Origin: Actinomyces oricola
GTDB lineage: Bacteria; Actinomycetota; Actinomycetes; Actinomycetales; Actinomycetaceae
Length of the DNA: 64,000 nucleotides
Assembly (NCBI RefSeq): GCF_004104015.1
Contig: NZ_RYFV01000001.1
Location: 1-64,000 of the forward strand
Direction of reading: 5' to 3'
The stretch's first letter is position 1, and every line of letters starts with the position of its first letter. Shown in pieces: positions 1 through 64,000 of the stretch. The notes under the pieces are model-generated. The model had not been told where the DNA came from, did not search any database, and worked only from the letters and a program-made list of their open reading frames with translations. Position numbers and translations under genes: made by a program.

Positions 1-148
1 TCTCTTACGTCACCCACCTGGGGAGCCCGCCAGGCGGCGGGAACCACTCCATTCCGCACCCCCGGTTACCCACCGTCCTTTTCGGCCTCCTCCGACGAAA
101 TCCCGCAAACCCCTGTGAATAACCTTCGTTGCCTCTGGAATCCTCGGC

Positions 149-472
149 GTGCTTGCCGGGATTATTGTCGTGGTGCGCCCTGGAATGGGGGTGGCGACGG
201 TGGCCTGGATCCTGGGGATATGGCTCGTCGTCCGCGGCATCGCCGAGCTCCTGGCCGCCTGGGCGCCTGAGAGGATTCTGGACAGAATTCTTGTGGGTGC
301 CGGCGGTGCGCTGTGGATCCTCGCCGGATTCTTCGTCATGGCCAACCCCGCCGAGGCCGCTTTGACGCTGACGTGGCTTTTCGGGGTCCTGGCCATCACC
401 TGGGGAGTCATGCTCATCGTTGCCGGCTTTCGGCTGCGCTCGCTCATTAAGCGGACACTGGGGGCCTCCTGA
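149..472 (+). pseudogene. HdeD-family (DUF308) membrane protein, N-terminally truncated remnant
   Basis: The 107-residue frame is four hydrophobic segments with short polar turns. It ends in a basic tail (GFRLRSLIKRTLGAS). The pattern of paired helices with WLLG/GIWLVVRGIAE-like turns is that of HdeD/DUF308 proteins, which normally have six helices and about 190 residues. HdeD-like sequence continues a few codons upstream of GTG 149, but an in-frame TGA at 116-118 closes the frame and the bases before it do not read as membrane protein. No Shine-Dalgarno precedes GTG 149. I read this as a gene that has lost its first two helices, or a frameshifted copy. A short functional protein from GTG 149 cannot be excluded. 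Confidence 0.5.
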
Positions 473-506
473 CCCCGGCAGCGGCGGGCCCTCCTAATTC
501 AACCGC

Positions 507-1364
507 ATGATTGTCGAAGTGCAGGGCGCCGATGACCGCCTGGCTGATTACACTCGTTTAACCGATGTGGCTTTGCGGCGCCGCCTGGAAACTGAGCGCG
601 GCCTGTACATGGCCGAGTCCACCAAGGTCATTGCCAGGGCCGTGGCCGCGGGGCACGAGCCCCGCTCCTTCCTCATGGCTCCTCGCCATTACGCGGAGAT
701 GGCCCCGATTATCGCCTCGGCCGTGGGTTGTCAGGGGCGTGGCGACGGCGGAGCGGTGCCCGTGTTCCTGGCGCCCGAGCCGGTGCTGGAGGCGATCACT
801 GGTTTCCATCTTCACCGCGGGGCTCTGGCGGCCATGCACCGCCCGGCGTTGGCCGGCGTCCCCGACCTGCTCGCCGCCGCCCGCCGGGGCAGGGGGGCGC
901 GACGCGTGGCGATTCTGGAGGACCTGGTCGACCACACCAATGTGGGGGCCGTATTCCGCTCCGCGGCGGCCCTGGGCGTGGACGCCGTCCTGATCACGCC
1001 CCACTGCGCCGACCCTCTTTATCGGCGCAGCGTACGGGTGTCCATGGGCACGGTCTTCCAGGTTCCCTGGACGCGGATAGATCCGTGGCCCGCCACCGAG
1101 GAGCTGCATCGGGTCGGCTTCACCGTGGCCGCCCTGGCTCTGAGCCGGGACGCGGTGAGCCTGGACCAGTTCGCGGCGTCGCCGGCCTGCACCGGCGCCG
1201 AGTCCCGGGTGGCGTTGGTGCTGGGAACCGAGGGGGACGGCCTGAGCGCACGCACGGTGGCGAGGGCCGATGCGGTGGTGCGCATCCCCATGGCCGGGGG
1301 AGTGGACTCCCTCAATGTGGCCGCGGCCGCCGCTGTCGCCTTCTGGGCGGTGCGCACCGGGTGA
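507..1364 (+). CDS. TrmH/SpoU-family (SPOUT) RNA methyltransferase
   Basis: A 285-residue SAM-dependent RNA 2'-O-ribose methyltransferase of the SpoU class. The N-terminal part (about residues 1-110) is the variable RNA-binding domain. The knotted SPOUT domain follows. Motif 1 is near residues 134-160 (ILEDLVDHTNVGAVFRSAAA), motif 2 is VALVLGTEGDGLS, and motif 3 is IPMAGGVDSLNVAAAAAVA. The Arg in FRS and the Asn in SLNV are the usual functional residues. No Shine-Dalgarno lies before ATG 507. A TAATTC sequence six bases upstream could be a -10 for a leaderless message, though its last base departs from TAnnnT. The substrate (23S rRNA or tRNA) cannot be read from sequence. It converges with the PTS gene across a strong hairpin. 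Confidence 0.9.
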   Translation: MIVEVQGADDRLADYTRLTDVALRRRLETERGLYMAESTKVIARAVAAGHEPRSFLMAPRHYAEMAPIIASAVGCQGRGDGGAVPVFLAPEPVLEAITGFHLHRGALAAMHRPALAGVPDLLAAARRGRGARRVAILEDLVDHTNVGAVFRSAAALGVDAVLITPHCADPLYRRSVRVSMGTVFQVPWTRIDPWPATEELHRVGFTVAALALSRDAVSLDQFAASPACTGAESRVALVLGTEGDGLSARTVARADAVVRIPMAGGVDSLNVAAAAAVAFWAVRTG

Positions 1365-1373
1365 CGGTGCGGC

Positions 1374-1410
1374 GAGGGCCGGTACCCCAACGAGTGGGGT
1401 ACCGGCCCTC
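1374..1410. terminator. Bidirectional hairpin between convergent genes
   Basis: A perfect 15-bp inverted repeat (GAGGGCCGGTACCCC and its complement) has a 7-base loop. It begins ten bases after the methyltransferase stop and ends 18 bases before the PTS stop on the other strand. There is no U-tract, as is common for hairpin terminators in high-GC actinobacteria. It probably serves both genes. Confidence 0.8.
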
Positions 1411-1428
1411 GGTGAAGCCGGTTCAGGC

Positions 1429-3498
1429 TCAGGCGGTGACGCGCAGCAGCGGGTCGCCGCTCATGACGTCGCCACCGGTGGCGATGGCCTCAACGGAGGC
1501 GAACTTGGCGGTGTTGGTGACGAGCACCGGGGTGACCAGCGAGTAGCCGGCCTCCTCGACGACGGCGCGGTCAACACGCACCAGCACGTCACCGGCCTTG
1601 ACTCGCTGCCCCTGGGTGACTTTGACATCAAAGCCCTTGCCCTCCAGGTTGACGGTGTCAATGCCGACGTGGACCAGGATCTCAACACCGGAGTCCAGGT
1701 TAATGCCGAAGGCGTGACCGGAGGCGGGCGCCACCGCAAGAGTGCCGTCCGCGGGAGCGGTCACGACGATCTCGCCGGTGGGGGTTACGCCGGCGCCGTC
1801 GCCAACCGCACCGGAGGAGAACACCGGGTCGGGTACCTCGCTCAGGGGCACGACGTTCCCGGCCAGCGGTGAGGTGATCTCGGTGACGGTGCCCGGAACC
1901 AGGGCGGGCTTGTCCTCAGCCGGTGCCTCCGCAGCGGCTGAGGCGGACTCTCCGCCTCCAGCGGGGGTGTCCGCGGCCGGGCCGGCCTCGACGACGCCCG
2001 CGGCGGCGAGCGCCTCGGCCCGCTCCTCCTTCGTGCGGTAGCCGAAGGTGACAATGAGGAAGAACGCCGTGCCGAAGGCCGCGGCGACGGCGATGGCGTA
2101 GAGGGCCATCGGGCTGAAGACCGGGATGGTCAGCAGCGAGGTGAAGGCGAAGGTGCCGGTCTTGACGCCGCCGCCAATGCCCTCGATGATGCCGCCGACG
2201 GCGCAGCCGACGAGCATGAACGGGTAGATGCGCTTGAAGCGCAGGTGGATACCGTAGAGGGAGGGCTCGGAGATACCGCCGAGCAGACCGGCGAAGAGCG
2301 CACCGGTGGCGGTCTGGCGCATCTCATTGTCCTTGTCGCGGAAGGACCAGACGAGGACGGCGGCCGTGGCGCCGAAGCAGGCAAAGTTCCAGGCGCCCAT
2401 GGGGCCCTGGATGAAGTCGGTGTGACCAGTGGAATCCGAGGCGATGTTGGCCAGCATGAGGGCGTTGAGCGGCCAGTGCAGTCCCAGCGGCACCAGGAAG
2501 GGGTAGACCATGGGGATGATAATGGCGAAGACGATGGGGGCGTGACTATTGAGCCAGAAGAGGGCGGTGCCCAGGCCGGTACCGATCCACACGCCGAGGG
2601 GGCCGATGAGGAAGGCGGTCACGGGCATCATGACGCAGAAGGACAGGAAGGGCACGAACACCATCTGGACGTTGTCCGGGACGATCTTCGTCAGGCCCCT
2701 GTAGACCAGGGCCAGCACGGCCACCATCATGAGCGGGACGAAGACCTGGCCGCCGTAGGAGTTGAGCTGCATGGGCAGACCGGCGATGTGGGCGGTGCAC
2801 AGGTCGGAGTTAATGGTCTCGTTGTGGACGCACGTGGTGCTCGGGTGGTTGCTCAGGTCCAGGAACTCCGGAGTGAGGAGGGCCGTCATAATGGCGGTCC
2901 CGACCCACGGGTCGATCTTCAGCTTCTTGGAGGCGTTGTAGGCCACCATAATGGGCAGGAAGTAGAAGACGCTGCGGAACATGGCGTCCACGAAGAGCAG
3001 CGCGGCCGGCTTGTCCGCGTTCGCCGCGCGAGTGTCGATGAGGCCGAAGGCCTCGCAGATCGCCTCGCCGGCGATAATGAGCGAGGCGCCCAGCAGGACC
3101 GGCAGCAGCGGGCGGAAGGAGTCGGAGAGGTACTCGAAGAAGGCGTCCACCAGGGCGTTCTTGCCGCGGGTCTTCGCGCGGGCCTCGGCCTTCACCTCGG
3201 CGTCCGTCTTCGCCCCTCCCCCGGAGCCGGAGCCGCCGCCGGCCTTCATGGCCGGCAGGTTGGTGATCTGCTCGTAGACGCTGGCGACCGCTCCGCCAAT
3301 GACGATCTGGTAGCGGTCCCCGGCCTGGGGGACCGCGCCCATGACGCCGGGGATCGCCTCGACCGTGGCCTTATCGACGATAGAGGCGTCGTTGAGCTCG
3401 AAGCGCAGGCGGGTGGCGCAGTGCGTGAGGTGGATGATGTTTCCGGCCCCGCCGACGGCTTCAAGGATCGCCTCGGGGGTGGATGTGGTTGTAGCCAT
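1429..3498 (-). CDS. PTS beta-glucoside/sucrose-type permease, fused EIIBCA
   Basis: A 689-residue sugar permease that phosphorylates its sugar during uptake at the membrane. The order is EIIB (residues 1-85, phospho-Cys27 in LTHCATRLRF), a basic linker, EIIC (about 115-475, roughly ten membrane segments; GISEPSLYGIHLR loop), an Ala/Pro/Glu linker, and EIIA (about 545-689, active His610 in EILVHVGIDTV with partner His595). The EIIB-C-A order and these motifs match the beta-glucoside family (Bgl/Scr). The sugar is not certain. The start is ATG 3498, preceded by GGAAAGG six bases away, not the longer frame from 3600. No glycosidase or BglG antiterminator lies beside it, so the downstream hydrolase must be encoded elsewhere. 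Confidence 0.92.
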   Translation of the reverse strand: MATTTSTPEAILEAVGGAGNIIHLTHCATRLRFELNDASIVDKATVEAIPGVMGAVPQAGDRYQIVIGGAVASVYEQITNLPAMKAGGGSGSGGGAKTDAEVKAEARAKTRGKNALVDAFFEYLSDSFRPLLPVLLGASLIIAGEAICEAFGLIDTRAANADKPAALLFVDAMFRSVFYFLPIMVAYNASKKLKIDPWVGTAIMTALLTPEFLDLSNHPSTTCVHNETINSDLCTAHIAGLPMQLNSYGGQVFVPLMMVAVLALVYRGLTKIVPDNVQMVFVPFLSFCVMMPVTAFLIGPLGVWIGTGLGTALFWLNSHAPIVFAIIIPMVYPFLVPLGLHWPLNALMLANIASDSTGHTDFIQGPMGAWNFACFGATAAVLVWSFRDKDNEMRQTATGALFAGLLGGISEPSLYGIHLRFKRIYPFMLVGCAVGGIIEGIGGGVKTGTFAFTSLLTIPVFSPMALYAIAVAAAFGTAFFLIVTFGYRTKEERAEALAAAGVVEAGPAADTPAGGGESASAAAEAPAEDKPALVPGTVTEITSPLAGNVVPLSEVPDPVFSSGAVGDGAGVTPTGEIVVTAPADGTLAVAPASGHAFGINLDSGVEILVHVGIDTVNLEGKGFDVKVTQGQRVKAGDVLVRVDRAVVEEAGYSLVTPVLVTNTAKFASVEAIATGGDVMSGDPLLRVTA

Positions 3499-3863
3499 GA
3501 CTGGCCTTTCCATTCGACCCTTCTCCCCGAAGGGCTGGCATAGACCTGCGGGGAGTCGGGCTGTTGGTAGTGAACTGAACACTGGATCACACTGGATCAT
3601 TGCTCAAACGCTGAGCAATGGTCGAAGGGTAGCGCGATGGGACTGGGACCTTCGATCGTGCCGGGAAGTGATCCCGTCGATAGTACCGGTTCAGACTCAT
3701 GTCGGGAACCACATGCCGGTTCCTGCGCTCCTGCCTTCGCCGCATTCACAACTGTGGGGCGCCAATGACACCTCGTGCCCGAGTCTGGTTGCTGTGGCGA
3801 GGCCCACTCGTCCCCGCCGTCGGAGTACTCGACGGCGACGAGCACACTCAAGGAGTCCCTGAC
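3499..3863. other. Divergent control region between the PTS gene and an unknown gene
   Basis: 365 bases without a convincing gene. Reading toward the PTS gene it holds a 9-bp inverted repeat (3598-3620), two direct copies of ACTGGATCA (3581-3589, 3591-3599), and a weaker inverted pair GGTCGAAGG/CCTTCGATC (3620-3628, 3645-3653 approximately). In the PTS 5' leader, CTCCCCG (3523-3529) pairs with CGGGGAG (3549-3555), which could form an RNA hairpin 25 bases before the start codon. On the other side, AAGGAG at 3850-3855 is the ribosome site of the gene at 3864. Confidence 0.55.
3598..3620. promoter_or_regulatory. Operator-like inverted repeat upstream of the PTS gene
   Basis: CATTGCTCA and TGAGCAATG form a perfect 9-bp inverted repeat around a 5-base centre, about 100 bases upstream of the PTS start. 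On the PTS strand it includes TTGAGC, a possible -35 hexamer, so a repressor bound here would block transcription. The cognate regulator is not in the window. Its size and dyad fit a LacI- or GntR-type operator, but this is inference. Confidence 0.45.
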
Positions 3864-4643
3864 ATGAGCACCCCAGCACCCACCATGACCCCTGAGCCCG
3901 GGCGCCGACCACCGCGCCCGGCGCCCGCTGCGGGACCGGCCGCCCCGTCGAGGCCACTGCCCGCACGGCCCGAGGCGGGTCGGCCCGAGTACGCGCCCGG
4001 CCCCAATGCCGCGACATGGCGGGACACCACCGCCTACAACCCCTTCGACTCAGGGGGCATCTACGGGCCGCGCGGGTGGACCACCCTGATCCCCCTGTGG
4101 GAGCTGCTGCGCTGCTTCCCCGCCCACCGGGAGCGCGGCGAGGAGAACACTGGGGGCACCGAGAACGCTGGGGGCACTGAGGGCGCTGGGGGCACTGTGA
4201 TGGCGGGATTCGACCTCGACCCTTGTGGGGGGCCCGCGCAGGACTACGTCTCCTTTGCGGGCCTGGACGCCGAGGCGGCCCTGGACCTGCTGGAGTGGTT
4301 GCCCGCCAACGCGCTGGAGGACCGGCAGAACCTCGGTCCGAGCCTGCGCCGACTGCTGCGGGCCTGCGCCACCGGCGGCGACCGTGTCCTCCTCAGCGGG
4401 TACGGCATTGGCCCCCAACGTTTTGATGAGCGATTGAGCGTGGAGGCCCTGTGGGTGCGTGACCCCGACCTGCTGGATTACCGAGTCTCCCTTGAGCACG
4501 ATCAGGACTGCCAGTGCCGCCTCCTGTGGAGGACGGTCCAGGCCCGCTACCGGCTCGACGCCGAGTCCCCTCCCGACGAAATCCGGCTCCTGAGCCCTGC
4601 CTGGTGCCAGGGCGAGGTCGGATGGTGGCTGTGGTGGGACTAA
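3864..4643 (+). CDS. Hypothetical protein with Pro-rich N-terminus and in-frame minisatellite
   Basis: I do not recognise this 259-residue protein. Residues 1-50 are Pro/Ala/Arg rich and probably disordered. A conserved-looking domain begins at ATWRDTTAYNPFDSGGIYG and ends in a Trp-rich tail (GEVGWWLWWD). Between them lies a Gly/Thr/Glu stretch made by three 18-bp repeats. No signal peptide or membrane segment is visible, so it is probably cytoplasmic. The start is ATG 3864 because AAGGAG lies eight bases upstream; the open frame extends further upstream but without coding character. It is transcribed away from the PTS gene. Confidence 0.65.
   Translation: MSTPAPTMTPEPGRRPPRPAPAAGPAAPSRPLPARPEAGRPEYAPGPNAATWRDTTAYNPFDSGGIYGPRGWTTLIPLWELLRCFPAHRERGEENTGGTENAGGTEGAGGTVMAGFDLDPCGGPAQDYVSFAGLDAEAALDLLEWLPANALEDRQNLGPSLRRLLRACATGGDRVLLSGYGIGPQRFDERLSVEALWVRDPDLLDYRVSLEHDQDCQCRLLWRTVQARYRLDAESPPDEIRLLSPAWCQGEVGWWLWWD
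4143..4196 (+). repeat. Three 18-bp in-frame tandem repeats
   Basis: Three consecutive 18-bp units (4143-4160, 4161-4178, 4179-4196) differ from each other at only a few positions. They encode ENTGGT, ENAGGT and EGAGGT. Because the unit is a multiple of three, copy-number change would lengthen or shorten the linker without breaking the frame. Confidence 0.85.
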
Positions 4644-4715
4644 AAGGGCGCGGGCGGGTGTGACCGACAGCTCACCACCGGGTCACTGCCGGGAACTCGG
4701 ACGCTGAAAGCCCCG

Positions 4716-4721
4716 TAGCAT
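4716..4721 (+). promoter_or_regulatory. -10 element (TAGCAT) for a leaderless ABC-F message
   Basis: TAGCAT matches the actinobacterial TAnnnT -10. It ends seven bases before GTG 4729, and no Shine-Dalgarno precedes the gene. Transcription would therefore start at or next to the start codon. An ATG overlapping this hexamer (4720) is in frame but would then lie upstream of the transcript. Confidence 0.5.
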
Positions 4722-4728
4722 GGCCGCC

Positions 4729-6387
4729 GTGATCAACGTCCAGGACCTCACCATGCGTATTGGTGCCCGCAGGCTCGTCAGCGGCGCCTCCTTCCGCGTC
4801 GACAGGGGCATGCGCATAGGGCTGGTGGGGCGCAATGGCGCCGGCAAGACAACCATGACCAAGCTCCTGGCCGCCGCCTCCGTGACGCAGGGCGCCGGCC
4901 AGGCCGCCGCCGACGCGGACTCCCGTCACGGACTGGACGCCGTTGAGCATGAGGGCAGCATTTCGTGCAACGGTTCGGTGGGGTACCTGCCGCAGGACAC
5001 CAAGGTCGGTGACTTGACCGAGATCGCCCGCGACCGCATCCTGTCCGCACGCGGCATCGACACCCTCCTGACTCGAATCCGCAAGGCCGAGGAGCGCATT
5101 GCCGTCACCGAAGGCGACGCCCAGGCCAAGGCCCTGGAGCGCTACACCCGCCTGGACCACGAGTTCACCATGGCCGGAGGCTACGCGGCCGCCTCGGAGG
5201 CCGCCCGCGTGGCCGCGGCCCTGGGCCTGCCCGACCGGATCCTGGACCAGGAGATCGGCACCCTCTCCGGGGGCCAGCGCCGCCGCGTGGAGCTCGCCCG
5301 CGTCCTTTTCCAGCAGCCCGACACCCTGCTCCTGGACGAGCCCACCAACCACCTGGACCACGACTCCGTGCTCTGGCTGCGCGACCACCTGCGCTCCTAC
5401 CGTGGAGGCTTCGTCGTCATTAGCCACGACGTCGAGCTCCTGCGCGACACCGTCAACTACGTCATGCACCTGGATGCGACCCGTGGCGTCCTGGACGTCT
5501 ACCACCTGGGATGGGACGCCTATCTGCGCCAGCGTGCTGACGATGAGCAGCGGCGTCGGCGCGAGCGGGCCAATGCGGAGAAGAAGGCGGCGGCCCTGCG
5601 GGCCCAGGGGGAGAAGATGCGCGCCAAGGCCACCAAGGCCGTGGCCGCCCAGCAGATGCTGCGCCGTGCCGAGCGCCTTCTGGAAGGGCTGGAGGAGGAG
5701 CGCATCCAGGAAAGGGTCGCCCACCTGCGTTTCCCCGACCCCGCCCCCTGCGGCCGCATCCCCCTGCGCGCCCAGGGGCTGTCCAAGGCCTACGGCTCTC
5801 TAGAGGTTTTCGCCGGGGTCGATCTGGCCATTGACCGCGGCTCGCGCGTCGTCGTCCTGGGCCTCAATGGCGCCGGCAAGACCACATTGCTGCGCCTGCT
5901 GGGAGGAGTCGAGCAGCCCGACTCGGGTCGGGTCATGAACGGCCACGGCCTCAAGGTCGGCTACTACGCCCAGGAGCACGAGACCATTGACACCACCCGC
6001 ACCGTGGTGGCGAACCTGCGCGGCGCCGCCCCCGAGATGGACGACACCCAGGTGCGCAATGTGCTCGGCTCCTTCCTCTTCTCCGGGGCCGACGCCGACA
6101 AGCCCGCCCGCGTCCTGTCCGGAGGGGAGAAAACACGCCTGGCCCTGGCCATCCTCGTGGTCTCCGGCGCCAACGTCCTGCTCCTGGATGAGCCCACCAA
6201 CAACCTCGACCCGGCCAGTCGTCAGGAGATCCTGCGGGCCCTGAGCACTTTCAGCGGCGCCGTTGTCCTGGTCACTCACGACCAGGGGGCCGTCCAGGCC
6301 CTCGGACCCGACCGCGTGCTGCTCCTGCCCGACGGCGACGAGGACCTGTGGAGTGAGGACTACATGGACCTGGTCGCCCTCGCCTGA
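4729..6387 (+). CDS. ABC-F family ATPase (ribosome-associated, Uup/EttA-like)
   Basis: Two ABC ATPase domains sit in one chain with no membrane segments, the hallmark of ABC-F proteins that act on ribosomes. Domain 1 has Walker A GRNGAGKTT, signature LSGGQRRR and Walker B LLLDEPTNHLD. A charged linker of about 80 residues (DEQRRRRERANAEKKAAALR) follows. Domain 2 has GLNGAGKTT, LSGGEKTR and LLLDEPTNNLD. About 20 extra residues (from QGAGQAAADADSRHG) sit between Walker A and the Q-loop of domain 1. GTG 4729 gives the typical MINVQDL start and fits a leaderless message; ATG 4720 adds three residues. It may be a translation factor or an antibiotic-resistance type; sequence alone does not decide. 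Confidence 0.9.
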   Translation: MINVQDLTMRIGARRLVSGASFRVDRGMRIGLVGRNGAGKTTMTKLLAAASVTQGAGQAAADADSRHGLDAVEHEGSISCNGSVGYLPQDTKVGDLTEIARDRILSARGIDTLLTRIRKAEERIAVTEGDAQAKALERYTRLDHEFTMAGGYAAASEAARVAAALGLPDRILDQEIGTLSGGQRRRVELARVLFQQPDTLLLDEPTNHLDHDSVLWLRDHLRSYRGGFVVISHDVELLRDTVNYVMHLDATRGVLDVYHLGWDAYLRQRADDEQRRRRERANAEKKAAALRAQGEKMRAKATKAVAAQQMLRRAERLLEGLEEERIQERVAHLRFPDPAPCGRIPLRAQGLSKAYGSLEVFAGVDLAIDRGSRVVVLGLNGAGKTTLLRLLGGVEQPDSGRVMNGHGLKVGYYAQEHETIDTTRTVVANLRGAAPEMDDTQVRNVLGSFLFSGADADKPARVLSGGEKTRLALAILVVSGANVLLLDEPTNNLDPASRQEILRALSTFSGAVVLVTHDQGAVQALGPDRVLLLPDGDEDLWSEDYMDLVALA

Positions 6388-6543
6388 GCCGCCGCAGCCT
6401 GGCGAACAGCACCTTGCGGGGCCGCATACCGGAGGACGTAGGGTGTGGGGGAACAAGCCGGCTCGTCGGGGCGTTCGCCTCGACGTCCACCCACCACCAC
6501 GGCGGGAGGCCCGCACCGGGCCGCCCGCTACGAGGAGAGAAAC

Positions 6544-6933
6544 ATGGCCGAGCCCATTGTCACCGAGACCACCACGGAGGTTCCCGAGCACGAGGTCCTT
6601 CTGACGCAGGCTGCCGCCGCCAAGGTCGCCAGCCTTCTGCTCCAGGAGGGGCGGGACGACCTGCGCCTGCGCATTGCGGTCCAGCCGGGGGGCTGTTCCG
6701 GCCTGGTCTACCAGCTCTACTTCGACGAAAGGCTCCTGGACGGCGACGCCGTGCGCGCCTTCCCCACCGGCACCGACGGCCTGACCAGTGTCGACGTCGT
6801 CGTGGACCGCATGAGTGTGCCCTATCTTTCCGGCGCCACCATCGACTTCGCCGACACCATTGAGAAGCAGGGCTTCACTATTGACAACCCCAATGCGGCC
6901 GGGACCTGTGCTTGCGGAGAGTCCTTCCACTGA
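6544..6933 (+). CDS. erpA: A-type iron-sulfur carrier (HesB/IscA/ErpA family)
   Basis: A 129-residue cytoplasmic carrier that delivers Fe-S clusters to target proteins. The three conserved cysteines are present: Cys51 in the GGCSG motif, and Cys122 and Cys124 in the C-terminal TCACGESF. The family core is about 105 residues, and the N-terminal 25 residues here are a variable extension. The start is ATG 6544 with AGGAGA six bases upstream. A short intergenic gap follows, then the FKBP lipoprotein. Iron-sulfur carriers fit a window that also encodes a radical-SAM activase (45 kb). The exact family name (ErpA or IscA) is by similarity only. Confidence 0.9.
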   Translation: MAEPIVTETTTEVPEHEVLLTQAAAAKVASLLLQEGRDDLRLRIAVQPGGCSGLVYQLYFDERLLDGDAVRAFPTGTDGLTSVDVVVDRMSVPYLSGATIDFADTIEKQGFTIDNPNAAGTCACGESFH

Positions 6934-6976
6934 CCGGACCCGGTCAGGGCCACCCACCTCATCCAAGGAGAAACCT

Positions 6977-7951
6977 GTGCGACGCACACCCCCTGTCCTT
7001 TCAGTGCTTGTGCTGAGCGCGGCCCTGGTCCTGTCGGGCTGCTCCGACTCGAGTTCTGGCTCCAGCCCCGACGCCCCGGCGACCGTGATGCCCCAGTCAG
7101 GCGTCGAGGTGGACTGTGCGGCCCTGACCATTGATGCCGACTCCGAGAGTCTGCCCACCGTCACGGGGGACGCCGGAGCCCTGCCCACCGTGGAGTGGAG
7201 CGGCAAGGATACTCCCGCCAACCTGACGGTCAAGACCCTTGAGGAGGGCGAGGGCGCCGCCGTCGGTCAAGGCGACGTGGTCGTGGCCCACTACGCCGGA
7301 TGGGAGTGGGGTTCCTCACAGCCCTTTGACTCCTCCTATTCCCGGGGCGAGTCCATCCCCTTCGGCCTGGGAAGCGTCATTGCCGGCTGGACCTGCGGCC
7401 TCGTGGGGCACAAGGTCGGTGAGCGGGTGCTCATGTCCATTCCCCCCGAGCTGGGCTACGGGCAGAACACCGGCTCTCCCGGACCGCAGGGCACACTCGT
7501 CTTCGTCGTGGAGATTATTGACGACGTCTCCTCCCAGGACCTGGATTCGGTGATCAAGGGCGCCTCATGGAGCGGCGCCGAGCAGACGCTGACGGACCGT
7601 GGAGTGGTGCTGACCGGCGAGCTCGGCCAGGAACCCACCATTACGGTGACATCCGGTGCCCCCGAACCGACCCAGGTCGAGATCATTGAGGTCGCCCGTG
7701 GCACGGGAGAACCGATCGCCGCCGATTCCCAGGTCGTTGCGAACCTGGCCGTCACCACCTGGGACAACTCCGCAACGCATTCGACCTGGCAGTCCAACTT
7801 CCTGGAGGTCATTCCCATGGCCTCCTCCCCGGCGCTGTCGGACCTGGTTGGCGTGCCCGTCGGTTCACGGGTGGTGATCCTCCTGCCCGGGAACCCAGCC
7901 GCCGGCACCAAGTCAGAGGCCTACGTCCTGGATGTGGGCGCGTCGCTGTGA
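6977..7951 (+). CDS. FKBP-type peptidyl-prolyl isomerase lipoprotein
   Basis: A 324-residue exported folding catalyst. The first 21 residues are a signal peptide ending in lipobox LSGC (Cys22), so it is anchored to the outer face of the membrane. An FKBP domain (about residues 85-180) shows VVAHYAGWEW, the SIPFGLGSVIAGW turn and PPELGYG. A second, degenerate FKBP-like half follows (about 190-324) and lacks the GYG motif. Start GTG 6977 has AAGGAG six bases upstream; the longer open frame overlaps the Fe-S carrier gene and is not needed. The arrangement of an active and a decayed FKBP half is common in actinobacterial lipoproteins of this type. Confidence 0.9.
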   Translation: MRRTPPVLSVLVLSAALVLSGCSDSSSGSSPDAPATVMPQSGVEVDCAALTIDADSESLPTVTGDAGALPTVEWSGKDTPANLTVKTLEEGEGAAVGQGDVVVAHYAGWEWGSSQPFDSSYSRGESIPFGLGSVIAGWTCGLVGHKVGERVLMSIPPELGYGQNTGSPGPQGTLVFVVEIIDDVSSQDLDSVIKGASWSGAEQTLTDRGVVLTGELGQEPTITVTSGAPEPTQVEIIEVARGTGEPIAADSQVVANLAVTTWDNSATHSTWQSNFLEVIPMASSPALSDLVGVPVGSRVVILLPGNPAAGTKSEAYVLDVGASL

Positions 7952-7995
7952 GGCCCCGGTGGCACTGAAGCGGTGAGGCGCCGACCAGAGCCCAG

Positions 7996-8027
7996 GAGCC
8001 CCCGGAGCCGCACGGCTCCGGGGGCTC
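7996..8027. terminator. Bidirectional hairpin between FKBP and sodA
   Basis: A perfect 14-bp stem (GAGCCCCCGGAGCC and its complement) closes a GCAC tetraloop. It lies between two convergent genes, so it can stop transcription from both sides. There is no U-run. Confidence 0.82.
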
Positions 8028-8091
8028 GGCATTCGAGCCGCGCGCCGGGGCGCTCACGCCCACGCACTGCCCACGTATTCGCCCGCGTGTT

Positions 8092-8715
8092 TCAGCGCAG
8101 GATCAGGCCCTGGGTGTGCGCGACGGCGTCGGCCAGGCGCCGGGCCACGTCCTCCCAGTTGGCGATGTTCCAGATGGCCTTGACGTAGTCGGCCTTCACA
8201 TTGAGGTAGTCCAGGTAGAAGGCGTGCTCCCACATGTCGACCATGAACAGCGGAATGGTGCCCACCGGGACATTGGCCTGCTGATCGAAGAGCTGGAAGA
8301 CCACGAGCCCCCCGGAGATCGAGTCGTAGGCCAGCACCGCCCAGCCCGAGCCCTGGATGCCCAGGGCGGTGGCCGTGAAGTGGGCCTGGAAGGCGGCGAA
8401 GGAGCCGAAGGAGTCCTTAATGGCCTCAGCCAGCTCGCCCTCGGGCTCACCGCCGCCACCGGGGGCGAGGTTGGTCCAGAAAACCGAGTGATTGGTGTGG
8501 CCGCCCAGGTTGAAGGCGAGGTTCTTCTCCCACAGGTTGATCGCGGCCAGATCCCCGCCGGCGCGGGCCGCCGCCAGGGCCTCCAGGGCGCCGTTGGCCC
8601 CGGTCACGTAGGCGGCGTGGTGACGGTCGTGGTGGAGCTCCATAATGCGCCCTGAGATGTGGGGCTCCAGGGCGGCGTAGTCATAGGGGAGCTCGGGGAG
8701 GGTGTAGACGGCCAT
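8092..8715 (-). CDS. sodA: Superoxide dismutase (Mn/Fe family)
   Basis: A 207-residue cytoplasmic enzyme that converts superoxide to oxygen and hydrogen peroxide. The metal ligands are all visible: His28 in MELHHDRHH, the His of GGHTNHSVFW, and the Asp and His of DMWEHAFYLDY. The length is normal. The GGHTNH and GSGWAVL segments favour manganese, but the metal cannot be fixed by sequence. AAAGGCAGGA precedes the start. Its presence is consistent with an oxygen-tolerant organism that also carries oxygen-sensitive pyruvate formate-lyase. Confidence 0.96.
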   Translation of the reverse strand: MAVYTLPELPYDYAALEPHISGRIMELHHDRHHAAYVTGANGALEALAAARAGGDLAAINLWEKNLAFNLGGHTNHSVFWTNLAPGGGGEPEGELAEAIKDSFGSFAAFQAHFTATALGIQGSGWAVLAYDSISGGLVVFQLFDQQANVPVGTIPLFMVDMWEHAFYLDYLNVKADYVKAIWNIANWEDVARRLADAVAHTQGLILR

Positions 8716-8873
8716 GGCGTCCTGCCTTTCGTCGAGGGATATGACTCCAGCCCAAGGCGTAGGACAGAAGTCCCAACGACGTCATCGTAGGCTCCCCTCC
8801 CACGAGCCGCCCAGAAGCGGGCGTGCGATTACACTGACCGCAGAACACCTCGCCACGCCCCATGGAGGACCGT

Positions 8874-9317
8874 ATGACTGACCAGGCAGCTCCCGCGCGA
8901 CTTGAGCTCCTCGTCTTCTCCGACGACTCCAGTGTGCGCCGCCAGGTCATTGAAGGCGTGGGCCGCCGCCCCGCCAAAGGCCTTCCCCTGGTGAACTGGA
9001 AGGAGGCCGCCACTGCCGAGGGCGTGCGCCTGGCCATGAAGGATCGCCGAGAGGAGGGCCTGGCCCCCTTCGACCTGCTGGTCCTGGATGCCGAGGCCAA
9101 GAAGTTCGGCGGTATGGGCTTGGCCCACGAGCTCTACACCGAGCTGGACGAGCGGCCCCCGGTGCTGCTGCTCACCGCCCGCCCCCAGGACAACTGGCTC
9201 TCGGCGTGGGCCAAGGCGGAGGCGGTCGTGCCCCGGCCCCTGGACCCGCTCAGCCTCCAGGAGGGTGTGGCCGCCGCCCTGCGCGCCCGCCCCGGCACCG
9301 TCGCGCCCGCCGGCTAG
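8874..9317 (+). CDS. Receiver-like (pseudo-response-regulator) protein
   Basis: A 147-residue protein with a CheY-like alpha/beta fold and no output domain. It starts LELLVFSDDSSVRRQV, has LLVLDAEAKKFGGMGL at the position of the phospho-acceptor loop, and PPVLLLTARPQDNW near the switch Thr. The sequence LVLDAEA keeps an Asp at the acceptor site, but the surrounding acidic pocket is weak. GGAGG at 8864-8868 sits five bases before ATG 8874; an ATG at 8862 overlaps this ribosome site and is rejected. No sensor kinase is adjacent. Similar stand-alone proteins occur in many actinobacteria; their role is not established to my knowledge. Confidence 0.75.
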   Translation: MTDQAAPARLELLVFSDDSSVRRQVIEGVGRRPAKGLPLVNWKEAATAEGVRLAMKDRREEGLAPFDLLVLDAEAKKFGGMGLAHELYTELDERPPVLLLTARPQDNWLSAWAKAEAVVPRPLDPLSLQEGVAAALRARPGTVAPAG

Positions 9318-9388
9318 GAGCGCGAGGACAGAGGAGACTAGGCACGGCTCCTTACTGCTCCTTGACTCCGCTCCTCGGGACTTGCTCC

Positions 9389-11080
9389 TCAGGGCCGGGC
9401 GTCTATGACCTTCTGGTGGCGGGCGGCCGCACCCACCGGCCAGGACAGCACCGAGGCGTCCCCCTCGACTTCCACCAGGCGCGCTCCAGCGTCGAGCACC
9501 CAGTTCGCCAACAGAAGCGTCTCTTCCACGCTCGCGGCCTGCCCCACGCGGTCGGGGCGCTCAACCACCTCCGCGCTGGCGCGCAGCGCCGCCACGGCCG
9601 GGCGCGGGTCCGCGCCCGGCGGCGTTAGGGCACTGCCGGCCAGGCGCCCCCAGCGCACCGCCACCAGCTCCCAGCCCCCGGCCTCACGGCGCCGGGCGGC
9701 AATGAGGTGGGGGCAGGCCAGTAGGGGGCGCGCCTTCTCCGCCCGCCTGACCCCCAGCAGCAGGGAGCGCAGGCGGCGCGTCCACACGCCGGCCTCCTCG
9801 AAGCGCTCCTGGGCGGCCAGGGTCTCGATTCGCTCCAGCAGCGGGGAGGCGACCAGGTCGATTTGCCCCGACAGGGCCAGACGAGCCAGCTGCGGGTCAG
9901 CAGGTTCGGGCCCACCAGCGGCCGCCCGCAGGCCGTGGCCGTCCCAGGTGCGCAGTCTCAGCACCGACTCCACGGCCCGCGCCGCCTCCTGGGCGGCCGA
10001 GCGCGAGGGGAAGGGGCCGATCGCTTCTGGGATCCGCTTGGTCTCCAGCACCGTGGTCAGGGCCAGGCGCGCCTGGGGGGAGGTGAGCAGTCGCAGCCAG
10101 GGCTGGCGGCGCGGGCTGCGTGAGCGGCGGTTGACCGGCGGATCCAGCTCGGCAATGAGTCGCAGCTCGCGCACGCGCGCCTCCAACTCGGTGGGGGTGG
10201 GGATAGCCCGCACGTGGACGGCCACATCGAGCATCTGGGCCACCTTGGTGCGGGTTTCGGCGGCGGTGAAGTAGGAGCGCACCCGGCGCCTGAGGTCCAC
10301 GGCGGAGCCCACATAGAGCACCTGGCCCGTGGGGGAGAGGAACTGGTAGACCCCCGGGCTGCGCGGCAACCCCTCGGCCAGGCGGCTCTTGGCGCGCCTC
10401 TTGGCGGGTACCGGGTCGCAGGCGGTGGCGAGGTCCTCTAAATGCGTCACCCCTAGGGGGGCCGCAGCCTCCAGGAGGGCGTGAAGAAGGTCGACGGTGG
10501 CGCGGGCGTCGTCCAGGGCGCGGTGGGTGGGGCGTCTGGGCGAACCAATGAAGGAGACGAGTGTGTCCAGGCGGTGGTTGGGGACGTCGCTGCGCGACCA
10601 GGTCTTGCGCGCCAACGCCAGGGTGTCCAGAACCCGGGGCTCAACCCACCCCAGGTCCAGGGCCCTGGCGGCCCCGCGCAGATGGCCGACGTCGAAGCGC
10701 GCATTGTGGGCGACCAGGACCGTGTCCTGACGGCTCAGGTGCGCCCATTGGAGGAAGGAGGTCAGGGCCTCGCCCACGGGCGGGGCGTCGACCACCATGG
10801 CATTGGTAATGCCGGTGAGCACCGTGATCTGCGCGGGTATGGCGATGCCGGGGTTGACCAGGGTGGTGAACTCGGCGTCGACCACCCCGCCGCGCACGCG
10901 CACCGCCCCGATTTCCGTCATGGCTTGAGCCCCGGGGGGCCCGCCGGTGGTCTCCAGATCGACGACGACGAACTCCACCTGGCCCAAGGGCGTGCCCATG
11001 TCCTCGAAGGTCGCCTGCACTCCCGGTGGAGGGCAGGGGCCCCTGGTCTCGGAGGGCGGCTGAAGCGCAGGAGGAACCAC
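9389..11080 (-). CDS. DEDDh exonuclease fused to a UvrC-like GIY-YIG domain
   Basis: A 563-residue two-domain nuclease. Residues about 35-205 are a DnaQ-type 3'-5' exonuclease with Exo I VVVDLETTG, Exo II VLVAHNARFDVGHLRG and Exo III HRALDDARATVDL. From about 235 a GIY-YIG domain like the UvrC N-terminus follows (PGVYQFLSPTGQVLYVGSA, then LRRRVRSYF). The C-terminal half has no recognised catalytic motif. The fusion is a known actinobacterial family, probably for DNA repair. The start is uncertain: GTG 11080 is the longest, GTG 11020 and ATG 10999 are alternatives, and none has a clear Shine-Dalgarno. Homologues begin shortly before TFEDMGTPL, which argues against ATG 10999. Confidence 0.88.
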   Translation of the reverse strand: MVPPALQPPSETRGPCPPPGVQATFEDMGTPLGQVEFVVVDLETTGGPPGAQAMTEIGAVRVRGGVVDAEFTTLVNPGIAIPAQITVLTGITNAMVVDAPPVGEALTSFLQWAHLSRQDTVLVAHNARFDVGHLRGAARALDLGWVEPRVLDTLALARKTWSRSDVPNHRLDTLVSFIGSPRRPTHRALDDARATVDLLHALLEAAAPLGVTHLEDLATACDPVPAKRRAKSRLAEGLPRSPGVYQFLSPTGQVLYVGSAVDLRRRVRSYFTAAETRTKVAQMLDVAVHVRAIPTPTELEARVRELRLIAELDPPVNRRSRSPRRQPWLRLLTSPQARLALTTVLETKRIPEAIGPFPSRSAAQEAARAVESVLRLRTWDGHGLRAAAGGPEPADPQLARLALSGQIDLVASPLLERIETLAAQERFEEAGVWTRRLRSLLLGVRRAEKARPLLACPHLIAARRREAGGWELVAVRWGRLAGSALTPPGADPRPAVAALRASAEVVERPDRVGQAASVEETLLLANWVLDAGARLVEVEGDASVLSWPVGAAARHQKVIDARP

Positions 11081-11232
11081 GGGTGCGAGGCTAGACTTCT
11101 AGGAGCAGCCCTTCCAGCACACCCTCGGGGAGGGCGACCGCCCCAGCGCCCCTCCAGCAGGGGCATTCCCCGCGTCGAGTGCGGGTGCCGGGTCGGTACT
11201 ATGAGCCGTCGCCGAGTCAGCAGGAGGCCCCC

Positions 11233-12138
11233 GTGGGATACCGAGGCATTAAGACCGCCGTCGGCCCGGCCCTGGAGATCCTCTACCAGCCCTGGATCCG
11301 CGGGGAGGAGAACATTCCCGCAGAGGGGGCGGCGATCCTGGCCTCCAACCACCTGGCGGTGATCGACTCCTTCTTCCTGCCACTGCTGGTGGACCGGGAG
11401 GTCGCCTTCATCGGTAAGTCCGACTACTTCACCGGCAAGGGCGTCAAGGGCTGGGCGGTGAAGAACTTCATGAAGACCGTCGGCACCATCCCCGTGGACC
11501 GCTCCGGCGGCAAGGCCTCCCAGGCCGCCCTTCAGGCCGGTATTGACCGTCTGCGGGCCGGGGAACTCTTCGGCATCTACCCCGAGGGCACGCGCAGCCC
11601 CGACGGGCGCCTCTACCGGGGCAAGACCGGGGTGGCCCGCATCGCCCTGGCCACCAGTGCCCCAGTCATCCCCGTGGCCATGATCGACTCCAACCTGGCC
11701 CAGCCCATTGGCCAGGTCATCCCCTCCACTCGCCACCGCGTGGGCATTGTGGTCGGTGAGCCCCTGGACTTCTCCCGCTACAAGGGCTTGGAGAACGACC
11801 GCTTCGTGCTGCGCTCCATCACCGACGAGATCATGTACGCCCTCATGTCCCTGTCCGGCCAGGAGTACGTGGACCTATATGCGGCGGACGTCAAGAAGGC
11901 CATGAGCGCGGAGAAGAAGAGCGCCGACGAGGTCGTCACCGAGATGCTGGCGGCCCAGGCGCTGCGCCGGCCCGCCGCCGCCCCCGTGGCGGCACCCGGC
12001 GGCCGGCCCGTCCCCGACGTGACCGTCCCCGAGCCGCCCGAGATTGACGAGCCGGTCGGTGAGGCTGACGGGGAGCTGGCCGGGGGCGACGGCGAGCCGC
12101 TGGCGGGTTCCGGCGGGGCTTCCTCGGCGGAGTCCTGA
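11233..12138 (+). CDS. plsC: 1-acyl-glycerol-3-phosphate acyltransferase (PlsC family)
   Basis: A 301-residue membrane-associated acyltransferase that makes phosphatidic acid from lysophosphatidic acid. The catalytic motif is SNHLAVIDSFF (NHxxxxD), the substrate motif is YPEGTRS, and VIPVAM follows. After the catalytic core (about 1-215) there is a long Ala/Pro/Glu/Gly-rich tail (about 240-301) that is probably disordered. GTG 11233 is chosen because CAGGAGG lies five bases upstream. A TACTAT hexamer near 11199 could be the promoter. It diverges from the DEDDh nuclease gene. Confidence 0.92.
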   Translation: MGYRGIKTAVGPALEILYQPWIRGEENIPAEGAAILASNHLAVIDSFFLPLLVDREVAFIGKSDYFTGKGVKGWAVKNFMKTVGTIPVDRSGGKASQAALQAGIDRLRAGELFGIYPEGTRSPDGRLYRGKTGVARIALATSAPVIPVAMIDSNLAQPIGQVIPSTRHRVGIVVGEPLDFSRYKGLENDRFVLRSITDEIMYALMSLSGQEYVDLYAADVKKAMSAEKKSADEVVTEMLAAQALRRPAAAPVAAPGGRPVPDVTVPEPPEIDEPVGEADGELAGGDGEPLAGSGGASSAES

Positions 12139-12219
12139 GCCCGTCGGGGGGCGGGCATAGGTCATCAAACCCCGCTGACCAGCCTTGATCGGTCAGTGCC
12201 GGTGCGCGACCATGACCGC

Positions 12220-12705
12220 ATGGACCTGCCCAGCCTCCTGTACGCGGCCACGATCGTTTACACCGCGGTGCTCGCCGGATTCATGATCTCCTACGTCGTG
12301 ACCATGGGCGCCTTCTTCACCCATACCCTGAGCCACGGCAAGCGCGCCGAACTGCAGCATCTCCTCCTGCCCTTCAACGACGATGAGCGGGCCTCGACCA
12401 AGTACGCCGCGTGGGTTCTGGGGCAGGTGGTGGTCGCGGCGGCATCCCTCATCGCCGGGCTGCTCTCCGACGCCGCCGACCGGCCCTTGGGCGCGCAGAT
12501 CTTCGCCGTCGCCGCCATGCCCCTGTGGTACGCGATTCACGTCGGCTCGGGCTTCGCCCGCACCGAGCACCTGGCCGAAGGCGGCCCATCGGAGGTGCCC
12601 GATGAGGTCATCCGGCGCTTCATCCGCCTCAACCTCCCCATACACGGCGTTTACGCGGCCGTTTACCTCGTGGCGGCCGGCTGGCTGCTCGCAGGCGTAC
12701 TGTGA
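12220..12705 (+). CDS. Small integral membrane protein of unknown function
   Basis: About 161 residues with four predicted membrane segments (near residues 6-28, 55-75, 85-105 and 138-158), separated by a charged loop rich in His and Arg (THTLSHGKRAELQHLLLPFN). I do not recognise the family. The start is uncertain: ATG 12220 begins MDLPSLLYAATIVYTAV, a sensible membrane start, but in-frame GTGs at 12196 and 12202 are possible. None has a good ribosome site. It lies between plsC and the phosphofructokinase gene, on the same strand, with no clear functional link. Confidence 0.6.
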   Translation: MDLPSLLYAATIVYTAVLAGFMISYVVTMGAFFTHTLSHGKRAELQHLLLPFNDDERASTKYAAWVLGQVVVAAASLIAGLLSDAADRPLGAQIFAVAAMPLWYAIHVGSGFARTEHLAEGGPSEVPDEVIRRFIRLNLPIHGVYAAVYLVAAGWLLAGVL

Positions 12706-12859
12706 GGGGAAGCGCAGTCGACCGTGCGCACGTGCACTCCCCGGCCTCGACCAGCAGGACATATCGACTTGAGCGCTCATGCGCGCGGCGAAGCGCGCCC
12801 CCGCCCCCGGCCGTCTGAAAACGATCCCCCAGTCCCTGCCCGCGGCGAGCGATGGCACG

Positions 12860-12865
12860 TAGACT
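12860..12865 (+). promoter_or_regulatory. -10 element (TAGACT) upstream of the phosphofructokinase gene
   Basis: TAGACT fits TAnnnT. Transcription would begin near 12873. An in-frame ATG at 12874, eight bases after the hexamer, could give a leaderless product 23 residues longer. The conserved protein start at 12943 has its own GAAAGG ribosome site and is preferred. Confidence 0.45.
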
Positions 12866-12942
12866 GACGCCCAATGCGGCGCGCGCCGCACAATTCCGGC
12901 TGGGGCCCACGCCCCGCGAGTCCACAACCTGAAAGGTTCCCG

Positions 12943-14172
12943 ATGTCGATCCGTCGCGTCGCCCTTCTCACCGCGGGCGGTTTCGCCCCTTGCCTGTCCG
13001 CCGCCGTCGGCGACCTCATCGAGCGCTACACCGAGGTCGCTCCCGACGTCGAGATCATCGCCTACCAGTACGGCTACCACGGCCTGCTGACCGGAAACTA
13101 TATTGTCATTGACGCCGAGGCCCGCAAGAACGCCGGCGTTCTGCGCTCCTACGGCGGCTCGCCGATCGGCAACTCCCGCGTCAAGCTCACCAACGCCAAG
13201 AACCTGGTGGAGCGCGGACTCGTCGCCGAGGGCGTCAACCCCCTGGAATTCGCCGCCGAGCAGTTGCGCAAAGACGGCGTGGACGTCCTGCACACCATTG
13301 GCGGGGATGACACCAACACCACCGCCGCCGACCTGGCCGCCTACCTCCACGAGAACAACTACGAGCTCACCGTTGTGGGCCTGCCCAAGACCATTGACAA
13401 CGACGTCGTCCCCATCCGCCAGTCCCTGGGCGCCTGGACCGCCGCGGAGGAGGGCGCCCGCTTCGCCTTCAACGTCATTGGTGAGCACCGCTCCAACCCG
13501 CGCATGCTCATCGTCCACGAGTGCATGGGCCGCAACTGCGGCTACCTCACCGCCGAGACCGCCCGCCGCTACCACGAACTGCTCAAGACTAAGCAGTGGG
13601 CGCCCTCGCTGGGCCTGACCAGGGAGCGCTGGGACGTCCACGCCGTCTTCGTCCCGGAGGCCAAGCTGGACATCGCCGCCGAGGCCGAGCGCCTTAAGGC
13701 CATTATGGACGAGCAGGGCAACGTCAACATCTTCCTGTCCGAGGGCGCCGGCGTCCCCGAGATCATTGCGGAGATGGAGGCGGCCGGCCAGGAGGTTCAG
13801 CGCGACCCCTTCGGCCACGTCAAGCTCGACACCATCAACCCCGGCCAGTGGTTCGCCAAGCAGTTCGCCGAGCTCATTGGCGCCGAGAAGGTCATGGTGC
13901 AGAAGTCCGGCTACTACTCGCGCGCCGCGGCCGCCAATGCCGAGGACCTCGACCTCATTAAGCAGATGTGCGACCTGGCCGTCGAGTGCGCTCAGCGCGG
14001 CGAGTCCGGTGTCATCGGCCAGGACGAGGAGAACAACGACGAGCTGACCGCCATCGCCTTCCCGCGCATTGCCGGCGCCAAGCCCTTCGACATCACCCAG
14101 CCCTGGTTCGCCGCTCTCATGACCGAGATCGGCCAGAGCGTCGAGCCGGCGGACACCCCCGCCGAGCACTGA
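12943..14172 (+). CDS. pfp: Pyrophosphate-dependent 6-phosphofructokinase
   Basis: A 409-residue glycolytic enzyme that interconverts fructose 6-phosphate and fructose 1,6-bisphosphate using PPi. The fold starts VALLTAGGFAPCLSAAV. The diagnostic TIGGDDTNTTA has the second Asp of GGDD where ATP enzymes carry Gly, and PKTIDND supplies the Lys that goes with PPi use. The MGRNCGYLTAE and GYYSRAA segments are substrate-site sequences. The PPi reaction is reversible, so it can serve both glycolysis and gluconeogenesis and save ATP in fermentation, in keeping with the pyruvate formate-lyase operon. ATG 12943 has GAAAGG upstream. Codons are strongly C-ending, as in a highly expressed gene. Confidence 0.93.
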   Translation: MSIRRVALLTAGGFAPCLSAAVGDLIERYTEVAPDVEIIAYQYGYHGLLTGNYIVIDAEARKNAGVLRSYGGSPIGNSRVKLTNAKNLVERGLVAEGVNPLEFAAEQLRKDGVDVLHTIGGDDTNTTAADLAAYLHENNYELTVVGLPKTIDNDVVPIRQSLGAWTAAEEGARFAFNVIGEHRSNPRMLIVHECMGRNCGYLTAETARRYHELLKTKQWAPSLGLTRERWDVHAVFVPEAKLDIAAEAERLKAIMDEQGNVNIFLSEGAGVPEIIAEMEAAGQEVQRDPFGHVKLDTINPGQWFAKQFAELIGAEKVMVQKSGYYSRAAAANAEDLDLIKQMCDLAVECAQRGESGVIGQDEENNDELTAIAFPRIAGAKPFDITQPWFAALMTEIGQSVEPADTPAEH

Positions 14173-14208
14173 GACCGAGCCGGTAAACCGGCACGGCCCA
14201 TCACCTGC

Positions 14209-14248
14209 TGGGGCCGATGGCGCAGCGAAAGCCACGCCATCGGCCCCA
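14209..14248 (+). terminator. Hairpin terminator after the phosphofructokinase gene
   Basis: A perfect 14-bp stem (TGGGGCCGATGGCG and its complement) has a 12-base loop. It starts 37 bases after the stop codon. Strong, without a clear U-tract. Confidence 0.8.
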
Positions 14249-14379
14249 AGGCATGCTTTAACGGGCCGCGAATACCGGCGCGCTGGAGTGAATGGCGATT
14301 CTCGAGCGGCCCCAAAAGGACAGGAAGTAACCCTTGTGTAAGGTCGATTCGCGCCCGATCGGAATGCTTGGATGGGCTC

Positions 14380-16983
14380 GTGAGCCACAGCCCCGCCGAG
14401 AGTGCCCCTGAACCGTCTGCCGAATCGCCCAATAGTCCGTCGTCTGCCGCGCCGGACAACGGTAGTGCCTCTGACCCTGAGGTGTCGTCATCAAATCGTC
14501 CGGTACTGACGGCGGACCAGGTGCCGTCACCGTCCACTCCGGACACTGCCGCGAATACCACTGCGGCCAGCCCTGAACCATCTGCCGGCAGTCCTGAACC
14601 GGCTGCGGCCAGCCCTGAAGCGTCTGCCGGCAGTCCTGAACCGGCTGCGGTCGGTTCTGAAGCGTCTGCCGGCAGTCCTGAACCGGCTGCGGCCAGTCCG
14701 GAACCGTCTGCCGGCAGTCCAGATAATGGCCCCGGGCCGGCTGCGGGCAGTGGCGATGAAGGTGACGTTGAGGATGCCACTGTGGTTGATCCTCTACGCG
14801 CCACCGCAAGTGGCGGCGTTGCTGATGAGGCGGCGCAGGTTCCTGCTGACGGGGTAGCGGCACCGGCTCCTCCTGGTTCGGTGTCGGCTGCTGATCAAGT
14901 GCCGGTGTCTCCCGGGTCGGGTGCCGTGCCGGCCGGTTCGGTGACTGGTTCTCCCTATATTGCGGTGTCGCCCTCCACCCCCGCGCCCGCTCCTTCCACC
15001 CCCACGCCCGCCCCGGCACCATTGCCGTCCGCTGGTGCGGCTTCTGGGGGTGTGCCGCGTCGTCGGCGCCCCAGGGCGCTGGCTGTTGTGATGACTTTTG
15101 TGCTTGTCATTGCCGCCGGTGTGGGTGTTGGTTGGTGGGCGGGTAATCGTGGTGGTCTGGGTGATTTTCGGCGGCCGCCGACCGTGGTTTCTATTGTTGA
15201 CTTTTCCATGGTGGCGGGCAGTGAGCAGGTTCAGGCTACTAGTGCTCCGGTGCTGCGTTCGGGTGATACCTCGATTATGCGTATGCGCGCCGGCGACCAG
15301 GAGTTGCTCAGCGCGGTCGATGTAGCGGGTTCGAGTAGTTATCCTTTATGGACGATTCCTTTGCCGTCGGGCACTGATCCTTGCTGGGTGGATGGTGACA
15401 TTGTGCACTGCGGTGACGGTGTTGCTGTTGATGCCGGTAGTGGTCATCCGCGAGGGGATGCGGCTTCGGCGGGGGCGGGCGCCGCTCCCGAGCCGGGTTT
15501 TACGAGTGCGCTGTTGACGGAAACTGCTAGCGCGCAGGTTCCTTATGCTCTTAGCGGCAGTGGTTCGGTGGTGGATGCGGCCGGTAATGCGGTGGAGGGC
15601 CTGGCATTGGGGTCTTCGGTGTGGGGCGTTCCGGCTCGGGTCTCGCGGAGCGTGGCGGGGATTGAGGTGCCTGGGAAGCGCGATATTTGGGTCCTGTGCG
15701 ATGGGGCTGTGGTGGCTGCCGTTGAGGGTACCGGGGTCCTGTGGTCGGTTGATTTGGTTGAGGGCAGTGCGGAGATTAATGGGTTCGTTGATGGGGGCAG
15801 TCCGCGTTGGCTGGTGGGTGATGCCCTGGTCATGGGGACTCCTTCGGGTGTGGTGGCCTGGGATCTTGATGATGGCCGGGAGTCGTGGCGGATTGATGTT
15901 CCTTTGAATTCGTGGACCTCTGATGATCAGTATCTTTATTTGTGGTCGAATGATTCGTTGAGTGTGGCTGATCTTGCTCAACCGGTGGATGATTCGGTTA
16001 CTGAGGTCACTGCTGTTGCTCAGCACCGGGAGGTGGCCCCGGGCGAGGACGAGCTCATGAACGCCACCTTGGAGGTCCCCGAGCGCTGCGGCCTGGAAGT
16101 ACCGCCCAGGGAGGCTTCCAGGCAGGGGCGGGCGACAATCGCCTTTGTAGACGGGACGGCCACCGGCGCTCCTCCGCTCTACGCCTCGACGCTCATTAAG
16201 GACGTCAGCTCCACGGTCTTTAACGGCCGACCCGCGGCCGTCGTCATTATCAACTGCGCTTACGGGACTCCCTACAGCGATGATGCGGTGATGGTTTATA
16301 ACCCTGATCTGGAGCTTGTCGCCGTCCTCGAACCGCTGTGGCAAAAGGCCTCGCTTGGCGGGCGGATCGATGATTTTAATATTACTTCTTTGACCGCTTT
16401 CGGGGAGTCCTTCCACCTGACCTGGGACGGTATTGGCCTGTACGGGGATGAGCCCAGCCACTTCGGCTACAAGTCCGGTAGTGCGGATGGGGACTTCGTC
16501 TGGGATGGCCAGGACTTCGTGGTCACTGATGTCTTGTTCCACACCCCTCAGGGGGATGTGCGCATGCCGGAGGTTTCCGCCGTGCAGGACTTCGCCACGG
16601 CGATCAGTATTGGGGATGACGCGACTGCTTCACAGAGCGCCACACCGGAGGCCATGGCCTCACTGTCCGATAAGATACATACCGTGGCGGCTGTTCGAGA
16701 GACGGTGCGCGAGTTCGTGTTCGCCCCGGGCGTGACTGTTGAGGAATGCGCGTTCGTGCCGCCCACCTGGTCAGAATCGAATACCGTCTACTTCCCTTCG
16801 GGAAAGAAAATCATTTTAAACCCTCCCTCCGAGACGCAGGGCGGTGATGTTATTTGCGCCACCACGGGCAGTTCCCACGACATCCCCGGATCAGACGGAT
16901 ACCAGGCGTGGATCCTCTTGCACCCTCACGAGGACGGCACCTTTGAGGCTTATAAGTTCAACTCCTACGCCGTGTTCTGTTGA
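14380..16983 (+). CDS. Large membrane-anchored protein with Pro/Ser repeat region and PQQ-like exterior domain
   Basis: About 867 residues. Residues 1-220 are Pro/Ser/Ala/Glu rich and include 14-residue repeats. A single membrane segment lies near residues 230-255 (RALAVVMTFVLVIAAGVGVG), preceded by RRRRPR, so the repeat region is cytoplasmic and the large C-terminal part is outside. The exterior (about 265-600) has repeated SLYPLWTIPLP-, GVLWSVDL- and GRESWRIDV-like strands typical of PQQ-type beta-propeller proteins. A second Cys-containing domain ends in AVFC. From about 14.8 to 16.02 kb codons end often in T or G, then return to C-ending, so the gene looks mosaic. The start is uncertain: GTG 14380 or TTG 14368. 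Function unknown. Confidence 0.75.
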   Translation: MSHSPAESAPEPSAESPNSPSSAAPDNGSASDPEVSSSNRPVLTADQVPSPSTPDTAANTTAASPEPSAGSPEPAAASPEASAGSPEPAAVGSEASAGSPEPAAASPEPSAGSPDNGPGPAAGSGDEGDVEDATVVDPLRATASGGVADEAAQVPADGVAAPAPPGSVSAADQVPVSPGSGAVPAGSVTGSPYIAVSPSTPAPAPSTPTPAPAPLPSAGAASGGVPRRRRPRALAVVMTFVLVIAAGVGVGWWAGNRGGLGDFRRPPTVVSIVDFSMVAGSEQVQATSAPVLRSGDTSIMRMRAGDQELLSAVDVAGSSSYPLWTIPLPSGTDPCWVDGDIVHCGDGVAVDAGSGHPRGDAASAGAGAAPEPGFTSALLTETASAQVPYALSGSGSVVDAAGNAVEGLALGSSVWGVPARVSRSVAGIEVPGKRDIWVLCDGAVVAAVEGTGVLWSVDLVEGSAEINGFVDGGSPRWLVGDALVMGTPSGVVAWDLDDGRESWRIDVPLNSWTSDDQYLYLWSNDSLSVADLAQPVDDSVTEVTAVAQHREVAPGEDELMNATLEVPERCGLEVPPREASRQGRATIAFVDGTATGAPPLYASTLIKDVSSTVFNGRPAAVVIINCAYGTPYSDDAVMVYNPDLELVAVLEPLWQKASLGGRIDDFNITSLTAFGESFHLTWDGIGLYGDEPSHFGYKSGSADGDFVWDGQDFVVTDVLFHTPQGDVRMPEVSAVQDFATAISIGDDATASQSATPEAMASLSDKIHTVAAVRETVREFVFAPGVTVEECAFVPPTWSESNTVYFPSGKKIILNPPSETQGGDVICATTGSSHDIPGSDGYQAWILLHPHEDGTFEAYKFNSYAVFC
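14569..14721 (+). repeat. 42-bp tandem repeats encoding 14-residue Pro/Ser units
   Basis: Three full 42-bp units start at 14569, 14611 and 14653, and a partial fourth starts at 14695. They encode SPEPSAGSPEPAAA with small variations (SPEASAGSPEPAAV, GSEASAGSPEPAAA). The unit preserves frame, so length variation between strains is expected. The encoded stretch lies on the cytoplasmic side of the membrane segment. Confidence 0.88.
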
Positions 16984-17068
16984 AGGCCACCGGGCCCGCC
17001 CCCGGGCACGCCGGCGGTGAGTCGGGTCCGTCATATGGCGGGCCTGGGGTCGTGGCGGGCCCGTGACC

Positions 17069-17074
17069 TATGCT
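17069..17074 (+). promoter_or_regulatory. -10 element (TATGCT) for a leaderless DAHP synthase message
   Basis: TATGCT is seven bases upstream of GTG 17082, which is in frame with DAHP synthase. No purine-rich ribosome site is present. The ATG at 17070 overlaps the hexamer and is therefore an unlikely start. Confidence 0.5.
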
Positions 17075-17081
17075 GACGGGT

Positions 17082-18434
17082 GTGATGAGTGAGCTCGGAA
17101 CCCCGCACGCGACCGCCCGCGCTTCGGCCTGGCGGGCCCGGCCCGCCGCCCAACAGCCCGCATACCCCGATGCCGGTGAGCTTGCGGCCGTCAGTGCCGA
17201 TCTGCGCTCCCGACCGCCACTGGTCTTCGCCGGTGAGGTGGACTCCCTGCGCAAGCTCATGGCCAAGGCCTCCAAGGGTGAGGCCTTCGTCCTCATGGGC
17301 GGGGACTGCGCCGAATCCTTCGCGGACAATACCGCCCTCAATATTCGCCTTAAGGTCCAGACCATCCTCCAGATGGCGGCCGTCCTCACCTACGGCGCCT
17401 CCACGCCCGTGGTCAAGATCGGGCGCATGGCCGGCCAATACGCCAAACCGCGCAGCGCCGACACCGAGACCCGCGACGGCCTGACCCTGCCCTCCTATCG
17501 GGGCGACTCGGTCAATAGACACGAGTTCACCCTCCAGGCGCGCGTCCCCGACCCGCACCGCATGCTCGACGCCTACCTGCGCTCAGGCACGACCCTCAAC
17601 CTCATTCGCGCCTTCACCATGGGTGGTTACGCCGACCTGCGTGAAGTCCACTCCTGGAACCGCGGCTTCACCGCCAACCCCGCCTACAGCCGTTTCGAGT
17701 CTCTGGCGGAGGAGATCGACCGGGCCATGCGCTTCATGGAGGCGGCCGGGGTGGACTTCGACGCCCTGCGCCAAGTGGACTTCTACGCCGCTCACGAGGC
17801 CCTGCTGCTGGAGTACGAGGACGCCATGATTCGTGAGGACTCCCGCTCCGGGCGCCTCTACGACACCAGTGCGCACCTGCTGTGGGTCGGTGAGCGCACC
17901 CGCGGCGCCGAGGACGCCCACGTGGCTCTTCTGGAAGGCGTGCACAACCCTGCGGGCGTCAAGATCGGTCCGACGACGACTCCCGCTCAACTCATTGCTC
18001 TCATTGACCACCTCAACCCCGACGGCGACCCGGGGCGCCTGTGCATAATCACCCGCATGGGGGCGGGCCGCATCCGCCAGCTGCTTCCCCCACTGGTCGA
18101 GGCCGTACAGGCCGACGGGCGCCCCGTCACCTGGATTACCGACCCCATGCACGGCAATACCATTACCGCCGACAATGGCTTTAAAACCCGCCGCTTTGAG
18201 GAGATTATGGATGAAGTGCGCGGCTTCTTCGAGGTGCATCGTGCCCTGGGCACGGTCCCCGGAGGCATCCACGTCGAGCTCACCGGCGACGACGTCACCG
18301 AGTGCCTGGGCGGCGGAGAGCATATTGACGAGGCCGGGCTCGCTGAGCGCTACGAGACCCTCGTGGACCCGCGCCTGAACCACCAGCAGTCCCTGGAGAT
18401 GGCCTTCGAGGTCGCCGAAATGCTCCGCAGCTGA
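17082..18434 (+). CDS. aroG: 3-deoxy-7-phosphoheptulonate (DAHP) synthase, class II
   Basis: About 450 residues, the first enzyme of the shikimate pathway, condensing phosphoenolpyruvate with erythrose 4-phosphate. It belongs to the plant/mycobacterial class II: FAGEVDSLRKLM, MGGDCAESF with the metal-binding Cys, KIGRMAGQYAKPRS, KIGPTTTP, and WITDPMHGNT. The length is normal for the class (about 450-470). GTG 17082 fits a leaderless message, while ATG 17085 one codon later gives almost the same protein. The gene stands alone, with no other aro gene beside it. A weak hairpin follows the stop. Confidence 0.94.
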   Translation: MMSELGTPHATARASAWRARPAAQQPAYPDAGELAAVSADLRSRPPLVFAGEVDSLRKLMAKASKGEAFVLMGGDCAESFADNTALNIRLKVQTILQMAAVLTYGASTPVVKIGRMAGQYAKPRSADTETRDGLTLPSYRGDSVNRHEFTLQARVPDPHRMLDAYLRSGTTLNLIRAFTMGGYADLREVHSWNRGFTANPAYSRFESLAEEIDRAMRFMEAAGVDFDALRQVDFYAAHEALLLEYEDAMIREDSRSGRLYDTSAHLLWVGERTRGAEDAHVALLEGVHNPAGVKIGPTTTPAQLIALIDHLNPDGDPGRLCIITRMGAGRIRQLLPPLVEAVQADGRPVTWITDPMHGNTITADNGFKTRRFEEIMDEVRGFFEVHRALGTVPGGIHVELTGDDVTECLGGGEHIDEAGLAERYETLVDPRLNHQQSLEMAFEVAEMLRS

Positions 18435-18444
18435 AGTCTCACAA

Positions 18445-18469
18445 TGCCCCGGCTCCGGACTGCGGGGCA
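18445..18469. terminator. Short hairpin between convergent aroG and the PASTA kinase gene
   Basis: TGCCCCG pairs with CGGGGCA (7 bp) around an 11-base loop, in the 64-base gap between two convergent stops. Weaker than the other terminators in this window. Confidence 0.4.
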
Positions 18470-18498
18470 GTCACGGGCCACCGGCGTCGGGGCGCGGC

Positions 18499-20493
18499 TC
18501 AGAGCACCGTTAAGGTGACGGTTGAGCCGACCTTCACCTTCGTTCCCGCTGGCGGATCAGTAGAGCGGACGGTACCGAAGAGCCCGCCCAGGACATTGGA
18601 GACCTGGACAACCAGGCCCAGCGCCTCCAGGGCGGCCTTGGCCTCATCCTTGTTCATGGAGCTCACGTCCGGGATGGTCACCGTCTCCGGGCCCTTGGAG
18701 ATCACCAGGTTGACGGCGTCGCCCTTGAAGTAGCCGGTGGCGTTGGCCGCCGGATCCTGAGAGATCACCGTACCGGAGGCCACGGTGTCGGAGAACTCCT
18801 CGGTGACGGTACCCACTGCTAGGCCCTTCTCCTTCAGGGCGGTGGTGGCCTCCGCCTCGGTTTTGCCCGTGACATTGGGGACGGTAGCCGGCTCACGACC
18901 CTTGGAGACCACCATGGCGACCGCCGAGGAGTGGTTAACAACCTCCCCGGCCTTGGGATCCGTGGAGAGCACCAGGCCGGCCTCCACGGAATCCGAGTAG
19001 GTGCGGGTGACGGCCCCAACATTGAGACCCGCCTGCTGGATCTTCAAACGGGCGTCGTCCTCCTTGGAGCCCACAACGTCGGGGACGGTCTTTTGCTCCA
19101 CGCCCAGCGAGATGACAGCCGTAACCGTGGCGCCCCGGTCGACCCGGCTGCCCGGGGCGGGGTCGGCGGAGATCACCGAGCCCGGCGCAATGGTGTCGGA
19201 GTGGGCCTCGGTGGGCGGCGCCCACTCCAGATCCGCGGCCTTCACGGCCGCTTGGGCCTCGTCGCTGGTCATCCCCTCGATCTGGGGGACCTCCACCCGG
19301 TTCCCAGGACCGGCCAGGAAGTACCAGACGCCCGAGCCGCCGACAGCGGTCAGGGCCAGGATCCCCGCCCCGATCAGTGCCCGACGGGGCACGGCGGGCA
19401 TGGACCGGGAGCGAGCCAGCGCGGTCGTCGGCTGGTCATCGGCAGCAGACCGCGGGGCCTGCCGGCCGGACCCGTCACCGCCGTTGGGCCCGACGGCGCC
19501 AATGGGCAACGACACGGTCCGCATCCCGGCGTTCGGAGTCGTGGCGAGCGTATCGGTCGGCTCGCCATCCTCCTCCGGGGAGACGAGGTTCGGCGCCGGC
19601 TCCAGGACACTCGTTGACGCCTCATTCCCGTCTCGGCGCACGGCCAGCTGGCTGCGGCTCAGGGGGCGCTGGGCCTCACGCAGCAGATTGAGTGCCGCAT
19701 CGGCGTCGGCCGGCCGCTTGTCCGGGTCGCGCTGGGTCATGGCGGCGACAAGGTCGTCGATCTCAGATGGTAGGTCGGGGATGAGTCGAGAGGGGGCGGG
19801 GACGTCGTTATGGACATTGTGGACGGCGATCTCGACAGGGGAATCGCCGGTGAAGGGCTGCTCGCCGGTGAGCAGTTCATAGAAGAGGATGCCCACGGCG
19901 TAGACGTCGGCGCGGGGGGTGGTTTCGCCCTTGGTCAAGAGCTCTGGGGACAGGTAGGCGACCGTCCCCAGAATATTGCCCGTGGTGGTCTGGGTAGCCT
20001 CCGTGACAGCGCGGGCCAACCCGAAATCAGCCACCTTGGCCACTGAGCCGTCAGCAGGCAGGAGCACGTTCTCAGGCTTGACATCGCGGTGGACCATGCC
20101 GGCGCGGTGCGCGGCCCCCAAGGGGCGCAGCACCTGGGCGGTCAGGCGCAGGGCGTCACCGACCGACAGGGACTCGGTGACAATGAGGTCGCGCAGATTG
20201 CGGCCCTCAACAAGCTCCATGACCAGGTAGGCGACGCCATCAATGCTGCCCTGGTCGTAGACGGCGACCACTCCAGGGTTGGACAAGCGCGCGGCGGCAC
20301 GGGCCTCACGGCGGAAGCGGGCAACGAAATCAGGGGAGTCCGCCAGGTGGGGGTGCATGAGCTTGAGCGCCACCACACGGTCCAGACGCCGGTCATGCGC
20401 CCGGTAGACGGTCGCCATGCCTCCACGGGCAACACGGTCGAGGACCTCATACCGAGAGTCCACGAGACGACCGATGAGCGGATCCTTGATCAC
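18499..20493 (-). CDS. PASTA-domain Ser/Thr protein kinase (PknB-like)
   Basis: A 664-residue membrane kinase. Residues 1-275 are the kinase domain: RVARGGMATVYRAHD (Gly-rich loop), VALKLM (Lys), HRDVKPENVLL (catalytic loop), DFGLA and GTVAYLSPELL. A Pro/Thr-rich juxtamembrane part follows, then one membrane segment near residues 368-390 (RRALIGAGILALTAVGGSG). Outside are four PASTA repeats (for example VEVPQIEGMTSDEAQAAVK, TVPDVVGSKEDDARLKI, TVPNVTGKTEAEATTAL, TIPDVSSMNKDEAKAAL), which bind peptidoglycan fragments. This family controls cell-wall growth and division. GTG 20493 lacks a ribosome site but has TAGACT six bases upstream. The polyprenyl synthase gene lies 82 bases upstream on the same strand, linking both to envelope synthesis. 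Confidence 0.94.
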   Translation of the reverse strand: MIKDPLIGRLVDSRYEVLDRVARGGMATVYRAHDRRLDRVVALKLMHPHLADSPDFVARFRREARAAARLSNPGVVAVYDQGSIDGVAYLVMELVEGRNLRDLIVTESLSVGDALRLTAQVLRPLGAAHRAGMVHRDVKPENVLLPADGSVAKVADFGLARAVTEATQTTTGNILGTVAYLSPELLTKGETTPRADVYAVGILFYELLTGEQPFTGDSPVEIAVHNVHNDVPAPSRLIPDLPSEIDDLVAAMTQRDPDKRPADADAALNLLREAQRPLSRSQLAVRRDGNEASTSVLEPAPNLVSPEEDGEPTDTLATTPNAGMRTVSLPIGAVGPNGGDGSGRQAPRSAADDQPTTALARSRSMPAVPRRALIGAGILALTAVGGSGVWYFLAGPGNRVEVPQIEGMTSDEAQAAVKAADLEWAPPTEAHSDTIAPGSVISADPAPGSRVDRGATVTAVISLGVEQKTVPDVVGSKEDDARLKIQQAGLNVGAVTRTYSDSVEAGLVLSTDPKAGEVVNHSSAVAMVVSKGREPATVPNVTGKTEAEATTALKEKGLAVGTVTEEFSDTVASGTVISQDPAANATGYFKGDAVNLVISKGPETVTIPDVSSMNKDEAKAALEALGLVVQVSNVLGGLFGTVRSTDPPAGTKVKVGSTVTLTVL

Positions 20494-20499
20494 GGGGGG

Positions 20500-20505
20500 A
20501 GTCTA
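20500..20505 (-). promoter_or_regulatory. -10 element (TAGACT) for a leaderless kinase message
   Basis: On the minus strand TAGACT is followed by six C residues and then the GTG start at 20493. There is no Shine-Dalgarno. The kinase gene can therefore be transcribed separately from the upstream prenyl synthase gene. Confidence 0.5.
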
Positions 20506-20575
20506 CGGCCCTCACGGCCCTCCAGTCTTCCCCCGCCGCGCCTGGGGGGTAGAACGCCCCAATACCCGCCCGCAC

Positions 20576-21721
20576 TCAGGAGTTACGTGTGGTGAGCATC
20601 TCAGCCACGGCAGTCAGATCCCTGTAGGTGGAGGCGCTCACCTCCCCACCCAGATGGGTCAAGGAGCCCAACCCCGTGCGGGTGTGATTGACGATCTCCT
20701 GCTCATGGGCCTCACGAGCCCCGCAGGATTCAATGAGGGCCACCACCCGCGCAATCGCCTCAGCAGACGCTTTCGGGCGGGCCAACACCTCACGCAGCAG
20801 GTCACGGCCCGCCTCATTGCTCCGCCGCCAGGTCATGGCCAACAGCGCCGTCCGCTTGCCCTCGCGCAGGTCGTCCCCAGCAGGCTTGCCGGTCAGGGCC
20901 GGATCCCCAAACACCCCGAGGACGTCGTCGCGCAGTTGGAAGGCGATCCCGATCTCCTCCCCGAAGGTCGCCAGGCCCTGGTAGAGGGGGGTATTCGGGC
21001 GGGCACCCGCCAGGAGGGCGCCAATGAGCAGGGGGTGCATCACCGAGTAGCGGGCCGCCTTGCGCCGCACCACGGCCAAGGCGTCATCGAGCATGGCCGA
21101 CCCGGCGCTGACGGGGTCCTGGTCGGGACCGGGCAGGGGGAGCACCTCGGAGCGCACATCGAGGAACTGTCCCAGGGCCACCTCCTGGGTCATGGCGTCA
21201 AAGGCGTCCCGGGAGGCCAGGCGAGCGCCGTCGTTGACGGCGGCGGCCCGTGCGGCTGCCCCCATCTCCATACCCGCTGCGGACAGAAGAAGGTCGCCCA
21301 GGAGAATGGCGGCGCTGACGCCGTAGGCTTGGGGGTCCCCGCGCCAGGAGCGCTCGGTGTGCAGTTGTGAGTGGCGGTGGTGCGCCGTCGGGATGCCGCG
21401 ACGGGTCAAGGCGGCGTCAATGACGTCGTCATGGACCAGGGCACTGGCCTGATAGAGCTCCAGGGCGGCGCCCAGGTGCGCCGCCACCGGCGAGGAGAGC
21501 AGCTGGAGGCGGGATTCGCCGTCGGCCCGGTAAGCCAGGGCGACGGCGCCCAAGACGGCGCGCATGCGCTTGCCGCCGGTGAGCAGGTCCGAGGCGGTCT
21601 GGAGCAGTTCACGTGAGGGGGCAAGATCACTCCACTGCTCGCGGCGCTCGGCAACGATCGCCGACAGGCGCGCGTCGACGCTCCTGCGGACTGTGTCCAC
21701 GGTGACCCGCAACTCGTTCAT
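20576..21721 (-). CDS. Polyprenyl diphosphate synthase (IspA/IdsA family)
   Basis: A 381-residue trans-prenyltransferase that elongates isoprenoid diphosphates for quinones, carotenoids or lipid carriers. The first Asp-rich motif is ALVHDDVIDAA, and the second is QLRDDVLGVFGD. GGKRMRAVL carries the conserved substrate Lys and Arg. Chain length cannot be read securely. ATG 21721 (MNELRVTVDTVRR) is chosen; the longer open frame runs through the promoter region of the sigma factor. TACGCT lies six bases before this ATG, suggesting a leaderless transcript. It diverges from the sigma factor gene. The isoprenoid precursor gene dxs is also in the window, at 39.8 kb. Confidence 0.92.
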   Translation of the reverse strand: MNELRVTVDTVRRSVDARLSAIVAERREQWSDLAPSRELLQTASDLLTGGKRMRAVLGAVALAYRADGESRLQLLSSPVAAHLGAALELYQASALVHDDVIDAALTRRGIPTAHHRHSQLHTERSWRGDPQAYGVSAAILLGDLLLSAAGMEMGAAARAAAVNDGARLASRDAFDAMTQEVALGQFLDVRSEVLPLPGPDQDPVSAGSAMLDDALAVVRRKAARYSVMHPLLIGALLAGARPNTPLYQGLATFGEEIGIAFQLRDDVLGVFGDPALTGKPAGDDLREGKRTALLAMTWRRSNEAGRDLLREVLARPKASAEAIARVVALIESCGAREAHEQEIVNHTRTGLGSLTHLGGEVSASTYRDLTAVAEMLTTRNS

Positions 21722-21727
21722 GAATCC

Positions 21728-21733
21728 AGCGTA
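21728..21733 (-). promoter_or_regulatory. -10 element (TACGCT) for a leaderless prenyl synthase message
   Basis: TACGCT on the minus strand is separated by six bases (GGATTC) from ATG 21721, and there is no good Shine-Dalgarno. Confidence 0.45.
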
Positions 21734-21778
21734 GCGGCCCGTGGAGAAGACGGCGGAGCAGGGTACGGGAATACAGGC

Positions 21779-21784
21779 TACAAT
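21779..21784 (+). promoter_or_regulatory. Probable -10 (TACAAT) of the sigma factor gene
   Basis: TACAAT is close to the TATAAT consensus and lies 91 bases before the start codon. This gives a 5' leader of about 85 bases. No good -35 is seen at the usual spacing. Confidence 0.45.
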
Positions 21785-21875
21785 TCCACGGTTGCCTGCT
21801 GTGTCGGCGCAGGCCGCCATCTCCCTGCCCGGCCTGTCCCCACCCGAGCATGTCCTCTCAGACGAAAGGAACTCC

Positions 21876-23549
<1,674 letters not shown>

Positions 23550-23587
23550 CATTCACCTGGACTGTCATTCGCAACGACTCAAACGCG

Positions 23588-23627
23588 GCGGCGCCGCGCC
23601 ACTCCCACGGGGAGGGCGCGGCGCCGC
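23588..23627 (+). terminator. Long hairpin terminator after the sigma factor gene
   Basis: A 13-bp outer stem (23588-23600 with 23615-23627) continues after one unpaired base into a 5-bp inner stem (CTCCC with GGGAG) and a 3-base loop. That makes 18 pairs in total. It starts 39 bases after the sigma factor stop. Confidence 0.82.
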
Positions 23628-23944
23628 ACCCGAAGATCCGCGCCCAGGGGCTGACCGCCTTCAGCCCCCAGGAGCTGCGCGACTCCAGTGGGCCCCTGCT
23701 CCAGTGGCTGGCCCAAACCGGTTGCAGCCACGTGGCCATCCACCTGGATGTGGACACCGTCGATGCCGACGAGGTCGTTCTGGGGCTGGGGAAGGACACT
23801 GGCGGGCTCAGCCTGGCCCAGACCAACCGGCTGCTGCGGGACCTGGGGCGGGCCGCCGACGTCGTCGGACTCACGATCGCCGAGTACATCCCCCGGCAAG
23901 TCATCGCCCTCACCGACCTGCTGCACGGACTGCCGCTGCTATGA
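23627..23944 (+). pseudogene. Arginase/agmatinase-family C-terminal remnant
   Basis: The frame reads HPKIRAQGLTAF, then GCSHVAIHLDVDTVDADE, the DxD metal-binding strand of the arginase family. GGLSLAQTNRLLRDLG and VVGLTIAEYIP follow, which is the usual end of the fold. Only about 105 of roughly 300 residues remain. The N-terminal metal ligands are missing, and upstream sequence runs straight into the sigma factor terminator with no start codon of quality. It is a remnant. It overlaps the end of the rhodanese gene on the other strand by six bases. Confidence 0.75.
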
Positions 23945-24391
23945 ACTGACGATCTTCAGACCAGTGGTCTGAGAGGCGTCCTGGATGCCGCCAAGGTCAG
24001 AGACATTGGTGAACCCGGCCGCCTGCATGGCTGCAACGGCCTGGGCGGAGCGGTTCCCCGAGCGGCAATAGACCTGGTAGGTGGCCGCGGGGTCCAGGGC
24101 GCTGATCTGCTCGGTGAAGTCCGAGGCGCTGAAGTCGATATTGACCGCACCCTCCAGATGACCCTCGTCGTACTCGCCGGGCGTGCGCACATCAATAATG
24201 GTGGCGGAGGCGGTGCCATCCGAAGCGGCGGGATTACCAGGATTACTCGGCGTGGCGGCAGGACCGTGCGGGGTGCTGGAGGCCCTGGTTCCAGTGTCCT
24301 GGGAGGAGGGGGAGCTGGAGCAGCCCGCAAGAAGCAGGCCCCCGCCGACCATGGCGACCAGGGAACGGCGGGAAGGATGGATAGCGACCAC
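23939..24391 (-). CDS. Rhodanese-domain lipoprotein
   Basis: A 150-residue exported protein. The signal peptide has a basic start (HPSRRS) and lipobox LLAGC at about Cys24. A Ser/Thr/Pro linker follows, then a single rhodanese domain (about 62-150) with DVRTPGEYDEGHLEGA and the catalytic loop VYCRSGNRSAQA. It is expected outside the membrane, possibly in sulfur transfer or thiol redox reactions. GTG 24391 has GAGGAG upstream at good spacing. No partner gene is adjacent. Confidence 0.88.
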   Translation of the reverse strand: MVAIHPSRRSLVAMVGGGLLLAGCSSSPSSQDTGTRASSTPHGPAATPSNPGNPAASDGTASATIIDVRTPGEYDEGHLEGAVNIDFSASDFTEQISALDPAATYQVYCRSGNRSAQAVAAMQAAGFTNVSDLGGIQDASQTTGLKIVSS

Positions 24392-24837
24392 TGGGGCTCC
24401 TCGGAAGACTCGAATCGGGTCAAGCTGACCTGAGACAGCCTATGCCGCAGGTGCGCCCGGTCGGCCCAGGTGCTCCGTGCGTGGCGGCGAGAAGACCCCG
24501 CCGACCATGAGCCCATGACCCCATGACCCCGGCCAGGTCATGTCACGCCGGGGGTCCTCGCCAGGGGGCGCCCGCAGGCCCGCCCCGGGCGGGCCGCCCC
24601 GGCAGCACCCATATTTGAAACCCGGAAAACCCTGCCAACAACTTGACGCGGGACAATGGGGCCTCGTAGCATGTCGGCAACAAATTTCTCGGCATCGCCG
24701 ACTTCTCCGGGATTAGTCGGGCAATTTTTATTTGCAAGAACTATGAGGGTCCTCGCAATGTTGACGTGCGGAACGGTTATCGCGGCATGGTTCCGCATGA
24801 CAGGAACTCGGGGCAGGAAGATACCGGAGCCGGTGTT
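24392..24837. other. Intergenic region with GC-rich palindrome and a promoter
   Basis: 446 bases between the rhodanese gene and the interrupted HAD gene. It contains the near-perfect palindrome at 24577-24595 (nine pairs around one base), a promoter at 24643-24672, and a less G/C-rich stretch from about 24610. A 56-codon open frame (ATG 24671 to TGA 24841) ends across the ATG of the HAD gene. It resembles no family I know and may be only a chance frame or a leader peptide. Confidence 0.5.
24643..24672 (+). promoter_or_regulatory. Promoter of the interrupted HAD gene
   Basis: TTGACG (24643-24648) and TAGCAT (24667-24672) are separated by 18 bases. Both hexamers are close to sigma-70 consensus. 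Transcripts would have a leader of about 160 bases before ATG 24838. Confidence 0.5.
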
Positions 24838-25103
24838 ATGATGCTGAATTTGCCGGATACAGTTCGCCAGGAGTTAGCGCGGGCTCGGGCGCTGATTTTC
24901 GATCTCGATGGTACGCTCGTTCAGACGCACGACGCCCACGAGCGGTCATGGCGACAGGCGTTTAATACGGTCGGCTTGCACATGCCGACGTCCTGGTATC
25001 GCGAAAGGACCGGTTTAACGGCGGTACAGCTCGTTGACGATATGGGGAAGTTGCATGGAACGGCGCTCGACGCATCGGCGATAAGGGCCGTGGAATTAAG
25101 ATA

Positions 25104-26254
25104 TGGCCGGCCTTAAACAAGATCGTTGTCGAGGGGTGTTGTTGGTAGGTGTTCGAAGTCGTAGTCGAAGGTGCGGCTGGTGACGTAGTCAAGGAACGCG
25201 TCGTATGTTTGTTCGGGGGTGTCGCGCTGGATATTGGCGATGCTTCCTTTGGCCGTGTTCCAGACATGCTCGGTGGGATTGTGGTCCGGCGCGTATGGCG
25301 GGAGATAGATCGGCGTGATTCTCTCTAATGCTTCACCGGGCTCGTACAGGCTGGTGAGGGCTTTGGCGTGGTGGAATCTGGCGTTATCCAAAACGACGGC
25401 TATCTTGGTGTTGTCTATTTCGCGTGCCAGGCGGCTCATAGCCAGGATAATCTGCTCGGTGTTCTGGCTGCCCTCAATGGGGTAGATGCGCATCTTCTTG
25501 GTGGTCAGGCTCAGGGCACCGAAGAACGAGCATGAAGAACGGTTCCGGTCGACGTAGATCCTGGTGCGCTTGCCCTTGGGCAGCCACATGCGGCGAGTCT
25601 CGGCCTCATGCTCGACACGGACCTCGTCGACGGTGTAGACCTCCCAGCCGCCGGCCATGAGATCAGCGACTTCCTGGCGGATCTGCGCCATCCGCTCGGT
25701 GATGGCCTTCTCATCGCGGCGCTTGTCGAAGGGGTCGGGCAGCTTGAAGCTCATCCCCAGGAAGCGCAGGAGCAACTGGTAGGAGGAGTCCGACTCATAC
25801 TCCACACCGAACCTCGCCTTCACCACATCGCGTAGGGCGGGTACGTCCCAGAAGTCAGCCCTGATGCCGGACTGCGATGGTGGCAGGCTCAGGACTTCCT
25901 TGAGCTGTTCCTTTTGGACGCGGGTGAGTTTCGCGGCGTTCTCATTGCCGGCATGACCGGTCACCACCGAATGCAGCCTGGTCCGCCGCCATTCCGCCAG
26001 CCACTCCCGCACGGTTCTTCCGGTGCGGTCAACCATCTTCGCGATGATGTCCACGTCAACGCCGTGCGAAGCATAAAGAACCGCCTCCGCCTTCAGCCTC
26101 ACTAGAACAAGAGTGTCACTGCGCTTCTTCCACCTCAAAAGAACATCGTGTTCCTTCTGCGTCACATCCACTTGCATGCAGGTATTCTACAGGGGGTGGC
26201 ACATGATTTCCAGACTACTAAACCACAGAATACGGTTTTGTTTCATTTCGGCCA
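25104..26254 (-). mobile_element. IS630-family insertion sequence, 1151 bp
   Basis: The element is flanked by TA at 25102-25103 and 26255-26256, the TA target duplication of the IS630/Tc1 group. Its ends are imperfect inverted repeats: TGGCCGGCCTTAAACAAGAT on the left, and TGGCCGAAATGAAACAAAAC on the complement of the right end. They start with six identical bases and match at about 15 of 20 positions. One transposase gene fills it, oriented opposite to the HAD gene. It is the only insertion sequence I see in the window. Confidence 0.93.
25113..26177 (-). CDS. IS630-family transposase
   Basis: A 354-residue DDE transposase. The N-terminal third has a helix-turn-helix (VDIIAKMVDRTGRTVREWLAEW). 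The catalytic acidic residues appear in VYTVDEVRVEHE, AVVLDNARFHHA and YAPDHNPTEHVWN, the standard IS630 DDE order. It appears complete in a single frame without a programmed frameshift, so the element may still be active. The stop codon is within ten bases of the left element end. Its GC content is lower than that of neighbouring core genes, in line with recent arrival. Confidence 0.95.
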   Translation of the reverse strand: MQVDVTQKEHDVLLRWKKRSDTLVLVRLKAEAVLYASHGVDVDIIAKMVDRTGRTVREWLAEWRRTRLHSVVTGHAGNENAAKLTRVQKEQLKEVLSLPPSQSGIRADFWDVPALRDVVKARFGVEYESDSSYQLLLRFLGMSFKLPDPFDKRRDEKAITERMAQIRQEVADLMAGGWEVYTVDEVRVEHEAETRRMWLPKGKRTRIYVDRNRSSCSFFGALSLTTKKMRIYPIEGSQNTEQIILAMSRLAREIDNTKIAVVLDNARFHHAKALTSLYEPGEALERITPIYLPPYAPDHNPTEHVWNTAKGSIANIQRDTPEQTYDAFLDYVTSRTFDYDFEHLPTTPLDNDLV

Positions 26255-26618
26255 TATTTTCTCGAGGAGGCGCGGACGCTGGCGCCGTTCGATCCTGTCA
26301 GTTCCATCGCTGAAGGCTTCGGGGACGCGAGCCATATGGCGGTCGCGTCTAATGGCGATGCGAGAACTGTTCATGCGACGCTCGAGGGCGCGGGAATCGC
26401 TCCACTATTCTCGGTGATCATCACTGCGGATGATGGATTACGGCCCAAACCGTTTCCCGATGCGTTCCTGCTGGCGGCCGAGCGCATGGCGGTTGAAACA
26501 GATCGGTGCCTGGTCTTCGAGGACACCGAGGGCGGAATAGCTGCTGCGCATGCCGCCGGAATGAGGGTCGTGGATGTTCGCACGTGGGACTTGCCCCAAT
26601 ACGTGCGGGCGCATCGTT

Positions 26619-26747
26619 AATGAGACGGTGCGCGATCGGCTGGACGCAGAGGGGTGCGGGGGCAAGGCGGTCGAGTATCCGGGCTCGGCTCATAGTGGCG
26701 CCGCGTGGAGGGAATACCGCGAGGCGGTCCAGCACCTCATTGGCTGA
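26619..26747 (+). pseudogene. Possible hydrolase C-terminal fragment
   Basis: About 42 codons read [15 protein letters not shown], then [20 protein letters not shown], and end at TGA 26745. The pattern of an apolar strand, then PGxxH, then an amphipathic helix resembles the end of an alpha/beta-hydrolase. There is no start and no upstream body, because the HAD gene occupies the preceding bases. This may be a gene tail left by deletion. The evidence is only this short similarity. Confidence 0.25.
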
Positions 26748-26781
26748 GGTGCCGACAGGGGCGACAGGAAGGAGAGAACCC

Positions 26782-28302
26782 GTGACCCTCGTAGCCGGCG
26801 TCGACTCCTCGACGCAGTCCTGCAAGATCGTTATCCGCGACGCCGACACCGGCGCGCTCATCCGCCAGGCCCGAGCAGCACACCCCGAGGGCACCGAGGT
26901 TCACCCCGAGCATTGGTGGACTGCGCTCAATGAGGCCATTGACGCCGTCGGCGGACTCGACGACGTCTCCGCCCTGTCCGTGGGCGGTCAACAACACGGC
27001 ATGGTCGTTCTCGACGCGAAGGGCCGAGTCATCCGCCCGGCCCTGCTGTGGAATGACACCCGCAGCGCCGAGGCCGCCCGTGAACTCATCGGCGAGCTCG
27101 GAGCCGCCGCCCAGAGCACCGGCCGGGCCGCCGGTGAGGAATCGAGCGCGCCCGGCACCGACCCGCCGGCGGCGGGCCGGGCGGCCTGGGCCGAGGCCGT
27201 TGGCTCGGTGCCGGTGGCGTCCCTGACCGTTGCGAAACTGCGGTGGCTGGCGGACCACGAGCCCGAGGCCGCCTCCCGCATAGCCGCCGTCTGCCTGCCC
27301 CACGACTGGCTCACCTGGCGCCTATCGGGGGCCACTAGTCTTACCGCACTGGTCACCGACCGCTCCGACGCCTCGGGCACCGGCTACTTCGACTCCGTGG
27401 CCAACGCCTACCGGCGGGATCTCCTGGCCCTGGCCTTGCGCCGCAGCCAGGAGGAGGCCGCCGGAATCATCCTGCCCCGCGTGGCCGGCCTCCAGGAGGC
27501 GGCCGCCCGCGGGGGCGCGGATGTGGAGGGGCGCGACCTGTCCCACCTCGTCCTGGGGCCCGGCTGCGGCGACAACGCCGGGGCCGCCCTGGGGCTGGGC
27601 CTGCGCCCCGGGCAGACGAGCGTGTCCTTGGGCACCAGCGGGGTCGTGGCCGCAGTGTCGGCCACGCCCACCCACGACGCCTCCGGGCTGGTCACCGGAT
27701 TCGCCGACGCCACCGGCGCCTACCTGCCGCTGGCCTGCACTCTCAACGGGGCGCGGGTCCTCGATGCGGCCAAGACGGTGCTGGGAGTGGACTACGACGA
27801 ACTTGACGCCCTGGCACTCGCGGCCGAACCCGGGGCCGGCGGCCTGATCCACGTGCCCTACCTCGAGGGTGAGCGCACCCCGAACCTGCCCGGGGCCACC
27901 GGCGTGCTCGCCGGTATGACTCTGGGGTCGCTCACGCCGGAGAACTACGCGCGCGCCGCCGTGGAAGGGCTGCTGTGCCTCATGGGGGCCTGCATTGACG
28001 CCGTGCGCGCCCAGGGTGTTGAGATCGACGGCGTCTCCCTGGTGGGCGGCGGCGGGCGGTCGGCGGCCGTGCGGGCCCTGGCCCCGGCGGTGTGGGGCGT
28101 TCCCGTCGATGCGCCCGAGCCGGGGGAGTACGTCGCCAATGGCGCCGCCCGGCAGGCCGCCTGGGTCCTGGCCGGCGGCGAGGCGCCCCCGGTGTGGGAG
28201 CTGTCGGGCGGTGCGCACCTGCGGGCGGATCCGCAGCCGCGGGTGCGCGCCGCCTACGACGCCGTGGCCGCAGTAGTGGCGGCTCAGGAGATCAAGGATT
28301 AG
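26782..28302 (+). CDS. xylB: Xylulokinase (FGGY family)
   Basis: A 506-residue sugar kinase that phosphorylates D-xylulose for the pentose phosphate pathway. The N-terminal ATPase fold starts [28 protein letters not shown] and ALLWNDTRS are typical of xylulokinase, and the second domain has [24 protein letters not shown] and [15 protein letters not shown]. Around residues 120-140 an Ala/Gly/Pro-rich insert (from [12 protein letters not shown]) enlarges a loop. GTG 26782 follows GGAAGGAG. No xylose isomerase gene is adjacent. The interrupted HAD phosphatase gene upstream is on the same strand. Confidence 0.93.
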
Positions 28303-28832
28303 GCGGTGCCGTCGTCCTCGGTGATTCCTGTCGGGAGCCCCAGGCGGGCGCGCATATCGTCGAATGCCTGCATGCAGGTCGACAGGGCGCAGTCGATCTG
28401 CTGAGCGAGCTGATCATCCGTCACGCCGTGCTCCCAGTCGACGGCCACCGACGCCCCCACGGAGAACGTCAGCCCGGCATCCTCGTTCTCCCTCCAGAAG
28501 CATGTTGGCCACAGATGCGAGTGATGCCATTCCTCGAGCGCGAACCGCGCCTCCTCCAAGCGGCTCATAGGGATGTCCTCGCACATATAGCCCATGATGT
28601 TGAGAATGTCCCTGTCCGGGCCGCGCAGCATGAAGGTGAAAATCTCGTTGTCCCAGCGGCCGGTGAGGTCACCGTCCTCATCGAGGCGGTAATACCAGGA
28701 CTTGTGCTCGAAAATGCGCTCCAGCCGCTCGACGCTCAGCGGCTCGGTGCGCTGGGGCTCGGCCGCGGCCCATTGCGACCAGGCAGCACTGGGCGTCGAT
28801 GCGGGGTCTGTTTTGCGGGAGAACCAGGACAT
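28299..28832 (-). CDS. YbjN-domain protein A
   Basis: A 177-residue cytoplasmic protein with the alpha/beta fold of YbjN/type III chaperone-like proteins ([19 protein letters not shown], then [14 protein letters not shown]). AAGGAG lies before the start. It is followed, 11 bases downstream of its paralogue's stop order, in the same direction as protein B: B is upstream, A downstream, so they form a two-gene operon. The stop codon of A overlaps the xylulokinase stop on the opposite strand by three bases. In other bacteria YbjN-domain proteins are linked to regulation of motility or act as chaperones; here the role is unknown. Confidence 0.82.
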
Positions 28833-28843
28833 AATCGTCTCCT

Positions 28844-29323
28844 TCAGCGCCCAAGGGCCTTATTGACGGACTCGAAGAAAGACAGGCTTGCGGAGATGGC
28901 GGTGCGCACATGCTGGAGGAACTGCGCGTCGGTGGCGCCGTACTCGCAGCACACGGCGAACAAAGTGTGGATGCGGAGGCGGCCGTCGTCGTCGATCCGG
29001 TACCAGGCCATGGGCCAGGGGCGCTGCCGGTGGGAGGCCTCCAGCGCATTGCGGACGGTCTCCACGTAGGCGGAGTCCACCGTGCCCGGGTACTGCGAGC
29101 GGACGGCCAGGGTCTCCTTGTGCTCACCGGAGAAGAAGAAGTAGAAGGTGGCGTCGCTCCATTGGCCGCCGAGATCGCCCTCGGAGTCAATGAAGTAGAG
29201 CCAGCCCTCGGCCTTGAACAGGGCGGCCAGGCGCTCCTGGTTAATCGGCGTGGGCACCCGAGGGTCGCTCGCGAGTTGGTGCGGAGCCTCAGGGTCGCGC
29301 CCGGGCGGGAAGAACAGGGGCAT
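28844..29323 (-). CDS. YbjN-domain protein B
   Basis: A 159-residue paralogue of the next gene. The shared segment is LFKAEGWLYFIDSEGDLGGQ and WSDATFYFFFSG, matching the EGDL/GxW...F pattern of protein A. The start is ATG 29323 (MPLFFPPGRDPE) because AAAGG precedes it; the open frame extends 23 codons further upstream without a ribosome site. Spacing to protein A is 11 bases, so the two are very likely co-transcribed and may form a heterodimer. Function not known. Confidence 0.8.
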   Translation of the reverse strand: MPLFFPPGRDPEAPHQLASDPRVPTPINQERLAALFKAEGWLYFIDSEGDLGGQWSDATFYFFFSGEHKETLAVRSQYPGTVDSAYVETVRNALEASHRQRPWPMAWYRIDDDGRLRIHTLFAVCCEYGATDAQFLQHVRTAISASLSFFESVNKALGR

Positions 29324-29443
29324 CCGTCTACCTTTCACTGGTGCTGGAGTCCACTGATGGATGCTCCCTATCGTAGGCGGTGCCTGTGACACGCGGAATG
29401 AGCGGCGGCGCCCTGGGCGCCGCCCCGAAAGTGTGAAAGCGTG

Positions 29444-29689
29444 TCAGTCGGCCATGAGGCGCGCCGTCTCATCCTGGTACAGCAGGGCGGCGTCCTTGAG
29501 TCTTTGGCCGTGCTCACGGGCGTGATGGGCGCAGAAGAACAGTTCGCCACTGGCCAGGACAACGCGCACAAATGCCTGGGCTTCGCAGACATCGCAGCGG
29601 TCCGCCGTCGTCAGGGGGCGTTCGGAGGAGGAGAGCGCAGCGGGCGCGGACAGGTTGGCCGGGGCCGCCGTTTGAGGAAGGGTGCTCAT
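29444..29689 (-). CDS. DUF7455-type small zinc-binding protein
   Basis: An 81-84 residue protein with a Cys-x2-Cys (CDVCEAQAFVRV) and a later FFCAHHARE, a likely zinc site of Cys and His. The N-terminal 30 residues are Ala/Ser/Pro-rich. The family is conserved in actinobacteria and is typically found near the primary sigma factor or the topoisomerase IV genes, as here. ATG 29689 is preferred because GAGG sits ten bases upstream; ATG 29698 is too close to it. It is transcribed divergently from parE. Function unknown. Confidence 0.8.
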   Translation of the reverse strand: MSTLPQTAAPANLSAPAALSSSERPLTTADRCDVCEAQAFVRVVLASGELFFCAHHAREHGQRLKDAALLYQDETARLMAD

Positions 29690-29849
29690 GGTGCGCATGC
29701 CTCGATTCGATCACGACGCCGTCCGCAGATGAACCCGGCGGCACCCTATTCCGCCCCGGGCGCACGCCGGTTCGCCTAGGGCGCATCGGGGAATGAGGGC
29801 CGCGGGGGCTCCAACGGCGTGCCAGAACACGCGTTCGAGCCGTATCCGC

Positions 29850-29855
29850 TAGTTT
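29850..29855 (+). promoter_or_regulatory. -10 element (TAGTTT) for a leaderless parE message
   Basis: TAGTTT is followed by six bases and then GTG 29862. No Shine-Dalgarno is present. This is one of the clearest TAnnnT-N6-start arrangements in the window. Confidence 0.55.
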
Positions 29856-29861
29856 TTCGCC

Positions 29862-32072
29862 GTGCCCTCTAACCCCGCTCCCGGCGCCTACTCCGCCCGC
29901 CACCTCTCCGTCCTGGAGGGGCTTGAGGCCGTGCGCAAGCGTCCCGGCATGTACATTGGCTCCACCGACCAGCGCGGACTCATGCACTGCGTGTGGGAGA
30001 TCGTTGACAACGCCGTGGATGAGGCCCTTGAGGGCTACGGGGATCACATCACCGTCACCGTCCACACCGACGGCTCCATTGAGGTGTGCGACAACGGGCG
30101 CGGTGTGCCGGTGGATGTCGAGCCATCGAGCGGGTTGACCGGTGTTGAGCTCGTCTACACCAAGCTTCACGCCGGCGGGAAGTTCGGCGGCGGCTCCTAC
30201 GGGGCGGCCGGCGGCCTGCACGGCGTGGGCGCCTCGGTGGTCAACGCCCTGGCGGCCCGCATGGATGTTGAGGTCGACCGGGCGGGCAAGACCTACACCA
30301 TGAGTTTCCGCCGTGGCGAGCCCGGCGTCTTCGACGACTCCGCCGGCCGTAGCCCCGACTCCCCCTTCACCGAGTTCACCGACTCTTCCGAACTGCGTGT
30401 CATTGGCAAGGTCAAGCGCTCGGTGACCGGTACCCGGGTGCGCTACTGGGCTGATCCCCAGATCTTCCCCCGGCCCACCGAGTACGACGCGGCGGCCCTG
30501 CGCGCCCGTCTGCGCCAGACCAGCTTCCTGGTCCCCGGACTGACCCTGAGCCTGGAGGACCAGCGCCCCGCCGATGACGCCGAAGGTGCCGAGAGCACTG
30601 CCGCAACTGACGCCGGGCGGGGCGCCGCCCTGCGCGCGGCTGCCAAGAACGCGGCAGGGGCCCCCGAGCCCTCCCCTGTGGGCGCCGAGGTCTTCTACGC
30701 CAAGGGCGGCACCGCTGACTTCGTGGACTTCCTGGCCTCCGACGGCTCAGTGACCGATACCTTCCGCCTCACCGGCCAGGGCACCTACACCGAGACCGTC
30801 CAGCAGCTGGACAAGAGCAGCGGCCACCTGCGCCCGGTGGAGGTGGCGCGCACCTGCACTGTGGACATCGCCCTGCGCTGGGGCATTGGCTACGACACCG
30901 TCGAGCGCTCCTTCGTCAACATTATTGCCACCCCCATGGGCGGCACCCACCTGGCCGGATTCGAGCAGGCCGTCACCAAGGTGTTGCGCAAGCAGATCGA
31001 GTCCAACGCCCGGGCCCTCAAGGTCACCGCCAAGGACGGCAGGATCGAGAAGGACGACATTCTGGCGGGCATGACCGCCGTGGTCACCGTGCGCGTGCCC
31101 GAGCCCCAGTTCGAGGGCCAGACCAAAGAGGTCCTGGGCACCGCACCCGTGCGCGCCATTGTCGCCAAGGTCGTGGACACCGAGCTCACCTCCCTGCTGA
31201 CCTCCACCAAGCGGGACCTCAAGACTCAGTCCCGTGCCCTGCAGGAGAAGATCGTCGGGGAAATGCGGGCGCGCGTCTCCGCCCGCATGCACAAGGAGAT
31301 CACTCGCCGCAAGACGGCCCTTGAGACCTCCACCCTGCCCGCTAAACTCGCCGACTGCCGCTCCGACGACGTGGCCGCCTCCGAGCTGTTCATTGTCGAG
31401 GGCGACTCGGCGCTGGGCACCGCTAAGAACGCCCGCAATTCCGAGTTCCAGGCCCTGCTGCCCATCCGCGGAAAGATCCTCAACGTTCAGAAGGCATCCC
31501 AGGCGGACATGCTGCGCAATGTCGAGTGCTCCGCGATTATCCAAGTGGTGGGAGCCGGCTCCGGGCGGACCTTCGATCTGAGCTCGGCCCGCTACGGCAA
31601 GGTCATTCTCATGACGGACGCCGACGTCGATGGCGCCCACATCCGCACCCTGCTGCTCACACTCTTCTTCCGCTACATGCGGCCCATGATTGAGGCCGGG
31701 CGCGTTTTCGCCGCGGTCCCCCCACTGCACCGTATTGAGGTGGCCGCCTCCGGGCGGCGCAAGAAGGAGGTCATCTACACCTATTCCGACGACGAGCTGG
31801 TCGCCACCCTGCGGCGCCTGGAGAAGCGGGGACGCAGCTTTAAAGAGCCCCAGCGCTACAAGGGCCTGGGCGAGATGGACGCCCACCAGCTGGCCGAAAC
31901 CACTATGGAGCCCGAGCATCGCACTCTGCGGCGCATTACCCTGGGGGACGAGGCTGAACTCCTGGAGGCCGAGAGCGTCTTCGAGCTCCTTATGGGTTCG
32001 GCGGTGGAACCGCGCCGCGACTTCATTATCGCCGGCGCCGCCCAGGTGGACCGTGAGCGCATTGATGCGTGA
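29862..32072 (+). CDS. parE: DNA topoisomerase IV subunit B (type IIA)
   Basis: A 736-residue ATPase subunit of a type II topoisomerase. The GHKL ATPase has EIVDNAVDEALEGYGD, CDNGRGVPVD and GGLHGVGASVVNAL. A transducer domain follows, then the TOPRIM domain with ELFIVEGDSALGTAKN and LMTDADVDGAHIRTL, and a QRYKGLGEMDAHQL tail. About 45 residues around 235-280 (DDAEGAESTAATDAGRGAAL) are an Ala-rich insert in the ATPase/transducer region. ParE is preferred over GyrB from its place beside DUF7455 and near sigA, an arrangement known in other actinobacteria. The partner subunit gene is not in the window. Confidence 0.9.
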   Translation: MPSNPAPGAYSARHLSVLEGLEAVRKRPGMYIGSTDQRGLMHCVWEIVDNAVDEALEGYGDHITVTVHTDGSIEVCDNGRGVPVDVEPSSGLTGVELVYTKLHAGGKFGGGSYGAAGGLHGVGASVVNALAARMDVEVDRAGKTYTMSFRRGEPGVFDDSAGRSPDSPFTEFTDSSELRVIGKVKRSVTGTRVRYWADPQIFPRPTEYDAAALRARLRQTSFLVPGLTLSLEDQRPADDAEGAESTAATDAGRGAALRAAAKNAAGAPEPSPVGAEVFYAKGGTADFVDFLASDGSVTDTFRLTGQGTYTETVQQLDKSSGHLRPVEVARTCTVDIALRWGIGYDTVERSFVNIIATPMGGTHLAGFEQAVTKVLRKQIESNARALKVTAKDGRIEKDDILAGMTAVVTVRVPEPQFEGQTKEVLGTAPVRAIVAKVVDTELTSLLTSTKRDLKTQSRALQEKIVGEMRARVSARMHKEITRRKTALETSTLPAKLADCRSDDVAASELFIVEGDSALGTAKNARNSEFQALLPIRGKILNVQKASQADMLRNVECSAIIQVVGAGSGRTFDLSSARYGKVILMTDADVDGAHIRTLLLTLFFRYMRPMIEAGRVFAAVPPLHRIEVAASGRRKKEVIYTYSDDELVATLRRLEKRGRSFKEPQRYKGLGEMDAHQLAETTMEPEHRTLRRITLGDEAELLEAESVFELLMGSAVEPRRDFIIAGAAQVDRERIDA

Positions 32073-32215
32073 ACGCCTCCCGGGCGGCGGGGCGCATTGG
32101 CGGCGCGGGCCCGTACGCCGTCATCGTTCTGCTTTGTTCTGGGCACTGCTGTGCGGTAGCGTCGAGGACAAGCCCTCCCTATAAGAATTCCCTCACCCTG
32201 AATAAGGAGGTGCCT

Positions 32216-33268
32216 ATGGCTCCTGTGTACGGAGAACCCCAGCGCGGCGCCGCCACCGCCTGGTCAATGCTCCGCCCCGGCCCTCGGTCGGCCCTGTCCC
32301 GGCTCCTGACCTGGCGCCCACTGGGCCCGGCGGACAACCGTGAACTCGCCGCGCTCATCGCCCGCTCCGAGGAGATCGACGACCCCCCCTACCGCACCAG
32401 CGAGGAGGAGACCGCCGAGTACTTCCTGGACCCCACCTACTCGGGCGTGGCCGGGCGCGACCACGAGGGCATCATGAGGGCCTTCGGGCTGGTGCGCGTG
32501 CGCCCCGCCTCAGAGATCTTCGCCTCCATGACCGGTGTCGTGGATCCGGCCTGGCGTCAACGCGGGATTGGTGTGGCCCTGCTGCACTGGCAGACGGAGC
32601 GCGCCCGCCACCTGGTGGGCGCCGAGCGGGCCGGCCAGGCCTCCACCGCCCGCGGCGACAAGGTGCCGGGTCACATTGTCACCACCGTCCTGGAGGACGA
32701 CGAGCGGATGATGCGGCACCTGGCCGACCTGCACTTCGAGCCCAGGCGCTGGCACCGGGAACTGCGCCGACCCCTGACCCAGGAGATCCCCGAGATAGAT
32801 ATTGACGGCTTTTTGCGCATTGTGCCCTGGTCCCCTGAACTCGACGAGGCCGTGCTGCGCGCCCACAACCAGGCCATTGGCGGGGCCTGGGGCTCCTATC
32901 CGCTGAGCCAGGAGGAGTGGGCGGCCGGGCGCACCTACTTCGTCCCGGAGTGGAGCTTTGTCGCCATGGATCACTCCGGGGATCGCCCTCGCGTGGCCGG
33001 TTACCTGCGATCAGGCCGCTACGAGCAGGACTGGAAGGCCCTGGGCTGGCGGGAGGGCTACACCGACATGCTCGGCATCCTCGCCGACTACCGCAGTCGC
33101 TCCATTGGTTCCGCGCTGCTGACCGCGGCCATGCGCGCCTACGCCGCCGACGGCATGGACTACGCCGCGGCCGGCACCGACTCCGACAGCCCCGATGGCG
33201 CCGAGCTCTATGAGCGCCTCGGCTACCAGCCCACCCGGGGCACCGTCCTGTACGGCCTGGATGTTTAA
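32216..33268 (+). CDS. Tandem GNAT acetyltransferase
   Basis: A 350-residue protein with two GNAT folds. Acetyl-CoA loop motifs are seen near the end of the first (DPAWRQRGIGVALLHWQ) and in the second (DYRSRSIGSALLTAAMRAYA), and the second ends ELYERLGYQPTRG. The two-domain form recalls mycothiol synthase MshD, but the substrate is not established and no other mycothiol gene is here. ATG 32216 follows AAGGAGGTG, one of the best ribosome sites in the window. The open frame upstream to 32069 overlaps parE and is rejected. Confidence 0.82.
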   Translation: MAPVYGEPQRGAATAWSMLRPGPRSALSRLLTWRPLGPADNRELAALIARSEEIDDPPYRTSEEETAEYFLDPTYSGVAGRDHEGIMRAFGLVRVRPASEIFASMTGVVDPAWRQRGIGVALLHWQTERARHLVGAERAGQASTARGDKVPGHIVTTVLEDDERMMRHLADLHFEPRRWHRELRRPLTQEIPEIDIDGFLRIVPWSPELDEAVLRAHNQAIGGAWGSYPLSQEEWAAGRTYFVPEWSFVAMDHSGDRPRVAGYLRSGRYEQDWKALGWREGYTDMLGILADYRSRSIGSALLTAAMRAYAADGMDYAAAGTDSDSPDGAELYERLGYQPTRGTVLYGLDV

Positions 33269-33283
33269 GCCGCGAAGAACGGT

Positions 33284-33309
33284 GCCCGGGCGGGCCCGCC
33301 GCCCCGGGC
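33284..33309. terminator. GC-rich hairpin between GNAT and pepA genes
   Basis: GCCCGGG and CCCGGGC (7 bp) enclose a 12-base loop that can itself pair. It lies between convergent genes. Plausible terminator for either. Confidence 0.4.
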
Positions 33310-33366
33310 GCGGGCCCAGCGGGGGAGGCGGCACGGGCGCGACTCCGGCTCAAGCCCCCGGCGACC

Positions 33367-34908
33367 CTAAGCCCCCTGGCGGCGCAGCAGCTCCACGAGC
33401 GTGGCCACACCGGCGCCGGTGCCGCCGGTCGGCGTCAGCCCCCACGGCGAGCCGTCATTGTAGGAGGGGCCGGCGATGTCCAAGTGCGCCCACGGCGTGG
33501 AGCCCACGAACTCGCGTAAGAACAGCCCGGCGCTGAGCATCCCGCCGATGGACTTGCCCGTGGCGGCATTGCGCCGGTGGGCGTAGGGGGAGTCCAGTCC
33601 CTGACGCAGGTCCTCGGGCAGGGGCATGGCCCAGAAGGACTCCCCGGCGGCCACGGCGGCCTGGACCACGGCGTCGCGCAGGGCCGGAGTGCCCATAACG
33701 CCGGCGACCCGCTCACCCAGGGCCACAATCTGGGCGCCGGTCAGCGTGGCCACGTCCACGACGGCGTCGGGCCCCTCCTGGACGGCGCGCGCCAAGGCAT
33801 CGGCCATGACCAGGCGGCCCTCGGCATCGGTGTTCGTGATCTCCACCGTGGTGCCGTCGTACATGGTGACAATGTCGCTGGGCCGCTGCGCGCCCCCGCC
33901 GGGCATGTTCTCGGCCATGGCCAGCCAGGCCGTCACCCGCACCGGCAAGTTCAGGCGGGCGGCGGCGAGCACCGCCCCCAGGACGGTCGCCGCCCCGGCC
34001 ATGTCCGACTTCATCTCCGGCATGGAAGCCGGCGGCTTGAGGGATAGGCCGCCGGAGTCGAAGGTGATGCCCTTGCCGATCATCGCCACATGACGGGCGG
34101 CCCCGGGCGGGGCCCACTCCAGGCGCACCAGGCGCGGCGGATGCGCCGACCCCTGCCCGACCCCGAGGATTCCGCCGAAGCCCTGCGCGGATAGAGCCCG
34201 CTCATCAAGCACCTCGGCGTCCAGGCCCGCCCGGCGCGCCTGAGCAAGCGCCTGCTCGGCGAACGTCGCCGGTGGAAGCCGGTTCGGCGGCTCGTTGACC
34301 AGGTCCCGCACCAGGGCAGTGGCCTCACCCAGCACGCGGGCGCCCTCCAGCGCCGTCCGCCCGGCCTCCTGCGCCTCACACCCGGCCACAATCACGGCGC
34401 GGCCCAGCGGCGCCGTCGGGGCCGGGCGGCGAGCGGACCAGGAGTAGGCGCCCAACATGACGCCCTGCGCCACCGCCTCAAGGTCCTGCGGATCGCCGGC
34501 GGGCAGCAGGAAGGCCGCCGATCCGGTGCCCGCCAGGGCTCGGGCCGCCCGGCCCGCCGCCCGGCGCAGCACCCCGGGGATCGTTGCCCCCAGCGCGGCG
34601 ACATCATTGTCCGCAGTGGCGCGGGCGCGCGCCATCTGGTCGCCCGTTCCCACCACCAGCACAGTCCCCGCCCGTGGCCCAGATGGGAGAACCGCCGCGG
34701 GAAGACGCACCACCTCGTCCAATGCGGCGTCAAAGCCGACGGTGGGCAGCAGGGCGGCCAGGGCCTCCAGATCCAAGCCGGGGCAGTGCACTCCCTCGGT
34801 GAGGACAGTGGGTGTGGACCCGTCGGGGCCGGTGCGGAAGGCGGCCAGGACCAGGACCTCAACATCGAGGAGTCCCGGTTCTTGGGAAGTCATCTCAATA
34901 GTGGTCAT
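33367..34908 (-). CDS. pepA: Leucyl aminopeptidase (M17 family)
   Basis: About 513 residues. A cytoplasmic, metal-dependent enzyme that removes N-terminal residues from peptides. The variable N-domain (1-180) is followed by the catalytic domain. It has IGKGITFDSGGLSLKP (metal and Lys ligands), KSDMAGAATVLGAV, and the signature NTDAEGRLVMADAL. VVDVATLTGAQ follows. All metal-binding residues of the family appear present. ATG 34908 is chosen; TACCAT lies eight bases upstream and there is no clear ribosome site, so the message may be leaderless. ATG 34893 is an alternative five codons in. Confidence 0.93.
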   Translation of the reverse strand: MTTIEMTSQEPGLLDVEVLVLAAFRTGPDGSTPTVLTEGVHCPGLDLEALAALLPTVGFDAALDEVVRLPAAVLPSGPRAGTVLVVGTGDQMARARATADNDVAALGATIPGVLRRAAGRAARALAGTGSAAFLLPAGDPQDLEAVAQGVMLGAYSWSARRPAPTAPLGRAVIVAGCEAQEAGRTALEGARVLGEATALVRDLVNEPPNRLPPATFAEQALAQARRAGLDAEVLDERALSAQGFGGILGVGQGSAHPPRLVRLEWAPPGAARHVAMIGKGITFDSGGLSLKPPASMPEMKSDMAGAATVLGAVLAAARLNLPVRVTAWLAMAENMPGGGAQRPSDIVTMYDGTTVEITNTDAEGRLVMADALARAVQEGPDAVVDVATLTGAQIVALGERVAGVMGTPALRDAVVQAAVAAGESFWAMPLPEDLRQGLDSPYAHRRNAATGKSIGGMLSAGLFLREFVGSTPWAHLDIAGPSYNDGSPWGLTPTGGTGAGVATLVELLRRQGA

Positions 34909-34916
34909 AAGACTCA

Positions 34917-34922
34917 ATGGTA
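34917..34922 (-). promoter_or_regulatory. -10 element (TACCAT) for a leaderless pepA message
   Basis: TACCAT on the minus strand is eight bases before ATG 34908. Spacing is at the upper limit for a leaderless start. Confidence 0.35.
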
Positions 34923-35027
34923 ACGTCAGGGCCAACTCCGCTTAGGTGCGTCCTCGCCGGCCAGTGGCTTGCGCGCACTGTTGCCGGGGTAGCCCACCGC
35001 GCTGTGAGGAGAGGTGCCTTTCCGGTC

Positions 35028-35549
35028 ATGGACAACCGACCCCCGGTCCGCTCTGTGGAAGACCATCGTCGGCCCGCCTACGGGTGGGGTCGGCTCCTGG
35101 TCCCCCTGTTCGGGATCTTCGGCATCGTCGTACTCGGACCCGCTCTCGTCACCATGGTGCGCTACCCCACCGCGGCTCCAGTGGTCGGCTCCTTCAACAT
35201 TGCCGCGGGCCTGCTCTACCTGCTCCTGGCCGTGTGCGTGGCCCACAATGGGCGCAGAATGCGAATGATCGGGTGGATGTCGCTGACCTCCCTGCTCACC
35301 GGCGCCCTCATTGTCGGTGTGCTCACCCTCACCGGCACCGCGCCGCTGCTCAGCGCCTCCATTTGGGCCGACGCCGGGCGCGCCCACGGCTTCCTGCCCC
35401 TGGTGCTGCCCGTAGTTGCCGCGGTGTGGATGTGGCTGAGCGACCCGCGGCGCATAGTGGTCAATGCCGAGCGCATGAGCGAACTCTCCGGGTCCCTCAG
35501 CGAGCGCGTTCGGGGGCATGAAGAGCACGGGGAGGGCGAGAAGGACTAG
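35028..35549 (+). CDS. Four-helix membrane protein of unknown function
   Basis: About 173 residues with four membrane segments (near 22-44, 55-75, 85-105 and 118-138) and a charged C-terminal tail. I do not recognise the family. The start is uncertain: ATG 35028 is conventional but the AGGAGAGG sequence is 14 bases away, and GTG 35004 is an in-frame alternative. It lies between pepA (divergent) and the ClC gene (convergent). Confidence 0.6.
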   Translation: MDNRPPVRSVEDHRRPAYGWGRLLVPLFGIFGIVVLGPALVTMVRYPTAAPVVGSFNIAAGLLYLLLAVCVAHNGRRMRMIGWMSLTSLLTGALIVGVLTLTGTAPLLSASIWADAGRAHGFLPLVLPVVAAVWMWLSDPRRIVVNAERMSELSGSLSERVRGHEEHGEGEKD

Positions 35550-35641
35550 GAGGCCCCGGGAATCCGGCAGTGCGGCCGTGAGAGAAGGCAGCCGCAAGAG
35601 GCCGTCGGGGCAGGGGCGGGGGAGGAGCCGCCAGGGCCCGC

Positions 35642-37588
35642 CTACCGGGGTCGATGAGCGGCCCGGCCCCGCCGGCGCCAGGCCGCCTGCACCTGCGCCC
35701 CCAGCGACGTCCTGGTGCGCGAAGCCTCAGCGGCGGCCCGCTGGTGGCGGTAAAGGCGGCGCACCATATCGTTTTCATCCACCCAGCCCACCAGTAGCCG
35801 CACGCCCCCGGGGCCCAGGGTTACCACGGGCAGGCCCACGGCGTGGGTGGTCGACAGAACCTCCAGCACCCCGGCGGCGCCCTCGCCGGCCGCCACCCAC
35901 GTGTCGGTCAAGGGCACGTCAGCCAGGCGCCGGGCGGACGAGGGGGCCAGGCGGGCCTCAGCGACGCTCACCGCACTCGCGCTCCCCAGGAGCTCGCCGA
36001 GAACCCGCGGCCCCGGGCCTGCGGCGCCCTCACCCGCTGCATCGACGGCGGCTCCGGCCCGTGCGCCATCATTGCCCCGGCTGCCCCGGCTGCCCCGGCT
36101 GCCCCGGCGCACCACCGGCAGCACGCTGGATCCGCTGGAACGCAATGCCTCGGCGGCCTCACGCAGGTCCATGTCCTCATAAAGGATCCCAGGAGGATCC
36201 TTCATGAGGGTCAGTGCCGTCGCCGGCCCCACTAAAGAGGCGCGCAACGGGTCGTCAATGTCCTCCCCGCGCCGACGCAGCTCCTCGGTGTAGATCGTCG
36301 TCCGGGTGAGGAAGCGGCTGACCAGAGTCGCCAAGACCACCGCCAACATGACGGGCACGAGCAGGTCGTACTGGCCGGTCATCTCAATAATGAGCACCAC
36401 CCCCGTCATTGGGGCCCTGGCGGCGCCGGCGAACACCGCCCCCATGCCGAGCACGCCATAGACCGCAGCCGCCTCGGGGTGGCCGGGGGCCGCCAGGGCC
36501 CCGAACGCCGCCCCCAGGGCACCGCCGACGAAGAGCGAGGGGGCGAAGACGCCGCCGGCGAAACCCACGGCCAGGGTCGTGGCGGTCGCCACCGTCTTGG
36601 CCACCACGAGAGCCAGCAGCACCAGCACCGGGTAACGGCCGTCCAGAATGCGTCCGAGCACCGCGGTGGATTCCCCATAGGTCTGCGGCACCACCATGAG
36701 CATGGCGCCCACCAGCACGCCGCCCACGGCCGGACGGCACCAGGCCGGCACGCGCCCCCGCGTCCACACCCGCGCCGCGGCGTCGGCCGCCAGGAAACGG
36801 CACCGGGAGAAACCCACGCCAACGGCGCCGCCAAGCACCCCCAGCACGGCCACCCACCCCAGCTGCGCGTCGGAGCCAAGACCCAGCGGCGGCAGCGTCA
36901 CGGACAAGGTGGTGCCCAGCAGGTGGTGGGAGACCACAGTGGCCGACACGCAGGAGACCACCACGAAGGCGAAGGCGTCGGCGGTGAAGTCCAGGAGGAT
37001 GACCTCCATGGCGAAGAAGGCGCCCGCCAGCGGCGCGTTAAAGGCCGCGGCGATCCCGGCCGCCGTGCCCCCGGCCGCCAGGATCCGCACTGAACGGGCC
37101 GGCAGCCCCAGGTGTCGGCCGAACACGGAGGCCGTCGAGGCCCCCAATTCAGCGATCGGCCCTTCGGGCCCCACTGACCCTCCGCCCCCAATGGTCAGCG
37201 CTGCGGCCACGGTGGTGGCCACGGCGGGACGAGGACTCATGGCGCCGTCGCCGCGGCGCGTCGCCCAGATGGCGCCGCCCACCCCATGGCCCGTCGAGGT
37301 GGCCCCCAGCCGGGTCATGAGCGGCCCCACCGCCAGGCCCGAGAGCACCGGGGCGAGCAGCACGAACCAGCGCCCCGCCCAGGACAGAATCCCCCGGGAG
37401 GGGCCCAGGGCGGCGGTGTAGTCCTGGGCGCCGGTCAGCAGCGAGGTCCACGAGTCAATGCCCAGGCGGAAGAGGACCGCACCCGCACCCGAGACCGCTC
37501 CCGCCGAGGCGGCCAGGAGCAGCATCCCCGAGCGGTGGAAGCGCAACAAGCGCATCATCCGCCGCGGTCGAGGCGCAGTGATCCCCAT
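35642..37588 (-). CDS. ClC-family chloride channel/transporter with CBS domains
   Basis: A 648-residue membrane protein. The ClC core (about 20-440) has the selectivity motif GGGSVGPEGPIAELGAS with gating Glu142, and AAFNAPLAGAFFAMEVI. Where the E. coli exchanger has the internal proton glutamate (Glu203, second of the EE pair), this protein has Val196. That substitution is typical of ClC channels, so passive chloride conduction is possible. Two cytoplasmic CBS domains follow (about 470-615). The first contains a Gly/Ser/Arg loop made by a 9-bp repeat. No ribosome site is clear before ATG 37588. The N-terminus is basic. Confidence 0.88.
   Translation of the reverse strand: MGITAPRPRRMMRLLRFHRSGMLLLAASAGAVSGAGAVLFRLGIDSWTSLLTGAQDYTAALGPSRGILSWAGRWFVLLAPVLSGLAVGPLMTRLGATSTGHGVGGAIWATRRGDGAMSPRPAVATTVAAALTIGGGGSVGPEGPIAELGASTASVFGRHLGLPARSVRILAAGGTAAGIAAAFNAPLAGAFFAMEVILLDFTADAFAFVVVSCVSATVVSHHLLGTTLSVTLPPLGLGSDAQLGWVAVLGVLGGAVGVGFSRCRFLAADAAARVWTRGRVPAWCRPAVGGVLVGAMLMVVPQTYGESTAVLGRILDGRYPVLVLLALVVAKTVATATTLAVGFAGGVFAPSLFVGGALGAAFGALAAPGHPEAAAVYGVLGMGAVFAGAARAPMTGVVLIIEMTGQYDLLVPVMLAVVLATLVSRFLTRTTIYTEELRRRGEDIDDPLRASLVGPATALTLMKDPPGILYEDMDLREAAEALRSSGSSVLPVVRRGSRGSRGSRGNDGARAGAAVDAAGEGAAGPGPRVLGELLGSASAVSVAEARLAPSSARRLADVPLTDTWVAAGEGAAGVLEVLSTTHAVGLPVVTLGPGGVRLLVGWVDENDMVRRLYRHQRAAAEASRTRTSLGAQVQAAWRRRGRAAHRPR
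36073..36108 (-). repeat. Four perfect 9-bp tandem repeats in the ClC gene
   Basis: TGCCCCGGC is repeated four times without a mismatch. On the coding strand this gives (Arg-Gly-Ser) units in the first CBS domain. The unit preserves frame, so slipped-strand changes would vary the loop length. Confidence 0.88.
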
Positions 37589-37620
37589 GTCGTCAACCCG
37601 CCTGTGCGCCGCCGGGCCGG

Positions 37621-39627
37621 TCAGCCCCGAAGGTTCTCCACCTGAAGCTGGCCGCGCTCCTCCTCGCCGCCCTCAAGCCCCCACACCTGGGAGTAGAAGC
37701 TCAACTCGAACTCCAGGGCGCGGTGGATATTGGCCGCCAGCCGGAAACCGTGGCCCTCGCCGGGGAAGACCTTCAGGGCCACCGGCAGTCCACGATCGCG
37801 CACCGCCTCGTACATGGCGGTGGCCTGCTCCGCCGGCACAATCGAGTCCTCCGAGCCCTGTAGCAGCAGCAGCGGGGCGTGGATGTCCTCAACATGGTGG
37901 ATGGGGGAGCGCTCGGCCATGAGCGGGTCGTCGGCGCCCTCAGCGCCCACGAGTCGGTTAATGTAGCCGGACTCGAACTTGTGGGTGGTGCGCGCCAGCT
38001 GGGACAGATCGGCCACCCCGAAGACGGAGGTCGCCGCGGAGAACACCTCCGAGCGCACCAGGGCGTTCAGGGCCGTGAACCCGCCCGCAGAGGAACCGCG
38101 AACCGCCACCCGGGCCCCGTCCACGCGCCCGGTGTCAATGAGGTGCCGGGCCCCGGAGATGACGTCGTCGGCGTCGTACAGGCCCCACTTGCCGTTCAGA
38201 GCCGTGCGGTAGGTGCTGCCATAGCCGGAGGAACCGCGATAATTGACATCCAGGTAGGCGAAGCCGCGACTGGTCCAGTACTGGATGCCCAGGTCGTAGC
38301 CCGCGTGGTTGGCCGAGGTGGGACCGCCGTGGACATTGACGATCAGCGGCGGCAGCTCGCCATCGGGCCCCCGGTGCGTGACCGAGGCCGGCGGGTAGAA
38401 GAAGCCGTGGGCGCGGTCCCCATCACTGGTCTCCCAGCTGACGGGGTCGGCGAAGGACACGCCAATGTCCTCCGGGGCGAACTCTCCCGAGCCGCGCAGC
38501 ACCTGGACCGTGCCGTTCCTGACCTCCACAATGCTGGGCAACTCCAGTTCATTGCCGGCCAACATGACGACCCGCCCAGAGTTAGAGGCCACATTGCCCA
38601 CGGGCTGCCAGCCCACATTCCACTCCTCCATCTCACCGTTGGCCAGGCGGATGGTGCCCAGGTGCCTGACGCCCTCACGGGCCCAGGAGGCGATGAGGTG
38701 CTCCCCGTCGAGAATATCGAAGGAGTGCGGGCCCAGCTGCCAGGCCGGGTAGGTGAAGGTGGCCTGGGCCGGGTGCAGGGGGCGGGTGCGCAGGGCGCCG
38801 GTCCAATCCTCGCGGCGACTGCCCAGCGGGGGGAAGCCCTCGGTGCGGTAAAGGTTCCAGAAGCCCGAGGCGTTCGAGGCGTGCACCAACTCGCCCTCCT
38901 GGGTCCAGCGCGGCTCACTGACCGAGTACCCCTGGCCGCCGTCCAACTCGGCACGGGCGCCCAAGGTGGCGTCGGGCAGCAGGTCCCCCACGTGGAGGAC
39001 CGCGTTGTCCCAGGGCATGTCGGGCAGGTTCCAGGTGATCCAGGCCAGGCGCTCGCCGTCAGGGGACAGGGTCGGGGAGGTCACGAAGTCCGTGCCCTCC
39101 ACCAGGGTTCGCACCAGAGCGTCGTCCCGGGCGGCCGAGCCGTCCAGGGGGATGGCCACCAGGGAGTTGACCGGGGCGCCGGGGCCGCGGTGATCCTCGC
39201 GGACGGCGTAGACCACGCCACGGGCGGTATCGATCTCCAGGTCGCCGTGGCGCACGTCCCCATAGATGGTCAGCGGCACCAGGCCGCGCATGCGGTGGGC
39301 GACGTCGTAGCGGTACAGGCGCCCGTCACCGGCATGGGAGATGACAATAATGCCCGCCTCCACGGCGTAGGCGCGCCCGCCGTACTCGTGGACGCGGGTG
39401 CGCACGTCCGCTAGTTCGTCGGCGGGAGTCAGCGGCAGCACCTCCCCGATCTGGCCGTCGCCGTCACGACGCAGCAGCACCTGGCGCCCGGACTGGGAAG
39501 CCCGCTGCTCCACCCAGTAGGTGTCCGCCCCATCAACCCGCACCTGCACCAGGTGCACCGTGCGGGTGGTAATGGTGCCCGGAGTAATGGGCGAGGGCCA
39601 GGTGCCGAAGGGCGCGATGGTGCTCAT
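37621..39627 (-). CDS. S9-family peptidase (prolyl oligopeptidase/acylaminoacyl peptidase type)
   Basis: A 668-residue serine peptidase. Residues 1-400 form a beta-propeller that limits access to short peptides. The catalytic alpha/beta-hydrolase domain has the nucleophile Ser in VAVRGSSAGGFTAL (GxSxGG), Asp in LLLQGSEDSIVP and His in PGEGHGFRLA. NVHGGPTSANHAGYD forms the oxyanion region. There is no signal peptide, so it acts in the cytoplasm. AGGAGG lies four bases before ATG 39627. It diverges from dxs. Confidence 0.93.
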   Translation of the reverse strand: MSTIAPFGTWPSPITPGTITTRTVHLVQVRVDGADTYWVEQRASQSGRQVLLRRDGDGQIGEVLPLTPADELADVRTRVHEYGGRAYAVEAGIIVISHAGDGRLYRYDVAHRMRGLVPLTIYGDVRHGDLEIDTARGVVYAVREDHRGPGAPVNSLVAIPLDGSAARDDALVRTLVEGTDFVTSPTLSPDGERLAWITWNLPDMPWDNAVLHVGDLLPDATLGARAELDGGQGYSVSEPRWTQEGELVHASNASGFWNLYRTEGFPPLGSRREDWTGALRTRPLHPAQATFTYPAWQLGPHSFDILDGEHLIASWAREGVRHLGTIRLANGEMEEWNVGWQPVGNVASNSGRVVMLAGNELELPSIVEVRNGTVQVLRGSGEFAPEDIGVSFADPVSWETSDGDRAHGFFYPPASVTHRGPDGELPPLIVNVHGGPTSANHAGYDLGIQYWTSRGFAYLDVNYRGSSGYGSTYRTALNGKWGLYDADDVISGARHLIDTGRVDGARVAVRGSSAGGFTALNALVRSEVFSAATSVFGVADLSQLARTTHKFESGYINRLVGAEGADDPLMAERSPIHHVEDIHAPLLLLQGSEDSIVPAEQATAMYEAVRDRGLPVALKVFPGEGHGFRLAANIHRALEFELSFYSQVWGLEGGEEERGQLQVENLRG

Positions 39628-39740
39628 GGTGCCTCCTGAGGACTGTGGAGTGCCGGGACGCGCCTGCTCACCAGGCGCGTGGCTGCCAGCACCACCCTAC
39701 TGGTCGTCACCGCCGGCGGTGGCAGGTAGATGACAGGTGG

Positions 39741-39788
39741 GGGTCCGGGCCCCGGAGTGCCTATGCTGGAGTGCCGTGGCCCGGACCC
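39741..39788 (+). promoter_or_regulatory. dxs promoter inside an 11-bp inverted repeat
   Basis: GGGTCCGGGCC (39741-39751) and GGCCCGGACCC (39778-39788) are perfect inverted repeats. The 26 bases between them contain TATGCT (39762-39767), a good -10, and two copies of GGAGTGCC. A dimeric regulator bound to the arms would cover the promoter. No thiamine-pyrophosphate riboswitch is seen. Confidence 0.45.
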
Positions 39789-39842
39789 AGTGCCGGCCCG
39801 CCCGGCGAGCCGCAGCCAACTGACCCGCGAAGGACAGCGTCC

Positions 39843-41837
39843 ATGACCGACAAGACAGCCTCAGCGAGCACCCTCGACGTCTCGCTGGCGCTCCCGGAGA
39901 CGCCACTGCTGTCCTCGGTTCGCCGCCCCGGCGACCTGCGCCGCTTCACCAGCGAGGAGCTTGTGGCCCTGGCCGCCGAGATCCGCCGCTACCTGGTGGC
40001 CACAGTGGCCCGCACCGGTGGGCACCTGGGCCCCAACCTCGGGGTCGTCGAGCTGACGGTGGCCCTGCACCGCACGTTCCGCTCCCCCCGCGACACCATC
40101 ATTTTCGACACCGGCCACCAGGCCTACGTCCACAAGCTCCTCACCGGCCGCCAGGACTTCTCCCGCCTGCGCGAGAGCGGCGGCGTGTCGGGCTATCCCG
40201 ATCGCGGCGAATCCATCCACGACGTGGTGGAGAACTCCCACGCCTCCACCTCCCTGTCCTGGGCCGACGGCGTGGCCCGCGCCAACCGCCTCAATGGGCG
40301 CTCCAACCGCCACGTGGTGGCCGTCATCGGTGACGGCGCCCTGACCGGGGGCATGGCCTGGGAGGCGCTGGACAACATTGCCGACTCCGACGACAAGCAC
40401 CTGGTCATCGTGGTCAATGACAATGGCCGCTCCTACGCCCCCACCATTGGGGGACTGGCCCACCACCTCGACGCCCTGCGCACCAACCCGGGCTACGAGC
40501 GCATGCTCTCGGGCATTAAGCGGGGCCTGCTGGCGCAGGGCGCTCCCGGGCGGGCGGCCTTCGACGCCCTCCACGGTCTGAAGGCCGGCATTAAGGATGT
40601 GCTCGTGCCCTCAGCCTTCTTCGAGGACCTGGGGATTAAGTACACCGGGCCGGTCGACGGCCATGACATTACCGCCCTGGAGTTCGCCCTGACTCGCGCC
40701 CGCCAGTACGCCGAGCCGGTCATTGTCCACGTCATCACCCAGAAGGGCCGCGGCTTCACCCCGGCCGAGGAGGATGTGGCCGACCGCTTCCACGCCGTGG
40801 GCCGCATCCACCCCGAGACGGGGCTGCCGGTGGTTCCCTCCCGTTTCGGGTGGACCGCCGTTTTTGCCGAGGAGATCCTGAGCATGGCCCGCGACGACGC
40901 GAGGATTGTGGGGGTCACTGCCGCCATGCAGGCGCCTGTGGGCCTCCAGCCCATGGCCGACGCCATGCCCGAGCGGGTCATTGACGTCGGCATTGCCGAG
41001 CAGCACGCCCTGACCGCCTCGGCCGGCATGGCCTTTGCCGGCCTGCACCCGGTGGTGGCCCTCTACGCCACCTTCCTCAACCGCGCCTTCGACCAGGTTC
41101 TCATGGACGTGGGCCTGCACCGGGCCGGGGTCACCATTGTCCTGGACCGGGCGGGGGTCACCGGCACCGACGGCGCCAGCCACAACGGCATGTGGGATAT
41201 GGCCCTGCTCGCCCACGTGCCCGGACTGCGCCTGGCGGCGCCCCGTGATGAGGCCGGCTTGCGCGACGCTCTGCGCCAGGCCCTGACCGTCGACGACGCC
41301 CCCACCGTGGTGCGCTACCCCAAGGGGGCCCTGCCCGAGCCCATGCCCGCGCTGCGGGTGGAGGGGGAGGAGCCCTTCGGAGCCGTTGACATCCTCCTGG
41401 ATTCGGGGCGGCAGGCCGGCGAACAGGAGCTCTTTGAGCAGCGGGCGCCGCTCCTGCTCGTGGGCGTGGGCGCCATGGCCCCCGCCGCCCTGGAGGCCGG
41501 TAGGGCCCTGGCCGCTGAGGGCGCGGCCGTGCAGGTGGTCTCACCGCGCTGGGCGGTGCCCGTGCCGGACGCCCTCGTTGAGCTGGCCCTGGGGGCCAGG
41601 GGCGTCCTGGTGGTTGAGGACGGCCTGGTCGATGGCGGCATTGGTTCTCAGCTGCGCGACGCCATGGATGACCGGGTCGAGGGCGGAGGGCCCGCCTGCG
41701 CCCCGCCGGTCGTGCGCGTGGGCGTGCCCCGGCGATTCTTGGCCACCGCCTCCCGGGAGGAGATCCTCCAGGAGTGCGCCATGGACGCCCCCGGCGTCCT
41801 GGCGGCCGCACGGCGCCTGGCCGAGCGCTGTCAGTAG
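39843..41837 (+). CDS. dxs: 1-deoxy-D-xylulose-5-phosphate synthase
   Basis: A 664-residue thiamine-diphosphate enzyme that makes DXP from pyruvate and glyceraldehyde 3-phosphate, the first step of the MEP isoprenoid route. GGHLGPNLGVVELTVALH starts the fold. The cofactor motif is GDGALTGGMAWEALDNI running to NDNGRSYAP, and the second-domain DVGIAEQHALTASAGMA and VLDRAGVTGTDGASHNG motifs follow. GAAGGA lies before ATG 39843. The frame is open upstream but without coding character. Its product would feed the polyprenyl synthase at 20.6 kb. Confidence 0.96.
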   Translation: MTDKTASASTLDVSLALPETPLLSSVRRPGDLRRFTSEELVALAAEIRRYLVATVARTGGHLGPNLGVVELTVALHRTFRSPRDTIIFDTGHQAYVHKLLTGRQDFSRLRESGGVSGYPDRGESIHDVVENSHASTSLSWADGVARANRLNGRSNRHVVAVIGDGALTGGMAWEALDNIADSDDKHLVIVVNDNGRSYAPTIGGLAHHLDALRTNPGYERMLSGIKRGLLAQGAPGRAAFDALHGLKAGIKDVLVPSAFFEDLGIKYTGPVDGHDITALEFALTRARQYAEPVIVHVITQKGRGFTPAEEDVADRFHAVGRIHPETGLPVVPSRFGWTAVFAEEILSMARDDARIVGVTAAMQAPVGLQPMADAMPERVIDVGIAEQHALTASAGMAFAGLHPVVALYATFLNRAFDQVLMDVGLHRAGVTIVLDRAGVTGTDGASHNGMWDMALLAHVPGLRLAAPRDEAGLRDALRQALTVDDAPTVVRYPKGALPEPMPALRVEGEEPFGAVDILLDSGRQAGEQELFEQRAPLLLVGVGAMAPAALEAGRALAAEGAAVQVVSPRWAVPVPDALVELALGARGVLVVEDGLVDGGIGSQLRDAMDDRVEGGGPACAPPVVRVGVPRRFLATASREEILQECAMDAPGVLAAARRLAERCQ

Positions 41838-42045
41838 CGCGCCGAGCCCGCCTCACAGCCGGGACTGAATACCTATGCGATACCCGTGCGGCGCTCCGCC
41901 GAGGATGGACGAGCATCTGGGGCGCAGGTCCTAAACGATGAAGGCCGTGCGGGGGAGACTGACGGCGATCTGGCCGGCAGTCTGGGAAATCATGGTGCCG
42001 TGTCATTGACAGACGATCGACATCATGTGGGACTTCAGTCCTCGG

Positions 42046-42051
42046 TATAAT
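42046..42051 (+). promoter_or_regulatory. -10 element (TATAAT) of the pfl operon
   Basis: A perfect TATAAT with no recognisable -35 at 16-18 bases. That arrangement often goes with an activator-dependent promoter. The start of transcription would be near 42058. Confidence 0.55.
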
Positions 42052-42184
42052 GGATTCCAGATGATCCTGTGAGTGATCACACCAAGGGACTTCTGGCCCG
42101 CTATCCTCTTCGCCGGGGCGTCCGCCTAGGCTTGGGGCGACGGCGCAAGGAGTACCGCCACGCCCCACAAGGGCGATCACCACC

Positions 42185-42204
42185 GGGCGGCCCACCGGCC
42201 GCCC
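42185..42204 (+). promoter_or_regulatory. Leader hairpin before the pflB ribosome site
   Basis: GGGCGGCC and GGCCGCCC form a perfect 8-bp stem with a CACC loop. The stem ends six bases before GGAGGG (42211-42216). It may stabilise the message or affect ribosome loading. Confidence 0.5.
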
Positions 42205-42221
42205 ACAACAGGAGGGCACGG

Positions 42222-44339
42222 ATGACCACCGACGTCACAGCATCCGCCGCGGCGGAGAAGACCGTTACCGACGCGTGGGAGGGTTTCGCCACCGGACCGT
42301 GGACGGAGGGCATTGACGTTCGCGATTTCATTCAGCGCAACTACACCCCCTACGAGGGGGACGCCTCGTTCCTGGCCGGCCCCACGGACAAGACCCTGCG
42401 CCTGTGGGAGACCCTGGAGACGAAGTTCCTCGCCGAGGAGCGCAAGGTTCGCATCCTGGACGTCGACACTCATACCCCGGCCGATATTGACGCCTTCCCC
42501 GCCGGCTACATTAGCGAGGACGATGACGTCATTGTCGGACTGCAGACCGACTCCCCGCTCAAGCGGGCCATGATGCCCAACGGCGGTTGGCGCATGGTGG
42601 AGACCGCGATCAAGGAGGCCGGCAAGGAAGTCGACCCCGAGGTCAAGAAGATCTTCACCAAGTACCGCAAGACCCACAACGACGCCGTCTTCGACATCTA
42701 CACCCCGCGCATCCGCGCCGCCCGCTCCTCTCACATTATTACCGGCCTGCCCGACGCCTACGGCCGGGGCCGCATTATTGGCGACTACCGCCGTGTGGCC
42801 CTCTACGGCGTGGACCGCCTCATCGAGGACAAGCAGCGGGCCAAGGACGCCGTGGCCGACGAGCCCTTCTCCGAGCACTGGGCCCGCTTCCGTGAGGAGC
42901 ACTCCGAGCAGATCAAGGCCCTCAAGAAGCTCAAGGTCATGGCCTCCTTCTACGGCTATGACATCTCCGGGCCGGCCAAGGACGCCCACGAGGCGGTCCA
43001 GTGGACCTACTTCGCCTACCTGGCCTCGGTGAAGTCCCAGGACGGCGCCGCCATGAGCATTGGTCGCCTGTCCGCCTTCCTGGACATCTACATCGAACGG
43101 GACCTGGCCGCCGGTGTTATTGACGAGTCCCGCGCCCAGGAGCTCATTGACAACATTGTCATGAAGCTGCGCATTACCCGCTTCCTGCGCACCATTGACT
43201 ACGACCAGATCTTCTCCGGCGACCCCTACTGGGCCACCTGGTCCGACGCAGGATTCTCTGAGGACGGTCGCTCCCAGGTCACCAAGACCTCCTTCCGCCT
43301 GCTGCAGACCCTGCGCAACCTGGGTCCGGCCCCCGAGCCGAACATCACCATCTTCTGGGACGAGAACCTGCCCCAGGGCTACAAGGACTTCTGCGCGCTC
43401 ATCTCCATCACCACCTCCTCCATCCAATACGAGGCCGACGATCAGATCCGCGAGCACTGGGGCGACGACGCCGCCATCGCCTGCTGCGTGTCCCCCATGC
43501 GCGTGGGCAAGCAGATGCAGTTCTTCGGCGCCCGCGTCAACTCCGCCAAGGCGCTGCTGTACGCCATTAACGGCGGCCGCGACGAGATGACCGGCAAGCG
43601 GGTCGTGCCCGGGCTGCCCGGCATTGAGGGCGACGGCCCACTGGACTTCGACGAGGTCTGGGACAAGTACGAGAAGATGCTCGACTGGGTCGTGGCCACC
43701 TACGTCGAGGCCCTCAACATTATCCACTACTGCCATGACCGCTACGCCTACGAGTCCATTGAAATGGCGCTGCACGACTCCGATATTGTGCGCACCATGG
43801 GCTGCGGCATCGCCGGGCTGTCCATTGTGGCCGACTCCCTGGCCGCCATTAAGTACGCCACGGTGACCCCTGTGCGCGACGAGACCGGCCTGGTGGTCGA
43901 CTACATTACCGAGGGCGATTTCCCGATCTACGGCAACGACGATGACCGTGCCGACGACATTGCCGCCACCGTGGTTCACACGATCATGTCCAAGATCAAG
44001 GCCCAGCCCTTCTACCGCGACGCCATTCCCACCCAGTCCGTGCTCACCATTACCTCCAACGTCGTCTACGGCAAGGCCACCGGGAACTTCCCCTCCGGGC
44101 ACCGCAAGGGCACGCCCTTCTCCCCGGGGGCCAACCCGGAGAACGGTATGGACACCCACGGCATGGTCGCCTCCATGCTCAGTGTGGGCAAGCTCGACTA
44201 CAACGACGCCCTGGACGGCATCTCGCTCACCAACACCATCACCCCCCAGGGCCTGGGGCGCACCATGGACGAGCGCGTCGCCAACCTTGTGGGCATCCTC
44301 GACGCGGGCTTCGTCCCCGACGACTGCGCCGAGGTCTGA
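42222..44339 (+). CDS. pflB: Pyruvate formate-lyase catalytic subunit lacking the glycyl-radical domain
   Basis: A 705-residue enzyme for pyruvate + CoA to acetyl-CoA + formate. The active-site cysteines are Cys421-Cys422 in IACCVSPMRVG. The fold is complete through LTITSNVVYGKATGNFPSGH and FSPGANPENGMDTHG, and the chain ends at GILDAGFVPDDCAEV. In E. coli PflB (760 residues) the chain continues into the glycyl-radical domain ending RVSGYAVRF; here that domain is encoded by the next gene. GGAGGG is five bases before ATG 42222. Stop codon, ribosome site and new start separate the two genes by 63 bases, so this is not a point frameshift. Codons are those of a highly expressed gene. Confidence 0.95.
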   Translation: MTTDVTASAAAEKTVTDAWEGFATGPWTEGIDVRDFIQRNYTPYEGDASFLAGPTDKTLRLWETLETKFLAEERKVRILDVDTHTPADIDAFPAGYISEDDDVIVGLQTDSPLKRAMMPNGGWRMVETAIKEAGKEVDPEVKKIFTKYRKTHNDAVFDIYTPRIRAARSSHIITGLPDAYGRGRIIGDYRRVALYGVDRLIEDKQRAKDAVADEPFSEHWARFREEHSEQIKALKKLKVMASFYGYDISGPAKDAHEAVQWTYFAYLASVKSQDGAAMSIGRLSAFLDIYIERDLAAGVIDESRAQELIDNIVMKLRITRFLRTIDYDQIFSGDPYWATWSDAGFSEDGRSQVTKTSFRLLQTLRNLGPAPEPNITIFWDENLPQGYKDFCALISITTSSIQYEADDQIREHWGDDAAIACCVSPMRVGKQMQFFGARVNSAKALLYAINGGRDEMTGKRVVPGLPGIEGDGPLDFDEVWDKYEKMLDWVVATYVEALNIIHYCHDRYAYESIEMALHDSDIVRTMGCGIAGLSIVADSLAAIKYATVTPVRDETGLVVDYITEGDFPIYGNDDDRADDIAATVVHTIMSKIKAQPFYRDAIPTQSVLTITSNVVYGKATGNFPSGHRKGTPFSPGANPENGMDTHGMVASMLSVGKLDYNDALDGISLTNTITPQGLGRTMDERVANLVGILDAGFVPDDCAEV

Positions 44340-44402
44340 GCCGGACCGTCCCGGCACAACCAGCTTCCACTCATCGACGAACAACCACGAAAGGGGCCGA
44401 GC

Positions 44403-44648
44403 ATGGCCACGTATGAGGAGCGCCTGGCCTCCATGAAGGCACAGCGTCAGGACAATGGCGGCGTCAAGGGCCTGTACCACGCCAACATTAACGTCCTGGA
44501 CCGCAACACCCTCGAGGACGCAATGGAGCACCCGGAGAACTACCCGAACCTCACGGTCCGCGTCTCCGGCTACGCCGTTAACTTCGTCAAGCTCACCCGT
44601 GAGCAGCAGCTCGACGTCCTCAACCGCACCTTCCACTCCCAGGCCTGA
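44403..44648 (+). CDS. Stand-alone glycyl-radical subunit of pyruvate formate-lyase
   Basis: An 81-residue protein equivalent to the C-terminus of PflB and of E. coli GrcA/YfiD. It has [19 protein letters not shown], then the radical loop RVSGYAVNF with the radical Gly at residue 56, and [14 protein letters not shown]. The N-terminal 20 residues are charged and begin [14 protein letters not shown]. It lacks the extra N-terminal domain of E. coli YfiD (127 residues). AAAGGGG is seven bases before the start. It must assemble with the upstream subunit to supply the radical, and be the target of the activase encoded 24 bases downstream. Confidence 0.92.
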
Positions 44649-44671
44649 GCCGGGAGCGGGGCGATGCTCAG

Positions 44672-45550
44672 ATGACTGAGACCATCACCCCCGCGGTTAC
44701 GGGCGGCCGGGACCAGGACTTCCTGGCCCCGGCCGCCCGCTTGCGCGGGGCGGGCATTGGCGGGCTCGAGGAGCTCACCGACCTTGAGCGCTCCGAGCGC
44801 TTAGCGCGCATGCGCGAGGGCTCCCTGGGGTCTATTCACTCCTGGGAACTCGTCACGGCCGTGGACGGGCCGGGCACGCGCATGACCATCTTCCTCAACG
44901 GCTGCCCGCTGCGCTGCCTGTACTGCCACAACCCCGACACTTTTCTCATGAGGGACGGGGAGCCGGTGACCGCCGAGGAGCTGCTGCGCCGCATGAGGCG
45001 CTACCGTCGAGTCTTCAAGGCCTCTAAGGGCGGGATCACGCTCTCGGGCGGGGAGGCACTCATGCAGCCCGCCTTCGTGGACCGCCTGCTGGCGGGCGCC
45101 AAGAAGATGGGCATTCACACCTGCCTGGACACCTCCGGCTACCTGGGGGCCAACGCCAGCGACGAGATGCTGGCCAATGTCGACCTAGTGCTCCTGGATG
45201 TGAAAAGCGGGGATGAGGAGACCTACAAGCGGGTCACCGGACGCTCCCTGGCCCCCACCATCGCCTTCGGCGACCGCCTGGCCGCCAAGGGCATTGAGAT
45301 CTGGGCCCGTTTCGTCCTGGTCCCGGGCCTGACCGACGACCCCGCCAATGTGGAGAACGTCGCCAGGATCATTGAGCGCTGGGGCCCGGCGGTCAGCCGG
45401 GTCGAAGTACTGCCCTTCCACCAGATGGGCGCCGATAAGTGGGCGGCCCTGGGCTTGGACTACCAGCTGGCCGACGTGCGCCCCCCCGAGCCCGAGCTCG
45501 TCGAGTCCACCCGGGCCATCTTCCGATCCCACGGCTTCGAGGTGCACTAA
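44672..45550 (+). CDS. pflA: Pyruvate formate-lyase activating enzyme (radical SAM)
   Basis: A 292-residue radical-SAM enzyme that places the radical on glycine. The [4Fe-4S] motif is CPLRCLYCHNPDT, followed by GITLSGGEALMQP and LVLLDVKSGDEE. It has an N-terminal extension of about 45 residues compared with E. coli PflA (246), including LEELTDLERSERLARMREG. Its true substrate here is the small glycyl-radical protein. The ribosome site before ATG 44672 is weak (GGGAG is more than ten bases away), but it follows the small gene closely and is probably co-transcribed. Confidence 0.94.
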   Translation: MTETITPAVTGGRDQDFLAPAARLRGAGIGGLEELTDLERSERLARMREGSLGSIHSWELVTAVDGPGTRMTIFLNGCPLRCLYCHNPDTFLMRDGEPVTAEELLRRMRRYRRVFKASKGGITLSGGEALMQPAFVDRLLAGAKKMGIHTCLDTSGYLGANASDEMLANVDLVLLDVKSGDEETYKRVTGRSLAPTIAFGDRLAAKGIEIWARFVLVPGLTDDPANVENVARIIERWGPAVSRVEVLPFHQMGADKWAALGLDYQLADVRPPEPELVESTRAIFRSHGFEVH

Positions 45551-45678
45551 TCAGATCCGGTTCCACCGTCAACGCCCGGTTGGAACTCGAGATCGAGAAG
45601 GCGTGGTGATAGAGGCGCCCGGAGGACGACGCCGCCGCCCCGGGCGCGGTGCGCGCTCGATGGTGCCGGGCGGGTTGC

Positions 45679-46962
45679 TCAGGACAGGGCGGCGGCGAGG
45701 GCCGGGGCGACCTGCTCAATCTGCCAGGGCCGGGCCTCGAGCTCGACCAAGCGCGCGGCTATGGCGTCGGTGGAGGTTCTCGCCCGCCCACAGCGGGCCT
45801 GCTCCTCACCCAGCTCCCAGGCCAGGTGCCGCTGAGCGTCCGGGGCCAACAGGATCTCCTGGGGCAGCCGAAGCTCCTCAGCGCGCGTGCGCACCGCCGC
45901 GCGCACCGTCTCCAACGCGCTGGCGGCCTCTTCATGGTTGCGGTGCCAGGACCTGGGCTGGGGCAACTCCCCAGGGCCCAAGGGCGCGTGCATGGGCGGC
46001 AGCGCCTCCTCGGGGAGGGCCAGGGCCCGCTCCACAGCCTGCCACCACAGCTCATGGTGCTGGCGGGCCTGCCGGGAGGAGAACTCCCGCAGTGATGTCA
46101 GTTTGCGTCGCGACGTCGGCCGGGCCACTGCCGCAGCCACCATTGCCTGATGGGGAAGCACCTTCGAGGGGGTGCGGTCCAATTCGCGGGCAAGGTCCTC
46201 GCGGGCGGTCCACAGTTCACGCAGAATCGCCAGGGAGCGCTGGGATTGCACCACGCGCCCGGCCCGCGGGGTCCGGCGCCACGGGTCGGTTTTGACCGGG
46301 CGGGGGCCCCGGGTGCGCACGTACTCGAACTCCTGGGCGGCCCACTGGTCCTTGCCGGCATCCTCCAGTTCGGCGGCGAGGGCCGCGCGCAGCGGAATGA
46401 GGAGTTCGACGTCCAAGGCGGCGTAGACCAGCCATGACTCGGGCAGGGGGCGGGTGGACCAGTCCGCGGCCGCATGGTCCTTGGCCAGACGCAGCCCCAG
46501 GGTCTCCTCAATGACGGCGGCCAGGCCCACGTGCGTGCGCCCCAGGATCCGGGCAGCCAGTTCAGTGTCGAATAAGGAGCGGGGTCGCAGCCCCAGGGCC
46601 TCCAGGCAGGGCAGGTCCTGGTCCGCGGCGTGCAGGATCCATTCGGGCCCGTCCAGGGCCAGAGCCAGGGCCTTCAGGCTCCCAGCGCCCACCGGGTCCA
46701 CGAGCACGGTGCCGGTGTTGGTGCGCCGTAGCTGGACGAGGTAGGCGTCCTGCCCGTAACGGAAACCCGACGCCCGCTCAGCGTCCACCGCCACCGGGCC
46801 CGTGCCCCGCCCCAAGGCCCGGGCGGCCCGCCGCAGGGCGGCCGGGCAGTCCGTTACCGGGGGCAGCCCGTCCTTGGGCCGGGGGTAGGGGCGCACCTCC
46901 TGCGCCGGAACCGGGGCGTCTGTCGTGCCAGGGGTCCGGGCCGGACGCGGCGCGGGTCTCAC
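45679..46962 (-). CDS. rnd: Ribonuclease D with HRDC domain
   Basis: A 427-residue 3'-5' exoribonuclease for tRNA and stable-RNA end processing. The DEDD nuclease domain (about 40-210) has PVAVDAERASGFRYG, LHAADQDLPCLEALG and VYAALDVELLIPL. An HRDC nucleic-acid-binding domain lies near 245-320 (LAILRELWTAREDLARELDR). GTG 46962 overlaps the stop of the upstream DUF3000 gene in GTGA, so the two are translationally coupled. The DUF3000-RNase D pairing is common in actinobacteria. The stop is about 130 bases from the converging pflA stop. Confidence 0.92.
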   Translation of the reverse strand: MRPAPRPARTPGTTDAPVPAQEVRPYPRPKDGLPPVTDCPAALRRAARALGRGTGPVAVDAERASGFRYGQDAYLVQLRRTNTGTVLVDPVGAGSLKALALALDGPEWILHAADQDLPCLEALGLRPRSLFDTELAARILGRTHVGLAAVIEETLGLRLAKDHAAADWSTRPLPESWLVYAALDVELLIPLRAALAAELEDAGKDQWAAQEFEYVRTRGPRPVKTDPWRRTPRAGRVVQSQRSLAILRELWTAREDLARELDRTPSKVLPHQAMVAAAVARPTSRRKLTSLREFSSRQARQHHELWWQAVERALALPEEALPPMHAPLGPGELPQPRSWHRNHEEAASALETVRAAVRTRAEELRLPQEILLAPDAQRHLAWELGEEQARCGRARTSTDAIAARLVELEARPWQIEQVAPALAAALS

Positions 46963-47564
46963 CGGGACGCCCCCATGAGGGCCAAGGGATAGACCAGTTC
47001 GGGCTCATGGCCGGCGGCAATGTGAATGAGCTCGTACCAGGCGGCCAGGTGAGGGCCCAGGTCCGGGGTGGTCGGACTCCAGGAGGCGCGGACCTCGGCA
47101 TGGGCGCAGGAGTCGGTCAACTCCAGGCCCCCGAAGGTCTCGGACAGGACCCGGGTCACTGTCCCCACCAGCGCGGAGTAGCCGGCGCCGGCGTCGTCGA
47201 GGGCCTGAGTGAGCCACGACCAGGCTGCTGAGCCCAGGAAGGGATCAATGCCAACCTCGTCGTCAAGCCGGGTCCGGGCCATGACGACGAGGCGGAAATC
47301 TCCGTCCCAGGCGTCCTGGCCACGCGGGTCGTGGAGAAGCACGAAGCGCCCCGAGGCGATCGGGGTGCCGGACTCGGTTTCAAGGGTTTCAGCGGTCAGG
47401 GCGGCTGTGTATGGGGCGAGTTTGCGCGGGCCGGGAACCTCATCGAGGAGAAGCCCCCGAGGACGGGGCGCTGCCTTCATGCTCAGCAGCGCCGCCTCGA
47501 AACGCTCGGGGATTCCAAGGGATGGGAAGTCCTGGTGCGACACATATGTCGAGGAGTCGGTCAC
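46959..47564 (-). CDS. DUF3000-family protein
   Basis: A 201-residue cytoplasmic protein of an actinobacterial family without known function. Typical segments are RFEAALLSMKAAPRPRGLLL, then DEVPGPRKLAPYTAALTAE, and GRFVLLHDPRGQDAWDGDFR. It has no membrane segments. GTG 47564 lacks a ribosome site but TAGCCT lies six bases upstream, predicting a leaderless message covering this gene and rnd. Coupling to RNase D suggests a role in RNA metabolism, by context only. Confidence 0.88.
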   Translation of the reverse strand: MTDSSTYVSHQDFPSLGIPERFEAALLSMKAAPRPRGLLLDEVPGPRKLAPYTAALTAETLETESGTPIASGRFVLLHDPRGQDAWDGDFRLVVMARTRLDDEVGIDPFLGSAAWSWLTQALDDAGAGYSALVGTVTRVLSETFGGLELTDSCAHAEVRASWSPTTPDLGPHLAAWYELIHIAAGHEPELVYPLALMGASR

Positions 47565-47570
47565 GCTATC

Positions 47571-47576
47571 AGGCTA
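47571..47576 (-). promoter_or_regulatory. -10 element (TAGCCT) for a leaderless DUF3000-rnd message
   Basis: TAGCCT on the minus strand is followed by six bases and then GTG 47564, with no Shine-Dalgarno. Confidence 0.5.
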
Positions 47577-47644
47577 CCGGCGAGCCGGTGACCATGGGGC
47601 TGCCACGCCGAAAATATCTCAGCCAGGTCTCAGCCGGGTCGGGC

Positions 47645-50191
47645 TCAGGCGCCCCCGTGCTCGCGGGCCAGCACCACCACCGGGGCCTGAGCCATAACCG
47701 TCGCCAGTGCCTGAACGCCACCGGGCATGCTCCGTCCCGAGAGCACGTCTACCCACTGCCCCTGCGGCAGGACCACGCTCTCCTGGCGCCATCCCCCCAG
47801 GGACTCCAGCTGCCGGGTCAGGCGCTGAGCGATCACGACCACCTCGGGCTCGCCGTCCAGGAGCCTGGAGAAGGCGAAGGCCAGGGGAGTCGTCACCGGC
47901 ACCGCCCGATAACCCGAGCGGGGGCCCACGAAGGCCTCCGGGCGCTGCGCGCGCAGACGCGCCAGACGAGAGGTCACAACGAGCTTGTCGTCGTCCAGGC
48001 ATCGGGGGCGGCCGCCCGAGTCCAGGCGCGCCAGAGCGGGGCGCAAACCGCTGTCGGAGTGGTAGTCCACGGGGCGCCGGTTGTCGGGGTCCACCAGGGA
48101 GGTGCGTGTGACCTCGGTGCCCTGGTAGACGTCGGCCACACCGAGCCAGGTCATGGTCAGAGCCTTGTTGACCAGCACCGCGGCCCGCACCGCCGGCGCC
48201 GTCAGAGTCGCGAAGGAGTCCATTTCGGCGCGCACCCCCGGATCGGCCAGAAGGTGGGCGGCGTAGTCGCGCAGCGCCTGCTCCCCGGCGGCGTTCGGAT
48301 CGGTCCAGGTGGTCCAGGTCTTCTGCTCACGGCAGGCCTTGACCAGGTAGTCGCCCAAGCGCTCGGCGTCCATGGGGTCGCCCGACTCGGGCGCCCAGGT
48401 GCCCCACAGGGTCTGCCACAGCAGGTTCTCGCTGCGCCCGTCCAGGCCCGGGGGTCGGCTCGCGGCCGTGGCGGTGCGCAAGCGGTGGACCAGGTCCCGC
48501 CACTGCTGCGCGTAGGAGGCCAGCACATCCAACCGTGCCCGCACATCCTCCCCGCGCTTGGTGTCGTGGGTGGTGGAGGCCACCATGGTGGCGGGCCACG
48601 TCCTCTGCATGCGCTCGGCCCAGGCGTGGGCCTGTTCGGGGCCGAAGGCGAAGACCTCCGGCGCGCCCCCGACCTCGGTCAGGGAGGTCAACTGGGTCCA
48701 CCGGTAGAAGGTGGTGTCCTCCACGCCCTTGGCCGTCACCGCGCCGCAGACCTGCTGGAAACGAACCGCGATCTCCGCCAGCTCGGGACAGTCGTCAGGA
48801 TCCAGGGAGCCGATCGGCCCGCCCAGAAGAACGGCCAGGACCAGGTCGAGGGTTTCACCCTGATCCGCCGTGAGGCGGCTGCGGGCTCGGGCGGCGTCGG
48901 CGTGGAGGACCGCCACGGTCTGCGCACTCGGCTCACGGCCCGGGACCGCGTAGGCCCGGTAGCGTTCGGCCGCCACCAGCATCTCAACCACGCAGGCGCG
49001 CAGGTCCCCCAGGGTGTGATCCCTGAAGCGCACGTCCTTAAGACTCACGGACTTGAGCAGGCGGGCCAGGCGGTCGACCTCGGAGGTGAAGGAGACGGCG
49101 ATGATCTCGCGCTTCGCCTCCTCGACCACACGCGGGTAGTCCGCGCCCCCATCCCCGGTGAGCTCCTGCATGAGCGCTCCGAGCTGGGCGGCCCCCGCGG
49201 CGTCGACCTGAAGCTGATCAATGCGCCAGGCGGCGTCGTACCCGGTGGTGCCGGCCACCGGCCAGGAGGAGGGGAGCGCCTCATGGGGGGCGAGGATCTT
49301 CTCCGCGGCGACCCAAACCCCACCGCTGGCCTCCCAAAGCCGCTCCAGATAGCCGCCGGGGTCGGCCAGCCCGTCGGGATGATCCACTCGCAGCGCGTCA
49401 ATGACGCCCTCGTTGAGCAGGTCGAGGATGAGGGCGTGGGAGGCGGCGAAGACCTCCGAGTCCTCGACCCGAATGGCGGCCAGGGTGTTGATGTCGAAGA
49501 AGCGGCGGTAGTTCGTCTCCTCTTTGCCGACCCGCCAGTAGGCCAGGCGGTAGTGCTGGCGGTCAAGGAGGTCGGGCAGGGGCAGCGTCTCGGTGCCCTC
49601 GGCGACGGGGAGCACCTGCTCGTAGTACCGCAGCACCCACTGCTCGCCGCACTCGGGCTCGGCGGGTACCACCATGGTCTCCAGGCTGAGCTCGCCGGCG
49701 TCCAGGACCGCTCCGATGCGCTGCCCCAGCACGGGCAGGAGGATCGGCTGGTCCGCGGGCGCGTCGAACCAGGGCGCGTAGGGGGAGTTCGCGCCCTCGC
49801 GCAGCACGGACCACAGGGGCCGATTGAGCCAGGCGGGCGTGGGCACCGCCATGTGGTTGGGCACAATGTCCAGGACCAGGCCCAGGCCCGCCGCGTGAGC
49901 CGCGGCGGCCAGGCGCTCCAGGCCCTCGCGCCCGCCCATGACCGCGCTGACGGAGTCGTGGTCGACGACGTCGTAGCCGTGAGTGGACCCGGGGGCGGCG
50001 GTCAGGATGGGGGAGAGGTAGAGGTCCGTGACGCCCAGGTCCACCAGGTAGGGCACCAGGGCCGCGGCGTCGTCGAAGGTGAGTCGCTCCCCGAGCTGGA
50101 GCCGGTAAGTGGTCACCGGTGTGCGGCGGCCGGCGGCAGGCATATGCACTGACTCGGGGGCGGGGCGCAGGGGCGCGGTCGTCTCAGTCAT
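47645..50191 (-). CDS. treY: Malto-oligosyltrehalose synthase
   Basis: An 848-residue GH13 enzyme that turns the reducing end of a maltodextrin into a trehalosyl unit. It starts with TYRLQLGERLTFDDAAALVP and has STHGYDVVDHDSVS, LGLVLDIVPNHMAVP and LRVDHPDGLADP (nucleophile region), and ADVYQGTEVTRTSLVDPDNR near the end, all typical of TreY. ATG 50191 is preceded by AGAAGG. It overlaps the end of the upstream glgX gene by eight bases, so both are translated together. The partner hydrolase TreZ, needed to release trehalose, is not in the window. Confidence 0.93.
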   Translation of the reverse strand: MTETTAPLRPAPESVHMPAAGRRTPVTTYRLQLGERLTFDDAAALVPYLVDLGVTDLYLSPILTAAPGSTHGYDVVDHDSVSAVMGGREGLERLAAAAHAAGLGLVLDIVPNHMAVPTPAWLNRPLWSVLREGANSPYAPWFDAPADQPILLPVLGQRIGAVLDAGELSLETMVVPAEPECGEQWVLRYYEQVLPVAEGTETLPLPDLLDRQHYRLAYWRVGKEETNYRRFFDINTLAAIRVEDSEVFAASHALILDLLNEGVIDALRVDHPDGLADPGGYLERLWEASGGVWVAAEKILAPHEALPSSWPVAGTTGYDAAWRIDQLQVDAAGAAQLGALMQELTGDGGADYPRVVEEAKREIIAVSFTSEVDRLARLLKSVSLKDVRFRDHTLGDLRACVVEMLVAAERYRAYAVPGREPSAQTVAVLHADAARARSRLTADQGETLDLVLAVLLGGPIGSLDPDDCPELAEIAVRFQQVCGAVTAKGVEDTTFYRWTQLTSLTEVGGAPEVFAFGPEQAHAWAERMQRTWPATMVASTTHDTKRGEDVRARLDVLASYAQQWRDLVHRLRTATAASRPPGLDGRSENLLWQTLWGTWAPESGDPMDAERLGDYLVKACREQKTWTTWTDPNAAGEQALRDYAAHLLADPGVRAEMDSFATLTAPAVRAAVLVNKALTMTWLGVADVYQGTEVTRTSLVDPDNRRPVDYHSDSGLRPALARLDSGGRPRCLDDDKLVVTSRLARLRAQRPEAFVGPRSGYRAVPVTTPLAFAFSRLLDGEPEVVVIAQRLTRQLESLGGWRQESVVLPQGQWVDVLSGRSMPGGVQALATVMAQAPVVVLAREHGGA

Positions 50192-53075
50192 GGTCTTGGG
50201 CCTTCTCGCCGCGGTCGGGGCCGGTGGCCTTACTGATCGGGTCATTGAGTGAGTCATTGAGTGGGTCCGGGGCCGGGCGCGGATTGGCCTGCGGGGCGGC
50301 GCCCGGGCCGTCCTGGGCCTGCTCCGGCTGTTCATCCTGCTCCGGCTGCTCCGGCTGCTCATCCTGCTCCGCCCCGGTGCCCCGGGGCGGGGCGGCGTCC
50401 GGGGTTCGGGTGCGTGCCGAAGCGTTGTCCGGGGCCGGGGCCTGCGGTGCCGGGGGCGGCTCAGGAGTAGGGGCGCTCATGACATCGGTGACGCTCGCCG
50501 CCCGGGCCGGTGCGGGCGGCGGCGTGCTGGGCCGCCCCGGGTCGGTGTCCTGAGGGGCGGAGTCGTCCTGAGGGGCGGCGTCCTGAGGCTGCTCAGCCTC
50601 ACTCGGATCAGCGGCCGGCAGGGCCTCCGGCGAGTCTGGTGAGTCCGGCGAGGCCGGCGGTTCGGGGCTGGGCGCGCTCACAGCGTCGGTGACGCTTGCC
50701 GCCCGGGCCGGTGCGGGGGGCGGCGTGCTGGGCCGCCCCGGGTCGGTGTCCTGAGGGGCGGAGTCGTCCTGAGGGGCGGCGTCCTGAGGCTGCTCAGCCC
50801 GGTCCTTCCGGGCGGGCTGAGCCGCAGCGGCGCCCTCGACTGCCGCATCCGCCTGAGGGGGCGGGGTAGGAGCGGGTTCCGGGCTCGGCGCCGTCGCCGC
50901 AGCCGGGGAGGGGACGCTGGTAATCGCATTGCGCGGGTCGGCCACCAGGAAGAGCATGGAGCGGGCCTCGACCATGACCTCATGGTCGGCGCCGAGCTTG
51001 GGGTCGGAGTCCCCATCCACGGCGGGGGCCGTGTCCAGGGCCACTGACCAGGAGGTGCCGTGGACCGGTCCGGGCAGGGTGAAGGGGATGTCCGAGTCTG
51101 AGGCGTTAATGAGGACCAGGAAGGACTCGTCCACAATCCGCTCACCGCGCCGGCCGGGCTCCGCAATGGCCTCACCATTGAGGAAAACCATCATGGCCCG
51201 CGCGTACCAGGTCGACCAGTCCTCGTCGGTCATGCGCTCGCCGCTGGGGCGCAGCCAGGCGATCTCGCCCAACTCCGACTCGCCCCCGTGGGCGGCCAAA
51301 CCTCCGAAGAAGCGGCGCCGGCGCAGCACCGGGTGGTCGCGCCGCAGCCACACCATGGCCCGGGTGAACTCCAGGATCTCCTTCTGGGACTCGCTCAGCT
51401 CCCAGTTGACCCAGGAGATCTCATTGTCCTGGCAGTAGACATTGTTGTTGCCGCCCTGTGTGCGGCCCATCTCATCGCCGTGGGAGATCATGGGCACGCC
51501 CTGACTGAACAGGATTGTGGCCAGGAAGTTGCGGATCTGACGGTTGCGCAGGCTCACCACTGCCGGGTCGCTGGTGGGGCCCTCGGCCCCGCAGTTCCAG
51601 GAGCGGTTGTTGGAGTCGCCGTCGGCGCCGTTCTCGCCGTTGGCCTCATTGTGCTTCTCGTTGTAGGAGACCAGGTCGGCCATGGTGAAGCCGTCGTGGG
51701 CGGTGACGAAGTTGACACTGGCCACCGGGGTGCGCCCGGTGTGCTGATAGAGGTCGGAGGAGCCGGTAATGCGGGAGGCGAACTCGCCCAGGGTCGAGGG
51801 CTCGCCGCGCCAGAAGTCCCGCACCGTGTCCCGGTACTTGCCGTTCCACTCGCTCCACAGGGGCGGGAAGCCGCCGACGTTGTAGCCGCCGTCGCCCACG
51901 TCCCAGGGCTCGGCGATGAGCTTGACCCGCGAAATGATCGGGTCCTGGTGGATGATGTCGAAGAACGCGGAAAGGCGGTCCACCTCATGGAACTGGCGGG
52001 CCAAGGTCGAGGCCAGGTCGAAGCGGAAGCCGTCCACGTGCATCTCGGTGACCCAGTAGCGCAGCGAGTCCATAATGAGCTGAAGCACCGCCGGGGAGCG
52101 CATGAGCAGGGAGTTGCCCGTGCCCGTGGTGTCGAAGTAGTGGGCCTGTGAGCCGTCGACGAGCCGGTAGTAGGCGGCATTGTCGATCCCGCGGAAGGAC
52201 AGGGTGGGGCCCATGTGGTTGCCCTCGGCGGTGTGGTTGTAGACCACGTCCAAGATGACCTCCATGTCGGCCTCATGGAAGGCCTTGACCATGGCCTTGA
52301 ACTCCTGGACCTGCTGGCCGCCGTCGCTGCCGTAGGCGGCGTAGGCGTTGTGCGGGGCGAAGAAGCCAATGGTGTTGTAGCCCCAGTAGTTCGACAGGCC
52401 CCGCTCCTGGAGGTGGGTGTCGTTGACGAACTGGTGGACGGGCATGAGCTCAATGGCGGTCACCCCGAGCTTCTTGAGGTGGTCGATGACCGCCGGCTGG
52501 GCCAGCCCGGCATAGGTGCCGCGCAGCTCCTCGGGCACCTCGGGGTGAAGTTTGGTCAGGCCCTTCACGTGGGCCTCGTAGATGATCATGTCGTGGTAGG
52601 GGTGCGCCGGCGGGTGGTCGTGGCCCCAGTCGAAGAAGGGTGAGATCACCACCGAGCGCATGGTGTGCTTCGCGGAATCCTGCTCATTGCGCTTCGAGGG
52701 GTCCAGGAAGTCGTAGGAGTACAGCGACGGGGAGGCGCTGACCTGCCCGGAGATCGCCTTGGCGTAGGGGTCCAGCAGGAGCTTGGAGGCGTCGCAGCGG
52801 TGCCCGCGCTCGGGCTCGTACGGGCCGTGGACGCGGTAGGCGTAGACCTGGCCGGGGCGGACCGTGGGAAGGTAGCCGTGCCAGACGTCGGCGTCGACCT
52901 CTGTGAGCGGGACGCGGGTCTCCGTGCCGTCGTCGTCGAAAAGGCACAGCTCCACCGCCGTGGCGACGGAGGAGTACAGGGCGAAGTTGGTGCCGGAGCC
53001 GTCGAAGGTGGCTCCCAGGGGCTGGGGCTGGCCCGGCCAGACGGTCACGGGGGCGCCGGAGGCTGAGTGCTGCAT
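50184..53075 (-). CDS. glgX: Glycogen debranching enzyme (GlgX/TreX) with long low-complexity tail
   Basis: A 963-residue isoamylase-type GH13 enzyme. Residues 1-715 are a complete GlgX: N-terminal WPGQPQPLGATFDGSGTNFA, nucleophile region DGFRFDLASTL, acid/base LIAEPWDVGDGGYNVGGFPP, and AHDGFTMADLVSYNEKHN. Residues about 720-963 are a Pro/Ala/Ser/Asp/Gln tail with no fold, containing two copies of a 40-residue unit. Related enzymes usually stop near 710. It trims branches to give linear maltodextrins for TreY, whose gene overlaps its stop codon. No ribosome site is clear before ATG 53075. Confidence 0.93.
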   Translation of the reverse strand: MQHSASGAPVTVWPGQPQPLGATFDGSGTNFALYSSVATAVELCLFDDDGTETRVPLTEVDADVWHGYLPTVRPGQVYAYRVHGPYEPERGHRCDASKLLLDPYAKAISGQVSASPSLYSYDFLDPSKRNEQDSAKHTMRSVVISPFFDWGHDHPPAHPYHDMIIYEAHVKGLTKLHPEVPEELRGTYAGLAQPAVIDHLKKLGVTAIELMPVHQFVNDTHLQERGLSNYWGYNTIGFFAPHNAYAAYGSDGGQQVQEFKAMVKAFHEADMEVILDVVYNHTAEGNHMGPTLSFRGIDNAAYYRLVDGSQAHYFDTTGTGNSLLMRSPAVLQLIMDSLRYWVTEMHVDGFRFDLASTLARQFHEVDRLSAFFDIIHQDPIISRVKLIAEPWDVGDGGYNVGGFPPLWSEWNGKYRDTVRDFWRGEPSTLGEFASRITGSSDLYQHTGRTPVASVNFVTAHDGFTMADLVSYNEKHNEANGENGADGDSNNRSWNCGAEGPTSDPAVVSLRNRQIRNFLATILFSQGVPMISHGDEMGRTQGGNNNVYCQDNEISWVNWELSESQKEILEFTRAMVWLRRDHPVLRRRRFFGGLAAHGGESELGEIAWLRPSGERMTDEDWSTWYARAMMVFLNGEAIAEPGRRGERIVDESFLVLINASDSDIPFTLPGPVHGTSWSVALDTAPAVDGDSDPKLGADHEVMVEARSMLFLVADPRNAITSVPSPAAATAPSPEPAPTPPPQADAAVEGAAAAQPARKDRAEQPQDAAPQDDSAPQDTDPGRPSTPPPAPARAASVTDAVSAPSPEPPASPDSPDSPEALPAADPSEAEQPQDAAPQDDSAPQDTDPGRPSTPPPAPARAASVTDVMSAPTPEPPPAPQAPAPDNASARTRTPDAAPPRGTGAEQDEQPEQPEQDEQPEQAQDGPGAAPQANPRPAPDPLNDSLNDPISKATGPDRGEKAQDHD
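50476..50799 (-). repeat. 201-bp-spaced direct repeat in the glgX tail
   Basis: A segment of about 123 bp (50476-50598) recurs almost identically at 50677-50799. The period is exactly 201 bp (67 codons). Both encode AEQPQDAAPQDDSAPQDTDP and then GRPSTPPPAPARAASVTD. Recombination between the copies would remove or add 67 residues in frame. Confidence 0.9.
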
Positions 53076-53198
53076 GGGGAAACAATGCCATGGATAGGGC
53101 GCTACGGGGCGGTGGACGTCGGACAGGACTCACCGTGCCCCGCACTCGCCCCGGCGGGTGCTGCCGCCCCAGTGAGACAGGTCATGCTCAGCATGGTT

Positions 53199-53227
53199 TT
53201 GCGCCCGTGCGGATGCTCTGCTAGTTT
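53199..53227 (+). promoter_or_regulatory. Promoter of the tRNA pair
   Basis: TTGCGC (53199-53204) and TAGTTT (53222-53227) are 17 bases apart. Transcription would start about 20 bases before tRNA-Gly. Confidence 0.45.
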
Positions 53228-53254
53228 TCATCCCGCACCCATGAGGTGTGGTGC

Positions 53255-53327
53255 GCGGATGTGGCTCAGTTGGTAGAGCATCACCTTGCCAAGGTGAGGG
53301 TCGCGGGTTCGAGTCCCGTCATCCGCT
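53255..53327 (+). tRNA. tRNA-Gly (anticodon GCC)
   Basis: 73 bases fold as a full cloverleaf: acceptor GCGGATG/CATCCGC, D-stem GCTC/GAGC, anticodon stem TCACC/GGTGA with GCC at 53288-53290, and T-arm with TTCGAGT. Discriminator is T. CCA is not encoded. The D-loop keeps GG, so it is an ordinary elongator tRNA. Confidence 0.97.
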
Positions 53328-53328
53328 C

Positions 53329-53400
53329 GGGCGATTGGCGCAGCGGGAGCGCGCTTCCCTGACACGGAAGAGGTCACTGGTTCGATCCCAGTATCGCCCA
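53329..53400 (+). tRNA. tRNA-Val (anticodon GAC)
   Basis: 72 bases: acceptor GGGCGAT/ATCGCCC, D-stem GCGC/GCGC, anticodon stem CTTCC/GGAAG with GAC at 53361-53363, T-stem ACTGG/CCAGT with loop TTCGATC. Discriminator is A. CCA is not fully encoded (CCG follows). Only one base separates it from tRNA-Gly. Confidence 0.97.
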
Positions 53401-53565
53401 CCGTAGGCAGGTCCCATCCTGACGCGGTAACCCGCAGAAATGCAAGCGTTACCAAGGATTGGGGCCGCTTTTGCATCTGGGGTAAGGTCGTGGCCTGCAC
53501 AGCGCGGCTGCGCCCTTGAGCGGCCGGGAACGCTCCGTGCCCCCACACGCTTTTGGAGGATTTGA

Positions 53566-54804
53566 GTGGATCGCAGCATCCTTCCTGTCATCGTCGGCGG
53601 CGACACGAGCACCTACGCCCTCGGGCGGGCCATGAACGAGGCCTTCGACTGCGAGGTCATCTGCGTCAGCCCGGCCCCCATCACCGCCATTACCCGGTCG
53701 CGCTTCTTCCGCATCTGGCAGGTCCCCATGGACCAGGGCGACGAGGAACTGCTGGGCACGCTGGAGGAGATCTCCGCGGCGAACCCCGGCGCCCACCTGG
53801 TGCTCCTGGCCAACACCGACTGGTTCTCCCGGTTCACCGGCGAGTACCGCGATCGCCTCTCGCCCCACTTCATCATCCCCTTCCCCGAGCTGCCGGTGTG
53901 GGAGAAGGTCACCGACAAGGCGCACTTCTCCGAGCTGTGCCAGCGCGCCGGCGTGCTCACGCCCCGTGACGCCGTCGTCGACCTTCACGGTGCCGGCGCC
54001 CCCGCCTGGAGGGCGCCGGAGATCGACCTCACCTTCCCCGTGGTGGCCAAGCCCGCGGACGGTCTGGAGTACGACGCCGTCGACTTCCCCGAGAAGCGCA
54101 AGGTCTACTTCGCCAAGGACCCCGGCGAGCTGGCCCGTATCTGGGGGCCCCTGGCCGGCTCCGGCTTCCGCGGGCGCTTCCTGGTTCAGGAGATGATCCC
54201 CGGGGATGACACCTGTGGGATCTCCCTGACCTTCTACGCCGACTCCCACGGTGACGTCACCCTCAGTGGCGGGGCCCGGGTGCTGGTCGAAGACCACTTC
54301 CCCCGGCTCATTGGCAACCCGATCGCCATGATGACTCAGGACTACCCCGAGCTGGTCGAGGCCGGGGAGAGGCTCCTGAAGGAGGTGGGTTACACGGGTT
54401 TCGCGAACATGGACGTCAAGATCGACCCCAGGGACGGCCGCGCCTACTTCCTGGAGATCAACCCCCGGATTGGCCGCAACTGCTACTACATGGTGGTGGC
54501 CGGGGCGAACCCGATGGTCCCCATGGCCGCCGACCTCATTGACGGCGAGCGCCCCGCCCGGGTCGAGGGCAAGCGCACCGCCATCTACAGCCTCATCCCG
54601 AACTGGATCATTGGCCGCTACCTGCGTCAGCCGCGCCTGGGCGCGCAGGTGAAGTCCTTGCTGCGCAAGGGCGCCGTACAGGACCCAATGATCAACCCCG
54701 CTGAGCGCGATCTGCGCCGCGCCATCATTGTCAGGCTCCAGAAGCTCAACTACGTCCGCAAGCTCCGGCGCTACTATCCGCGCCCCGTCGGCCAGTACAT
54801 CTGA
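53566..54804 (+). CDS. ATP-grasp carboxylate-amine ligase, likely cell-wall cross-bridge enzyme
   Basis: A 412-residue cytoplasmic ligase. It begins LPVIVGGDTSTYALGRAMNE. The central ATP-grasp fold has TFPVVAKPADGLEYDAV (nucleotide Lys), FLVQEMIPGDDTCGISLTFY, and YFLEINPRIGRNCYYMV (metal-binding Glu and Asn). Such enzymes join an amine to a carboxylate via an acyl phosphate. GTG 53566 has GGAGG upstream. Two FemAB-type genes follow at 38 and 4 bases. By analogy with D-aspartate ligases that act with bridge peptides, it may attach a D-amino acid to the peptidoglycan precursor. The substrate is inference; the fold is clear. Confidence 0.87.
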   Translation: MDRSILPVIVGGDTSTYALGRAMNEAFDCEVICVSPAPITAITRSRFFRIWQVPMDQGDEELLGTLEEISAANPGAHLVLLANTDWFSRFTGEYRDRLSPHFIIPFPELPVWEKVTDKAHFSELCQRAGVLTPRDAVVDLHGAGAPAWRAPEIDLTFPVVAKPADGLEYDAVDFPEKRKVYFAKDPGELARIWGPLAGSGFRGRFLVQEMIPGDDTCGISLTFYADSHGDVTLSGGARVLVEDHFPRLIGNPIAMMTQDYPELVEAGERLLKEVGYTGFANMDVKIDPRDGRAYFLEINPRIGRNCYYMVVAGANPMVPMAADLIDGERPARVEGKRTAIYSLIPNWIIGRYLRQPRLGAQVKSLLRKGAVQDPMINPAERDLRRAIIVRLQKLNYVRKLRRYYPRPVGQYI

Positions 54805-54842
54805 GAAACATCTGAGAAAACGACCGCCTCGATAGGGAAACC

Positions 54843-55871
54843 ATGCCCGTGGACTCAACCGCAGCCGCTATCCGACCGATTACGAACGACGCCTACACCG
54901 CCGTCCTCGGCACCCAGCCGTACCCCTTGGAGGAGACGGTGGCCTGGGACGCCTACGATGAGCTCCTGCCCGAGCGCGAGCTGTGGAAGGGGACCCGCTG
55001 GGCCTGGTACTCCGACCCTGAGCAGGACGCTCCGCGCGCGGTGCTGACGCTGCGCTGCTTCACGCTGCGCACCATGCACTTCCTGTGGTGCTGGAGCGGC
55101 CCGGTCTGGGTGGGGCCCGAGCCCACCCAGGACGAGGAGCAGCGCATGGTGCGCGAGCTCGCCGCGTTCGTCAAGCGCGAGGACGCCTCCATGTCCTTCA
55201 TTCGGCTGGGCCTCTTGCACCCCAACCCCGAGGCGGTCATGCCCTGCCAGGACCTGTACTTCCACGACACCACCATTATGATCGACACCACCGGTGACGA
55301 AGCGGCCCTGCGCTCACGCATGAAGCCGCGCGGACGCCGCGACGTCAACAAGGGCCTGCGGGAGAGCCCCATCACCGTGGTCGACGAGACCGACATCACT
55401 CGCGAGGGCTTTGAGGAGCTCATGGGGGTGATCCGGGAGACCAGCGAAAGGCAGGGCTTCTCGGCGCTGCGCCCCGAGCAGTACTGGACCCTGTTCGACG
55501 TCATGCGCCAGCAGGGGATGGCGCGGCTCTTCGTGGGCCGCGAGGACGGCAAGGCGATCAACTGGGGCCTGTTCCTGGTCAACGGCACCTTCGCCGCCTA
55601 CGAGGTCGCGGCCACCTCCGAGCGCGCTCGGCGCACGCACTCCGCCGACGTGCTGCTGTTCACCGGGCTTCTGGAGCTCCAGAAGAGTGGCGTCACCCTG
55701 GTGGACCTGGTGGCCATCGGCTCGGACTACAACCCGAAGCTCAACCCGCTCAACGAGTTCAAAACCAAGTGGACCAAACAGGTCACCCGCGTGGGGGCGC
55801 CCATGGAGATTATTCTCAACCCGACGCGCTACCGCGCCATGAACTGGCTGGCTCACAAGATGGGACGCTGA
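54843..55871 (+). CDS. FemAB-family aminoacyltransferase 1 (peptidoglycan bridge)
   Basis: A 342-residue member of the FemA/B/X family, which transfers amino acids from aminoacyl-tRNA to the stem peptide of lipid II. It has two GNAT-like halves: the first holds the LRCFTLRTMHFLWCWSGPVW strand region, the second has MKPRGRRDVNKGLRESPITV, GMARLFVGREDGKAINWGLF and FKTKWTKQVTRVG, as in this family. The coiled-coil arm of S. aureus FemA is absent. AGGGAAA precedes ATG 54843. It is followed four bases later by a paralogue. Confidence 0.88.
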   Translation: MPVDSTAAAIRPITNDAYTAVLGTQPYPLEETVAWDAYDELLPERELWKGTRWAWYSDPEQDAPRAVLTLRCFTLRTMHFLWCWSGPVWVGPEPTQDEEQRMVRELAAFVKREDASMSFIRLGLLHPNPEAVMPCQDLYFHDTTIMIDTTGDEAALRSRMKPRGRRDVNKGLRESPITVVDETDITREGFEELMGVIRETSERQGFSALRPEQYWTLFDVMRQQGMARLFVGREDGKAINWGLFLVNGTFAAYEVAATSERARRTHSADVLLFTGLLELQKSGVTLVDLVAIGSDYNPKLNPLNEFKTKWTKQVTRVGAPMEIILNPTRYRAMNWLAHKMGR

Positions 55872-55875
55872 GCCC

Positions 55876-56949
55876 ATGTCCAGAACCACCACACCCGCGC
55901 GCAGCGAGACCCTGCGCGCCGTCGATGCGCGCACCATGCGCACCGCCATTGGCTGCACGCCGGTGGGCATTGAGCAGACCGAGGCCTGGGAGGCCTTCGA
56001 GCGAACCCAGGGCCACCCCCTGTGGGGCCGCTACGTTATGGAGGACGGCGGCAAGCCCGTGGCCGCCATCGCCCTGTACTCCTACCGGGTCGCCGGACGC
56101 CGTTTCCTGTGGGCCAAGCACGGCCCCACCTGGCTCAAGGAGCAATCCCCTGAGCGCGAGGCCCACCTGCGCGCATTGCTGCGCGCCGAGGCGAGGCGCC
56201 GCGACCGCTCCATCGTCTTCATCCGCATGCACGCCCGCTACGGGGCCCCTGACCTGCGCGAACTGCTGAGCACCATTACCTACGACCGCACCTACGTCAT
56301 CGACCTCACCCCGCGCAAGCCCGAGGCCATTGCCGCCGCCATGCCCAAGGACGGCCGTCGGGCCGTCAAGCGCGCCGAGCGCGTGGCCCGTGAGGCCGGT
56401 TGCACCATTAGCGAGGAGACCGGCCTGAGCCGCGCCGAGTTCGACGAGGTCTACGAGGTGCTGCGCGAGACCGCTAAGCGCGACGGCTTCCGCCCCCACC
56501 CCGCGGAGGTGTACTGGAATATGCTCACCGCCCTGGGCCCTGATAGGGCGCGCCTGTTCGTGCTGCGCCGCGAGGGGGTGCCCCACGCCTGGGACTTGGT
56601 GACTGTCACCGGCAAGGACGCGGTCGCCTACTACGGCGCCTCCTCCACCGCCTCACGCGGTTTCCGCGGGGCTGAGGCCCTGGATTGGTGGGCGGCCACC
56701 ACCCTGGCGGCCGAAGGCTGCCGTGGCCTGGACCTCATGGGCGCCGGCTCCACCCGGGTGCCGTCCTTGTACTCGGTGGGCCAGTACAAGAAGCGCTACG
56801 CCAAACACGTCACCGAGGTTGACGGCGCCTGGGACGTGCCGGTGCGCACCGTGCTTTACGGCGCGCTGGTGACCGCCAAACGCGTCCGCAGCCGGGTGCG
56901 GGGGCTGCGGGCCCGGGCCTCGCGCAAGGACCGCGGCGGCTCCGAGTAG
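55876..56949 (+). CDS. FemAB-family aminoacyltransferase 2 (peptidoglycan bridge)
   Basis: A 357-residue paralogue of the previous gene with the same plan: [40 protein letters not shown] and [20 protein letters not shown]. Segment ends [20 protein letters not shown]. The C-terminus is basic. ATG 55876 follows the first gene's stop by four bases, so they are co-translated. Two transferases suggest two bridge residues added in turn, or two acceptors. It ends 59 bases before the thrS start; no terminator is seen between them. Confidence 0.88.
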
Positions 56950-57008
56950 ACTCCCGGGGGAAGGGCGCACCCGTACAGCGCCCGCAACCCCCGATGAAGG
57001 AGCCTGCC

Positions 57009-59024
57009 GTGTCCCCACAGACCATTGACGTGACGATTGACGCCCACGAGCGCACCGTGGAGGCGGGCACGACCGGCACCACCCTCTTCAAGGACGTCAA
57101 GGACGTCATCGCCATGCGCGTGGACGGCGAGCCCTGGGACCTGGGGCGCGCCGTCCACGCGGGGGCCATTGTTGAGCCGATCACCATTGATTCCCCCGAT
57201 GGCCTGAACATTCTGCGCCACAGCACCACTCACGTCATGGCCCAGGCCGTTCAGGAGATCTTCCCCGAGGTCAACCTGGGTATCGGCCCCTTCATCACCG
57301 ACGGCTTCTACTACGACTTCGGCAATATTGATGCCGTCACCCCCGAGCTGCTGCGTGAGATCGACAAGCGCATGCGGCGCATTATTAAGGAGGGGCAGCT
57401 CTTCGTGCGCCGCGACATTACTGAGGCCGAGGGCCGCGTCGAACTCGCCGACCAGCCCTACAAGCTCGAGCTCGTGGACACCAAGGGGGCGGGCGCCGAG
57501 GGCGCCTCGGTGGAGGTCGGCGCCGGGGGGCTGACGATGTACGACAATGTCCGCCGCGACGGCACCGTGGCCTGGACCGACCTGTGCCGGGGCCCGCACC
57601 TGCCCTCCACCCGGCACATCGGGCAGGGCTTCGCCCTGACCAAGTTCTCCTCCGCCTACTGGAAGGGCGACCAGTCCGGGGATTCTCTTCAGCGCATCTA
57701 CGGCACCGCCTGGGCGAGCAAGAACGACCTCAAGGCCTACCAGGCCCGCATGGCCGAGGCGGCCAGGCGCGACCACCGCAGGCTGGGCGCCGAGCTCGAC
57801 CTGTACTCCTTCCCCGAGGAGCTGGGCGCGGGCCTGCCGGTCTTCCACCCCAAGGGCGGCGTCCTCAAGCGCGTCATGGAGGACTACGTGCGCGCCGCCC
57901 ACATTGAGTCCGGCTTCCAGTACGTCGGCACCCCCCATATCGCCAAGGAGGAGCTCTTCCACATCTCCGGGCACCTGCCCTACTACGCCGACGACATGTT
58001 CCCGCCCATGGACGACGACGGTCAGGCCTACTACCTCAAGGCCATGAACTGCCCCATGCACAACCTCATCTTCGCCAGCCGCGGGCGCTCCTACCGCGAG
58101 CTCCCCCTGCGCCTCTTCGAGTTCGGCACCGTCTACCGCAACGAGAAGTCCGGTGTGATCCAGGGGCTGACCCGGGTGCGCTCCATCACCCAGGACGACT
58201 CCCACACCTACTGCACGCCCGAGCAGGCGCCCGAGGAGGTGCGCCACCTGCTGCGCTTCGTGCTCACCCTCCTGGCCGACTTCGGCATGGACGACTTCTA
58301 CCTGGAGGTCTCCACCCGCGACGAGGAGGGGGCCAAGAGCGAGAAGTTCATTGGCTCGGACCAGCAGTGGGCCGAGGCCACCGCCATCCTGGAGCGGATC
58401 GCCGCCGAGTGCGCCGCCGAGAGCGGGCTCAAGGTGACTGCCGACCCCGGCGGCGCCGCCTTCTACGGGCCCAAGATCTCCGTGCAGGCCAAGGACGCCA
58501 TTGGCCGGACCTGGCAGATGTCCACCATCCAGTACGATTTCAACCAGCCCCACCGCTTCGGCCTGGAGTACACCGCCCCCGACGGCTCCCGTCAGGAGCC
58601 GGTCATGATTCACTCCGCCAAGTTCGGCGCCCTGGAGCGCTTCATCGGGGTGCTCGTCGAGCACTACGCGGGGGCCTTCCCCGCCTGGCTGGCCCCCGAG
58701 CAGGTGCGCATCGTCCCCGTGGCGCAGGCCTTCGCCGACTACGTTGACGGCGTCGCCGCGCAGTTGCGCGCCCGGGGCGTGCGCGTGGAGGTCGACCACT
58801 CCGACGACCGTTTCGGCAAGAAGATCCGCAACGCCGCCAAGGACAAGGTCCCCTTCACCCTCATTGCCGGCGGTGAGGACGAGCAGGCCGGCGCCATCTC
58901 CTTCCGCTTCCGCGACGGGGCCCAGACCAACGGGGTGCCCGTGGACGAGGCCGTGGCCCACATCACCGACGTCATTGCCAGGCGCGTCAACGACCCGGCC
59001 GGGGAGAGGCTGACCCGTGAGTGA
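57009..59024 (+). CDS. thrS: Threonyl-tRNA synthetase
   Basis: A 671-residue class II synthetase. TGS domain 1-65 ([20 protein letters not shown]), editing domain about 65-240 ([15 protein letters not shown] with its zinc-type His), then the catalytic core with [18 protein letters not shown] (zinc Cys) and [15 protein letters not shown] (motif 2). The anticodon-binding domain is about 570-671. GTG 57009 is chosen because AAGGAG lies six bases upstream; ATG 56994 overlaps that ribosome site. Ile codons show the unusual ATT use noted for this genome. Its stop overlaps the HIT gene start by eight bases. Confidence 0.97.
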
Positions 59025-59649
59025 CGCACCCCCGCCCAGCAGCGCCGCCTTCGGGGCGGAAGACGATGACGCCGGCGGGGTGCGCGTGGAGGCCCCATTC
59101 CAGCACCCCGGGGCGCCCGAGCCCTTCCAGCGCCTGTGGACCCCCCACCGCATGGTCTACATTGGCGGGCAGGACAAGCCCACCGACGCCTCAGCCTCCC
59201 AGTGCCCCTTCTGCGCCGCCCCCGGGCGCAGCGACGAGGATGCCCTGATCGTCCACCGCGGGCGGCACGCCTATGTGCTCATGAACCTCTACCCCTACAA
59301 CACCGGGCACCTGCTGGTGTGCCCCTACCGGCACGTTTCGGACTGGACCCGGGCCGGCCCCGCCGAGCGCTCCGAGATCGCCGAGCTCACCGCCCGCGCC
59401 ATGGAGGTAGTGCGGGCGGTCGCCAGGCCGCACGGCTTCAACCTGGGAATGAACCAGGGGGAGGTCGCCGGGGCGGGGATCGCCGCCCACCTTCACCAGC
59501 ACATTGTGCCCAGATGGCAGGGGGACGCGAATTTCATGCCCATTATTGGACGCACCAAGCCGGTGCCCCAGCTTCTGGGGGACCAGCGCGCCATGATCGC
59601 CCGGGCCTGGGCCCAGGACCAAGAAACGACCGCCGCCGCGGGGCAGTGA
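59017..59649 (+). CDS. HIT-family nucleotide-binding protein
   Basis: A 210-residue histidine-triad protein with the catalytic [30 protein letters not shown] is also typical. It has a possible zinc site CPFCAAPG. In mycobacteria a gene of this type heads the phosphatidylinositol-mannoside cluster, and the order here is the same. It probably hydrolyses or phosphorolyses dinucleoside polyphosphates (AP4A). GTG 59017 overlaps the thrS stop. Confidence 0.9.
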
Positions 59650-59710
59650 CGCGATCAAGGCGCCAGCGCCCTCCGGCCAGCCCCGACCATCCCCGATCAC
59701 TGAGGTACCC

Positions 59711-60361
59711 ATGCTCGGACAGCACGGACGCGGCCTGACCAAGGCCCTGTTCACGCGCCCCGCCCTGGCTATGGCCAGAGCGGGCGTGACCCCCAATATG
59801 CTCACCGTTGCCGGGACCGCAGCCTCGGTGGGCGCGGCCGTGGCGCTCCTTCCCCAGGGGCACTTCGTGGCCGGACCCATCGTCCTGTTCTTCGTGCTCA
59901 TCGCCGACTCGTTCGATGGGATCCTGGCGCGGGCCACCGGCAAGTCCTCCGCCTTCGGGGGCTTCCTGGACTCCACCATGGACCGTCTGGCCGACGGCGC
60001 CGTCCTGGGCTCCCTGACCGCCTGGGTCGGCCTGCACATGGCCCCGGGCGCCCTGCGCACCACCACCTTGGCCCTGTCCATTGCCTCGGTGGTCCTGGCC
60101 GCCACGGTGCCCTACGCGCGCGCCAGAGCCGAGTCCATTGGCGCCCGGGCCGCGGTGGGAATCGCCGAGCGCACCGATCGCCTGCTGGTGGCCATGGGCG
60201 CCACCCTCGCCGTGGGCCTGGGCGCCCCCCAGTGGGTGCTCACCGCGGGCCTGGGCTATGTGACACTCGCTTCTTTCATGACCGTTATCCAGAGGATTCT
60301 CACCGTCAAGAAGCAGCTGGACGCGGCCGGCGCCCCGGACGCGGTGGAGGACGGGGCGTGA
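59711..60361 (+). CDS. pgsA: CDP-alcohol phosphatidyltransferase (phosphatidylinositol-phosphate synthase type)
   Basis: A 216-residue integral membrane enzyme with about six helices. The signature DGILARATGKSSAFGGFLDS, continuing TMDRLADG, gives the full D-G-x2-A-R-x8-G-x3-D-x3-D motif. By its place before patA and pimA it probably makes phosphatidylinositol phosphate from CDP-diacylglycerol and inositol phosphate. TGAGGT precedes ATG 59711. Its TGA overlaps the next GTG start by three bases within GTGA. Confidence 0.9.
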   Translation: MLGQHGRGLTKALFTRPALAMARAGVTPNMLTVAGTAASVGAAVALLPQGHFVAGPIVLFFVLIADSFDGILARATGKSSAFGGFLDSTMDRLADGAVLGSLTAWVGLHMAPGALRTTTLALSIASVVLAATVPYARARAESIGARAAVGIAERTDRLLVAMGATLAVGLGAPQWVLTAGLGYVTLASFMTVIQRILTVKKQLDAAGAPDAVEDGA

Positions 60362-61338
60362 GGGGGCTCCGCGTCGAGGACGCCTACCGTCTGGCTTGGC
60401 GCCACGCCCGGCACCTGCCCGCGCCCGTGGGCTACGCCCTGGCCCACGCCGGAGCCGACCTGGCCTGGGCGCTGCACCGCCTGCGCGGCGGCGGACGGGG
60501 CGTGGGCCAGCTCGAGCGCAACCTCGCCCGCGTCCTGCCCGCCGGTACCACGCCCGCAGCACTGCACCGCGCCTCCCGGAGGGCCATGCGCTCCTACATG
60601 CGCTACTTCTATGAGGCCTTCGCCCTGCCCGGCCTGAGCCGCGAACAAGTCGAGGCCCGCATGCGCACCGACCTGGCCGACACGCTGCGCCCCGACTTGC
60701 AGCGGGGCTCGGTGGTGCTGGCCCTGCCCCATATGGGCAACTGGGACCTGGCCGGGGCCTGGGCCAGCGCGCAGCTGGCCACCGTCCTGACCGTGGCCGA
60801 GCGCCTGGAGCCCGCGGACCTCTTCGAACAGTTCGTTGACTTCCGCCAGGGCCTGGGCATGGAGGTGATCGGCCAGGGCCGGGGGGAGAAGGTCTTCGAG
60901 CGCCTGGTCCAGCGCACCGGTGAGGGCCACTACCTGGTCGCCCTGCTCGCCGACCGCGACCTGTCCTCCTCCGGTATTCAAGCCGAGTTGGCCGGGCACA
61001 CCGCCCGCGTCGCCGCCGGCCCCGCCGCCCTCGCCGAGCGCCTGGGCCTGCCCCTGTACACGGCCACCATCCACTATGAGCGCCTCACCGGGACCCGACG
61101 CACCCGGGCCGGGGGCCGCTGGGGCATTGTGCTGACCGTCCGCAAGGTGGAGGCGCCCGCCGAGCTCACCGGCCGCCGGGCCGTCACCGAGCTGACCCGG
61201 GCCTGGGTCGCCGAACTGTCCGAGCCCCTGGCCGCCCATGCGATTGACTGGCACATGCTCCAGCCCGTGTTCGACGACGACCTCGATCATGAGCGCCTGG
61301 CGCGCCGTCACGCCCGCGAGCAGGAGGAGACCCCATGA
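60358..61338 (+). CDS. patA: Phosphatidylinositol mannoside acyltransferase
   Basis: A 326-residue membrane-associated acyltransferase of the LpxL/HtrB-like family. The catalytic His and Asp are in LPHMGNWDLAGAW (HxxxxD). The N-terminal part is amphipathic. By context it acylates the mannose of PIM after PimA acts. GTG 60358 overlaps the pgsA stop, and the stop overlaps the pimA start (ATGA), a sign of strict co-translation. Confidence 0.88.
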   Translation: MRGLRVEDAYRLAWRHARHLPAPVGYALAHAGADLAWALHRLRGGGRGVGQLERNLARVLPAGTTPAALHRASRRAMRSYMRYFYEAFALPGLSREQVEARMRTDLADTLRPDLQRGSVVLALPHMGNWDLAGAWASAQLATVLTVAERLEPADLFEQFVDFRQGLGMEVIGQGRGEKVFERLVQRTGEGHYLVALLADRDLSSSGIQAELAGHTARVAAGPAALAERLGLPLYTATIHYERLTGTRRTRAGGRWGIVLTVRKVEAPAELTGRRAVTELTRAWVAELSEPLAAHAIDWHMLQPVFDDDLDHERLARRHAREQEETP

Positions 61339-62516
61339 GGATTGGAATCGTCTGCCCCTACTCCTTCGACGCCCACGGGGGCGTCCAGGCCCATGTCATG
61401 GACCTGGCCGGCGAATTGCGCCGCCGGGGCCATGACGTGCGCGTCCTGGCCCCGGCCTCGGCCGACGCCGAGCTGCCCACGTGGGTGACCAGCGCCGGGG
61501 AGGCCGTCGCCATCCCCTACAACGGCTCCGTGGCCCGCATAAACTTCGGGGCGGCGGTGGCCCGGCGCGTGCGCCGCTGGCTGGAGGCCAACAACCTGGA
61601 TCTGCTCCACATCCACGAGCCCATCGCCCCCAACATTGGCATCCTGGCCCTCCAGGCGGCCACGTGCCCGGTGGTGGCCACCTTCCACGCCGCCATGGAC
61701 CGGTCCGTGGCCCGCGAGCTGCTCTCACCCATGACCGGCTCCTTCATGGAGAAGATCTCCGCCACGATCGCCGTCTCCGAGGAGGCGCGCCGCACCCTGA
61801 TCCACTACCACGGCGGGGACGCCGTGGTCATCCCCAACGGGGTCAATGTCTCCCCCTTCGCCGCCGCCCCCAAGGATGATCCGCGCTTCGCCGGCACCGA
61901 GCAGCACCCCACCGTCTCCTTCCTGGGGCGCCTGGACGAGCCCCGCAAAGGACTGGCCGTCCTGGCCGCCGCCATCCCCGCCGTCCTGGCCGCCGTTCCC
62001 GGGGCGCGCTTCCTCATCGCCGGACGCGGGGAAGCCGGAGAGCACCGCACCAGGCTCGCCCAGTTCGGCGACTCCGTGGTCTTCCTGGGCGGGGTCAGTG
62101 ACGCGGACAAGGCGGCCATGCTGGCCTCATCCACCTGCTACGTGGCCCCACAGACCGGCGGGGAGTCTTTCGGGATTGTCCTGGTGGAGGCCATGGCCGC
62201 AGGCACCCGGGTCATCGCCTCGGACCTGACCGCCTTCTCCGACGTCCTGGAGGCCGGCCGCCTAGGGGCCCTGTTCCGCAACGGCGACGAAGCAGATCTG
62301 GCGCGTGTCATTATTGAGACGCTTACCGATACCGCCGCCGCCCAGGAGCGCCGGGCGGCGGCGAGCGCCGCCGTGGGCCGCTACGACTGGACCAGGGTCA
62401 CCGACGCCGTCCTGGACGTCTACGACATGGCCCTGTCCACCGCCCACACCCGCGTCACCACGGCGCCCGAAACCCAGACCATGGTGGGGCGCCTGCGCGA
62501 GGTCATGGAGGATTGA
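61335..62516 (+). CDS. pimA: Phosphatidylinositol alpha-mannosyltransferase
   Basis: A 393-residue GT4 glycosyltransferase (GT-B fold) that moves mannose from GDP-mannose to phosphatidylinositol at the inner membrane face. Clear motifs are IVCPYSFDAHGGVQAHVMDL at the start, LLHIHEPIAPN, SFLGRLDEPRKGL and APQTGGESFGIVLVEAMAAG (the sugar-nucleotide EX7E region). The first step of PIM synthesis. Overlaps patA by four bases. Confidence 0.93.
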   Translation: MRIGIVCPYSFDAHGGVQAHVMDLAGELRRRGHDVRVLAPASADAELPTWVTSAGEAVAIPYNGSVARINFGAAVARRVRRWLEANNLDLLHIHEPIAPNIGILALQAATCPVVATFHAAMDRSVARELLSPMTGSFMEKISATIAVSEEARRTLIHYHGGDAVVIPNGVNVSPFAAAPKDDPRFAGTEQHPTVSFLGRLDEPRKGLAVLAAAIPAVLAAVPGARFLIAGRGEAGEHRTRLAQFGDSVVFLGGVSDADKAAMLASSTCYVAPQTGGESFGIVLVEAMAAGTRVIASDLTAFSDVLEAGRLGALFRNGDEADLARVIIETLTDTAAAQERRAAASAAVGRYDWTRVTDAVLDVYDMALSTAHTRVTTAPETQTMVGRLREVMED

Positions 62517-62519
62517 GTC

Positions 62520-63176
62520 ATGCCCGCCCACCTGCTCCTGTCCTCGGTCGAGCACAACCTGACGAGCATCCTGCTGTGGATTCTCATTGCCGTCGTCGGC
62601 CTGTCCCTGGCCGCCATGGCCCTGTACACCCGGGCGGTCAGAGTGGACCGCCTGCACCGCCAGGTGCTCGGTTCCCGCGCGACCCTGGAGGCCCAGCTCG
62701 TCCATCGGGCCCAGGCCGCCGCCGAGCTGTCCGCCTGCACCGGCCTGGACCCGGCCCTGGCGGACCGGCTGGCAACGGCGGCCCACGAAGCACTGGATCA
62801 TGAGGGCCCATTGGTCGACGACGGATTGGACCCCGATGCCCGCTCCGATGCGCCGGCGCCGGCACGCAGCCGCGCCCTGGTGGAGTCCGGCCTGTCCCGC
62901 GCCATCCGCACCGTGGTGCACACCGGCGCCCGTGAAGCCCTCAGCCGGGAACCCGACGGGGCCCAGGCCCTGGCCCGCCTGGACCGGGCCTGCTACCGGC
63001 TGACCCTGGCCCGCCGCTTCCACAACACCCACGTGGCCCAAGCACGCCGGTTGCGCTCCAATGCGGTGGTGCGTCTTTTCCACCTGGCCGGGCACGCGCC
63101 CATGCCCCGAACCTTCGACATTGACGACGACGCCGCCTCCGCACCGGCCCCCGCCAGCCCAGGGGCCGGCTCATGA
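62520..63176 (+). CDS. LemA-like membrane protein
   Basis: A 218-residue protein with one N-terminal membrane helix (about residues 16-38) and a helical exterior or cytoplasmic domain. AQLVHRAQAAAELSACTG and LARRFHNTHVAQARRLRSNA recall the repeated helices of LemA proteins, and the end RTFDIDDD fits. I am not sure of the family. It lies three bases after pimA and shares ATGA with the next gene. Confidence 0.6.
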   Translation: MPAHLLLSSVEHNLTSILLWILIAVVGLSLAAMALYTRAVRVDRLHRQVLGSRATLEAQLVHRAQAAAELSACTGLDPALADRLATAAHEALDHEGPLVDDGLDPDARSDAPAPARSRALVESGLSRAIRTVVHTGAREALSREPDGAQALARLDRACYRLTLARRFHNTHVAQARRLRSNAVVRLFHLAGHAPMPRTFDIDDDAASAPAPASPGAGS

Positions 63177-64000
63177 GCGCAGGCCTGCACAATGGGGACC
63201 CCTGGGCCCCGCGCCCGGACTACCAGCGCACCAGCTGGCAGACTCACAACCCCCAGGGCGTCCCGGCGCCCAGCGACCCGGGGGCCGCCGGTCCGTTGGG
63301 TCCGGCGGGCAACCCGGCCGGGCCCCGGCGCGCAGTGGCCGCGAACGGCTCGGTGCCCGACTGGGCCCGCACCCACGCCCAGCGGCGGCGCCGGCGCGGG
63401 GACATTGCCCGCTTCGTCTTGGCCACACTGGGGGGCCTTGGCCTCATAGCGGTCATGGCCGCCGTCTATATCACCACCGACGGCTCCACCCCCCAGATAC
63501 TGGTCGCCGCCGTCCTGGCCTTCCTGCCGCTGGGCCTGGTCCTGGTGGCCGTGCGCTGGATCGACCGCTGGGAGCCCGAGCCAATATCCGTCCAAGTCGC
63601 GGCCTTCCTCTGGGGGGCGGGAGTGGCCACCGTGGTGTCCATGATCGTTAACACCACCGCCTCACAGGTGGCGTTCGAGGCCACCGGCTCGGAGAACGAC
63701 GCCGCCCTTTTCTCCGCGGTGGTCTCCGCCCCCATTATCGAGGAGACGACCAAGGGCCTGGGCGTCCTCATTATCTTCCTCATCTGGCGCCGCTCCTTCA
63801 ATGGTGCGGTCGACGGCATTGTCTACGCCTCGGTCGTGGCCGCCGGTTTCGCCTTCGCCGAGAACATTCTGTACTTCGTGCAGTACGCCGACTCCCTGGC
63901 CGAGACCTTCTTCCTGCGGGGGATCGCCTCACCATTCGCCCACGTCACCTTCACCGCCAGCACGGGCCTGGCCATTGGGAGTTCGGCCCGACGCCGCTCA
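63173..64000 (+). CDS. PrsW-family intramembrane protease, incomplete at window end
   Basis: The first 276 residues are present and the frame is still open at the window end. After a cytoplasmic Pro/Gly-rich start (1-80) there are membrane segments carrying PrsW motifs: APIIEETTKG (EExxxK), FAFAENILYF (FxxxEN) and SPFAHVTFTASTG (third motif His). These form the active site of the CPBP/PrsW group, which cut membrane proteins such as anti-sigma factors. ATG 63173 overlaps the preceding stop. The substrate is unknown. Confidence 0.85.
   Translation, partial: MSAGLHNGDPWAPRPDYQRTSWQTHNPQGVPAPSDPGAAGPLGPAGNPAGPRRAVAANGSVPDWARTHAQRRRRRGDIARFVLATLGGLGLIAVMAAVYITTDGSTPQILVAAVLAFLPLGLVLVAVRWIDRWEPEPISVQVAAFLWGAGVATVVSMIVNTTASQVAFEATGSENDAALFSAVVSAPIIEETTKGLGVLIIFLIWRRSFNGAVDGIVYASVVAAGFAFAENILYFVQYADSLAETFFLRGIASPFAHVTFTASTGLAIGSSARRRS

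Follow-up and report, generated by a model that had tools for sequence, protein, structure and literature searches.

Pyruvate formate-lyase (PFL) converts pyruvate and CoA to formate and acetyl-CoA; the enzyme is central to sugar metabolism without oxygen and is itself sensitive to oxygen. In the well-studied Escherichia coli enzyme the radical glycine and the active-site cysteines belong to one chain. In the available parts of two reports, GrcA/YfiD is an unlinked 127-aa repair protein that exists beside full-length PFL and supplies the strand, the Gly loop and the helix to an oxygen-cut, Gly-less PFL (PMC8683613, PMC12338860; PDB 6owr). Laboratory versions of this pair are described in the accessible text of the first report: tPFL(1-695):truncYfiD(61-127) binds poorly and works once activated, while tPFL(1-695):YfiD reaches wild-type activity once activated, with binding undetectable and activation 32-fold lower (PMC8683613).

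In a 64,000-nucleotide stretch of the Actinomyces oricola genome (the window), we found a PFL locus that resembles E. coli PflB (TIGR01255; PDB 2pfl, 1h16) in predicted fold, Cys-Cys pair, tested active-site residues, activase type and RVSGYAV loop, but differs from it in that the radical loop is on a second chain, the cut falling between the equivalents of residues 693 and 696, and in that this small chain carries a new N-terminal segment. Unlike GrcA/YfiD as described in those parts, the small chain has 81 aa and is co-operonic, and no other Gly loop of the PFL type was found in the genome. The tPFL:truncYfiD pair is cut at the same place as the A. oricola PFL, going by the accessible text (PMC8683613), but it is engineered and associates poorly, whereas the natural pair has a short large-chain tail and a predicted small-chain N-terminal helix. 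Because binding of E. coli tPFL:YfiD is undetectable and its activation 32-fold lower, the natural pair must differ from it, in a manner that we infer.

Gene layout and the two chains

Three genes follow one another on the forward strand in the order pflB, small gene, pflA. The pflB gene (42222..44339), a TIGR01255 match, encodes the 705-aa large subunit; its start ATG at 42222 is preceded by AACAGGAGGGCACGG, and a 756-aa ORF at the same locus is a GTG extension of this frame. Its stop codon, read from the sequence, is TGA (44337..44339), and a 63-bp spacer with the ribosome-site-like GAAAGGGG (44340..44402) separates it from the gene of the 81-aa glycyl-radical subunit (44403..44648, ATG at 44403). 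The pflA gene (44672..45550) encodes a radical-SAM activating enzyme of 292 aa with the motif GCPLRCLYCH, and matched TIGR02493 at 302.6 bits against a cut-off of 231.75 in a profile search. The first-pass annotation had read the locus in this way, with PflB stopping before the glycyl-radical domain, the domain encoded as a separate 81-residue protein with its glycine at position 56 and the activase gene following, and our analysis of the sequence confirms it. In a promoter/terminator scan of the locus, the single promoter-like site lay within pflB, and no terminator was predicted. The sequence TGTGAGTGATCACA at 42068-42081 was dropped as a candidate upstream site, since a scan of 49 other upstream stretches did not find it in any of them.

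PflB ends before the position of the glycyl-radical loop, which it lacks. In a profile search it aligned with positions 1-681 of the 744 of TIGR01255 at 988.5 bits and, its C-terminus being absent, missed the curated cut-off of 994.2; other split genomes score just above or just below this value. The last residue aligned by phmmer, F697, pairs with E. coli PFL residue 693, and the 8 residues beyond it, VPDDCAEV, form the tail. The PF01228 profile is likewise divided, with positions 1-65 in PflB and 65-106 in the small protein. The catalytic residues are retained: Cys421-Cys422 (codons 43482..43487, motif IACCVSP) correspond to E. coli Cys418-Cys419, and the adjacent Cys pair is kept in all 39 split rows of the window's clade. 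The active-site residues R176, A272, F327, W333, C418, C419, F432 and R435 (E. coli numbers) are identical in the same 39 rows. Position 468, also included as catalytic, varies in all groups, so that either the number is wrong or the position is not catalytic. At 29 sites the split clade is fixed differently from fused actinomycete PFL.

The small protein matches NF008341 (GrcA2) at 167 bits, above the curated cut-off of 145, and reaches 85 bits with TIGR04365 (GrcA/YfiD), below the cut-off of 170; a GrcA label from annotation had been anticipated. Its residues 18-78 align with E. coli PFL 696-756, and Gly56 (codon GGC, 44568..44570) is therefore the equivalent of Gly734. RVSGYAVNF is identical in 31 of 31 small-protein rows. 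Residues 3-17 (codons 44409..44453) are conserved over these rows and cannot be aligned with fused PFL; this segment is predicted to form a helix, placed at 731-744 in a read-through fold model with a mean pLDDT of 82 (731-740) and 62 (741-750). The model superposes on E. coli PFL with TM 0.90/0.96, but its docking is partly imposed, because it was built as a single read-through chain from an alignment in which 44 of the 61 rows are fused PFLs. When the fused rows were left out, 8 of the 9 small rows (19-28% identity) were misplaced in the alignment.

Distribution and origins of the split

A profile search found a TIGR01255 match in 189 of 213 genomes of the family, 32 of them fused and 157 judged split. 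Among the 150 matches listed, 32 span the whole model, all from the fused genomes and none from split ones, and 118 do not; 117 of these end at position 676-702, and the profile match of the last (G167) continues through one TGA only, like the window's locus. The remaining 39 genomes were counted as split on the basis of E-values worse than those of every full-length match, together with a split-type small gene in each. A 764-aa frame in G178, considered as a fused PFL, is merely long and the gene is separate; G123 is split and truncated by a contig end. The split, whose conservation among relatives the first-pass annotation had proposed to check at the pflB ends, is thus shared by most of the family. 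The first-pass annotation had also named a way to be wrong, namely relatives with one fused gene and a local deletion here. Fused relatives do exist, in 32 genomes of the family, but in the tree the split sequences group as a single clade that spans many genera and do not reflect a local deletion. The split occurs outside the family as well, in Corynebacterium, Dermabacteraceae and G351, which belong to other families and orders. For Varibaculum cambriense, the portion of PMC4177395 available reports no evidence of PFL.

No second full-length PFL was found by profile search of the A. oricola contigs; the first-pass annotation, which saw the split form as seemingly the only one in the operon, had named a second full-length pflB, with this operon silent, as telling against its reading. 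The sole other glycyl-radical enzyme found in this genome is a fused protein on contig 18, which we rejected as a second PFL because it belongs to the PFL2 type; its GCVE motif has a single Cys, and its neighbour is FSA-like. It also accounts for the second, weaker small-gene-type match of A. oricola, one of 16 split genomes with such a match. Among the matches listed, no genome has a second close copy of the small gene. The split genomes with names number 11 (Actinomyces, Trueperella, Corynebacterium, Brachybacterium, Dermabacter); a search of 10 of them for Gly_radical gave no match beyond the two pieces. In G011, G012 and G043, all split, TIGR01255 matches a second time, and this match scores below 991 bits and is for that reason not an intact full-length PFL.

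Two further families of the phylum, and one Bacillota genome, hold a second group of split PFLs. Here the alignable part of the large chain ends about 17 residues earlier than in the window's clade, and the small proteins tested pass the GrcA3 (NF038360) cut-off, those of the window's clade passing GrcA2 (NF008341). A single origin of both splits was rejected (AU p 1.1e-7) on a 60-row tree, a chosen subset plus L245, with the groups named after a larger 140-row tree had been seen and with PDB 38la and 38lb counted as split in the second group. The two trees were built quickly and carry no bootstrap values, and the larger omits L106-L135 (partial or duplicate) and L139, L142, L185, L199 and L201 (broken or cut); in it the stem of the split clade measures 0.76 changes per column. 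According to these trees, bacteria seem to have evolved a similar cut of PFL on two or more occasions. The chain 38lb_A ('Formate acetyltransferase', 739 aa) shares 82-83% identity with its three closest large subunits of the second clade, which it looks like, and 38la_A (same name, 687 aa) stops where the second-clade proteins are cut, its nearest sequences being fused Bacillota PFLs (77%). Neither chain has a radical domain match. PDB 38la is perhaps also a second-clade large subunit, or may be an engineered truncation.

Weighing the readings of the split

The host genome is a 78-contig draft, which might suggest that the split is a local pseudogene or an artefact of sequencing or assembly. 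The split is common to 157 of the 189 PFL genomes of the family and dN/dS lies at 0.06-0.22 for both pflB and the small gene in four comparisons (in a fifth, with L105, pflB dS is saturated and the small gene gives 0.09), so that the family comparison refutes this explanation and leaves it a negligible probability. Nor is a single chain made by read-through or recoding of the TGA at 44337 at all probable. The TGA and ATG 44403 share a frame in A. oricola with no other stop between them, and read-through was therefore tested over 30 split loci. Only 5 of these, the window included, are in frame; the pflB stops are TAA in 14, TAG in 2 and TGA in 14, and the gaps to the small gene run from 4 to 113 bp by the nearest-start rule. 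This variation in stop, frame and gap led us to reject read-through, against which the ribosome-site-like sequence ahead of the small gene also speaks, and the shared frame at this locus would have arisen only by chance. In 29 of the 30 loci pflA comes after the small gene, the 30th being interrupted by a contig end. We also consider it unlikely that the small protein serves as a spare part of the GrcA/YfiD type, repairing oxygen-cut PFL in a cell whose normal activity comes from a full-length PFL. The 167-bit match to a model named 'autonomous glycyl radical cofactor GrcA2' fits such a role, as do the Pseudomonadota, where 13 of 32 matching genomes among 249 have a separate 128-176 aa frame together with a full-length PFL (at E 1e-20, the threshold in other phyla, weaker small genes are not visible). 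However, no full-length PFL was found in A. oricola or among the split-genome matches listed, and the small gene lies between pflB and pflA, whereas E. coli grcA is far from pflB.

We therefore favour an obligate two-subunit PFL, which the locus very probably encodes; its complex, radical and activity are predicted. Barrel, substrate sites and Cys-Cys pair would come from the 705-aa chain, while the 81-aa chain would add the final strand of the barrel, the loop with the radical glycine and the C-terminal helix. This small chain would dock at the position that the C-terminus occupies in a fused PFL, aided by its new conserved N-terminal helix; PflA would install the radical on Gly56, from which it would reach the Cys pair as it does in E. 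coli. Hypothetically, oxygen would then cut the 9-kDa chain only, which could be replaced, an idea to which we give slightly under even weight. Tentatively, PFL may have been split twice independently as an adaptation, the radical chain being a consumable cartridge with a purpose-made docking helix; radicalised only when docked, it would take the oxygen cut instead of the large chain and then be exchanged, which would make GrcA-style repair the normal working mode. Gene fission may equally have been neutral, the subunit being kept because re-fusion is hard, a possibility that we hold with similar reserve. For neutrality we count that the small gene shares an operon with pflB, that the matches listed include no second close copy of it, and that the second split clade lies in families that we take to be mostly strict anaerobes. 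Two origins at neighbouring places, the presence of the split in the other families and orders named above, the stem of 0.76 changes per column and the 29 differently fixed sites count against it, and none of these proves a benefit.

Significance of a two-chain PFL

A naturally split PFL had been thought undescribed, and among the results listed by full-text literature searches no paper describes one. This is weakened by the NCBIfam families GrcA2 and GrcA3, named as autonomous cofactors and compared here by profile match and name alone, and by PDB 38lb and perhaps 38la; split PFL is thus not wholly unknown. Formate secretion is reported, in the part of the source available, for strains including Actinomyces naeslundii (PMC6493303). 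If active, the A. oricola enzyme would be a natural solution to the binding problem of the laboratory E. coli tPFL:YfiD construct. An exchangeable radical chain would make docking, activation by PflA and oxygen cleavage separable for study, and the split PFL would be a natural model for the assembly, and perhaps the repair, of radical enzymes. As a caution, a gene annotated as GrcA can be a needed subunit. Most PFL-bearing members of the family have a two-chain PFL, with relatives, by the tree, in Corynebacterium and Dermabacter, and in public models its small chain carries the label of a spare part.

The split pfl locus and its genome

Reading of the window DNA bore out the three-gene layout put forward in the first-pass annotation. 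On the + strand, pflB (ATG 42222, TGA 44337-44339) encodes a large chain of 705 aa and is followed by the gene of a small glycyl-radical chain of 81 aa (44403-44648) and by pflA, the activating enzyme gene (44672-45550). In a profile search, the Pfam glycine-radical domain was shared by the two proteins, positions 1-65 falling in the large chain and 65-106 in the small one. When aligned with E. coli pyruvate formate-lyase (PFL), the large chain, with its Cys pair Cys421-Cys422, is matched as far as residue 693 and the small chain from residue 696 onwards; therefore, Gly56 of the latter corresponds to E. coli Gly734. An antisense open frame of 819 aa (42177-44636, minus strand) overlaps nearly all of pflB and is most likely an artefact of G+C distribution over codon positions. 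Upstream of pflB lies a palindrome (TGTGAGTGATCACA, 42068-42081), which was absent from the 49 related upstream stretches scanned.

Glycine-radical and PFL family searches of this genome found no second PFL. Each detected one further locus, on contig 18 (L001, L004; 13735-16056). It encodes a glycyl-radical enzyme in fused form, assigned by its profile match to the PFL2 subfamily (TIGR01774, 716.8 bits versus a cut-off of 678.2). The enzyme has the motif GCVE where PFL has its Cys pair, and a transaldolase/fructose-6-phosphate-aldolase (FSA-like) gene adjoins it, an arrangement shared with E. coli pflD/ybiW loci. The contig-18 enzyme is not a PFL.

In the window, the pflB TGA and the small gene are in one frame. 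However, synthesis of a single chain by read-through of this TGA was ruled out: among the 30 split loci of the same clade, window included, that were read by script (together with 12 fused ones), an in-frame stop and small gene occur in five, the pflB stop codon is TAA in 14, TAG in two and TGA in 14, and the gaps range from 4 to 113 bp by the script's nearest-start rule. The dN/dS ratio was 0.06-0.22 for pflB and the small gene alike in four comparisons; in a fifth it was 0.09 for the small gene, with pflB dS saturated.

Split and fused enzymes among relatives

The small protein matched 195 of the 213 family genomes, comprising 157 of split type, 32 with a fused PFL and six weakly matching another enzyme (E about 1e-7 to 1e-8). 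A large-chain search of 52 doubtful genomes gave 40 matches, six weak and 34 strong, the latter being the 32 fused genomes plus split G123 and G178. TIGR01255 matched 189 of the 213 genomes, with details for the best 150 rows: 32 are full-length (from 1-2 to 742-744, frames of 755-812 aa), and the other 118 end at 676-702, save G167, which continues via TGA. The 39 genomes beyond these rows were counted as split on two grounds: every full-length match has a better E-value than theirs (about 1e-294 to 1e-298), and each has a split-type small gene by the small-protein search. Gene replacement is suggested by two genus groups in which both states occur: in g10, G084 and G085 are fused and G086 is split; in g13, G095-G099 are fused and G100 is split.

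From a scan of named genomes with at least 576 loci, the 80 best were classified by script as 65 fused, 11 split and four others. The split ones belong to Actinomyces gaoshouyii, a Trueperella MAG, seven Corynebacterium, Brachybacterium squillarum and Dermabacter hominis; a search of 10 of these 11 genomes (those other than L142) gave no glycine-radical protein besides the two pieces in any of them. In the Trueperella MAG (L139), an in-frame stop near 1501 breaks pflB, perhaps through an assembly error. The four others are one frame-broken locus (L185), two cut by contig ends (L199, L201) and Silvimonas terrae (L151, 1786-4445), where a small Gly-domain gene lies no more than about 60 bases downstream of a full-length pflB, possibly a picture of the pre-split state.

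A second split and its origin

In a phylum search of 396 genomes (66 matching), the first-type split was also found in one genome, G351, which is of the window's order but a different family, and a short separate radical gene was present in 21 genomes of families f20 and f41, which we take to be Coriobacteriia. A truncated PFL precedes the small radical gene at each of these 21 loci, and 20 were taken at full length for comparison. The alignable part of these second-kind large chains extends to residue 680-689 of the window's PflB in 18 and to 696 and 701 in two; in the first clade it reaches 697 or more. A variable tail follows the alignable part, with a final Cys in nine of the 20; these tails (L218-L237) are often acidic and contain cysteines. 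The second-kind small chain retains the helix preceding the strand (DNLVSMIDAYAEKGGHHLNVNV). In six f20 loci, pflA and the small gene are neighbours; elsewhere pflA can lie at a greater distance downstream, and the stretch covered at L224, L229 and L230 showed none. In a Fannyhessea vaginae transcriptome study (PMC11979175), grcA and pflB go down together, 17.96-fold and 14.31-fold; the PFL of this species may be of the split kind.

Of 299 Bacillota genomes, 103 match, with a single clear case of the second kind (G844). Among Pseudomonadota, 32 of 249 match, and in 13 of these a frame of GrcA size (128-176 aa) stands apart, always along with a full-length PFL; no split PFL was seen among the 32, although G996 shows only a 456-aa frame. 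At L246 (G824, 957-3617), a PFL2-type frame stops at 770 aa and the radical domain follows directly in a 110-aa frame of its own, through either a frameshift or a split in a different class of enzyme. Relatives of the small protein are found in 1533 of 50,697 phage records, many from T4-like phages of enterobacteria and some annotated grcA.

In a 140-row tree, the 39 split rows of the first clade form one group (SH-aLRT 100) with a stem of 0.76 changes per column; it branches within the fused PFLs of actinomycetes, adjoining Microbacterium/Isoptericola. The 20 second-kind rows form another group (SH-aLRT 100) among Bacillota-like PFLs. Forcing both split groups together in a 60-row tree costs 133 log units (p-AU 1.1e-7), by which a common origin is rejected; both trees were quick ones, and the groups for the AU test were chosen after the first tree had been seen. 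The position of Corynebacterium and Dermabacteraceae within the first clade points to transfer between families.

The split form is known in part. NCBIfam already names the small proteins GrcA2 and GrcA3, both under the title 'autonomous glycyl radical cofactor' (two second-kind proteins tested are both GrcA3). Among the matches listed in the open full-text literature, with subscription papers and preprint servers largely outside, none deals with a PFL that is split in nature. Two PFL chains in the PDB, 38lb_A (739 aa) and 38la_A (687 aa), give no radical-domain match. The former is 82-83% identical to the three nearest second-clade large chains, and others have therefore probably noticed the second split; the latter most resembles fused PFLs of Bacillota and may have been truncated by engineering.

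Proposed working of the two-chain enzyme

Eight catalytic residues are identical in 39 of 39 first-clade rows. At 29 sites, some of them in the TPDGRR loop (T619 to F, R623 to H), this clade has a fixed residue other than that of 26 fused rows from actinomycetes. The N-terminal segment of the small chain is conserved (R7 in 31 of 31 rows; T3, M11 and R15 in 97%) and is a helix (residues 731-744, mean pLDDT 82, then 62) in the predicted fold of the read-through chain. This model, in which 44 of the 61 guiding alignment rows are fused PFLs, matches E. coli PFL with TM-scores of 0.90 (query) and 0.96 (target).

The natural first-clade split falls at the same place as the cut in tPFL, an E. coli PFL cut after residue 695. 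In PMC8683613, tPFL shows no measurable binding of YfiD (GrcA, the E. coli spare-part protein) and a 32-fold lower activation, and with YfiD is fully active once activated. We propose that in the natural enzyme binding would be restored by the large-chain tail, the small-chain helix and some of the 29 sites. Since oxygen cleaves E. coli PFL between S733 and G734, as described in PMC12338860, oxygen may by analogy cut the small chain, which would then be exchanged.
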